A stretch of 33,643 bases of DNA. It comes from a virus. A program made the translations under genes and the position numbers. The stretch's first letter is position 1. Each line of letters begins with the position of its first letter. The notes under the pieces were generated by a model that was not told the origin of the DNA, made no database searches, and was given only the letters and a program-made list of their open reading frames with translations. Where the stretch lies: the IMG/VR virus record IMGVR_UViG_3300025894_000032, positions 1 through 33,643 of that record; one strand, given 5' to 3'. This document shows, in pieces, positions 1-33,643 of this stretch.

Positions 1-205
1 CTAACTTCATGACCTTCTTCATACCGCTACCGACACCTTGTTTATCAATCTTAGTTAACTCTGAACCAACTCGATTGAACAACAAAGCAACATCCATAGC
101 ATCAATATCATCATTTGAATTAGATTCATGACGCTGTTGCATCTCGATCAAATCCGGATTGACTATCAACTCCGGAGTGGGTGCGATCTGATCTACATCA
201 TCCAT
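1..205 (-). CDS. Partial unknown protein downstream of gp32
   Basis: This open frame runs off the left edge of the window, so only the first 68 codons are present. The ATG (205-203) overlaps the end of the gp32 gene, whose stop is at 200-198, which is the tight coupling seen throughout this strand. The protein starts MDDVDQIAPTPELIVNPDL and continues as a hydrophilic, partly helical sequence without a stop. I do not recognise the family. The position suggests co-transcription with gp32. The frame is supported by the overlap and by the absence of stops over 204 nt, not by homology. Confidence 0.6.
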   Translation of the reverse strand, partial: MDDVDQIAPTPELIVNPDLIEMQQRHESNSNDDIDAMDVALLFNRVGSELTKIDKQGVGSGMKKVMKL

Positions 206-1103
206 CAAGACCTTGGAGTAACATCTTTATCTTATCATCGTCTAAATCATCTGCTGGAGTTGCGGTTGCATCCTCAGCTGGGGCTGATGGCTTCACCACG
301 TCTGTTGCAATTGGTTTAGTTGCAGGAGACACACTCTCTACAGGAGCAGATACTACACTTGGTGTTGATTCAACACTAGATGATTCAGTTACCGTACCAG
401 GTGGTAAACAGTGATAATGTTCATTTAATGATGCTTGTAGTTCATCATAACTCTTGATACTAAACACCTGATCCAGCGCGGTGGTAGATGAATACACACT
501 ATCTGCATCAATACCAGGAATAGCAGATGGCATCAGAAATTTACTAGCCACATAAGTTGGAAAACCACCTTGGTCGTCACAACGTACTCTCAGATTACAA
601 CCAGCGTCAGATAGATCGAATATCTTAGAACCAAATTGATCCTTGTCTTCTCCGGAAATAGCGTCCATAATAATCTTGTGAAGCTGTTTTCCAAATCTCA
701 ACACCTTGACTTTGCCAATATTGTCTGGAGTGGATGGATCATCCACAACATATGCGTTAACCAACCACTTCTCACTTCGGATGATCGCTCTAGACTTCTC
801 TTTATCTGCTGCATCACCAGTACGGTATACTTTATATCTATACTCCGCGATAGGATCACGTTCGTCGAATGTCTGAGGGCTCACGAAACTGATATATTGA
901 CCAGTTGCTAATGACTCCCATCCATGAACGAAGTAGTGAAAGAAAGTCTTGGACGGGTCCTCGATATTAGGAAGTAGACGAAGTGTATAACTATTACCCT
1001 TCTCACATCTTATTATATCTGAAATACCGGAACGACTTCCTGTGGTTTGCTTATTTAAAGCGTCTTTGATCGAGTCAAACATTGAATTATTGAACATACT
1101 CAT
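198..1103 (-). CDS. 32: Single-stranded DNA-binding protein gp32
   Basis: T4 gp32 homologue of 301 aa, coating single-stranded DNA during replication, recombination and repair in the host cytoplasm. Matching features are the basic N-terminal region, the OB-fold core (KTFFHYFVHGWES near 52-64, then WLVNAYVVDDPSTPDN and KVKVLRFGKQ), a SKFL...SAIPGID segment like T4 SKFLNQSAIPNID, and a Ser/Pro/Ala-rich linker ending in an acidic tail (DDLDDDKIKMLL) that in T4 binds partner proteins. The cysteines of the T4 zinc finger are not present at the equivalent place (FVSPQTFDERDPIAEY, about 73-88). The start is fixed by a promoter whose -10 box lies 7 nt upstream. The gp59-like gene lies immediately upstream, as in T4. 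Confidence 0.93.
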   Translation of the reverse strand: MSMFNNSMFDSIKDALNKQTTGSRSGISDIIRCEKGNSYTLRLLPNIEDPSKTFFHYFVHGWESLATGQYISFVSPQTFDERDPIAEYRYKVYRTGDAADKEKSRAIIRSEKWLVNAYVVDDPSTPDNIGKVKVLRFGKQLHKIIMDAISGEDKDQFGSKIFDLSDAGCNLRVRCDDQGGFPTYVASKFLMPSAIPGIDADSVYSSTTALDQVFSIKSYDELQASLNEHYHCLPPGTVTESSSVESTPSVVSAPVESVSPATKPIATDVVKPSAPAEDATATPADDLDDDKIKMLLQGLDG

Positions 1104-1110
1104 AACATAT

Positions 1111-1138
1111 ATTATACTGGTGTTGGTGTTGATTGCAA
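1111..1138 (-). promoter_or_regulatory. Early-type promoter of gene 32
   Basis: Read on the minus strand: TTGCAA (1138-1133), 16 nt spacer, TATAAT (1116-1111), then 7 nt to the ATG at 1103. No Shine-Dalgarno sequence fits between the -10 box and the start, so the transcript is predicted to begin at or next to the ATG. Confidence 0.7.
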
Positions 1139-1804
1139 CTATATTTTAATTGCGGTGGTGATTTTGTTGATACCGGCAGAGATGAAAACCTTTGCTAGTT
1201 TTGATGATTGAAAATTAGTTCTCAATCTCGGTATATTTTGATATATATCACCGAGTGTAAATTTTAAGATATCGACAGGTACACTTTTCAGCGTAGACTC
1301 GAAGTTAGCGAAACCAAACATTGTGTATACATTGACGTTGCCATGCTTTATGTGCTTAATGTATGTGGGTATATCTCCAGTCGCATGATCGGTGTATTCA
1401 GATACACTAATTTTATTCTTAGTACAGAAAGTGAGTATATATTCTAAAGATTTCTTTATGGAAAATAACTGATCATCTGTATCTGGGTGTTGTACTCTTC
1501 TTTTTTGTATATACATTGTGTACACTTTCAGAGCGCGTTGTGATGTGTAAAACTTTAAGTCAAATACAGTGTTTGTGTCTGTGTATATGTCGTAGGGTGC
1601 TTTGAAGAAGTCATCTTGATCCACATGTGGGTATTTTTTGAAAAAATACGATAACTTGTGTACGTGTATATAGTTTTTATCTTCCTCAAACTTAGTAAAA
1701 TCTTTTCGGAGTTTAAATGGTTTGTTGACTGATGATCGACTAATCGCAAGGTACTTATTGTATATGCGTTTCTCTGTATCTGTTACTTCAGTGGTTTTCG
1801 ACAT
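1139..1804 (-). CDS. 59: gp59-like replicative helicase loader
   Basis: Protein of 221 aa, close to the 217 aa of T4 gp59, which loads gp41 helicase onto gp32-coated forks. It is basic and all-helical in character, as gp59 is, and sits directly upstream of gene 32, the T4 arrangement (33-59-32). Sequence similarity is weak by eye: FTSQRALKVYTMYIQKRR near 88-105 and ANFESTL near 167-173 can be laid over YREYIGRLKQIK and ISFETFI of T4. The assignment is therefore mainly length, composition and position. The first 22 nt overlap the upstream gene. A 15-nt sequence before the start is also found before the gene at 5334. Confidence 0.65.
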   Translation of the reverse strand: MSKTTEVTDTEKRIYNKYLAISRSSVNKPFKLRKDFTKFEEDKNYIHVHKLSYFFKKYPHVDQDDFFKAPYDIYTDTNTVFDLKFYTSQRALKVYTMYIQKRRVQHPDTDDQLFSIKKSLEYILTFCTKNKISVSEYTDHATGDIPTYIKHIKHGNVNVYTMFGFANFESTLKSVPVDILKFTLGDIYQNIPRLRTNFQSSKLAKVFISAGINKITTAIKI

Positions 1805-2097
1805 GATGTTATATAACTTTTAATGTATTTTGATTTATGTAGAGTTTGATCATACTCTAAGAATTTACGCAACAGATCAAACTCCGTATCGATTGCAGTC
1901 ATGCTCATGAACATTGATCTGATGGTTGGATCTTTTAGTAGAGTTATGAATATTTTAGCTAGATTTAACTTCTTGTTACTCAATTGACAAATTAACGTGC
2001 AAATCGACAGGAATGAGTGGTTGAATTCACTGCTGATCACACGATGAGATGGATCTGAGCATTTTAATTTTTCGAAGTAATTTTCAGACATAATCAA
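1783..2097 (-). CDS. Small protein in the gp33 (late transcription) position
   Basis: Protein of 104 aa between the DHH phosphoesterase and the gp59-like gene. In T4 the gene upstream of 59 is 33, the late-transcription co-activator of about 112 aa that links host RNA polymerase to the sliding clamp. Size and position fit. The window also encodes the partner sigma factor gp55. I could not recognise gp33 sequence, and the hydrophobic C-terminal clamp-binding tail of T4 gp33 is not evident: this protein ends KSYITSCRKPLK. The sequence is helical with hydrophobic stretches near residues 28-56. The start overlaps the upstream gene by 4 nt; ATG at 2097 or 2091 are both possible. Confidence 0.5.
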   Translation of the reverse strand: MIMSENYFEKLKCSDPSHRVISSEFNHSFLSICTLICQLSNKKLNLAKIFITLLKDPTIRSMFMSMTAIDTEFDLLRKFLEYDQTLHKSKYIKSYITSCRKPLK

Positions 2098-2993
2098 CTT
2101 ATAGGTTTGAATATCTTAGCAAAGTTTAAGAACTTCTCACATATCATACCACCAGCAGCGTATGCATGACCTCCAGCTTCATCACATATAGATTTACTGA
2201 ACTTACCTAAATCTAACAGACACTCCTTACCACGTCGGAAAGACACTTTGTTAGATTTAGTATTCACAACTAATGCAACATCGCAGTTAGTTGAAGATAA
2301 TACATGATCCGCTACATCATTGATACACTCACACGCAAAAGTGCTGCAGATGTTATAATTAGATCCGTTGATCGGTATTGTTGTGTTGTATATATCTAAT
2401 CCACTCTTAACTCTATCTAGTTTATTGGTGTACATCTTTATGATATTATTCTGTTGGGTGTTGAAACCGGAAAAACCATCCTTGAACATCTCTATAAACT
2501 TATCAAATCGATCTCCGGTCAGACTCCACAGCAACACATTGATTTGATACGAATTGGGTATCTTGAATTTATATGAATCATAATCATCAGCCATCAATAT
2601 GAGCAATCCTTGTTGTGGTGTTATGTTGCTGAGTGATTGCTTATTGTTAGCATAAAATAATCGACATGTACTGGTGAACTCACATACATTAACATTTGCA
2701 TGCTCGTACTTATCTAAATTCTCAACGTGTGTTGAGTGATGATCATATATATGAACGTTGCTCAAATCTATTAAGCGAAGCGCGTCATGAGAAGATACGT
2801 CTAGGTCTAGAATATATATAGCTTCATAATCAGCCGGGTTGTTCTTATCTAGCCATTGATTAATCTTGGTGTCTAGATCGTTCACACGACACGCTGTATA
2901 TGAGCACCACTCACCTAGACTCCAACAGCATGTCATATACGATACAATACCATCTAGGTCAATGTCAGTGAATATGTGATATCTCTTCTTCAT
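2094..2993 (-). CDS. DHH-family phosphoesterase
   Basis: Protein of 299 aa with the hallmarks of the DHH/DHHA1 superfamily (RecJ, NrnA, phosphodiesterases): an N-terminal acidic motif TDIDLDG (9-15), a DLD pair (63-65), the metal-binding DHH triplet in YDHHSTH (83-89), and a C-terminal DHHA1-type GGHAYAAGG (274-282). These enzymes use two metal ions to hydrolyse phosphodiester bonds in small oligonucleotides, cyclic dinucleotides or single-stranded DNA. The short length is nearer to NrnA/nanoRNase proteins (about 310-330 aa) than to RecJ. The location in the replication block suggests oligonucleotide clearance or DNA degradation, but degrading a cyclic-dinucleotide defence signal is also possible. 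A late-type box lies 8 nt upstream of the ATG. Confidence 0.85.
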   Translation of the reverse strand: MKKRYHIFTDIDLDGIVSYMTCCWSLGEWCSYTACRVNDLDTKINQWLDKNNPADYEAIYILDLDVSSHDALRLIDLSNVHIYDHHSTHVENLDKYEHANVNVCEFTSTCRLFYANNKQSLSNITPQQGLLILMADDYDSYKFKIPNSYQINVLLWSLTGDRFDKFIEMFKDGFSGFNTQQNNIIKMYTNKLDRVKSGLDIYNTTIPINGSNYNICSTFACECINDVADHVLSSTNCDVALVVNTKSNKVSFRRGKECLLDLGKFSKSICDEAGGHAYAAGGMICEKFLNFAKIFKPIS

Positions 2994-3001
2994 GTTACAG
3001 T

Positions 3002-3009
3002 TATTTATG
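3002..3009 (-). promoter_or_regulatory. T4-late-type promoter box upstream of the DHH gene
   Basis: CATAAATA on the minus strand, one base from the T4 late -10 consensus TATAAATA, ending 8 nt before the ATG at 2993. It lies in the 45-nt gap after gp41. Confidence 0.45.
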
Positions 3010-3038
3010 GAGAAAATCGCTACATAGCAACTGCAATA

Positions 3039-4400
3039 TCAATCGGAGAGATAATTCATTATCGAAGATGTGTTGTCATCATCTATACTCGGCATGAATT
3101 CCGGAGTGCCTGTGTTGTTAGAATCGTCATTAGATACGCCTTGTGTTAGTGTCAACGTTGCATAATCTATATCCAAGCAACAAGATCCAAAGTTCTGACC
3201 AAACCGGTTCTTCATCATTCCCAGCTTGATCACACCTAGCTCTGAATCCTCCTCTTCCTGCCATATGCTAAACATACAGTCAGCAGTGGCTGCTAGACCG
3301 TAACTCTCACCGACTGTTTCTAGACCAGGATTTACTTCATTATAACCAGTTCGATTCAATTGCGTGGCTGTGATCACTGGGCATGAAAATACATAGCTCA
3401 GTGATCTCAATCTCTCTGTTATGTACTTCACTCGTTCATATGAGTTAACTGCATCACTAGTTGTCAGTAAATTCACATAATCTAGCACAATTGCATCTAT
3501 ACCTATTCCACTATCTGATATCTTCTTTATGTAGGCTTTAAGATTGCTACATGTTATAGTGCTTGGAGGGAACTCTTTTACTAATATCCTACCACCGGTG
3601 GTTTTCTTGTATTCGTCTAGTTGTTGTTTGAGATAATCTGTTTGTGTGGCTAACTCATTGATGGGTATCTGTGTGATGTTGGTACTGAGTCGCTTTGCGT
3701 ATACAAACTCAGACATCTCTAATGTTATTAGCAGCACAGTTTTACCAGTTTTTGCAATGTTGACAGCAGTGTTACCTAAGAATATAGACTTACCAATATT
3801 AGTTTCACCAGCAAATACATATATAGCGCGACCATGCTCCAGATAACCACCGTCAATCTTCTCATCCAACCACGACCAACCGGTAGATATGGTACTATCC
3901 TGTTTAGTTAGATCATCTATATGTCTGTCTATTTCATTAAGATAATCCAAGCCAGTATCTGGTTGAATGGATATGTTACACGCCTCTTCAAACTTGTTGA
4001 ATATATCTGAAGTGTTGATGTCTCCAGTCTCACAATCCTTGGCCACTGACATCAGTGTAGATAGGACTGACTTCTCTTTGAGAAATCTTTCTGTATTCTC
4101 ATATAGTTCATCCTTGTTGAATGAGTTATCGAAGTTCTTCACTATCTCAACAACTCTTCGAAACATATCTCGCGTTTCATCTGTAGTCAGATATGCTTTG
4201 ATTTCAGTCAACGTCGGTATGACATCACGCTTGTCATAAAACGTCTTTATTATACCGATAACTGACTTGATATCGCTGTTATCAAAATACTTATCCTGTA
4301 AATTATCTATGATAGAGGCCAGATATGTATCATTCGTTAGAATGTTGTATATGATGACCTGCTCGTAGAACAATAAGTCTAGTTTTTCACTACTCAACAT
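3039..4400 (-). CDS. 41: Replicative DNA helicase gp41 (DnaB family)
   Basis: Protein of 453 aa, near T4 gp41 (475 aa), the hexameric 5'-3' helicase of the replication fork. It has an N-terminal helical domain (about 1-150), a linker, and a RecA-like ATPase domain beginning ISTGWSWLDEKIDGG (171-185). Walker A is GETNIGKS (198-205), followed by the conserved TLEMSE helicase segment, a Walker B-like IVLDYVNLL near 305, and VITATQLNR, the usual DnaB sensor with the catalytic Gln. It is expected to pair with a primase (gp61), which is not in this window, and with the gp59-like loader. The start is supported by the promoter 7 nt upstream. Confidence 0.93.
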   Translation of the reverse strand: MLSSEKLDLLFYEQVIIYNILTNDTYLASIIDNLQDKYFDNSDIKSVIGIIKTFYDKRDVIPTLTEIKAYLTTDETRDMFRRVVEIVKNFDNSFNKDELYENTERFLKEKSVLSTLMSVAKDCETGDINTSDIFNKFEEACNISIQPDTGLDYLNEIDRHIDDLTKQDSTISTGWSWLDEKIDGGYLEHGRAIYVFAGETNIGKSIFLGNTAVNIAKTGKTVLLITLEMSEFVYAKRLSTNITQIPINELATQTDYLKQQLDEYKKTTGGRILVKEFPPSTITCSNLKAYIKKISDSGIGIDAIVLDYVNLLTTSDAVNSYERVKYITERLRSLSYVFSCPVITATQLNRTGYNEVNPGLETVGESYGLAATADCMFSIWQEEEDSELGVIKLGMMKNRFGQNFGSCCLDIDYATLTLTQGVSNDDSNNTGTPEFMPSIDDDNTSSIMNYLSD

Positions 4401-4407
4401 GATCTAT

Positions 4408-4435
4408 ATTATATAGATTAACGTGTTAAGTGCAA
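4408..4435 (-). promoter_or_regulatory. Early-type promoter of gene 41
   Basis: Minus strand: TTGCAC (4435-4430), 16 nt spacer, TATAAT (4413-4408), 7 nt, ATG at 4400. The geometry is the same as before gene 32, with no room for a ribosome binding site in the predicted transcript. Confidence 0.7.
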
Positions 4436-4445
4436 GCTCTATATT

Positions 4446-5120
4446 CTAGCTATACATGTCCAAGAACTTGGATTGAGACTCTTGGTAACCGGAGTCGTTG
4501 TAATTCTTCAATCCTTTGGACTTGTGTATGACGTTAACTGGAATCACTCCAGTTTTCATCTTCAATCGATGAGCATCTAGACTAGCTGCAATATCATAAT
4601 GATGGAACTTGAATGATTCATTGAATTTCCATCCAACATCAAGAGCTTTCTTGAGATTTACTGCCATGAACAAACCATCAATCAACACCACTCTACTCGG
4701 AGTAGGTCCAAATGATGTGGATTGTATAACATTCACATCATCACCTACTGGGTGATTGACTATACCTCTTAGTGCTTCTCGTGGAGCCATCTTATGCCAT
4801 AATGCCGGTGCCTTGATAGTTGGCTGAAGACATCCCGCTAGACCGATCAAATCATATCGCTCAATCGCTCCATACAACTTGCCACGTATCTTGAGATCAT
4901 CAATATACACATCATCATGTACGAATAATACAATATCATGTTTTTTGAGAAACTTGCTATTAATATACTTGTTGTACATCACACACAGTGATTCTTTATT
5001 GTTATAATTTATCTCCATCTTCACATCATGATTCAAGCCAGATAAACTGCTACATATTAGCAATTTATCTCGATGTTCACGACCAACTGGTGTACATACA
5101 ACTACTAGTATCTTCTTCAT
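4446..5120 (-). CDS. GT-A type glycosyltransferase
   Basis: Protein of 224 aa starting MKKILVVVCTPVGREH. It resembles small family-2-like glycosyltransferases with a GT-A (Rossmann-like) fold: an N-terminal beta strand, then DIVLFVHDDVYID, where HDD is the likely metal and nucleotide-sugar binding motif, a GLAG segment, IDGLFMAVNLKKAL (the acceptor-side loop), and a final FHHYDIAAS motif typical of this group. Donor and acceptor are unknown. The frame extends 22 codons further upstream, but ATG at 5120 is preferred because it begins 1 nt after the stop of the gene before and opens directly on the first strand. Its position inside the replication block is unusual. Confidence 0.75.
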   Translation of the reverse strand: MKKILVVVCTPVGREHRDKLLICSSLSGLNHDVKMEINYNNKESLCVMYNKYINSKFLKKHDIVLFVHDDVYIDDLKIRGKLYGAIERYDLIGLAGCLQPTIKAPALWHKMAPREALRGIVNHPVGDDVNVIQSTSFGPTPSRVVLIDGLFMAVNLKKALDVGWKFNESFKFHHYDIAASLDAHRLKMKTGVIPVNVIHKSKGLKNYNDSGYQESQSKFLDMYS

Positions 5121-5121
5121 A

Positions 5122-5334
5122 TCAACTACATTCACATGAGCCAGTATTGCAGCAATACTCATCTGGGTCATCAATCTCAATGACATTAACTATAGACACA
5201 TTCTCTCCAATCAATGATGTGTTACAATTCGCTTCGAATGCATCTCGAGCTGTTTGCTCGTTGTCTGAAGTGTAATATTTAGAATGTACAGTAATGTAAC
5301 CGTCTAGTTGGTATGATATTTTGTAGTGTTTCAT
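5122..5334 (-). CDS. Small unknown protein with Cys-rich tail
   Basis: Protein of 70 aa, KHYKISYQLDGYITVHSKYY followed by a helix (EQTARDAFEANCN) and a strand (VSIVNVIEID), so a small alpha/beta domain is likely. It ends in a short cysteine-rich tail (EYCCNTGSCECS) that could bind metal or be redox active. I do not recognise a family. It lies between the amidotransferase and the glycosyltransferase, 4 nt after the former and 1 nt before the latter, so it is part of the same operon. An antisense frame also exists, but the operon fit and the protein-like pattern favour this one. Confidence 0.7.
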   Translation of the reverse strand: MKHYKISYQLDGYITVHSKYYTSDNEQTARDAFEANCNTSLIGENVSIVNVIEIDDPDEYCCNTGSCECS

Positions 5335-5338
5335 GATG

Positions 5339-6013
5339 TTATATAAAGAATGGTGAGTTGTGATTGAATGTATTCACTTGATTTAAGCCGGTGTTTGTTA
5401 CACTATATACCACACCTTCATCTAAAAGTTGCGTCGCTATGTCATCAACTCTCATCGATGAATAAACTCCGGTGGAGACATCTCCAAATAATGTAGATCC
5501 AGATCGGATGATGTATGTATTTTTAGATTGTGAGTTGTGCAACCAACATGCGAAGGTACCTTGCAGCATCTCTGCAACATCCACGATGCATTGTATTTCA
5601 GATACAACAGTACCTGTGTATCTGTTCTTGCGATCGCATACGTCGAGTAGTTTGGGTATAACTGCACTGTCTACTGCGTCTAATTCTAACTCATGAGTGG
5701 TTGTCAATTCCTCGTGGTTCTCTAATACACCATTATGAGCCACTATCCAGTGTTTATATGAAAATGGATGTGTTGTGAGATTGTCATACTGTCTCTGAGA
5801 TCCAGTTGGTGCTTGAGTGTGACCATTGAAGTATGTATATGAGCTATGAATTAATTCCTGAGAATGATCTGGTCTGATACCAGGCCACTTAAGCACGACA
5901 CTAGAGCTATCACTTGTGTAAAGACACCCACCAGCGAAGGAACCACGTGAACAATTAGCAGCATATAGCTGCTCAAATACACTAAAATTAGACGATCCAA
6001 ATATACCACACAT
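5339..6013 (-). CDS. Stand-alone class II glutamine amidotransferase next to QueC
   Basis: Protein of 224 aa consisting only of an N-terminal-nucleophile glutaminase domain. Cys2 follows the initiator Met (MCGIFG), and the family motifs GHTQAPTG, WIVAHNGVLENHEEL (the HNG loop that binds glutamine) and DAVDSAVIPKLLD are present. Such domains release ammonia from glutamine for a partner. No synthetase domain is fused, so the partner must be another protein. The gene starts 3 nt after the stop of queC, so the pair is almost certainly co-expressed. In archaea and in phage 9g, a class II Gat domain is fused to QueC (Gat-QueC) and is linked to converting preQ0 to archaeosine. I infer that this is a split form. 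A capsule- or asparagine-synthetase-like role is less likely given the neighbour. Confidence 0.85.
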   Translation of the reverse strand: MCGIFGSSNFSVFEQLYAANCSRGSFAGGCLYTSDSSSVVLKWPGIRPDHSQELIHSSYTYFNGHTQAPTGSQRQYDNLTTHPFSYKHWIVAHNGVLENHEELTTTHELELDAVDSAVIPKLLDVCDRKNRYTGTVVSEIQCIVDVAEMLQGTFACWLHNSQSKNTYIIRSGSTLFGDVSTGVYSSMRVDDIATQLLDEGVVYSVTNTGLNQVNTFNHNSPFFI

Positions 6014-6016
6014 TAC

Positions 6017-6724
6017 TTATCTAACAGACATATTCGAATAACTCCAGGGTATATTCTTTCTAGAATATTGCACCGGATCAGGAATACCTGCGTCAATAAA
6101 ACCTTTGATTCTACTGCTGCATGCTGTACACTCTCCACATGCTTGATCCTTACCCTCATAACACGTCCATGTTTTGGTGAAGTCAACACCTAATTGATGT
6201 CCGGTGGATATTATATCAGCCTTGCTTTTGAGTATCAACGGAGCCTCTACCCTTACTACATTACGACGATTCAATCGATTGATATCATTGATCGCTTTGA
6301 GAAACTCTCCACTACCGTCCCAAAAACCAGCTTGACTGTCAACGAGAGCTGATCCATGGAAAACAGTTTCCGCGCCAATACTCTCAGCATATGCTGTGCA
6401 GATACTCAACATCATCATGTTTCTGTTGGGTACATAGTTTACTGTTTGAGGATCACCTAGCACGTCTTTAGTTTTCGCAACATCAATAGATTCATTGGTC
6501 AATGAGCTCGTGTTGGCAATCTCACGCATGAATTTGATATCTAACACTTTGTAAGATTTAGCCAGTTTATCAGCTTGATATCTTGCACATTCAAGCTCTT
6601 TTGACATGTGACGTTGACCATAATCGAAGCTAAGAGCATGTATTTCATAACCTTCAGCTGCAACCATATATGCAATGGTTGTTGAATCTAAACCTCCGCT
6701 GATAGGTAGTACACACTTTTTCAT
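6017..6724 (-). CDS. queC: QueC, 7-cyano-7-deazaguanine (preQ0) synthase
   Basis: Protein of 235 aa, full length for QueC, which uses ATP and ammonia to turn 7-carboxy-7-deazaguanine into preQ0. The PP-loop ATP-binding motif SGGLDST (9-15) is present, as are the conserved FDYGQRH (33-39), VPNRN (98-102) and the C-terminal zinc site with C188, C196, C199 and C202 (CxxxxxxxCGECxxC). All key residues look intact. It heads a transcript with the amidotransferase gene. QueD-like and QueE are encoded about 20 kb away on the plus strand. In phages these genes usually supply 7-deazaguanine for DNA modification rather than tRNA. Confidence 0.95.
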   Translation of the reverse strand: MKKCVLPISGGLDSTTIAYMVAAEGYEIHALSFDYGQRHMSKELECARYQADKLAKSYKVLDIKFMREIANTSSLTNESIDVAKTKDVLGDPQTVNYVPNRNMMMLSICTAYAESIGAETVFHGSALVDSQAGFWDGSGEFLKAINDINRLNRRNVVRVEAPLILKSKADIISTGHQLGVDFTKTWTCYEGKDQACGECTACSSRIKGFIDAGIPDPVQYSRKNIPWSYSNMSVR

Positions 6725-6728
6725 ATAT

Positions 6729-6734
6729 ATTATA
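6729..6734 (-). promoter_or_regulatory. Possible -10 box of queC
   Basis: TATAAT on the minus strand, 4 nt before the queC ATG, in a divergent 50-nt gap. No good -35 box is visible 16 nt upstream, so it is weaker than the promoters of genes 32 and 41. Confidence 0.4.
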
Positions 6735-6761
6735 TAATAGTATAAATTTTACACTTAGCCA

Positions 6762-6768
6762 CTAAGTA
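6762..6768 (+). promoter_or_regulatory. TAAGTA-type box before the 6775 gene
   Basis: CTAAGTA ends 6 nt before ATG 6775. The same hexamer, at 5-8 nt, precedes the genes at 19644, 23379 and 25262. It resembles the late box NATAAATA with G in place of A. Confidence 0.35.
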
Positions 6769-6774
6769 TTGTAT

Positions 6775-6957
6775 ATGGATACAGTAAATGCACAACCTAT
6801 CACATCACCATTCTCCGGCAGTGTAGTACGACCTAGGATTAAAGTTCGTGAATATCTCGGCAAGATATACACAGAAGCACACTGGACATGTCCAGATTCC
6901 GGACGGTTCATACGCAAGGGTTTGATCTCAGTTGAAGACGTTCCAATAAAAGACTAG
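6775..6957 (+). CDS. Small unknown protein, lone plus-strand gene in the minus block
   Basis: Protein of 60 aa: MDTVNAQPITSPFSGSVVRP, then RIKVREYLGKIYTEAHWTCP and DSGRFIRKGLISVEDV. The pattern of short strands with a TCPDSGRF turn looks like a real compact beta domain, perhaps a small structural or nucleic-acid-binding protein. I do not recognise the family. The frame can start two codons earlier at TTG (6769), but ATG 6775 fits the upstream box better. The stop overlaps the uvsX stop tail-to-tail by 4 nt, leaving no spare DNA on either side, which supports a real gene. Confidence 0.65.
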   Translation: MDTVNAQPITSPFSGSVVRPRIKVREYLGKIYTEAHWTCPDSGRFIRKGLISVEDVPIKD

Positions 6958-8015
6958 CTACCATATCTAAACGATTGTAATAGCTTCTCTTCTAATTTGG
7001 GTAAGATAAGCGTGTCCCATAGCTCTGTGTCTTGAGACCAATTCTTATAGTATCCTATCTTTTTTCCGTCTGGCAGGCAGTATGTTGATCCAGTTTGCAC
7101 TATGATTCCATGATTAACAGCCATCTCTTTCAAACCACTGTACATATCCAGACCAGTCTTGAAGTTCAAATACATCTCACCCTCTAAGAATGGTGGTACA
7201 AATCTATTTTTAACTGTAAGAGCCCTAAGCGTTACACCACTATATTTGTTAGCTTCTGGTATCATTTCATCTTCATCATTACCTTTGTCTTGCTTTTCAT
7301 CTCGCTTTGCAAGCTGAACCAACACACTGGATAAATACACTGGACCTTTACCACCACTCTGACTCTTCACTAGAGTGGGGAACATTGCTCCAGGATCATC
7401 GTATGTATGGTTTACAAACAATATGGTCACATTGGCTTGAGCTGCCTTGAACGTGAGTGTTCTCATCATGCTCTTAAGACCTTTGGCTCTGGTGCCCATG
7501 TCCATGGCTGATTTACCTTTCTCAACATCATCTATCTCTTTTTGACTTGCCAGGTTTCCAAGACTGTCAATGCATACGATAAACTTACCTTGAGCGTTCG
7601 CCTCAATCACACTGTCTAGAAAAGCTACTAGTTGATTTCTGCAAGATTCTACAGTTTGTACTGGTACATACTTGACTCCTTCAGGATCCAACCCGGAGGC
7701 TTTACAAGCGGCTTCATCAACAGCCATTTCAGTATCAAATATAACAGGCACCATACCAGATTGCTGAGCTTTAGCTAAGATCTTGTTAGTTATGTATGTT
7801 TTTCCAGTTTGACTAGGACCAGCAAATCCTGTAATTCGTCCCTTTGGGATACCACCGTAGAGACTTCCAGAGATTAATGCATTCAACACCATACAACCAG
7901 TGTCATGCCATTCAGTTACCGTAGACAAAGCTGATTCAGATAACATTTTTGCTTCTGGATTTAATTTATCCAGCTTTGAGAATATTTTCTCAATATCTTT
8001 GTCTAACTTAGCCAC
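6954..8015 (-). CDS. uvsX: UvsX, RecA-like recombinase
   Basis: Protein of 353 aa (T4 UvsX is about 390), the strand-exchange recombinase that forms filaments on single-stranded DNA and drives recombination-dependent replication. Walker A is GPSQTGKT (66-73), and the Walker B strand is FIVCIDSLGNL. The L2-side region TILFVNHTYDDPGAMFPT and the SGGKGPVYLSS segment match phage UvsX proteins. Translation starts with GTG at 8015, just after the stop of the upstream gene. Partner genes uvsY, uvsW, 46, 47 and 32 are all in the window. Confidence 0.95.
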   Translation of the reverse strand: MAKLDKDIEKIFSKLDKLNPEAKMLSESALSTVTEWHDTGCMVLNALISGSLYGGIPKGRITGFAGPSQTGKTYITNKILAKAQQSGMVPVIFDTEMAVDEAACKASGLDPEGVKYVPVQTVESCRNQLVAFLDSVIEANAQGKFIVCIDSLGNLASQKEIDDVEKGKSAMDMGTRAKGLKSMMRTLTFKAAQANVTILFVNHTYDDPGAMFPTLVKSQSGGKGPVYLSSVLVQLAKRDEKQDKGNDEDEMIPEANKYSGVTLRALTVKNRFVPPFLEGEMYLNFKTGLDMYSGLKEMAVNHGIIVQTGSTYCLPDGKKIGYYKNWSQDTELWDTLILPKLEEKLLQSFRYGS

Positions 8016-8017
8016 AC

Positions 8018-8422
8018 CTACTTCTTTTTAGGTTTACCTTTGGTGGTATCTTCTGATACAATTTCACCTTCATCAAACAGCTCAACTGGTGCAGATGTAG
8101 TTGAAACCTCCTTAGTATCCACACCTTCAAATATCCGAGCATATTGATCTTCGATGCTTGGTTCAAGCTCTAGATCATTACTCACGGTGATATTGCTATT
8201 CTGAAAGGTCCACGTCACGCCAGCCTCTCTCAATGATTCTTTGACAAACTCCCGGAAGATATATGGTATCAATTGTACAGAAATCTGGCCAGACTCTTGA
8301 TTAACTTGAATGTTAACTACTGCCGGATTCTTTAAATTAGTTACCTTGTCGTTACTTGATTCTTCGTCATGACGACCTAAAATCACTCTACCTACACTAT
8401 CAACGATTGCTATTAATTTCAT
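8018..8422 (-). CDS. Unknown 134-aa protein between polymerase and UvsX
   Basis: An N-terminal beta-rich domain, MKLIAIVDSVGRVILGR and NPAVVNIQVNQ then QISVQLIPYIFREF, is followed by an acidic, disordered-looking C-terminal part that ends in a basic KGKPKKK. The sequence has the feel of a family often found near uvsX in marine T4-like phages, but I cannot name a function. It is the first gene of a transcript with uvsX (2 nt gap), under the promoter at 8429-8456. A role in recombination or polymerase regulation is only an inference from position. Confidence 0.75.
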   Translation of the reverse strand: MKLIAIVDSVGRVILGRHDEESSNDKVTNLKNPAVVNIQVNQESGQISVQLIPYIFREFVKESLREAGVTWTFQNSNITVSNDLELEPSIEDQYARIFEGVDTKEVSTTSAPVELFDEGEIVSEDTTKGKPKKK

Positions 8423-8428
8423 ACTTAT

Positions 8429-8456
8429 ATTATACCTACTGATTGATGGAAGTCAA
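8429..8456 (-). promoter_or_regulatory. Early-type promoter of the 134-aa gene and uvsX
   Basis: Minus strand: TTGACT (8456-8451), 16 nt spacer, TATAAT (8434-8429), 6 nt, ATG at 8422. It is the best match to the sigma-70 consensus in the minus block and has the shared leaderless geometry. Confidence 0.75.
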
Positions 8457-8458
8457 CT

Positions 8459-11026
8459 CTAAAGTTTAAGCAGATCAAATAAATCAGTCTGCAGCTGCAT
8501 GTTAGGTCGGCGCATTGGCCAGTTGACAGCTCCATAAAACCTCTCGATAACACTAAACACAATCTTCTCGAACATCTTCTCAACATCAACTGGAAAGTCA
8601 CTCAACAACTCTGGAGGCATATAATACTTGTATGCTAGTGTTGTTATGTTGTATTTGTTCGGTAGTTTAGTGTAGTAATATCTAACTTTATCACCACTGG
8701 ATATTTTCTCGTATGTGTTGCTCAGATTATATCTATCAAGCAACATGTTGTATGTATATGCTGCCTTGGTGTGGATTGGCATGTGTTTCACAAACTCAAA
8801 GTCATGACATTGATCAGCGTACTTCTCGTAATCTCTTATACCCATCACGAATGAGATGTCATCTATCGGTAGTGTCTTGAACATATCATACACACCTACA
8901 AATATGTCATTAGTCTGGTTGAAGTTCCGAGTCATGATCATGGTCTCTATTATATTTTTTACTGCCGGTTTGATTCCTGCAGGCATGGTGGTTCTTACAA
9001 CCTCAACTCCAGTATACTTGAATTTCTTACATGGTATATCTTCATCATCTAATACATGCAATACATATCTCTTCTTTGATAAGAATATACCAGAATCACA
9101 CATAACCTCTCTCTTGAATACAAATCTCGGATCATTACTATTCAGAGTATTCTTCGCCCACTTCTTGATCTCAACATTCAGATAATCTTCAATGTCTTTT
9201 GCAGCGTCTTTAGCCTCTTGTGTGATGATAGTACCTTTATGAAAATCATGACCTATATGTTTCATTACCTTATCAATGGTGATATAGCTCGAGTCAGTAT
9301 CATTATATATCACCGGGTTGTAGTCATCAAGGACATCACACTTCTCTCTTACATACCTCTGTAGTATCTTGTTTGATTGTTTGATGACAGCCTGTCCAGT
9401 TAGTGTTATACTTCTCGCTATATCTGGATCACCCAGTGGGGCGTATTTGTTTCCGAAGTAACCATACACTGTGTTGATCAAGATCTTCAATGTGAATTGC
9501 TTGATGTCTAGATGTTTTATTCTTGTCTGTAGATCATCATATTCATCTGAATCTGCAGATATTTCATTTAATCTCAACTTACATACACGAAGATCTTTCT
9601 TGATATCCACTCGAGATTGATATATACGATCCACAATCTCTGGCATGATTCCTTTGACCTTCTGAGAGAATAAAAACTTAGCTTTTGTGATCGCGATCTT
9701 CTCTTTCTGTACATACTCGAAGAACTTCGCGTGCTTCATGACGATCCGCCGACCGGATACATGATGTATCGTTATGTCTTCATCAGTCTGAGATATTATC
9801 TTACCCACCTTTGTCTCTGGACTCAAGTTGAGTGTGATCATCGTGTTAGGATATAGACTATTAGCGTCAAATGATATTATACCGTGTTGAAATCCTTTCT
9901 GTGGTGTTGATACATACGCTCCTTCGTATTGACCAGATTCATCTCTTCGAATGAAGGTAGGTAAAATTTTATTTTTCTCACGAGCGGCAATCACAGCAGC
10001 ACCAGTGATCACAGGTAACGTACCCATTGCAGATTCAAATGTTGTTAATCCAGTATACGCCAGCATTCGGAGAAGTTCTATGTATCTTAACTTCTCTTCC
10101 ATCCGGACTAGCAAGTTTACGTCCTGTACGTTGTACTCAACAAACGTCTGCCAGTCTTCGTCAGCTAGTTGAGATAGATTCATGTTACCATAATCTACTT
10201 TATTCTCCCCCAGCTCACGCTCAGCAACAGCATCCAACTTATAAGACTCTCTAAGACCAATACTGAACTTTTTATACACATCAAGATAATCGATACAAGA
10301 CACACCATCTATGAACCATCTCACAGCCTCACGACCGAATTGTGTACGGATAGTTCTCGGGTATATAGTACCTACTGGAGATAAACGATGACATGTATCC
10401 TCATCGAATAATCTCGCGATTCGGTTGATGATATAAGGTATATCAAAGAATTCACTATTCCAACCGGATAAGATATCTGGCGGATCTATCGATATCATAT
10501 GCAAGAATTTTTGCATCATTTCCTTCTCAGTAGAGCAGTGTGTATAATCACAGTTCTCGATATCTCTAGTGAGTGGCTTTGTACCCCACGTGGTGAATTT
10601 CTTGGTTATGGTATCATATATAGTGATCACGTTTATAGCGTCATTGGCCTTTTCTGGTACAGGGAACTCCCCAGGGCTGTATGTTTCTATATCGATAAAC
10701 CATGTCTTGAGCGGGTGTTGATTGAAGTCATCGTCTTTACATCTGCTCTGGTATAGATCTACTAAGAATTGTTGATCCCATCTTATGTTCTCAAACACAC
10801 GTGTAGTGGTCAAGTCCTTGAGATACCTGTATCTATGTGTCGGAGATTGGAACATTTTTTTCTTGAGACTGGTGTTGAATATAGACTCAACACCGGTGTC
10901 CTGTTTAGTCTCTAGATACAAGTATGGTGAATAACTCAGCTCTCTGGTTATGCGTCTACCATCATCATCCCATGTCAACAATATGACTTGATTCTGACTC
11001 TTGTCGTATACTATATTACGATACAT
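8459..11026 (-). CDS. 43: DNA polymerase gp43 (family B)
   Basis: Protein of 855 aa (T4 gp43 is 898 aa), the replicative polymerase with 3'-5' proofreading. Exonuclease motif I is FIDIETYSPGE (D112, E114), and WNSEFFDIPYI is exo II. Exo III is in the VEYNVQDVNLL segment. Polymerase motif A is FDANSLYPN, motif B includes KILINTVYGYFGNKY, and motif C is YNDTDSSY with the two catalytic Asp. All active-site residues are intact, with no intein or split. If the phage makes modified deazaguanine nucleotides, this enzyme would have to accept them; otherwise modification would be post-replicative. Confidence 0.96.
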   Translation of the reverse strand: MYRNIVYDKSQNQVILLTWDDDGRRITRELSYSPYLYLETKQDTGVESIFNTSLKKKMFQSPTHRYRYLKDLTTTRVFENIRWDQQFLVDLYQSRCKDDDFNQHPLKTWFIDIETYSPGEFPVPEKANDAINVITIYDTITKKFTTWGTKPLTRDIENCDYTHCSTEKEMMQKFLHMISIDPPDILSGWNSEFFDIPYIINRIARLFDEDTCHRLSPVGTIYPRTIRTQFGREAVRWFIDGVSCIDYLDVYKKFSIGLRESYKLDAVAERELGENKVDYGNMNLSQLADEDWQTFVEYNVQDVNLLVRMEEKLRYIELLRMLAYTGLTTFESAMGTLPVITGAAVIAAREKNKILPTFIRRDESGQYEGAYVSTPQKGFQHGIISFDANSLYPNTMITLNLSPETKVGKIISQTDEDITIHHVSGRRIVMKHAKFFEYVQKEKIAITKAKFLFSQKVKGIMPEIVDRIYQSRVDIKKDLRVCKLRLNEISADSDEYDDLQTRIKHLDIKQFTLKILINTVYGYFGNKYAPLGDPDIARSITLTGQAVIKQSNKILQRYVREKCDVLDDYNPVIYNDTDSSYITIDKVMKHIGHDFHKGTIITQEAKDAAKDIEDYLNVEIKKWAKNTLNSNDPRFVFKREVMCDSGIFLSKKRYVLHVLDDEDIPCKKFKYTGVEVVRTTMPAGIKPAVKNIIETMIMTRNFNQTNDIFVGVYDMFKTLPIDDISFVMGIRDYEKYADQCHDFEFVKHMPIHTKAAYTYNMLLDRYNLSNTYEKISSGDKVRYYYTKLPNKYNITTLAYKYYMPPELLSDFPVDVEKMFEKIVFSVIERFYGAVNWPMRRPNMQLQTDLFDLLKL

Positions 11027-11034
11027 TTGTGTAT

Positions 11035-11061
11035 TTTATATCAAACTCAGCTTAAGTGCAA
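11035..11061 (-). promoter_or_regulatory. Early-type promoter of gene 43 (weaker)
   Basis: Minus strand: TTGCAC (11061-11056), 15 nt spacer, TATAAA (11040-11035), 8 nt, ATG at 11026. Same -35 as gene 41, but spacer and -10 deviate slightly. Confidence 0.5.
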
Positions 11062-11063
11062 CC

Positions 11064-12200
11064 CTACAATATATCAATATACTTCTGGTAGTTATCATCC
11101 AACCACCGAGATTGTAGCACATCATTATAGCACTTGGATAACTTCGAGTATAATCCATAGTCTCCTCGAAGTAGTTCTATTTGATCATGCAAATCATCCG
11201 CAGTCTTGAACTTGAGTGGCGAGTTGTCGTAAGTTATCATATCTTGACAGATACAAGGCACTCCCAATGCACCAGCTTCTAGAATCTTTATATCACTCTT
11301 GCACCGGTTGAATATGTTGTCATGTAGAGGGGCGATGAATATGTTTATATTTAAATTCTTGATGAATCGTGGTAGGTTGTATATTGATTGCCATTTGTGT
11401 ACTGTCACTTTCCCGGATTTGATTAAATCCTTAATAGCTGGTGGCTCTCCACCCATGAACACCCATTCATACACATCACAAGTCTTTCTGATCAGCTTGA
11501 CAATGTGACTTATATCATCAACACCATTGTTGTTGTTTCTGAGATCAAAATGAGCTCCAGAACCACAATACATGATCCGAGTGCGCTTTCTTGTCCAATT
11601 GTTCATGACAGTCTCGTGATCATAAATACCATCAAGCCAGAATCTAGGAGGGTAGTTTTTCACCACAACTACGTTGTCATTGAATTGACTATAATAATCT
11701 TTCATAGTATCACAAGTAACCGTGACCATGTCAACTAGGTTCAATATTTTCTTGGCTGAATCCTGTAGCTCTGCGTTATCATATGATGAACGAAATGCAT
11801 TGTACATGGGTATATCCTTGATCACAAATATATCATCAATATCGTATATGAACTTGAAGCCTATTCTATCAGCCTTGCGTCTCAACTCACTAGCGAAGCT
11901 GAGCTGAGCAGAGGTCACTTGTCTCTGTATACGCACACTACTAACACTCTTGTAATACGATTCATCAGATATCATGATAGCTGAATTACTACCGAACATC
12001 TTCTGAGTACCATTTATTATCATCTGCGGCCAGATCATTCTCCAGTGACCACATCCACCGTAATCTGCGATGAAGTCGTGAAATCGTGGTGTTTTTACTT
12101 TCGCAGGTGTAGATTTCATAGATTTGTAGTCCAATGATTTAGATATGCTTGAACCTATACTAGAGCCTATTGTCGTACCGAACATAATACTAACTATCAA
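11064..12200 (-). CDS. GT-B type glycosyltransferase
   Basis: Protein of 378 aa (373 if ATG 12185 is used). The C-terminal half has the GT-B family 1/4 signature CKSDIKILEAGALGVPCICQD (around 308-328) that binds the nucleotide sugar, preceded by a Rossmann strand RIMYCGSGAH and WVFMGGEPP. The N-terminal half has FKFIYDIDDIF, typical of this group of O-antigen-type transferases. It follows gene 46 (overlap 11 nt, or 4 nt gap with the later start) and so lies inside the replication-recombination operon. The acceptor is unknown; DNA base, virion protein and host glycan are all possible. Confidence 0.8.
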   Translation of the reverse strand: MIVSIMFGTTIGSSIGSSISKSLDYKSMKSTPAKVKTPRFHDFIADYGGCGHWRMIWPQMIINGTQKMFGSNSAIMISDESYYKSVSSVRIQRQVTSAQLSFASELRRKADRIGFKFIYDIDDIFVIKDIPMYNAFRSSYDNAELQDSAKKILNLVDMVTVTCDTMKDYYSQFNDNVVVVKNYPPRFWLDGIYDHETVMNNWTRKRTRIMYCGSGAHFDLRNNNNGVDDISHIVKLIRKTCDVYEWVFMGGEPPAIKDLIKSGKVTVHKWQSIYNLPRFIKNLNINIFIAPLHDNIFNRCKSDIKILEAGALGVPCICQDMITYDNSPLKFKTADDLHDQIELLRGDYGLYSKLSKCYNDVLQSRWLDDNYQKYIDIL

Positions 12201-13998
12201 TCACTGATACACGTGTAGTTACACCTTTCTCCTTTTGAAGGAAAATGATATCACCGGTCGCGATCTTTGTAGAGTCTCTACGATGAGATATAACCATCGC
12301 AGATTCATTGAACTTATCCACACGTTCCTGTAGTATATCGACAACCAGCTCTACACCCTTCTCATCTAGACTACTATCAAACAACTCATCATATATGTTG
12401 AGATTGAAAGCCACATCACCTTGAAGTCTTCTTATGTCCATGAATGCGAACAAACAAGCTAGGTCAATATTCTTTTTCTCTGCTCCAGAGAAGTTGAAGT
12501 ACGACATTATCTTACCCTTCTCATCTATTATACTCTCCTCGAAATACTCATCAAACACACATACACAATTAGAGTCCATCTTTTGTAAGTAATAAGCTAG
12601 TTTGCTGTTCAACAACTGCAGTATGCGCTTGACAATATATGACTTAACACCTTCCTCAGATACTATGAATCTTGCGATGTCAATTAGATTGATATTGTTT
12701 TTATGCTCCTCGATAACTGATTGAGTTTCTTGAAGTCGTGCAGTTTGTTGCTCTAATTTTTCATGCTGATTGTCTGTTATATTGTTCAGGTTGGTTGACT
12801 CCTGTTCTAGTTCGGCATTCCACTCTTGTAGTTGAGTTATCTTACTCAGTACATTATCTCTTTCCTTAATTGTTATTGTTTGTGTGTTTATGATCAACTG
12901 CAATTCATCGACCTTCAATTCCATCTTCTCGCGAAGTGCATCAATCAGCGCTAATGATTGAATCTTATCTGTGATGATATCAGTATTATCATCAATCGAT
13001 TTCTGGATGGACTGCTTCTCTTGATTCACTTTATCAATTGAGTGACTGGTCATCGATTGCAGACACACAGGACATTCAGATTTTCCAGCGATCATCTTGT
13101 CATAAGATTGCTGGAGGTGCTTGTTGGTTGCCCTGAGCTCAATTATCTTCTTGTTTATACTATCTCTCTTGACCTTACATTCGCTCAGCGTATCCTTGTG
13201 TTTATCAACTTGAGATTGATAATCACTTACACTCATTTCAAAGGATACTTCGGCAGACTCTTTTAATTGTTGAATGCTGTTCATATTCAACTCTCGACGT
13301 TGATTGATCTTGTCCAACCGAGTCTGATTATCTTGAAGTTGTTTCACTTTCTCTGACTCTATAGATTGAATTTGATTTGAAATCTCTTCGTATCTAATAC
13401 ACTCTGCATCTAAATCTCGCTGAACTGCGTTGTAATTCGACCGAACTACTGATAACATATCGCTGAACACCTCTAAATTTAAAATACTTTCTATAAATCT
13501 CCTCTTCTCTAGTTTCTTCTTGGCCATGAATGGAACTGTATTGTTGACAGTCATGATGACACAGTTCTGAAACAACTCTGGTGTAGCGGAAATGAGGTCA
13601 GATATAAAGTTAGTTGTATTAACAATTGTGTCTAACGTCATATCTACATCATTCTTGTATATATGACACTTGCTTGGATTTAGAGTTCGTACTATATTAT
13701 ATCTGTCACTCTGACCTGATGATGTTGACACGTCAAGAGATATACTAACCATAGGTTGCTTCAATGTTACATTATTGCCTATGTTCTCTTTTTTTATATC
13801 TCTTAGAGTGTTTCCGAATATTCCAAAGTATATAGCGTCAGCGATTGTAGATTTACCGACTCCATTTCTTCTGGAAACCTTATCCTTGTTGATACCTGTT
13901 ATGATGTTCAACCCTTTAGTAAAGACTATCTCAACTGGTTGCTCACCTACTGATAAAAAATTCTTTACCACTAATTTCTTAAAATTTACAGTCTTCAT
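12190..13998 (-). CDS. 46: gp46, Rad50/SbcC-like recombination nuclease ATPase subunit
   Basis: Protein of 602 aa (T4 gp46 is 560). With gp47 it forms the Mre11-Rad50-type complex that resects DNA ends. Walker A is NGVGKST (45-51). Long coiled coils (about 190-300 and 320-430) flank a zinc-hook CPVC (309-312). The C-terminal lobe has a FSGAEKKNIDLA signature motif, LNIYDELFDSSLD (Walker B region with catalytic Glu) and a VISHR switch. All expected elements are intact. The start overlaps the end of gene 47 by 4 nt. Confidence 0.95.
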   Translation of the reverse strand: MKTVNFKKLVVKNFLSVGEQPVEIVFTKGLNIITGINKDKVSRRNGVGKSTIADAIYFGIFGNTLRDIKKENIGNNVTLKQPMVSISLDVSTSSGQSDRYNIVRTLNPSKCHIYKNDVDMTLDTIVNTTNFISDLISATPELFQNCVIMTVNNTVPFMAKKKLEKRRFIESILNLEVFSDMLSVVRSNYNAVQRDLDAECIRYEEISNQIQSIESEKVKQLQDNQTRLDKINQRRELNMNSIQQLKESAEVSFEMSVSDYQSQVDKHKDTLSECKVKRDSINKKIIELRATNKHLQQSYDKMIAGKSECPVCLQSMTSHSIDKVNQEKQSIQKSIDDNTDIITDKIQSLALIDALREKMELKVDELQLIINTQTITIKERDNVLSKITQLQEWNAELEQESTNLNNITDNQHEKLEQQTARLQETQSVIEEHKNNINLIDIARFIVSEEGVKSYIVKRILQLLNSKLAYYLQKMDSNCVCVFDEYFEESIIDEKGKIMSYFNFSGAEKKNIDLACLFAFMDIRRLQGDVAFNLNIYDELFDSSLDEKGVELVVDILQERVDKFNESAMVISHRRDSTKIATGDIIFLQKEKGVTTRVSVIDS

Positions 13999-15035
13999 TT
14001 CACACTCTTATATATATCATTAACATAATTCATCACTTCACCCTTATTATCAATATCCAACAAATCCACAAACTCCTTAGTAGCAGTCATTACATCTACA
14101 CCAGATAGATCATGAGACTGGTCAGATAGACCAAAGTCATTAAAATTTATACTATACTCAACATCGACACGAGCTGGGTGATTCTTCGATATGGATCTTA
14201 GTACTAGTTCAGTTTCATCTGGCATGATGTGGAGATCTATATACACTCTGATAATATTTCCACTGATTAGCTTCTGCCACTTTTTTGTGATGTTCTTGGC
14301 TTTTGCTAACTCTGACAACTTTATCTTGACATGTTGAGGAGAGATGTCATTGACGAAATACTCCAGATCACTACCAGATATATCTAATGTATAATAACCC
14401 TTACTCGAGTTGATGTCTCCAAAATCCATCTCGAAAGGATTACCTAAATATAGTATCGATCCATTTTTAAACTTACGATGCTCTCTATGATGAAAATGAC
14501 CAGTGATGGTGAGAGGTGACTTCTTGATCAGGTCGTTGTAACTCAATCCGGTTGTACAAGTCTTGAAATGATTCATCTTAAATGATGATATCTCAAAATG
14601 ACCAAATATTATATCAGAGTCTGGTATATCTTCCCCTTTGGTTCCCCATGGACAAACGGTCATAGTCTTACCATGTTGTTTGAATGTTCTGAGCTTATCT
14701 ACCACATTAATATTAGGCCATCCTTTGAGTATCGACAGTGATGTCACGTTGCTATTGTCTTTATAGTATGCGTCATGATTCCCGGGGAGTATCACAATGT
14801 TGAAGTCTTGTAATATATTAAGAAACTCTTGTGTTGATTGTATAGTAGTTACTGCTATCTCATCTCGGTAATGGAACAAATCACCACATATCATTATATC
14901 CTTTATACCTTTGGTTTTCAAATTGTCTCTCAACCATCTAGCCCACTCTAGAGTTATATTATGCCACATCACACCATTCTGATGCACACCAATATGGATA
15001 TCAGATATGCAACATATCTTACTTGATATGAACAT
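13995..15035 (-). CDS. 47: gp47, Mre11/SbcD-like nuclease subunit
   Basis: Protein of 346 aa, matching T4 gp47 (339 aa). The calcineurin-type phosphoesterase motifs appear in order: SDIHIG (11-16, Asp12 and His14), GDLFHYRDE (51-59), GNHDAYY (85-91) and TGHFHHREH, the four metal-binding motifs of Mre11 nucleases. It works with gp46 in end resection and in degrading host DNA. Its ATG overlaps the gene 55 stop by one base (TAATG), so translation is probably coupled. Confidence 0.95.
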   Translation of the reverse strand: MFISSKICCISDIHIGVHQNGVMWHNITLEWARWLRDNLKTKGIKDIMICGDLFHYRDEIAVTTIQSTQEFLNILQDFNIVILPGNHDAYYKDNSNVTSLSILKGWPNINVVDKLRTFKQHGKTMTVCPWGTKGEDIPDSDIIFGHFEISSFKMNHFKTCTTGLSYNDLIKKSPLTITGHFHHREHRKFKNGSILYLGNPFEMDFGDINSSKGYYTLDISGSDLEYFVNDISPQHVKIKLSELAKAKNITKKWQKLISGNIIRVYIDLHIMPDETELVLRSISKNHPARVDVEYSINFNDFGLSDQSHDLSGVDVMTATKEFVDLLDIDNKGEVMNYVNDIYKSVK

Positions 15036-15532
15036 TACTCTGCAGTCTCGTTACTGTACGGATTTGTGTAGTTCACTTTGTTATCAGTAGTGTCTGCATC
15101 TGTACTCATTAACTGGTCATACACCATCTCTTGATAATCTGTGACTGCTTGCTTGTATTTCTTCTCTTTCTTGATTCTGTTTATGAATGCATGAAACGCG
15201 ATAGTTGTGAAATACGAGAATGGATTGTAACCTGAGTCACACTTATACTTTTTACCCTGCAGTGCGGTGAACATCTTAACGATTGCATCACCAATCATGT
15301 CATCCTTGTACGAGTAGTTTATAAAGTTAGGTGCGAATGACAAACCTTTAGCTATCTTGTATACATTCTCTGCTAGTACAGGATTCATATCCATCTCATT
15401 CGGTTGAGCATAATAGTCTACGATCTGCTGTAAGAAGTCCTTACTGTTAACATAATGCGGTTTCTTAGGTTTAGGTTTCTTAGCTTTAGGTTTAGTAGCT
15501 TTAGGTTTAGTAGCTTTAGGTTTATCGGTCAT
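15035..15532 (-). CDS. 55: gp55, late-transcription sigma factor
   Basis: Protein of 165 aa (T4 gp55 is 185), the small sigma-like factor that directs host RNA polymerase to TATAAATA-type late promoters. The core DDMIGDAIVKMFTAL...FNPFSYFTTIAFHAFINRIKKEKK-like segment matches sigma region 2 (here YNPFSYFTTIAFHAF at about 103-117). The first 25 residues are a lysine-proline-rich tail (KPKATKPKATKPKAKKPKPK) produced by tandem 15-bp DNA repeats; this tail is not part of the T4 protein as I know it. Late-type boxes are found before many genes in the window, consistent with this factor being active. Confidence 0.9.
   Translation of the reverse strand: MTDKPKATKPKATKPKAKKPKPKKPHYVNSKDFLQQIVDYYAQPNEMDMNPVLAENVYKIAKGLSFAPNFINYSYKDDMIGDAIVKMFTALQGKKYKCDSGYNPFSYFTTIAFHAFINRIKKEKKYKQAVTDYQEMVYDQLMSTDADTTDNKVNYTNPYSNETAE
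15481..15525 (-). repeat. Tandem 15-bp repeat inside gene 55
   Basis: Three adjacent 15-bp copies (plus strand TAGCTTTAGGTTTAG, the last copy ending in T) encode the K-P-K-A-T repeats of the gp55 N-terminus. A degenerate extension continues to about 15465. Copy number could vary by slippage. Confidence 0.9.
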
Positions 15533-15537
15533 AAAAT

Positions 15538-16971
15538 TTATTCATTGAATATGTTGATCTTGTATTTTATACTCTCTTTATCATAAAGTATAGATCTCTT
15601 CTCGAAATGCTGATGACCGTAGTATAAGTTATCATACACATCAAATATCACTAACTTAGATTTATTGTCGTTCTTTCTGAGACCTCTTCCTATTGATTGT
15701 AACGTCTTGATCTTCGCTTTGCCACTTCCTGCGAAAACTATATAGTGAAGATTCTTGATATTTATACCAGTGGAAAATATTTTTGAGATAGCGATACACA
15801 CCACATTATTATTAGCTTCCATGTAACGACGTATTCGCTCTCTCTCGGTTACCTCTACGTCTCCTCTTATAAAGTATACAGTCTTATCTTTTAAAGTTTT
15901 CTTCATATGATCGTACATCATCACACCATGGTCTATATAATCAACAAGTATCAAAGAATTGTTGTCAAAGTTTTTTGCTAATGCAGATATAACACTGAGC
16001 CTGTACGTAGATTTAGTTATGAAATCTATTTCTGCTTTGTACCGAGCTAGCGGATTAGTTTTGCTTGTATTTTTTGGCTTGAATTTGTAGTTTATCTTTA
16101 TGACTTGTGTTGATGCCTTGACTATATAATCATCCTTTCTCAGTTCATAGCTTCCTTTCTCATATATTATAGGACCAATCTTACCTATGATATTCCATTG
16201 ATCGATCATTTCCTCCGGCATGGTACCTGTGAAGCCATATCTATTAGGTGTATGTATCTTAGATATTATTTTGTTGATTTTGTTCTGTTTTCTGAGACCG
16301 TGAACTTCATCGATAACGAGAACATCTATATCCTGAACCCATGATATGTCGCTCTTAGCACTTTGGAGTATAGATGTGTTAGCTATAGTTACATTATAAC
16401 CTCGTTTCAGCTCCGTACCACCAGTCCACTTGGTACTGGTGAACGTAGTGCCATATTCCTCAAAATCGTTGTATGTCTGTGAAACTAGACTAAGATTAGG
16501 TACTATCAACAAGCAGCTGAAATGAGGATTATTTTTGTAATAATTCTCTAGCAAGCCTGCCATTGTTAGGGTCTTTCCACCAGCAGTGGCTAGAACTGCT
16601 ACACCTCTACCTAACACACAACATCTATCGATTATCTCAGATTGATAGTCTCTAAACTTTAAGTTTAGCTTGATGTCTGTATTCTTCTTCACTCTAGGGT
16701 TGGCGATTTTCTTGAATTGTTCACTAGCGTTGATGTTGATATTTGAGTCTTGACTCTTTACGTATTTTCTTATCTCATGATACATCCCTATATCAAATCT
16801 ACCCGCAGGAGTGATTGCGTATATTCTGGACGGTGTGTAACCTCCTCGGAATCTAGAGAACTTAGCAGCATTGTTAGGTACCGAGAACACCTCTCTTATA
16901 AGAGATATATCATCACCTCTGATATTACCATATCGTTGAGTCTTGTCTAGATCTATATTATATGATACCAT
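15538..16971 (-). CDS. uvsW: UvsW, recombination helicase (superfamily 2)
   Basis: Protein of 477 aa (T4 UvsW is 503), an ATP-dependent DNA/RNA helicase that unwinds R-loops, reverses forks and helps switch from origin to recombination-dependent replication. The N-terminal domain (about 1-95) precedes FRDYQSEIIDRC (Q motif region), Walker A ATAGGKT (128-134), a DEVH box (221-224), motif III FTGTMPEE, and the second RecA domain with IAISKIFSTGINIKN and QSIGRGLRK (motif VI). All motifs are intact. Its ATG shares one base with the uvsY stop. Confidence 0.94.
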   Translation of the reverse strand: MVSYNIDLDKTQRYGNIRGDDISLIREVFSVPNNAAKFSRFRGGYTPSRIYAITPAGRFDIGMYHEIRKYVKSQDSNININASEQFKKIANPRVKKNTDIKLNLKFRDYQSEIIDRCCVLGRGVAVLATAGGKTLTMAGLLENYYKNNPHFSCLLIVPNLSLVSQTYNDFEEYGTTFTSTKWTGGTELKRGYNVTIANTSILQSAKSDISWVQDIDVLVIDEVHGLRKQNKINKIISKIHTPNRYGFTGTMPEEMIDQWNIIGKIGPIIYEKGSYELRKDDYIVKASTQVIKINYKFKPKNTSKTNPLARYKAEIDFITKSTYRLSVISALAKNFDNNSLILVDYIDHGVMMYDHMKKTLKDKTVYFIRGDVEVTERERIRRYMEANNNVVCIAISKIFSTGINIKNLHYIVFAGSGKAKIKTLQSIGRGLRKNDNKSKLVIFDVYDNLYYGHQHFEKRSILYDKESIKYKINIFNE

Positions 16972-17363
16972 TATAATGTCTCCATCTTTATGATCTCTAC
17001 TAAATTCTTGAGATCGAAACTCATGCTACTAAATATTCTCTCACTCTTATCCAGTAGCTCTATGATCAACTCAATGTTCTTTATCTCATCATCAACCTCC
17101 ACTATATCCTTGTGCTTTGATGCGATCTTATCAGCCGATGGTCTGGTGAGTCTGATCTCAGATGACTCTCTGACTCGATCTGAGATTGCAGATATCAGAG
17201 TGTATCTCTTTTGCTGGAGAATATGAAGATCTCGTTTAAGTCTTATGAGACGACCAACCCACTTGTGTTTTAGAGCTGGAAGTTTCATCTGACACTCTTT
17301 CAATGCGAACTCATCCACCTCTACATCCTTTGTTAATTCATCAATATATCTTTCTAGTTCCAT
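16971..17363 (-). CDS. uvsY: UvsY, recombination mediator
   Basis: Protein of 130 aa (T4 UvsY is 137), which loads UvsX onto gp32-coated single-stranded DNA. Like T4 UvsY it is small, helical and highly charged: MELERYIDELTKDVEVDEFA at the N-terminus resembles T4 MRLEDLQEELKKDVFIDSTK, and KHKWVGRLIRLKRDLHILQQ (32-51) matches the T4 KWLNKHSSIKKEMLRIE region. It is the first gene of the leftward block and is coupled to uvsW, as in other T4-like phages. Confidence 0.85.
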   Translation of the reverse strand: MELERYIDELTKDVEVDEFALKECQMKLPALKHKWVGRLIRLKRDLHILQQKRYTLISAISDRVRESSEIRLTRPSADKIASKHKDIVEVDDEIKNIELIIELLDKSERIFSSMSFDLKNLVEIIKMETL

Positions 17364-17370
17364 CGCGTTA

Positions 17371-17378
17371 TATAAATA
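17371..17378 (+). promoter_or_regulatory. T4-late promoter TATAAATA, start of the plus-strand block
   Basis: Exact T4 late consensus TATAAATA on the plus strand in the 47-nt divergent gap between uvsY and the gene at 17411. Unlike the other boxes it lies 32 nt before the ATG, so this mRNA has a leader, and an AAGGT ribosome binding site is present before ATG 17411. Confidence 0.65.
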
Positions 17379-17410
17379 ATAGTATATAGATATGAAAAAT
17401 CAAGGTAAAT

Positions 17411-17719
17411 ATGTATAAAGATAGATTTCAAAAGTGTTTAGATGAAGATGTGATGAGCGCATCTGCCATGGCTACCGGTAACAACTCAACAGGTGATACA
17501 GCTGGAAGTTTCGGTAATGTAGATTCGTATGCTCCTGGAGATGCTCGGATGCCCAGAGCCTTAGGAGATGTAGATCTAACTAAGCGTAAGAAAAAGAAAA
17601 AGAAGAAGAGTAAAATCTCACATGACGACACAGTCAAAGGCAGCACAGGACCAGTGATGCAGTCTAGGAATTCCGGGATGCAAGGTCCAGGTAACAAGAT
17701 GAATCATGGATTTATGTAA
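17411..17719 (+). CDS. Small low-complexity protein with a polylysine stretch
   Basis: Protein of 102 aa, MYKDRFQKCLDEDVMSASAM, then a Gly/Asp/Ser-rich stretch, a run of basic residues (KRKKKKKKKSKI, 58-69) and a Gly/Met/Asn-rich tail. It looks intrinsically disordered. I do not recognise it. The late promoter and ribosome binding site (AAGGT, 6 nt before ATG) suggest a late, perhaps virion or prohead-core protein that could bind DNA through the lysine run. This is inference from composition only. An antisense frame of 89 aa is a shadow. Confidence 0.7.
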   Translation: MYKDRFQKCLDEDVMSASAMATGNNSTGDTAGSFGNVDSYAPGDARMPRALGDVDLTKRKKKKKKKSKISHDDTVKGSTGPVMQSRNSGMQGPGNKMNHGFM

Positions 17720-17728
17720 AACTTACTG

Positions 17729-17734
17729 TATAAT
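17729..17734 (+). promoter_or_regulatory. -10 box before the 17741 nuclease
   Basis: TATAAT, 6 nt before the ATG at 17741. The sequence 16 nt upstream, TGGATT (17707-17712), is a poor -35. Spacing matches the other early-type promoters. Confidence 0.45.
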
Positions 17735-17740
17735 ATACAC

Positions 17741-18247
17741 ATGACAAGTCCGCAGAAAGCTAAAGGCAATCACTTCGAGAGAACTGTTGCTAATCACCTG
17801 ACAGAGGTTTTTCAATTGAACTTTGAGAGAGTGCCAAATTCAGGAGCATTTACAGGTGGGAAGAACATCAGCAGATACAGCAAGCTGACAGAATCGCAAA
17901 AGTTGATATATGATGGTGATATATTGATGCCTGAGCAGTTGGGTAACATCAAGATAGAGTGTAAGAGTTACAAAGATTTTGCATTTCATAACTTACTCAG
18001 CTCTAATGCTCTACTAGACACATGGATCGATCAAGCCAGAGTTGACTTTAAGTTGTGGTTGCTGATATTTAAAATCAACAACAAGGGCTCATTTGTCGTG
18101 ATGGATAGAACAATGTGGAAGTCTGTCAGATACAGTGACAGCTACGCGAATTACAAGTCAAATTATGTGATACCATATGATGGTTTTTTTGAAGAGAACA
18201 AAGATGTGTTGCTGAAGATGTCAGAGACATATATACAAGGTTGTTGA
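17741..18247 (+). CDS. PD-(D/E)XK nuclease, Holliday-junction-resolvase-like
   Basis: Protein of 168 aa with KGNHFERTVANHL (helix carrying Glu13), VPNSGAFTGG (31-40), then YDGDILMPE (57-65) and IKIECKSYK (70-78). The order Glu, Asp58/Asp60, Glu73-Cys-Lys75 is the restriction-endonuclease-like catalytic core. The helix plus SGA-type loop resembles archaeal Hjc-like resolvases and other small phage nucleases. A role in resolving recombination intermediates would suit the neighbours (UvsX/W/Y, gp46/47), but a structure-specific repair or packaging nuclease is also possible. T4 endonuclease VII is a different fold. Confidence 0.75.
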   Translation: MTSPQKAKGNHFERTVANHLTEVFQLNFERVPNSGAFTGGKNISRYSKLTESQKLIYDGDILMPEQLGNIKIECKSYKDFAFHNLLSSNALLDTWIDQARVDFKLWLLIFKINNKGSFVVMDRTMWKSVRYSDSYANYKSNYVIPYDGFFEENKDVLLKMSETYIQGC

Positions 18248-18251
18248 TTCA

Positions 18252-18797
18252 ATGATCATTAACAATCACATCAAGGTTGTTGATTTCAATCAAATACTCC
18301 ATGGAGTCAGCAATTCAGTTGTGGATCGAATCTATGATATTGATGGTGATCTCTCAGGATTGCATAAGATGAGCAATGATTTTCGTAGATTGCTGATGTT
18401 CCACACCATCAAAGACACATGTGATCTGATATTGAATGACGACACTGGTTATCGGCTGGTTGTATATGTGGGTAACATATCGCATGATATAGAGATGGTG
18501 AGATTGTCGGATGATTCTGAGGAAATGATCAAGGTCATCAACAGTTGTGTCAGATCCATATACAGCAAGCTACCAGTCAAAGTGTTCAAGTCTGATGTAC
18601 CGTATGATGAGATGTTGTCGTACAGTTCAGCAGATGGAGAGATGGTGTGTATCAAGAATAGCATAACACATATCGCCTATAAATCCCGTGTGAGTAGTTT
18701 TGAGAATATAAAAAGGTTCGTCAAAGCCAATCAACTGACATTTTTGTCTGAATCATACTTCACAGATATAAGAGCTAAGAATCTACTTTTTGCATAA
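18252..18797 (+). CDS. Unknown 181-aa protein, possible remnant of a FEN/RNase H-type exonuclease
   Basis: The start IKVVDFNQILHGVSNSV and the following helix FRRLLMFHTIKDTCDL, then YRLVVYVGN, recall the N-terminal half of phage RNase H / 5'-3' exonucleases (DxNQ motif, helix, then a strand). KLPVKVFKSDVPYDEML sits where those enzymes have a strand followed by the acidic AEADD-type motif, but here most acidic metal ligands are missing. The protein is also much shorter than T4 RNase H (305 aa). This likeness is weak and by eye only. The gene begins 4 nt after the nuclease gene and is followed by a late-type box. Confidence 0.6.
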   Translation: MIINNHIKVVDFNQILHGVSNSVVDRIYDIDGDLSGLHKMSNDFRRLLMFHTIKDTCDLILNDDTGYRLVVYVGNISHDIEMVRLSDDSEEMIKVINSCVRSIYSKLPVKVFKSDVPYDEMLSYSSADGEMVCIKNSITHIAYKSRVSSFENIKRFVKANQLTFLSESYFTDIRAKNLLFA

Positions 18798-18800
18798 ATA
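18793..18800 (+). promoter_or_regulatory. Late-type box CATAAATA before the 18806 gene
   Basis: CATAAATA ends 5 nt before ATG 18806 and contains the TAA stop of the preceding gene. Confidence 0.55.
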
Positions 18801-18805
18801 ATAAT

Positions 18806-19087
18806 ATGAACGAATTTCTAAAGCTGATTGACGATAATCATCACATTGTGGAGGGTCGCAAGCAAAAGGATAAAGCGGCTAGGATCGCTAATCAGAAGAA
18901 AGAGGAGAAGCAAAGGATATATCGACAGAGCTTGAAGAATGTAGGTGATGATACTAGTGCAGACACAACGGAACCATCACCAATCACAGGTCCAGAAGAC
19001 ACTGCAGTGACGGAACCAACCAACAATCAACGAGAGATCAAGATACAAAGTATCAATAATTTCTTCAAACAACTGAACATGTCATGA
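18806..19087 (+). CDS. Small charged unknown protein
   Basis: Protein of 93 aa. The first half is a basic helix (EGRKQKDKAARIANQKKEEK, 16-35), the middle is Thr/Pro/Glu-rich and disordered (about 49-74), and the end is a short helix (QSINNFFKQLNM). I do not recognise it. It may be a scaffold-like or structural accessory protein. It starts right after a late-type box, and its TGA overlaps the ATG of the next gene, so the two are translationally coupled. Confidence 0.65.
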   Translation: MNEFLKLIDDNHHIVEGRKQKDKAARIANQKKEEKQRIYRQSLKNVGDDTSADTTEPSPITGPEDTAVTEPTNNQREIKIQSINNFFKQLNMS

Positions 19088-19629
19088 TAGACTGGGCACA
19101 GATCAACACACCAGATGAACAAGCGAGATTGGCATATCTGAACACATTGACTGATGCTGAATTGGAAACGGTTGAGAGGCAGATGAACATATTTCAGAGA
19201 CCAGAAGGTGGAGGCTCAGGAGCGTTCATGAAGAATATAGCCAAAGGAGCTGCAAATTTAGGATGGAGTGGAGTGAAGAAAGCCGCTGGAGCAGCCAAGA
19301 ATCTGGTGAACGTTGCCAATCAAGGTGCTACACAAGATCCGTTTGGCAATCTAGGAGTGGGAAAGATCAAAGGACCAACAGGTAGCAAGACACAAACCAA
19401 CTCAAGTGTGGCTCAGATCGATCAAAGATTTTCCAACATTCAGAAGAAAATGAACTCACCTATCGTCAGTCAAGATATAAAGACCATGTTTCAGAAAGAT
19501 TTCGAACTGTGGAAAAAATACAAACCCAATCTCAGCAACACAGATAGTAACACACCTGGATGGATGAGATACTTTGACAAGAATTTGTATAGAATGGAGC
19601 GAGGTGTAGGTATAGCACCCGTCAGCTAA
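19084..19629 (+). CDS. Unknown 181-aa protein with an amphipathic Ala/Gly/Lys segment
   Basis: The N-terminus is helical (TPDEQARLAYLNTLTDAELE), followed by a Gly-rich hinge and an amphipathic Ala/Gly/Lys helix (IAKGAANLGWSGVKKAAGAA, about 53-72) that looks able to touch membrane or nucleic acid. The C-terminal half is polar and ends with WMRYFDKNLYRMER. No family recognised. It overlaps the preceding gene by 4 nt and is followed by a TAAGTA box. A virion-associated role is an inference from its place among small, probably late-expressed genes. Confidence 0.65.
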   Translation: MIDWAQINTPDEQARLAYLNTLTDAELETVERQMNIFQRPEGGGSGAFMKNIAKGAANLGWSGVKKAAGAAKNLVNVANQGATQDPFGNLGVGKIKGPTGSKTQTNSSVAQIDQRFSNIQKKMNSPIVSQDIKTMFQKDFELWKKYKPNLSNTDSNTPGWMRYFDKNLYRMERGVGIAPVS

Positions 19630-19635
19630 TAAGTA
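19629..19635 (+). promoter_or_regulatory. TAAGTA-type box before the 19644 gene
   Basis: ATAAGTA starting in the stop codon of the preceding gene, 8 nt before ATG 19644. Confidence 0.3.
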
Positions 19636-19643
19636 ATTTAATT

Positions 19644-19994
19644 ATGGAGCGATTTGAAAGAACATTATACGAGGCTTGGAATTTATACTTAGAAGACGGA
19701 TTACCACCTCCACCAGAAGAACCAGCAGCAGAAGCTCCAGCCGGAGACGAGCCACCACCAGCAGCTCCAGCAGCTCCAGTTGATGATGATATTGATGAAT
19801 CACCAGATGACATGTCCAAACTCAAGCTGGATATGGTAGAGTCTATTAGAAAGGCATTGGTGATCAATCCTAATGACATCGACAGATCATTGTATGGCAA
19901 GCTGACCCACGTCACAACTCTTAAGAATTTAGATGAGATGGAAAAAGTGGTTCAGGAGTTGGTCACCAACTACTATCCAGACACAGGGTTATGA
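19644..19994 (+). CDS. Small acidic protein with a Pro/Ala-rich linker
   Basis: Protein of 116 aa: an N-terminal helix (MERFERTLYEAWNLYLEDGL), a Pro/Ala/Glu-rich disordered linker (21-46), an acidic stretch, then a helical domain (DMSKLKLDMVESIRKALVIN, 56-75, and NLDEMEKVVQELVTNYY). I do not recognise it. It could be an internal head or scaffold component, but composition is the only hint. The stop overlaps the next ATG (ATGA). The antisense 97-aa frame is an artefact of the repetitive linker. Confidence 0.65.
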   Translation: MERFERTLYEAWNLYLEDGLPPPPEEPAAEAPAGDEPPPAAPAAPVDDDIDESPDDMSKLKLDMVESIRKALVINPNDIDRSLYGKLTHVTTLKNLDEMEKVVQELVTNYYPDTGL

Positions 19995-21055
19995 GCAACA
20001 GGGATATAGGTAAGTTATATTCAAGTATAACAAGTGGTAGTTTGACAAGGCGGGAGAGATTCATGGTTAGTGAAGATAAGGAAATATACACAAAATCTCA
20101 GAATCGATATAAACATTTAGGCAGTGTCACTAATCAAGAATTTAACAAAATTACCAGAATGATCAGTTCCGGAGAGGCATTTGAGCAAATCGAGGAATAC
20201 TTGACCAGTAAGCAATATACACCTGATTCATTCAAAGGTGAAGATGATTATAGGTTATTAATAGATCTGCTAGATGGGGCTGCTTTTGAAGGTTATATAT
20301 CTCAAAAAAAGCCGGATTTAATGACAGTTAAATCTGGTAATATTATTGACATTACATCAAGAAGTGGTCTAGACTCTACAATGGCTCAAAGGATAGCCAG
20401 ATTTACACCAATCGATAAAACCGGTAGTAATGTCGGTCCAGGGGAGATTTTACTAGCATTAACATTTAATGATGTTTTAAATTCAACTATAGGTGGTGAC
20501 TTAATGATAGGTAATAACAAACTAGAAGTTAAAGGACAAGGTGGTAGGTTCGGTCAACAACCTGGTAGAGGTGGAATTGCGTTTACATTCGACTCATTAT
20601 TAGAACCTCTAAAACAACCACCATTACTTGACGATATCGTTTCGTTAGAAAAGAGTATAAGCACAATCTACAATTCATTCGTAAATGAAGGTATCATGAA
20701 TCAATTTATACCAAGATTACGGAAAACTCTTAGTGCATCATACCCCTCCGGTAATTTAAATTATATAAATAATAAAATTGATTTTAATAATCTAGGTACC
20801 AGGAGAGGGAGAAACGTACTACCAGGGGATATCAGAAAAGCTCTTGCCAAGTTAAACTTTGATCACTATTCGTCAAAATACAAAACAGACTTATTTTTAT
20901 TTGTTGATAAAAATTCGTTAGATTTTGCAATGTTCGAGAAAAAGGACGCATTAAAAAGTGGTGGTTTGATCGATTCAAATTTATTATTATCTAGTAGTTT
21001 TTCACTTAGCACTCTATACCCAAATTTTAAATTTAACTTCAATGGTAACATTTAA
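19991..21055 (+). CDS. Putative PD-(D/E)XK nuclease in an AT-rich patch
   Basis: Protein of 354 aa. The centre reads NVGPGEILLALTF (148-159), GGDLMIGNNKLEVKGQGGRF (168-187): a helix with Glu152, Asp170, and Glu179-Val-Lys181 on a strand, the arrangement of restriction-like nucleases. A Gly/Gln/Arg-rich turn follows. The N-terminal 110 residues are helical and the C-terminal region has alternating strands. The DNA is visibly AT-richer than its neighbours, with TTA the common Leu codon, suggesting recent acquisition. It could be a restriction-type or homing-type nuclease or a repair enzyme. It overlaps the genes on both sides. Confidence 0.7.
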   Translation: MSNRDIGKLYSSITSGSLTRRERFMVSEDKEIYTKSQNRYKHLGSVTNQEFNKITRMISSGEAFEQIEEYLTSKQYTPDSFKGEDDYRLLIDLLDGAAFEGYISQKKPDLMTVKSGNIIDITSRSGLDSTMAQRIARFTPIDKTGSNVGPGEILLALTFNDVLNSTIGGDLMIGNNKLEVKGQGGRFGQQPGRGGIAFTFDSLLEPLKQPPLLDDIVSLEKSISTIYNSFVNEGIMNQFIPRLRKTLSASYPSGNLNYINNKIDFNNLGTRRGRNVLPGDIRKALAKLNFDHYSSKYKTDLFLFVDKNSLDFAMFEKKDALKSGGLIDSNLLLSSSFSLSTLYPNFKFNFNGNI

Positions 21056-22382
21056 ACAATATTACAATCTTCTGATTGAGAAAAAGGTCAACCCAGGTGT
21101 GAAATTGCACCTGTCACATCTAGAAGACCTGGTGATTGAACAAGGCAAAGAAGGTTACACAGCTTTTGCAGAACATATTGTAGAGCTCAAGAATTACATT
21201 TACGGATTGGACAGCGAGACTGTTGTGAATCTCAAAGTGGATGGAGCACCAGCGCTGTATTTCGGAATGGATCCCAGACCAGACTTTCAAGGTCAATTTT
21301 TCGTAGCCAGCAAGAGTGGATTCAACAAGACACCCAAACTAAATCATTCACCAGAAGAAGTGAAACAGAATCATGGGCATGCACCTGGCTTGGCTCAGAA
21401 ATTAGTACAAGCTCTCAACTCACTCAAACCGGTGTATGAGGAGATTGGTGCTAGTCGTATATATCAAGGTGACATCATATTCACAGATGATCTTAAAAAA
21501 CAAGAATCCATCGACAATCAACCTCACATAACATTTCAACCTCAACTGATCAAGTATGCTGTACCTGTGGATGACAAGAGTGAATTGTACAATCGAGTCA
21601 ACAAAGCAAATTTCGGTATCGCGATACATGACAGTTTCAAAGGAGTCACTGATGATGGCACTAACATAAGATTCACTGCATCAAATAAAAACGTGCTAGA
21701 TCTTGTCGAAGCTAGTAAGAAACATGGTGTGTTCATTGAGAGCAGTACATATAACCAGAAGCAAGTAAACCTTGATCTACCACGTCAGACGAAGGTGGAA
21801 CTAGATACTCTCATGAGTAAGGCTCAAGGTCATATGAATGAAGTGAGTGAGACGTTCAATTCTGCATATGTGAACAACAACAAGTTCATGGGAATTGTTC
21901 AAAGATTCTTGAATGATGAAGTGAAGAAAGCAGAAAGCACCAAGAACAACATATACACATTGGCTTTCAGAGGCAGTGAGTTTAATGAGAGTGTGTTCAG
22001 CAAGCGATTTCAATCATTTCTCAAGAAGAACTTTGATAAAGAGACCATTGACAAAGGAGAGAGAGGCATCATGAATGCCAAGGAGAGAATGAAGGATTAT
22101 AAAATCATGTTTGAGGATGACAATTTTCAACACTTTGTCACATCAACTCACTACATGATCAGGATAAAGAATCTGGTGTTGAGTCTGTTCAATCAGCTCG
22201 AGTCTCAGATCGCAAAGACTGGTGGTAAGATAGGCAAAGCATTCATACCACAATCAGATGGTTCGTTCGCGTTGAGTCGAGGTGAAGGGTTTGTGCTGTT
22301 TGTTGGTGACAATCAAGTGAAGATTGTGGATCGATTGGACTTCTCTGCGAAGAATCTACAGCACGGTCAGTTCCAGAAGTAA
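21042..22382 (+). CDS. Putative nucleic-acid ligase / nucleotidyltransferase-like protein
   Basis: Protein of 446 aa. The segment VVNLKVDGAPALYFG (61-75) carries KxDG (Lys65, Asp67, Gly68), the nucleotide-attachment motif I of DNA/RNA ligases and capping enzymes. FFVASKSGF (86-94), RIYQGDIIF (139-147, like motif III) and FGIAIHDSF (191-199, like motif IIIa/IV) follow in the right order. The C-terminal 200 residues are helical, with a final beta-rich VKIVDR. I know similar uncharacterised proteins occur in marine T4-like phages, but no activity is known to me. The gene overlaps the nuclease by 14 nt and ends at a hairpin terminator. Confidence 0.7.
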   Translation: MVTFKQYYNLLIEKKVNPGVKLHLSHLEDLVIEQGKEGYTAFAEHIVELKNYIYGLDSETVVNLKVDGAPALYFGMDPRPDFQGQFFVASKSGFNKTPKLNHSPEEVKQNHGHAPGLAQKLVQALNSLKPVYEEIGASRIYQGDIIFTDDLKKQESIDNQPHITFQPQLIKYAVPVDDKSELYNRVNKANFGIAIHDSFKGVTDDGTNIRFTASNKNVLDLVEASKKHGVFIESSTYNQKQVNLDLPRQTKVELDTLMSKAQGHMNEVSETFNSAYVNNNKFMGIVQRFLNDEVKKAESTKNNIYTLAFRGSEFNESVFSKRFQSFLKKNFDKETIDKGERGIMNAKERMKDYKIMFEDDNFQHFVTSTHYMIRIKNLVLSLFNQLESQIAKTGGKIGKAFIPQSDGSFALSRGEGFVLFVGDNQVKIVDRLDFSAKNLQHGQFQK

Positions 22383-22385
22383 CGT

Positions 22386-22416
22386 GCAGTCTACTTGATC
22401 TTGCTGACTGCTTTTT
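22386..22416 (+). terminator. Possible intrinsic terminator
   Basis: GCAGTC (22386-22391) and GACTGC (22406-22411) form a perfect 6-bp stem with a 14-nt loop, followed at once by TTTTT (22412-22416). It lies 4 nt after the stop of the plus-strand gene and reaches into the 3' end of the convergent minus-strand gene. The stem is short and the loop large. Confidence 0.45.
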
Positions 22417-23347
22417 GGAGTTTGGATGACACTTTGTTCATCAAATCACCATATGACTTCTGAATCTTCTTCTCTGGATCTCCACTCATCATACGAGCCC
22501 TGCCTTGACCTCCAGATAGTGTTTTCGCAGTTTTTATCAAATTTGCATCAAGTGTTCCATCATTGTTAGCAGCTTTATTCAGCGAGTTAGCATCAGGAGT
22601 CTCTTCTTCAATTGATCGTCTTGTGGTGGTTGAACTCTCTTCATGACCTCTACCGGAACACATTCGGGTGGCTTCTGATCTAGAATAACCATCGCTCATG
22701 TAGTCTCTGATACAATCATACATCTCTTCCTCTACAACATCAGATTCGAGTTGAACCTCATCAGACAATTTCAACAACTCTAATAATTTATCAAAATTCT
22801 CTCCCACTGATTTCGAATCCTCATCTTCATCAGCATTCTCTTTGTCAGCTTCCTCCTTGTCAGCTTCCTCATTCTCCTTGTCAGTCCGAGCAGCTCGGAT
22901 GTTTCCTGAACTTGACTCTTCTTTTGTTGATGTCTTCTTCAGTCTACGTTTCTCAAATTCTGTAAGATCATCCTCTGATCCATCTGTACCTTCACTCTCA
23001 ATTGACTCACTTGCGTATGTGTGAACCTGTGGATTGTGCATGGAACTAGCTGGTGATTGATCTATCGGTTTGGGTGGAATTGAACCAGTCATCCCCATGC
23101 TGTCTTCAGCGAATTGCTTCATCTCACCACACACATCTTCAATGGTCATGCTTGAGTGATCATTGACGTGTACGTCTGATAATTTACTCAGTGCATCTCT
23201 CAGTTGTTTGCGGCTTCCCTCTCTGTGGATGCTCGCGATGTCCTCAGTCACACTCTCGTGGACAATTTGATGTTCTGTGTCATGTGTTCTTATAGACTTG
23301 TCATACATGTCGTTAAGAGCATTAAAGTCTCTGTGAAAATTTCGCAT
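22391..23347 (-). CDS. Acidic low-complexity protein, unknown
   Basis: Protein of 318 aa. The N-terminal third is helical (HRDFNALNDMYDKSI). The middle (about 120-180) is a very acidic, repetitive region with EEADKEEADKENADEDED. DCIRDYMSDGYSRSEATRMC (about 211-230) is a compact Cys-bounded motif that stands out as probably folded. The end is a basic helix (SYGDLMNKVSSKLQKAVSKI). I do not recognise it. Acidic, repetitive proteins of this kind in T4-like phages are often scaffold or internal head proteins, which would fit its late promoter; this is inference. It is a single minus-strand gene between plus-strand genes. Confidence 0.7.
   Translation of the reverse strand: MRNFHRDFNALNDMYDKSIRTHDTEHQIVHESVTEDIASIHREGSRKQLRDALSKLSDVHVNDHSSMTIEDVCGEMKQFAEDSMGMTGSIPPKPIDQSPASSMHNPQVHTYASESIESEGTDGSEDDLTEFEKRRLKKTSTKEESSSGNIRAARTDKENEEADKEEADKENADEDEDSKSVGENFDKLLELLKLSDEVQLESDVVEEEMYDCIRDYMSDGYSRSEATRMCSGRGHEESSTTTRRSIEEETPDANSLNKAANNDGTLDANLIKTAKTLSGGQGRARMMSGDPEKKIQKSYGDLMNKVSSKLQKAVSKIK
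22842..22871 (-). repeat. Two tandem 15-bp copies encoding EEADK repeats
   Basis: Plus-strand TTGTCAGCTTCCTCC at 22842-22856 is repeated at 22857-22871 with one final base change, and a partial copy follows. It encodes the Glu/Asp/Lys repeats of the minus-strand protein. Confidence 0.85.
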
Positions 23348-23352
23348 GTAAT

Positions 23353-23360
23353 TATTTATA
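23353..23360 (-). promoter_or_regulatory. T4-late promoter TATAAATA of the acidic protein gene
   Basis: Exact TATAAATA on the minus strand, ending 5 nt before ATG 23347, within a 31-nt divergent gap shared with the plus-strand box at 23366-23372. Confidence 0.65.
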
Positions 23361-23365
23361 TCAGA

Positions 23366-23372
23366 TTAAGTA
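23366..23372 (+). promoter_or_regulatory. TAAGTA-type box before the 23379 gene
   Basis: TTAAGTA ends 6 nt before ATG 23379, back to back with the minus-strand late box. Confidence 0.35.
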
Positions 23373-23378
23373 TTTTAT

Positions 23379-23600
23379 ATGAAGAAATTCGATAAACTGT
23401 TCGAGAACTTGATGCATGAGAGTTTCGTCAGCACTAGTCTCAATTATGAAGATTACACAGATCGCACTGATGATGAATTGAAAGATGAGCTTGATGATGT
23501 TAATAAGCAAGATCCGAAGCATTTCAGAAGTGATGTGAAGAAGAAACGGCAAGATATTAACGACGAAATGAAGAAGCGCAAGAGTAATAATGATAAATAA
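23379..23600 (+). CDS. Small charged unknown protein
   Basis: Protein of 73 aa, almost entirely charged: MKKFDKLFENLMHES, an acidic segment TDRTDDELKDELDDVNKQ (28-45) and a basic tail VKKKRQDINDEMKKRKSN. It is probably helical or disordered. No family recognised. It is divergent from the acidic minus-strand protein and is followed by a late-type box that contains its stop codon. The complementary minus-strand frame (hydrophobic) is a shadow caused by the biased composition. Confidence 0.6.
   Translation: MKKFDKLFENLMHESFVSTSLNYEDYTDRTDDELKDELDDVNKQDPKHFRSDVKKKRQDINDEMKKRKSNNDK
23592..23599 (+). promoter_or_regulatory. Late-type box GATAAATA before the 23605 gene
   Basis: GATAAATA overlaps the preceding stop codon and ends 5 nt before ATG 23605, which supports that ATG over the one at 23590. 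Confidence 0.5.
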
Positions 23601-23604
23601 TGAT

Positions 23605-23790
23605 ATGAACGAACTAACTGTACATGAACAGATCATCGAACAGATGCAAATATATCACGTCAATAACGAGAAATTTCAAGAGAAATCAAACAAAGCTGCT
23701 GGCACTAGAGCTCGAAAAGCATTGAATGAGTTGGTGAAATTGTCTCGCGAGAGAAGAAAAGAGATTCAATCCATCAAGAACAACAGCTGA
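23605..23790 (+). CDS. Histone H1-like protein (Hc1 type)
   Basis: Protein of 61 aa if ATG 23605 is used; the frame can start at 23590. The segment KSNKAAGTRARKALNELVKL with SRERRKEI after it is close in pattern to the N-terminal helix pair of chlamydial Hc1 and related bacterial histone-H1-like proteins (GNKAAAQRVRTESIKLEK...YRKES). It has no lysine-rich tail, so only the helical head is present. It could bind and compact phage or host DNA, or be packaged in the capsid. Similarity is judged by eye. The late-type box sets the start. Confidence 0.65.
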   Translation: MNELTVHEQIIEQMQIYHVNNEKFQEKSNKAAGTRARKALNELVKLSRERRKEIQSIKNNS

Positions 23791-23802
23791 CATCATATAC
23801 AA

Positions 23803-24510
23803 GTGGCTACATTTCCAAGTTTAACCGAGAGCTTATTCTCCACAACATCAGCAGACAATCAAGTCAAGGATGAGGATTTTGTAGTGGGTTGCTTGAGCAC
23901 TGGTAATTCTGGCGATGAACGCAAGTATAGCATAGGTTCACTCAAGAGTCATGTGTGCAACAGTCCAACTTTCAGAGATTTAGCTCAAGTGAAAGATGAC
24001 AATGAGATTGGTTTTGAAGTCAAAGAGTCTAATGGTGTTGAGTTTCGCAGAATAACCAGTTCGTCAGACACCTTGGTGATGAAGTTTGGACATGTAGCTA
24101 ACTTAGGAGCTAGTATAAGCTTCACAGGTAGTTTGAGCATCGGATACAGCACACCTCAGGCTCCAGCATTCACAGTAGATGTCAATGGAGATGTGAGAGC
24201 AACTGGAAATTTTATAGCTCAATCTGACGACAGATATAAGGATGATATCTGCACGATTGATCAAGGTCTGGATCTGGTCAAACAGATGAGAGGTGTGTCG
24301 TATGTCAAGCACAACAGCAATCAAAAGCACATGGGGTTACTAGCGCAAGAAATTGAGACGATATTACCAGAACTTGTCACATCACACAAAGGAACAGACT
24401 TCGAAGATGAAAGATCTGTAAATTACTTAGGTGTGATACCTGTATTGATACAAGCTATCAAGGAGCAACAAGCTCAAATTGACAGCTTAAGTGAGCGCGT
24501 CAGTCAGTAG
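23803..24510 (+). CDS. Short tail-fibre-type protein with peptidase S74 chaperone domain
   Basis: Protein of 235 aa starting at GTG. The N-terminal part is beta-rich (repeated short strands with Gly and Ser, FGHVANLGASISFTGSLSIG). From residue 141 it has the intramolecular chaperone domain of phage fibres and endosialidases: SDDRYKDDI with Ser141 and Lys146 as the self-cleavage dyad, then LVKQMRGVSYVKH, HMGLLAQEIETILPELV and a final coiled coil (IKEQQAQIDSLSERV). The domain trimerises fibres and is cut off. This protein is much shorter than a normal fibre, so it may be a small spike or a chaperone acting in trans. Its last 24 nt overlap the convergent gene. Confidence 0.88.
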   Translation: MATFPSLTESLFSTTSADNQVKDEDFVVGCLSTGNSGDERKYSIGSLKSHVCNSPTFRDLAQVKDDNEIGFEVKESNGVEFRRITSSSDTLVMKFGHVANLGASISFTGSLSIGYSTPQAPAFTVDVNGDVRATGNFIAQSDDRYKDDICTIDQGLDLVKQMRGVSYVKHNSNQKHMGLLAQEIETILPELVTSHKGTDFEDERSVNYLGVIPVLIQAIKEQQAQIDSLSERVSQ

Positions 24511-24981
24511 ATCTATAACAGCTCCACCGTCATTGACATCAACTCGATTGATCACACTGACCGAGTCATCAGATTCGTCACTTGAATATCCATAATCACC
24601 ATACACATCATCAACACCTTCAGGTATGGTGAAATCAGTCACCACATGTTCTTGTATATCTGGCTTGTCCACTATTATATCATCAACTATGATCTGAAGC
24701 AACTGCCGAGTGGTCTCAGACTTTGATGAACGACTCACAAAGTCAATTATATCAGATTCATTCACTTTACCTTTGAGCAGAGCAATTGGTTTGTTCAGCG
24801 TGCTGTATATATAGTGTGGTAAATACTTCAATGTCAGATCAGCACAATCCTTGATCACAAAGTATGCACTCTTGTTGAGTATCTTCACTTGTGTCTCTGG
24901 AGATTGACTAGCAATTGTAGCTGGTCGTCTCAGATTACGGAACCGAGAGTCTGATAAGTTGATTATGACATCCTCAATCAC
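24487..24981 (-). CDS. Unknown 164-aa protein with acidic C-terminus
   Basis: The first 110 residues have a folded alpha/beta pattern (RPATIASQSPETQVKILNKS, then CADLTLKYLPHYIYSTLNKP), followed by an acidic, Asp/Val-rich tail (YGDYGYSSDESDDSVSVINR). No family recognised. The start overlaps the stop of the 78-aa coiled-coil gene (ATGA-type), so they form a two-gene minus-strand unit. The 3' end overlaps the S74 gene tail-to-tail by 24 nt, which is more than elsewhere in the window. Confidence 0.65.
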   Translation of the reverse strand: MIEDVIINLSDSRFRNLRRPATIASQSPETQVKILNKSAYFVIKDCADLTLKYLPHYIYSTLNKPIALLKGKVNESDIIDFVSRSSKSETTRQLLQIIVDDIIVDKPDIQEHVVTDFTIPEGVDDVYGDYGYSSDESDDSVSVINRVDVNDGGAVIDLLTDALT

Positions 24982-25214
24982 CTAGTGATGTTGGCCGTCA
25001 AGCGCTGCTCAAGCGTGGTTATCATTGATGATAAATTTTTACCCAACTGATTACCAGGCACTTTGTCCTGAGACTCGAGCTTCATCAAGTTGTCCATGCT
25101 GACTATAAATCCCTCTACAGTTGTGCACAATTCAGTGTACTTTTCAGTTAAACTGTCAACTTCGGATTGCTTTTGTGTTATAATGTCGGTGAGATCCTTT
25201 TCTTTCTTGGTCAT
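24978..25214 (-). CDS. Small coiled-coil protein
   Basis: Protein of 78 aa: KKEKDLTDIITQKQSEVDSL and TEKYTELCTTVEGFIVSMDN show heptad-like hydrophobic spacing, so a coiled coil of about 40 residues is likely, followed by a linker and a second helix (SSMITTLEQRLTANI). No family recognised. It is divergent from the gene at 25262 with 47 nt between, and is translationally coupled to the 164-aa gene. Confidence 0.6.
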   Translation of the reverse strand: MTKKEKDLTDIITQKQSEVDSLTEKYTELCTTVEGFIVSMDNLMKLESQDKVPGNQLGKNLSSMITTLEQRLTANITR

Positions 25215-25249
25215 ATGTTAATATATATCATAACATTCTGATAAGTCAA

Positions 25250-25256
25250 ATAAGTA
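25250..25256 (+). promoter_or_regulatory. TAAGTA-type box before the 25262 gene
   Basis: ATAAGTA ends 5 nt before the GTG start at 25262. The position supports the GTG, since no ATG is available nearby. Confidence 0.3.
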
Positions 25257-25261
25257 ATAAC

Positions 25262-25522
25262 GTGAGCAATATTGATGACATTATAAATAACATGATGAGC
25301 ATGATGGTGAGCGTTCAGCCAGATGCGGAGGATTCCAAGTTGTGTAGGCTCAAATCTGTAGTTGTTGATTATCAAACCAATCATAAGGATGTGAACGGAG
25401 ATATGGTTCAATCTCATATGCAGAAGATATGCTCCATGGAGCAGCTGGAGCTGTACATAAGTCAACATTATGATGAGGTGGATATTATAAGTATATACAA
25501 GCAAGCATATTTAAATGGATAA
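25262..25522 (+). CDS. Small unknown protein, GTG start
   Basis: Protein of 86 aa. DDIINNMMSMMVSVQPDAED is Met-rich and helical, and LKSVVVDYQTNHKDVNGDMV plus HMQKICSMEQLELYISQHYD form a second helical part. No family recognised. It overlaps the next gene by 8 nt, which supports expression as an operon with the HxGH protein. A minus-strand frame of 97 aa covers the same DNA, but it is His/Ile-rich, lacks a sensible start context and is taken as a shadow. Confidence 0.6.
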   Translation: MSNIDDIINNMMSMMVSVQPDAEDSKLCRLKSVVVDYQTNHKDVNGDMVQSHMQKICSMEQLELYISQHYDEVDIISIYKQAYLNG

Positions 25523-26255
25523 TTTTAAGAAATATCATGATGATTATAATGAGCGGAAATCTATAGGATTTTTTCCTGGAGGATTCAAACCACCTCATGC
25601 TGGTCATTTTGCTGCACTACAATCTATGCTGGGTTTGGATGTGATGAATCCAGACACCAATCAACCTATATTGCTGAATGGATCTGAATCCTCAGATTTT
25701 GTACATGTTATAATAGGACACACACCTCGAGGATCACAACAACAAAACCAAGAATACAAGACTGCAAAGCAACGCAAGTCTGACCAAGATCAACTGAACA
25801 ATATATCCGAGACCATGATAACCAAAGAGCTGTCTCAAAAGATATGGGAGTTGTATTTGACTCAAGGAGATCAATCTATATCCAAGTATGTCAACATCAC
25901 GATATCTCCTCATGCCAGTCCTGTGATAGGAATGGAGCAGTTGATATTAAGTTTAAGCTCTGCAGACATAGCGAACAGCACGTTGAATCTATACGCTGGT
26001 CAGGAAGATCAAGATCGATACAAATATTTCACTAGTGATAAGTTCAAAATGAAGATATCAGATCAGAAAAATATTGATCCTAAGATCATATCTATTCAAG
26101 CAAACATGCTGGATCGTCTCGGCAGTGCAACAGATGTCCGCAGTCAGATATTGAGAGTAGCTGCAGCAGAAGTAGATGTAAAGACATTAGAATCCATGAT
26201 ACCTCCAGGAGTAGAGCCAGTTGATTTCATATCTCTGTTAAAAAGTTTCAGATAA
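25515..26255 (+). CDS. HxGH nucleotidyltransferase (cytidylyltransferase-like)
   Basis: Protein of 246 aa. SIGFFPGGFKPPHAGHFAAL (16-35) is the first strand and the HxGH motif (His28, His31) of the nucleotidylyl-transferase superfamily that includes NadM/NadR, CoaD and glycerol-3-phosphate cytidylyltransferase. A late SATDVRSQI (about 203-211) resembles the (I/V)SSTxIR motif that binds triphosphate. The substrate is unknown. NAD+ resynthesis or CDP-polyol formation for the glycan genes downstream are both possible; similar proteins are encoded by other marine T4-like phages. Motifs are clear; the specific activity is not. Confidence 0.78.
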   Translation: MDNFKKYHDDYNERKSIGFFPGGFKPPHAGHFAALQSMLGLDVMNPDTNQPILLNGSESSDFVHVIIGHTPRGSQQQNQEYKTAKQRKSDQDQLNNISETMITKELSQKIWELYLTQGDQSISKYVNITISPHASPVIGMEQLILSLSSADIANSTLNLYAGQEDQDRYKYFTSDKFKMKISDQKNIDPKIISIQANMLDRLGSATDVRSQILRVAAAEVDVKTLESMIPPGVEPVDFISLLKSFR

Positions 26256-26279
26256 TATGTTGACGTGGTGTCGATTATT

Positions 26280-26287
26280 GATAAATA
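26280..26287 (+). promoter_or_regulatory. Late-type box GATAAATA before the 26293 gene
   Basis: GATAAATA ends 5 nt before ATG 26293. This favours that start over the upstream in-frame ATG at 26257. Confidence 0.5.
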
Positions 26288-26292
26288 ATTGT

Positions 26293-26487
26293 ATGAATAT
26301 CTTGAAGAAATTAAAAGACGGTGCAGTGATGATGTGTTGCGGGAAGGACAAATGTCCGGTTATGAGATTCACTGAAGACAAACAGATCAGAATTGAGGAT
26401 GATTATGGTAATCACGTGATCATGGAGGTAGATCAAGCTAAATTGATCACTGAAGCATTAAAGGAACTAAGCAAATCGAAATCTTAG
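26293..26487 (+). CDS. Small unknown protein with a CCGxxxC motif
   Basis: Protein of 64 aa: MNILKKLKDGAVMMCCGKDK with CPVMRF after it, then a strand-rich QIRIEDDYGNHVIMEVDQAK and a C-terminal helix. The three close cysteines could bind a metal. No family recognised. ATG 26293 is chosen because of the late-type box; a longer frame from 26257 exists. The end overlaps the membrane-protein gene that follows. Confidence 0.6.
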   Translation: MNILKKLKDGAVMMCCGKDKCPVMRFTEDKQIRIEDDYGNHVIMEVDQAKLITEALKELSKSKS

Positions 26488-26744
26488 CCTGCGTTGGCCT
26501 AACATTCATACTCAAGTATGGCACGATACTCAACAGACCTAGAGGTGTATTAACATCTAGAAGTAACATACTGAAGGAACTATTCAAGTGCAGCATGTGC
26601 TTGGGATTCTGGTCTGGAGTGTTGATAGCACTAGTGATATACATCACACATCACGAGATTAATATATTGCTGCCATTAGCTTCTGCAGCAGCTAGCTGGA
26701 TTGGTGACCATCTTGTAGGAGCTCTGATGTCACTAGAAAAATAG
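26457..26744 (+). CDS. Small membrane protein without a canonical start codon
   Basis: A reading frame of about 95 codons between a stop at 26451-26453 and the TAG at 26742-26744 has no ATG, GTG or TTG near its beginning. It encodes EILACVGLTFILKYGTILNR, a soluble turn, LFKCSMCLGFWSGVLIALVI and LLPLASAAASWIGDHLVGAL: three probable transmembrane segments with a Cys-Ser-Met-Cys motif. The layout resembles DUF1360-type small membrane proteins of phages and bacteria. ATT at 26457 or ATC at 26475/26481 are the only plausible starts, overlapping the previous gene. Frameshifting from that gene or a sequencing error could also explain it. Confidence 0.65.
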   Translation: MKGTKQIEILACVGLTFILKYGTILNRPRGVLTSRSNILKELFKCSMCLGFWSGVLIALVIYITHHEINILLPLASAAASWIGDHLVGALMSLEK

Positions 26745-26772
26745 TTGACTTTATATACATACGTGGTATAAT
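26745..26772 (+). promoter_or_regulatory. Early-type promoter of the queD-queE operon
   Basis: TTGACT (26745-26750), 16 nt spacer, TATAAT (26767-26772), 6 nt, ATG 26779. Near-consensus sigma-70 promoter placed directly after the preceding stop, with predicted transcription start at the ATG itself. Confidence 0.75.
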
Positions 26773-26778
26773 ATACGT

Positions 26779-27381
26779 ATGGCATTCAAAAGTACAAAAA
26801 TTATAGAACTAGGAAGTTGTGCATTCAGGCAACCGAAAGCAAATAGTCATTGCAAATATATTCACGGTTACAGACTCAAAGCCAAGTTCTGGTTTGAATC
26901 AGATGAGCTAGATGAGAACAACTGGGTTGTTGATTTTGGTGGTCTCAAAGAGCTCAAGAATTTACTGAAGAATCAATTCGATCATACCACATGCATATCA
27001 AGCGATGACCCGCATATTGAGCATTTCAAAAAGTTGAGTGAAATTGGTGTATGTGATTTAAGAATTATGGATGGTGTAGGTATTGAGAAGTTTGCTGAAT
27101 GGTGTCATGCAGCGGCTGATAATTTTGCGCAGATCATAACGAAGCTGAGATGTAGATGTTCACAAGTTGAAGTGTTCGAACACGAGAACAACTCCGCCAT
27201 ATTCGAGTCATCAATAACAACAAACACACCAGTCAAGCCGACAAAGAAGGTAGTTGAGAAGAAAATTGATAAGGTTGAGAATATAACACAACCACCATTC
27301 AAGCCAAAAAAGACTGCCATGCCACTGAGATCTAGAACTAGTAGTGGTATAGCGGATGACAGAGGTACATGGGGAATTTAA
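26779..27381 (+). CDS. queD: QueD-like 6-pyruvoyl-tetrahydropterin synthase family protein
   Basis: Protein of 200 aa. The family core is present: SHCKYIHGYRLKAKFWFE (23-40, the catalytic Cys25 and HG motif), ELDENNWVVDFGGLKELK (43-60) and QFDHT (66-70). QueD makes 6-carboxy-tetrahydropterin for preQ0 synthesis. Two of the usual zinc ligands are replaced: the AAH His is in an AFRQ context and HGH is HGY. This CFRQ...HGY pattern is what I recall for a phage branch of the family. A Lys/Pro-rich tail of about 50 residues follows the domain. It begins the operon with QueE under its own promoter. Confidence 0.85.
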   Translation: MAFKSTKIIELGSCAFRQPKANSHCKYIHGYRLKAKFWFESDELDENNWVVDFGGLKELKNLLKNQFDHTTCISSDDPHIEHFKKLSEIGVCDLRIMDGVGIEKFAEWCHAAADNFAQIITKLRCRCSQVEVFEHENNSAIFESSITTNTPVKPTKKVVEKKIDKVENITQPPFKPKKTAMPLRSRTSSGIADDRGTWGI

Positions 27382-27383
27382 TT

Positions 27384-27620
27384 ATGAAAGAAAAGTACAT
27401 AACAGGTATATTAGGCAAACATATTGGCATGCGAGATATCGCAATTGCTGATCTAGCGACATATCTTGATCATCCAGTAGGTGTGGGTGAACATGGTGAT
27501 ATCGGTCATGAGATCGAGAGAAAGATCAAAGAGATCAGTGATTGTGATGATATGGTGAATACGATCAACAAATACTTTGCAACTAGCAAAGAGAGTGAAT
27601 CTACTTCGGATGACAAATAA
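27384..27620 (+). CDS. Small unknown protein between QueD and QueE
   Basis: Protein of 78 aa: KEKYITGILGKHIGMRDIAI, then DLATYLDHPVGVGEHGDIGH (22-41) and a helix (EIERKIKEISDCDDMVNTIN). The His/Gly/Asp-rich middle may bind a metal, but no family is recognised. An in-frame ATG at 27369 lies inside queD; ATG 27384, two bases after the queD stop (TAATTATG), is preferred because the same stop-start spacing occurs at 30930-30933. It is sandwiched within the deazaguanine operon. Confidence 0.65.
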   Translation: MKEKYITGILGKHIGMRDIAIADLATYLDHPVGVGEHGDIGHEIERKIKEISDCDDMVNTINKYFATSKESESTSDDK

Positions 27621-28365
27621 TATAGACACTCTCAACATATCTGAGGACTTCTACTCAGTTCAAGGTGAAGGCAACACAAGCGGTGTACCAGCGTACTTTA
27701 TCAGGTTGAAAGCGTGTAATCTGATGTGTGGTGGACCTGATGGTAGTCTCATGAAGGAAGGTAAAGCTACTTGGTGGTGTGATACAGAGGCTGTGTGGAG
27801 AAAAGGTCTAGAGAAACCATTTCAATATCTTGTTGATCGATGGAACGAAGAGGGTATATTGCCATGGATCAAGGAAGGTAGAGTCAATCTGATATGGACT
27901 GGTGGAGAGCCCACTATTCCAAAAAATCAAAGAGCAATCTGTAGTTTTTTAGATTGGTTTTCCGCTGAATCAACTTACAATGAGATTGAGACTAATGGTA
28001 CCATTTTCATTGAAGATGATATGTTTGAGAAGTTGGATCAAATCAACTGTAGTGTCAAGCTCGCCAACAGTGGTATGAGCAAGGATAGAAGAATCAAACC
28101 AGATGCTATAAGACGTATCATGAGTCATCCTAACTACTGGTTCAAGTTCGTCATAAGCACAGAGGAGTGCGTGCAAGAGATAATGGAAGATTTTATCAAG
28201 CCATTCGATATACCAGCCAAAAAAGTGCTGATGATGCCAGGTCTAGATAAACAGATACATTATCACGAACGGACTAAGTTTTGTATGGAGATGGGCAAGA
28301 AGTATGGTTATACAGGTCTCACTCGATTGCACGTTAGTGCGTGGGATCAAACAACAGGTGTCTAA
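27610..28365 (+). CDS. queE: QueE, 7-carboxy-7-deazaguanine synthase (radical SAM)
   Basis: Protein of 251 aa, starting at ATG 27610 and overlapping the previous gene by 11 nt. QueE rearranges 6-carboxy-tetrahydropterin to 7-carboxy-7-deazaguanine using a [4Fe-4S] cluster and S-adenosylmethionine. SEDFYSVQGEGNTSGVPAYF (11-30) and WTGGEPTIPKNQ are typical. The cluster cysteines are C36, C40 and C57: Cx3C followed by 16 residues instead of the standard two, an insertion like that known in some QueE branches. The substrate comes from the QueD-like protein, and the product goes to QueC. Confidence 0.93.
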   Translation: MTNNIDTLNISEDFYSVQGEGNTSGVPAYFIRLKACNLMCGGPDGSLMKEGKATWWCDTEAVWRKGLEKPFQYLVDRWNEEGILPWIKEGRVNLIWTGGEPTIPKNQRAICSFLDWFSAESTYNEIETNGTIFIEDDMFEKLDQINCSVKLANSGMSKDRRIKPDAIRRIMSHPNYWFKFVISTEECVQEIMEDFIKPFDIPAKKVLMMPGLDKQIHYHERTKFCMEMGKKYGYTGLTRLHVSAWDQTTGV

Positions 28366-28834
28366 TACAAACTCATTATCATGGAGTGATGTAGATCAAT
28401 TGTGTCAGAAGATTGTTACCGACATTGAATCACAATCTGATAAAATAACCAACATCATAGCCGTTAGTAGAGGGGGTCTAATACCTGGTACCATACTCTC
28501 ACATATGTTGAATGTTGAACGTGTGTATTGCTTCGGCATGAAGTCGTATAGTGATGATTCACGTGTCAACTCGATACCCAGTATACATCAACCCTTAACT
28601 GACAATGTAATGTGGACATTGAGATCTAGCACCGGTAGCACGTTGATAGTGGATGATATATCGGACACAGGAGACACCTTCAGTTACATAAGAGATCAAG
28701 TGACTAGTGACATAGACAACACCAGGTTTGTATCCTTGTGTCTCAAACACAACTGCAAACTCACACCTCGGTACTTTGGCAAGGTGACTAAAAAGTGGAT
28801 TGTGTTTCCGTGGGAGCTAAATAATGATGTATGA
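28358..28834 (+). CDS. Gpt-like purine phosphoribosyltransferase
   Basis: Protein of 158 aa with a GTG start at 28358, overlapping queE by 8 nt; an upstream ATG at 28304 would extend it into queE. It matches E. coli Gpt (152 aa, xanthine/guanine phosphoribosyltransferase) along its length: LSWSDVDQLCQKIVTDIESQ like VTWDMLQIHARKLASRL, IIAVSRGGLIPGTILSHML (33-51), and the PRPP-binding loop TLIVDDISDTGDTF (95-108), plus a final WIVFPWE. The family joins a free purine base to PRPP. In this operon it may act on a 7-deazaguanine base or salvage guanine for nucleotide supply. Confidence 0.88.
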   Translation: MSNTNSLSWSDVDQLCQKIVTDIESQSDKITNIIAVSRGGLIPGTILSHMLNVERVYCFGMKSYSDDSRVNSIPSIHQPLTDNVMWTLRSSTGSTLIVDDISDTGDTFSYIRDQVTSDIDNTRFVSLCLKHNCKLTPRYFGKVTKKWIVFPWELNNDV

Positions 28835-29454
28835 GGATATTATTTACTGGAGTATCTCCACTGTTCACCAAGCAGTTTATTGATTCATTTACCACTCGGT
28901 GGCAAAACTACACCGAAGGCTTAGAGTCATTCACCACACCTGTTGACATGGTCGATATCAACAGTCAAGAGGAACAATGGGATTCTCTAAACGCAATTGT
29001 AGACGAACTGCAGACACATCGCAAGGGTGAACATGTATATTATCTGGGAGGTTCGTTAGATAATTTAATATACAGCATATGGGCTAATGCTAAAAATGAG
29101 AATATTGATGATGATTTCATACAGAAGTGTATGCCTATTGTGTCTGAGTCTATGAGATTCATTGATGTCATCTACTACATACCAGTTTCTAAATATGTTG
29201 CTACTGAGGTTTCCAGCGAGTATGATGAGATTCGAAATCTATACACATCAGTTACTCAATTGTGGCAAGAAGACAGCTCTCCGTTATTTCCCAAGGATGA
29301 CAGACCACCAATCATAGAACTTGTCGGTGGTGTTGATGAGCAACTAGAACTGATGTCACTGTACATGGATGAAGACGGTGATGCGATAGGAGCACAAGGT
29401 ATTATTGATCCTGGAGAGCTTGAAGAACTAGAGAAAGCTTTTGGTATTAAATAA
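28831..29454 (+). CDS. Degenerate P-loop kinase-like protein
   Basis: Protein of 207 aa. It opens MRILFTGVSPLFTKQFIDSF, where a Walker A loop (GxxxxGKT) would be expected but Gly-Lys-Ser/Thr is absent. YLGGSLDNLIYSIWANAKNE (about 70-89) and ESMRFIDVIYYIPV resemble the DR..LDN..Y..W and LDIIFWIP segments of phage AAA/nucleotide-kinase-like proteins. The C-terminus is acidic. I infer a kinase-fold protein that has lost nucleotide binding, or uses another loop. It follows the phosphoribosyltransferase with a 4-nt overlap. The likeness is by eye. Confidence 0.6.
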   Translation: MRILFTGVSPLFTKQFIDSFTTRWQNYTEGLESFTTPVDMVDINSQEEQWDSLNAIVDELQTHRKGEHVYYLGGSLDNLIYSIWANAKNENIDDDFIQKCMPIVSESMRFIDVIYYIPVSKYVATEVSSEYDEIRNLYTSVTQLWQEDSSPLFPKDDRPPIIELVGGVDEQLELMSLYMDEDGDAIGAQGIIDPGELEELEKAFGIK

Positions 29455-29457
29455 ATA
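29450..29457 (+). promoter_or_regulatory. Late-type box AATAAATA before the 29464 gene
   Basis: AATAAATA includes the preceding TAA stop and ends 6 nt before ATG 29464. Confidence 0.5.
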
Positions 29458-29463
29458 ATAGTA

Positions 29464-29724
29464 ATGAAGAAGTATAACACCAGCTACGAGACGATTTTAG
29501 AGAAATACGGACTACTCAAAACCATAGTGAGAGAGAGATTTCCCAGCAAGCTCAAGTTGAGTCGAGAGTTTGTGACTGCGTTCCAAGAAGAGTTTCAACG
29601 TCAAACGGCTCCGGTTGTCACAGAAGATGAGAACGGAAATCAAATACAAGCCGAAGGTCGCAACAGACACACCGTCATAAGAGAGTTTCAAAAAGCCATC
29701 AAGTTCCTCACAAAAGGAATTTGA
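29464..29724 (+). CDS. Small basic unknown protein
   Basis: Protein of 86 aa: MKKYNTSYETILEKYGLLKT and IVRERFPSKLKLSREFVTAF form a basic helical region, a short acidic turn follows (VTEDENGNQIQ), then NRHTVIREFQKAIKFL. It looks like a small folded helical protein, but no family is recognised. Late-type boxes lie on both sides, so it may be expressed alone. Confidence 0.6.
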   Translation: MKKYNTSYETILEKYGLLKTIVRERFPSKLKLSREFVTAFQEEFQRQTAPVVTEDENGNQIQAEGRNRHTVIREFQKAIKFLTKGI

Positions 29725-29740
29725 TATATAGAAACAATAC

Positions 29741-29748
29741 ACTAAATA
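29741..29748 (+). promoter_or_regulatory. Late-type box ACTAAATA at the start of the glycan island
   Basis: ACTAAATA ends 6 nt before ATG 29755. CTAAATA is a known cyanophage-like variant of the T4 late box as I recall it. Confidence 0.45.
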
Positions 29749-29754
29749 ATACTG

Positions 29755-30930
29755 ATGTACGACATTGGTATTGTAACTAGAAAAAATGAAGGTCAGTGGG
29801 GCGGTGATCTTAGAGCCTTATTCACCATCCGTGATGGTCTTCAACAGTTAGGTATGTCTGTTAAGACTGCCAAGACTGCAGCTGATCTGAGAGAGTGTGA
29901 GTTCACATTCCTATCCAATACATGTCTTGATCAGACTGACAATATCAAGACATTGAGACATGACAGAAGATCATATGGGTTGATTGGATTTCATGAAGAC
30001 TTTCTGACATATTATGGACGAATGATGGGCTTCACTCGTACTGTAAACGCTATAGTTGAGAACCCACACTCACATCAGCTGAGTATACAATCTCTGATAG
30101 ACAATCCAGACATCATAGGTTACTTCGCACAGTCACCACCAACACTTCAATTGATGAATCAACATGTACTTAATGGTAGCAAGTTATGTGTAGCTAATAG
30201 TAAGTTTGAAGAGACTACCATGCGACGAGATTGTAAAGATGCGAACACATGCTCAGTACACTGGACTACAGGTACAAGTGACTTATGGGGTGATGTGAAG
30301 GATGATGATAGTTTTCTCGAGTTAACTGGACTGAAAAGACATGAATATATCCTGCAAGTGGGTAGGATAGAGACTAGAAAAAATCAACTAATGACAGTGA
30401 TCGCAGCCAGAGATCTAGGACTACCCATAGTGTTTGTCGCGACCAGAGGATATCAACCGTGGTATGTTAAGATACTCAAAAAACTTTGCTTGCAACTTGA
30501 TGTGGATGTGATGATTGTAGCGGAGGAATACACCACACAAACTAATGGCAATCTACGGGTTATATCTATGCCAGGTAATGTAAAACTCAGCATCAACACG
30601 CTCAAATCTGCAATCAACAACTGTACCGTGTGTGTGGGTCCAGCTTTCCATGAACTACCAGGTTACACCTATCTAGAGGCATTGCATCTCGGATGCCCAG
30701 TGGTGAGCAGTGAGTGGACGAGTTGTAAGGAATATTTACAATACAAACGTGGAGATGGTTATTGTGGTGGTTTGATCAATTATTGTGTGCCATGGAATGT
30801 GAATAGTGTGACAAGTAAGATCAAGGAGATGATAGACAACAAGTCCAAAAGAGCCAAGCCTGTTAATGAGATATTCAATCGAACACCTCGAATGGTCGCT
30901 GAGGAAATTATAAACAAGTTACAGGGTTAA
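29755..30930 (+). CDS. GT-B glycosyltransferase (family 4-like)
   Basis: Protein of 391 aa. The N-terminal domain has GGDLRALFTIRDGLQQLGMS (about 17-36), the acceptor-binding Gly-rich loop. The C-terminal domain starts YILQVGRIETRKNQ (the donor-side strand and basic loop) and contains LPGYTYLEALHLGCPVVSSE (about 302-321), the conserved Glu motif of family 4 transferases. It is the first gene of a four-gene glycan cluster, followed by a sulfotransferase-like gene 2 nt downstream. The sugar and acceptor are unknown. Full length and intact. Confidence 0.85.
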   Translation: MYDIGIVTRKNEGQWGGDLRALFTIRDGLQQLGMSVKTAKTAADLRECEFTFLSNTCLDQTDNIKTLRHDRRSYGLIGFHEDFLTYYGRMMGFTRTVNAIVENPHSHQLSIQSLIDNPDIIGYFAQSPPTLQLMNQHVLNGSKLCVANSKFEETTMRRDCKDANTCSVHWTTGTSDLWGDVKDDDSFLELTGLKRHEYILQVGRIETRKNQLMTVIAARDLGLPIVFVATRGYQPWYVKILKKLCLQLDVDVMIVAEEYTTQTNGNLRVISMPGNVKLSINTLKSAINNCTVCVGPAFHELPGYTYLEALHLGCPVVSSEWTSCKEYLQYKRGDGYCGGLINYCVPWNVNSVTSKIKEMIDNKSKRAKPVNEIFNRTPRMVAEEIINKLQG

Positions 30931-30932
30931 TT

Positions 30933-31490
30933 ATGAGCAATTTCTATATATGTTCATATGGTGGTAGTGGTAGCTGGATGTTGGTTAATCATCTAGAAAA
31001 ATTCGGCAAAGCTCATCACGTGCACACTAGAAAACCATTGAATATCTTGTGTGAAGTCGATGGTGAACATTTCACAACTAAACCGGTAGCTGACACCACA
31101 GGTCATCAGGTTGTATTCATATACAGTGAACCAGAATGGTCGATTCATTGTAGTGACTCCTTCTCTCCCCGACATTGGATTAATATTGGTGTTGATCAAG
31201 ATGCTATAAGCACGAGAGGTGATTATATACGTGATAATATTGATATCATCAAGTATGAAGAATTTTTTGACAATTATCATGAAATGCAGAACAGGAATTA
31301 CGACATATTGTTCATCAGATTCGAGAAGATGTGGGACAACTTGGACAAAATCAGTGATTATCTAGGTGTTTCGTTTGATAGTTTCCCGGAAGATAAGTAT
31401 AAAGATAATCCTAAGAAAATCAACAGAATGAGTGTATACGATAACTTTAGAGATAGGATCAACAATCTCGAGCCAGTTTTCAAGATATGA
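30933..31490 (+). CDS. Sulfotransferase-like protein
   Basis: Protein of 185 aa. FYICSYGGSGSWMLVNHLEK (4-23) is a P-loop-like 5'-phosphate-binding segment of PAPS-dependent sulfotransferases (SyxxSGsxml). HQVVFIYSEPEWSIH fits the 3'-phosphate-binding strand with its conserved Ser, and DILFIRFEKMWDNLDKISDY (about 125-144) fits the later helix that precedes the KxxN-like end. It is shorter than typical (about 250-300 aa), so it may be a minimal form. It would add sulfate to the sugar made by its neighbours. A non-sulfotransferase P-loop protein is the alternative. Confidence 0.7.
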   Translation: MSNFYICSYGGSGSWMLVNHLEKFGKAHHVHTRKPLNILCEVDGEHFTTKPVADTTGHQVVFIYSEPEWSIHCSDSFSPRHWINIGVDQDAISTRGDYIRDNIDIIKYEEFFDNYHEMQNRNYDILFIRFEKMWDNLDKISDYLGVSFDSFPEDKYKDNPKKINRMSVYDNFRDRINNLEPVFKI

Positions 31491-32341
31491 GTTACAACTT
31501 ATCATTAGCGATGACGTGCTGTGATCGATTAGACTACACAAGACGTACGCTTGAATCACTACAGAAGTGCCACGGTGTAAAGGATATTAAGTTAGATATA
31601 TTCTGTGAACCGGGTTCAGATTCACTACCTCTTTCTAAGTGGACTAAACTCAGCAATGCTCAAAGTGTTATAGATTACGTTAAGTCTTTAAATTTTTGCG
31701 ATATAAATGTACATATTAACTCAGAGAGATTCGGGCATACAAGGAACTCACACTGTGCGCTCAATTACTGCTTTGATAATTATAAAGATTATACAGTACT
31801 AATAGAAGACGATCAGTTATACTCATATGATTTCCTGAGAATTCACGATTACTTTAAAGAAAAATATCGAGATGATTCAAGTATATTTACTGCAAGTCTA
31901 GGTCACTATATATCACCGAAAAGAATCCGAGAAGAAAAGGAATTGTATACATACACAAAGCATAAACACTTTAGTAACCAAGGTTGGGGTACATGGCTGG
32001 ATAGATGGAATGATATTAGAGATAGATGGGAGGAATATGAAACGGTGACAGATCATACATATAAAAATAATTACAAACACGGTGGGTGGGACTGGAAAAT
32101 GAGTAATGTGTTGAGAGGGGATAGGTCTCAGGTTGTATCATACATACCTAGAGTTTATAATTTCGGTCAATATGGTATACATTGTAAGGGGGATGTGTGG
32201 CAAACAAAGGTGAAGTTAGAGTCATGGGGTGGAGATTTCAATATCGATTTAGATCAACCATTACGATATAAGAATATATGCATAGAAGATGGTATGAGTC
32301 CAGTTCCAGAGAGTCACGAAAAGTGGAAACATTATGTGTGA
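31487..32341 (+). CDS. GT-A glycosyltransferase
   Basis: Protein of 284 aa. It begins SYNLSLAMTCCDRLDYTRRT (2-21), the first strand of family-2/GNT-like GT-A enzymes, with YTVLIEDDQLYSYDFL (about 99-114), where EDD is the DxD-type metal site. HFSNQGWGTWLDRWNDIRDR (about 160-179) and HGGWDWKMSNVL look like the acceptor-side signature of GlcNAc-transferase-type enzymes. Donor unknown. The start overlaps the sulfotransferase gene by 4 nt. From here to 33005 the DNA is AT-richer, with more TTA Leu codons. Confidence 0.8.
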   Translation: MSYNLSLAMTCCDRLDYTRRTLESLQKCHGVKDIKLDIFCEPGSDSLPLSKWTKLSNAQSVIDYVKSLNFCDINVHINSERFGHTRNSHCALNYCFDNYKDYTVLIEDDQLYSYDFLRIHDYFKEKYRDDSSIFTASLGHYISPKRIREEKELYTYTKHKHFSNQGWGTWLDRWNDIRDRWEEYETVTDHTYKNNYKHGGWDWKMSNVLRGDRSQVVSYIPRVYNFGQYGIHCKGDVWQTKVKLESWGGDFNIDLDQPLRYKNICIEDGMSPVPESHEKWKHYV

Positions 32342-33005
32342 TACTACAGCAATTATTATAGCGGGTGGTGAGGCGAGCCGATGGAAGGATTACTTAGGTT
32401 CACCGAAGCACTTAATCAAAATCAACGAAGAACCGATATTATACAGGACAGTTAGACTCTTAAAATACAATAATATCACTAACATATATATAGTTAGTAA
32501 AGACGATGCTAGGTATAAGGTAGAAGGCACTACGCAGTTCATACCAGATTTCAACTACAAGGATAACGCGGATGCAGATAAATTTTTAAACAGTAAGTCT
32601 CTATGGAATGAGAAAGGTCGTACGATTGTTTTGTATGGTGATGTATTCTTCACAGAAGAGGCAATGAAGACAATATGCAATTACACAGTAAAAGATTGGA
32701 CGTTATTCTGTAGACCGAACGGGTCTAGATTCACTGGTGGTATTCACGGAGAATGTTTCGTGCAGAGCTTTTACACAAATCATATAGAAAAACACCATAA
32801 TATGTTGACTAAGATTGCAGCACTGAAAAATCAAAATAAAATTAAGCGATGCGGAGGATGGGAGCATTATAGAGCTTATGTAGGTTCAAGTGATCTAGAT
32901 CGACATGAGATGAGAACCAATTACTATGTTATTGATGATTTCACAGATGATTTTGATCTTCCAGAAGACTACGATAGATTTATATCTAGATACAACGTAG
33001 TATAA
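32334..33005 (+). CDS. Sugar nucleotidyltransferase-like protein
   Basis: Protein of 223 aa. TAIIIAGGEASRWKDYLGSP (5-24) then KHLIKINEEPILYRTVRLLK is the GxGxRx(n)K...P nucleotide-binding opening of NTP-transferases that make NDP-sugars, with Lys25 as the likely catalytic residue. IVLYGDVFFTEEAM (about 98-111) carries the GD metal-binding motif. The C-terminal region is short and ends HEMRTNYYVIDDFTDDFDLPED, like molybdenum-cofactor or choline-phosphate cytidylyltransferase-type enzymes. It probably activates the sugar used by the neighbouring transferases. The start overlaps the upstream gene by 8 nt. Confidence 0.82.
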   Translation: MCDTTAIIIAGGEASRWKDYLGSPKHLIKINEEPILYRTVRLLKYNNITNIYIVSKDDARYKVEGTTQFIPDFNYKDNADADKFLNSKSLWNEKGRTIVLYGDVFFTEEAMKTICNYTVKDWTLFCRPNGSRFTGGIHGECFVQSFYTNHIEKHHNMLTKIAALKNQNKIKRCGGWEHYRAYVGSSDLDRHEMRTNYYVIDDFTDDFDLPEDYDRFISRYNVV

Positions 33006-33006
33006 G

Positions 33007-33034
33007 TTGATTTTGTCGATATATACAGTATAAT
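33007..33034 (+). promoter_or_regulatory. Early-type promoter of the 33041 gene
   Basis: TTGATT (33007-33012), 16 nt spacer, TATAAT (33029-33034), 6 nt, ATG 33041. The geometry is identical to the promoters of the queD operon and the uvsX transcript. Confidence 0.7.
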
Positions 33035-33040
33035 AGGTTT

Positions 33041-33628
33041 ATGATAGTTAAAGACATAAACATGTATGATGGTAATCTGCTACACAACAGATTTGCTTAC
33101 AGCTTTTACAGGAACAGGGTGTTGCCAATTGGTAACATAATCGCATTTAGAGCTCCGATGAAGGTGGAGGTTGATGGTATGATAGACCAGGAGGATGTGA
33201 TTAAAAATGAATTTATTTATAGTGAGGATGCAATCAATTTTCTCTGGGAGATTCCAAACCTGAATGCATTTGGTGCCATTGCATATCAACGATTGTTCAA
33301 CACCGGACTGGCTAATATATTGCAAAAATACATCAACAAGCCGATTGAGGTGGATGGAGATGATTTGATAGTGCATGCTGAACACAATCAAGGTGGCATC
33401 ATACAACCTCATGGAAAGTGTAGTGTCAGCATCACGCATGTGAAGGATGACGCAGCTCTCGGACACACCGGCATCAATGTCAAAGCTGGTAAAGATGCCC
33501 CTACATTCGCATACTCCACCAATATGACTGATGAGAGTGTCGATGGATTCATGGCAGATGTGACTGAGATGTTTTACACCATGAATGATGATATTTTCGT
33601 CGCCACAACGAAGATCATCAGCAAATGA
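33041..33628 (+). CDS. Unknown protein, possibly DUF366-like
   Basis: Protein of 195 aa. YDGNLLHNRFAYSFYRNRVL (9-28), NIIAFRAPMKVEVDGMIDQE (32-51) and a later IEVDGDDLIV followed by CSVSITHVKDDAALGHTGIN resemble, by eye, the archaeal DUF366 family, which has a FRGPCxV...MVDxED segment and a later LSVSIAT...HxGIN segment. I am not certain of this match. No activity is assigned. It has its own early-type promoter and follows the glycan island; co-occurrence with Que genes is only suggestive. The stop overlaps a possible next ATG. Confidence 0.65.
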   Translation: MIVKDINMYDGNLLHNRFAYSFYRNRVLPIGNIIAFRAPMKVEVDGMIDQEDVIKNEFIYSEDAINFLWEIPNLNAFGAIAYQRLFNTGLANILQKYINKPIEVDGDDLIVHAEHNQGGIIQPHGKCSVSITHVKDDAALGHTGINVKAGKDAPTFAYSTNMTDESVDGFMADVTEMFYTMNDDIFVATTKIISK

Positions 33629-33643
33629 GTGATGAGTGTAATG
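33625..33643 (+). CDS. Possible start of the next gene (partial)
   Basis: ATG at 33625 overlaps the preceding TGA (ATGA), the coupling used elsewhere in the window, and the frame reads MSDECN to the end of the sequence. Only six codons are visible, so this rests on the overlap alone. Confidence 0.3.

Follow-up and report, generated by a model that had tools for sequence, protein, structure and literature searches.

Ordinary QueC takes free ammonia, and the canonical bacterial enzymes, such as those of E. coli and B. subtilis, occur without a glutaminase (GAT) partner and carry the substrate motif YPDC. The reference signature that we used for canonical QueC motifs includes YPDC, and the Y131A mutant is inactive (PMC13329287). 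A different arrangement is found in the Gat-QueC of Enterobacteria phage 9g, a single fused chain in which a class II glutaminase precedes QueC, with the motifs NxRAEPT and YPDN and with deoxyarchaeosine (dG+) as the product; when 9g Gat-QueC was combined with DpdA, dG+ reached as much as 18% of G in plasmid DNA (PMC6884629). A pair of separate genes, QueC followed by GAT, is also already known, in Vibrio phages KVP40 (KVP40.0124/0125), nt-1 and 6E35.1a, in Pseudomonas phage pf16 and in 2.275.O, and is not new in itself. QueC is annotated beside GAT in KVP40, nt-1, 6E35.1a, 2.275.O and many others, and the neighbours of GAT in pf16 were identified by similarity in this analysis. GAT is labelled in GenBank mostly as 'hypothetical protein' or else as 'nucleophile aminohydrolase', with a PF00310 note in KVP40. 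In KVP40, nt-1, 6E35.1a and pf16 the two genes lie between a 1-nt overlap and about 11 nt apart and are part of a 7-deazaguanine DNA-modification cluster.

The stretch analysed here, hereafter the window, is an IMG/VR sequence of 33,643 bases with a G+C content of 38.5%. It encodes a T4-like replication core (gp43, UvsX, DnaB and gp32), and its DNA polymerase is only about 30% identical to that of the closest isolates, so that there is no close cultured relative. The features relevant to 7-deazaguanine synthesis are listed in Table 1. QueC and GAT follow the order seen in KVP40, nt-1, 6E35.1a and pf16, and their junction reads AGA-TAA-GTA-ATG-TGT on the coding strand; therefore, the genes are 3 nt apart and lie in the same reading frame. 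This agrees with an earlier note on this DNA, which had placed GAT 3 nt after QueC and described the domains as separate and in reversed order relative to Gat-QueC; the window QueC carries no N-terminal Gat domain. QueD and QueE are located 20 kb from the pair, and no FolE, QueF or transglycosylase was found within the 33.6 kb fragment. When five window proteins were submitted to PADLOC, the sole match was to its QueC model.

Table 1. Features of the window with their positions, strands and supporting evidence
Feature	Position	Strand	Description and evidence
Glycosyltransferase-like gene, PF13712	4446..5186	-	Pfam E=5.9e-11
Small ORF between GAT and glycosyltransferase	5122..5334	-	70 aa; ORF list
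GAT, free class II glutaminase	5339..6013	-	224 aa; Pfam GATase_6, phrog_12378, alignments, AF2 model and fold search
QueC	6017..6724	-	235 aa; substrate motif FWDG instead of YPDC; Pfam/NCBIfam and motif alignment to E. coli QueC
QueD	26779..27381	+	Pfam PTPS E=1.5e-17; phrog_2389 E=8.5e-36
QueE (radical SAM)	27577..28365	+	phrog_2076 E=1.3e-44
Xanthine/guanine-type phosphoribosyltransferase, overlaps queE	28304..28834	+	Pfam E=3.3e-9; PRK09177 E=6e-20, under its curated cut-off
DUF366 protein	33041..33628	+	Pfam E=2.9e-23

The window QueC was assigned by its matches to Pfam QueC (E=1.5e-59) and to TIGR00364 (186 bits, cut-off 150). It shares with the canonical enzymes the SGGxDS loop (SGGLDS), VPxRN (VPNRN) and the Zn cysteines C(x)8CxxCxxC, which are present as CYEGKDQACGECTAC with a loop one residue shorter. 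The position of YxQxHxxE reads YGQRHMSKE, where Y, Q and H are retained and the Glu is displaced by one residue. The earlier description of this QueC as intact thus holds for the PP-loop and the Zn cysteines, but not for the substrate motif, which is replaced as shown in Table 1.

The second protein matched Pfam GATase_6 (E=1.4e-6), starts with MCGIFG (Cys2) and contains RG23-24, HTQAPT65-70, HNG93-95 and D115. An AlphaFold2 model built with 35 homologues had a mean pLDDT of 91 and a pTM of 0.89, and its best PDB match in a fold search was the GlmS glutaminase domain (TM 0.76 to 1xff), consistent with the earlier proposal of a free 224-aa protein consisting only of a glutaminase domain with Cys2 and HNG. 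Of the class II site, C2, N94-G95 and D115 are invariant in 36 aligned homologues and H93 is conserved in at least 90%, and Cys2, Arg-Gly, HNG and Asp are retained throughout the GATs. The fold and the Ntn catalytic residues are thus the same as in GlmS and PurF, whose glutaminase domain is, however, part of a larger enzyme and has Arg73 in the glutamine site, whereas this carboxylate-binding residue (R73 of GlmS) is Gln67 in the window GAT. Among the GATs readable at this position, 138 of 151 have Gln, including the window, T4-like and KVP40-like lineages, and 13 of 151 have Arg, which is kept in the fusions and in an L005-type lineage. Because the binding-site Arg is replaced by Gln in so many of them, the use of glutamine by GAT is uncertain. 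Two observations concern the reading of the gene. In one subclade GAT apparently starts with ATT (position 10001 of locus L044 and 34 other GAT genes); in L044 this ATT lies nine bases past an AGGAGGT ribosome site, and starting there leaves Cys at position 2. In L004 (7531-8201), the frame of a GAT copy that is 94% identical is broken by a 1-nt length difference, due to sequencing error or decay.

Relatives of GAT were found in at least 249 IMG/VR stretches and, by tblastn with the KVP40 gene, in 51 phage records. When gene order was determined in the best 80 of these at least 249 stretches plus references, QueC was upstream of GAT on the same strand in all 83 loci having both genes, with 42 adjacent and 41 split pairs; this pairing is far beyond chance. 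The genes intervening in split loci are mostly on the opposite strand, and such an insert is present in about half of the T4-like loci. In T4-like relatives the genes run gp43, UvsX, QueC, GAT, glycosyltransferase and DnaB, the PF13712 glycosyltransferase being the next conserved gene past GAT, directly in nearly all of them; overall, this gene was seen in 89 loci, mostly immediately after GAT. It may place a sugar on the base or may have another target. The pairs of KVP40, nt-1, 6E35.1a and pf16 share with the window the Trp motif of QueC and the GAT family phrog_12378. However, their GATs are only about 25-28% identical to that of the window, their transglycosylase is DpdA2, and unlike in window-type relatives no glycosyltransferase or DUF366 gene adjoins the pair. 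In phage contigs binned with MAGs, GAT occurs within FolE-QueD-DpdA2-QueF-QueC clusters, and in one of them (L140) it adjoins QueF and not QueC. As for DUF366, it is located inside the QueC-GAT-glycosyltransferase operon, after the glycosyltransferase, in the relatives L005-L013, and is also encoded by all four near-complete T4-like relatives described below.

The residue of QueC at the Pro position of YPDC was then compared with the presence of GAT, using loci from two QueC-based scans and from GAT-based scans, in which some contigs are counted twice. In GAT-linked QueC this position was Trp in 149, Tyr in 6 and Phe in 1, one further row being too short to read. QueC genes followed by at least 4 kb of sequence without GAT had Pro in 61 cases (one of them a Gat-QueC fusion), Ala in 3, Lys in 1 and Trp in none, and the 12 Trp-type QueC genes without GAT were all on contigs ending within 1.6 kb. 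After clustering at 72%, which left 41 GAT-linked rows and 56 others (two of them fusions and another a truncated case with Trp), the split between aromatic residue and Pro was maintained in 41 GAT-linked and about 53 GAT-less non-redundant QueC sequences. The association of the aromatic motif with GAT is strong. In the QueC tree, all GAT-linked QueC form a single clade (100/97), indicating that the link between Trp and GAT is essentially one ancient event. This clade groups with the E. coli-type, ammonia-using QueC (96/88), the canonical group closest to the window QueC, and the Gat-QueC fusions of 9g, Microbacterium phage Nicole72 and Erwinia phage Ep032 are placed elsewhere.

The earlier note had regarded the pair as a split Gat-QueC. 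Both the QueC and the GAT trees included Gat-QueC sequences from phages only. In the GAT tree, the free GATs form one clade (97/92) and the fused Gat lies on the opposite side with GlmS, PurF and AsnB, with several long branches. Although both systems combine a class II glutaminase with QueC on 7-deazaguanine, neither protein of the window is sister to the fusions, 9g Gat-QueC being on a different branch in both trees, and the active-site motifs differ, as Gat-QueC (9g, Nicole72) retains YPDN and the glutamine-site Arg, in contrast to FWDG and Gln in the window pair. By the standard of the earlier note, a GAT grouping with asparagine-synthetase-like sugar enzymes and not with Gat-QueC would speak against its proposal; the GAT does group away from Gat-QueC, which counts against a split Gat-QueC, although it groups with no sugar enzyme either.

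The pathway outside the window was deduced from four relatives of 157-209 kb, judged near-complete by size and gene content only. All four encode QueC, GAT, QueD, QueE, QueF (Pfam-confirmed in one), the glycosyltransferase and DUF366; most large relatives have QueF. DpdA and FolE, which the earlier note had suggested looking for and which were not found in the fragment, are represented by a DpdA-type gene in four of four and by FolE in three of four. The former was located by inspection of the genes beside QueF, since neither the Pfam TGT (PF01702) and DpdA2 profiles, applied to the T4-like records, nor a DSGG/DSGA motif scan detected a transglycosylase; the PF01702 result was discounted because even the established DpdA proteins of 9g and nt-1 escaped this profile. 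The QueF-adjacent family, present in all four relatives, gave a model with a TGT fold (pLDDT 92), tRNA-guanine transglycosylases were 50 of 50 among the fold-search matches listed, and it shares 45% identity with the protein annotated as DpdA in Flavobacterium phage immuto and 44% with one from Campylobacter phage CP220. These similarities and the fold search indicate a DpdA-type transglycosylase, although profile comparison with DpdA2 and 9g DpdA gave nothing. We take this family to be the DpdA3 subfamily, which has reportedly been found in phages with near-total replacement of guanine.

An operon with the DpdA-type gene, an AAA_28 kinase and QueF was observed in 76 of 80 loci retrieved with this DpdA-type family, often with a formyltransferase. 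Phage immuto combines this downstream operon (DpdA, formyltransferase, kinase and QueF) with a YPDC-type QueC, and no GAT was found within the 41 kb read. GAT therefore goes with the type of QueC and not with the later base. The marine phages G032, G033, G035 and G037 (loci L318-L354) have a phrog_19058 transglycosylase with the motif LLDNSIFELG beside QueF, accompanied in the same operon by a PurN-like formyltransferase and an AAA_28 kinase, which suggests preQ1 or formylated preQ1 as their base. The phosphoribosyltransferase of the window has homologues in three of the four near-complete relatives, and immuto also has a phosphoribosyltransferase near queE; the window enzyme could handle the released guanine or a deazaguanine base.

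DNA bases have been measured in two phages with the pair. In nt-1, there were 232 dPreQ0, 72 dADG and 44 dG+ per million nt, and the authors name ArcS as the source of dG+ (PMC6884629); we found no QueF in the nt-1 genome. In 6E35.1a, which carries QueF, 15% of dG is changed, with a mass that fits dPreQ1 (PMC12028318). This result indicates that the pair tracks preQ0 supply and that QueF decides the next step. Separately, the nt-1 GAT (NC_021529.2, 240098-240706), annotated as hypothetical, adjoins QueC and is not named in the available part of the paper measuring nt-1 dG+ (PMC6884629); the trace of dG+ could stem from this GAT instead of ArcS.

Taken together, we consider it likely that QueC and GAT constitute a two-subunit, glutamine-dependent QueC making preQ0, and then preQ1, for DNA. 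GAT would hydrolyse glutamine by its N-terminal Cys and pass the ammonia to QueC, which would use ATP to convert 7-carboxy-7-deazaguanine, supplied by the QueD and QueE of the window, to preQ0. QueF would probably reduce preQ0 to preQ1, and the DpdA-type transglycosylase, like QueF encoded outside the fragment and present in relatives, would probably exchange preQ1 for guanine in phage DNA. We infer the physical complex of QueC and GAT, the transfer of ammonia and the base in the window phage. The earlier proposal, a functionally split Gat-QueC converting preQ0 to an amidine base so that the phage DNA may carry deoxyarchaeosine, has in its favor that the same two activities yield dG+ in 9g and that nt-1, where the pair occurs without QueF, contains some dG+ (PMC6884629), but dPreQ0 is about five times more abundant there and the dG+ is ascribed to ArcS in the same source. 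As 6E35.1a shows dPreQ1, most large relatives have QueF, and both the trees and the motifs separate the pair from the fusions, this proposal is unlikely and the archaeosine reading is not favored; what stands of it is the association of a free class II glutaminase with QueC in a 7-deazaguanine pathway and, probably, such a base in the DNA.

GAT might instead provide a different enzyme of the cluster, such as QueF, the glycosyltransferase or a sugar/nucleotide enzyme, with ammonia or an amino group, QueC being a neighbour by history only. The glycosyltransferase as next gene in T4-like and L005-type phages, the L140 GAT beside QueF and the structural match to GlmS are in line with this, but no glycosyltransferase was annotated or found beside GAT in KVP40, nt-1, 6E35.1a and 2.275.O, nt-1 is without QueF, and the presence of GAT goes with the QueC motif, making it still less likely. 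GAT might also have lost its glutaminase activity and serve QueC in a structural or regulatory role, or use a different amide, which would account for the loss of the glutamine-binding Arg in two of three lineages; considering that the catalytic residues are kept throughout and that the L005-type lineage retains the Arg in the same gene order, we regard this as very improbable. The two-subunit preQ0 synthase can be extended, tentatively and at somewhat below even chances, to a previously undescribed system of a large uncultured marine T4-like clade, in which a QueC with an aromatic residue in place of Pro docks or seals on a free glutaminase and in which the DpdA-type enzyme, QueF and the formyltransferase replace much of the guanine with a preQ1-type base.

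These results propose a function for a gene that is still annotated as hypothetical in many Vibrio phage records and correct the reading of QueC-GAT pairs as archaeosine synthases. They also provide a one-residue rule by which the sequence of QueC predicts a glutaminase partner in the phage. The pair marks a widespread group of uncultured marine phages in whose DNA modified guanine is probably abundant, a property that would influence restriction and perhaps virome sequencing.
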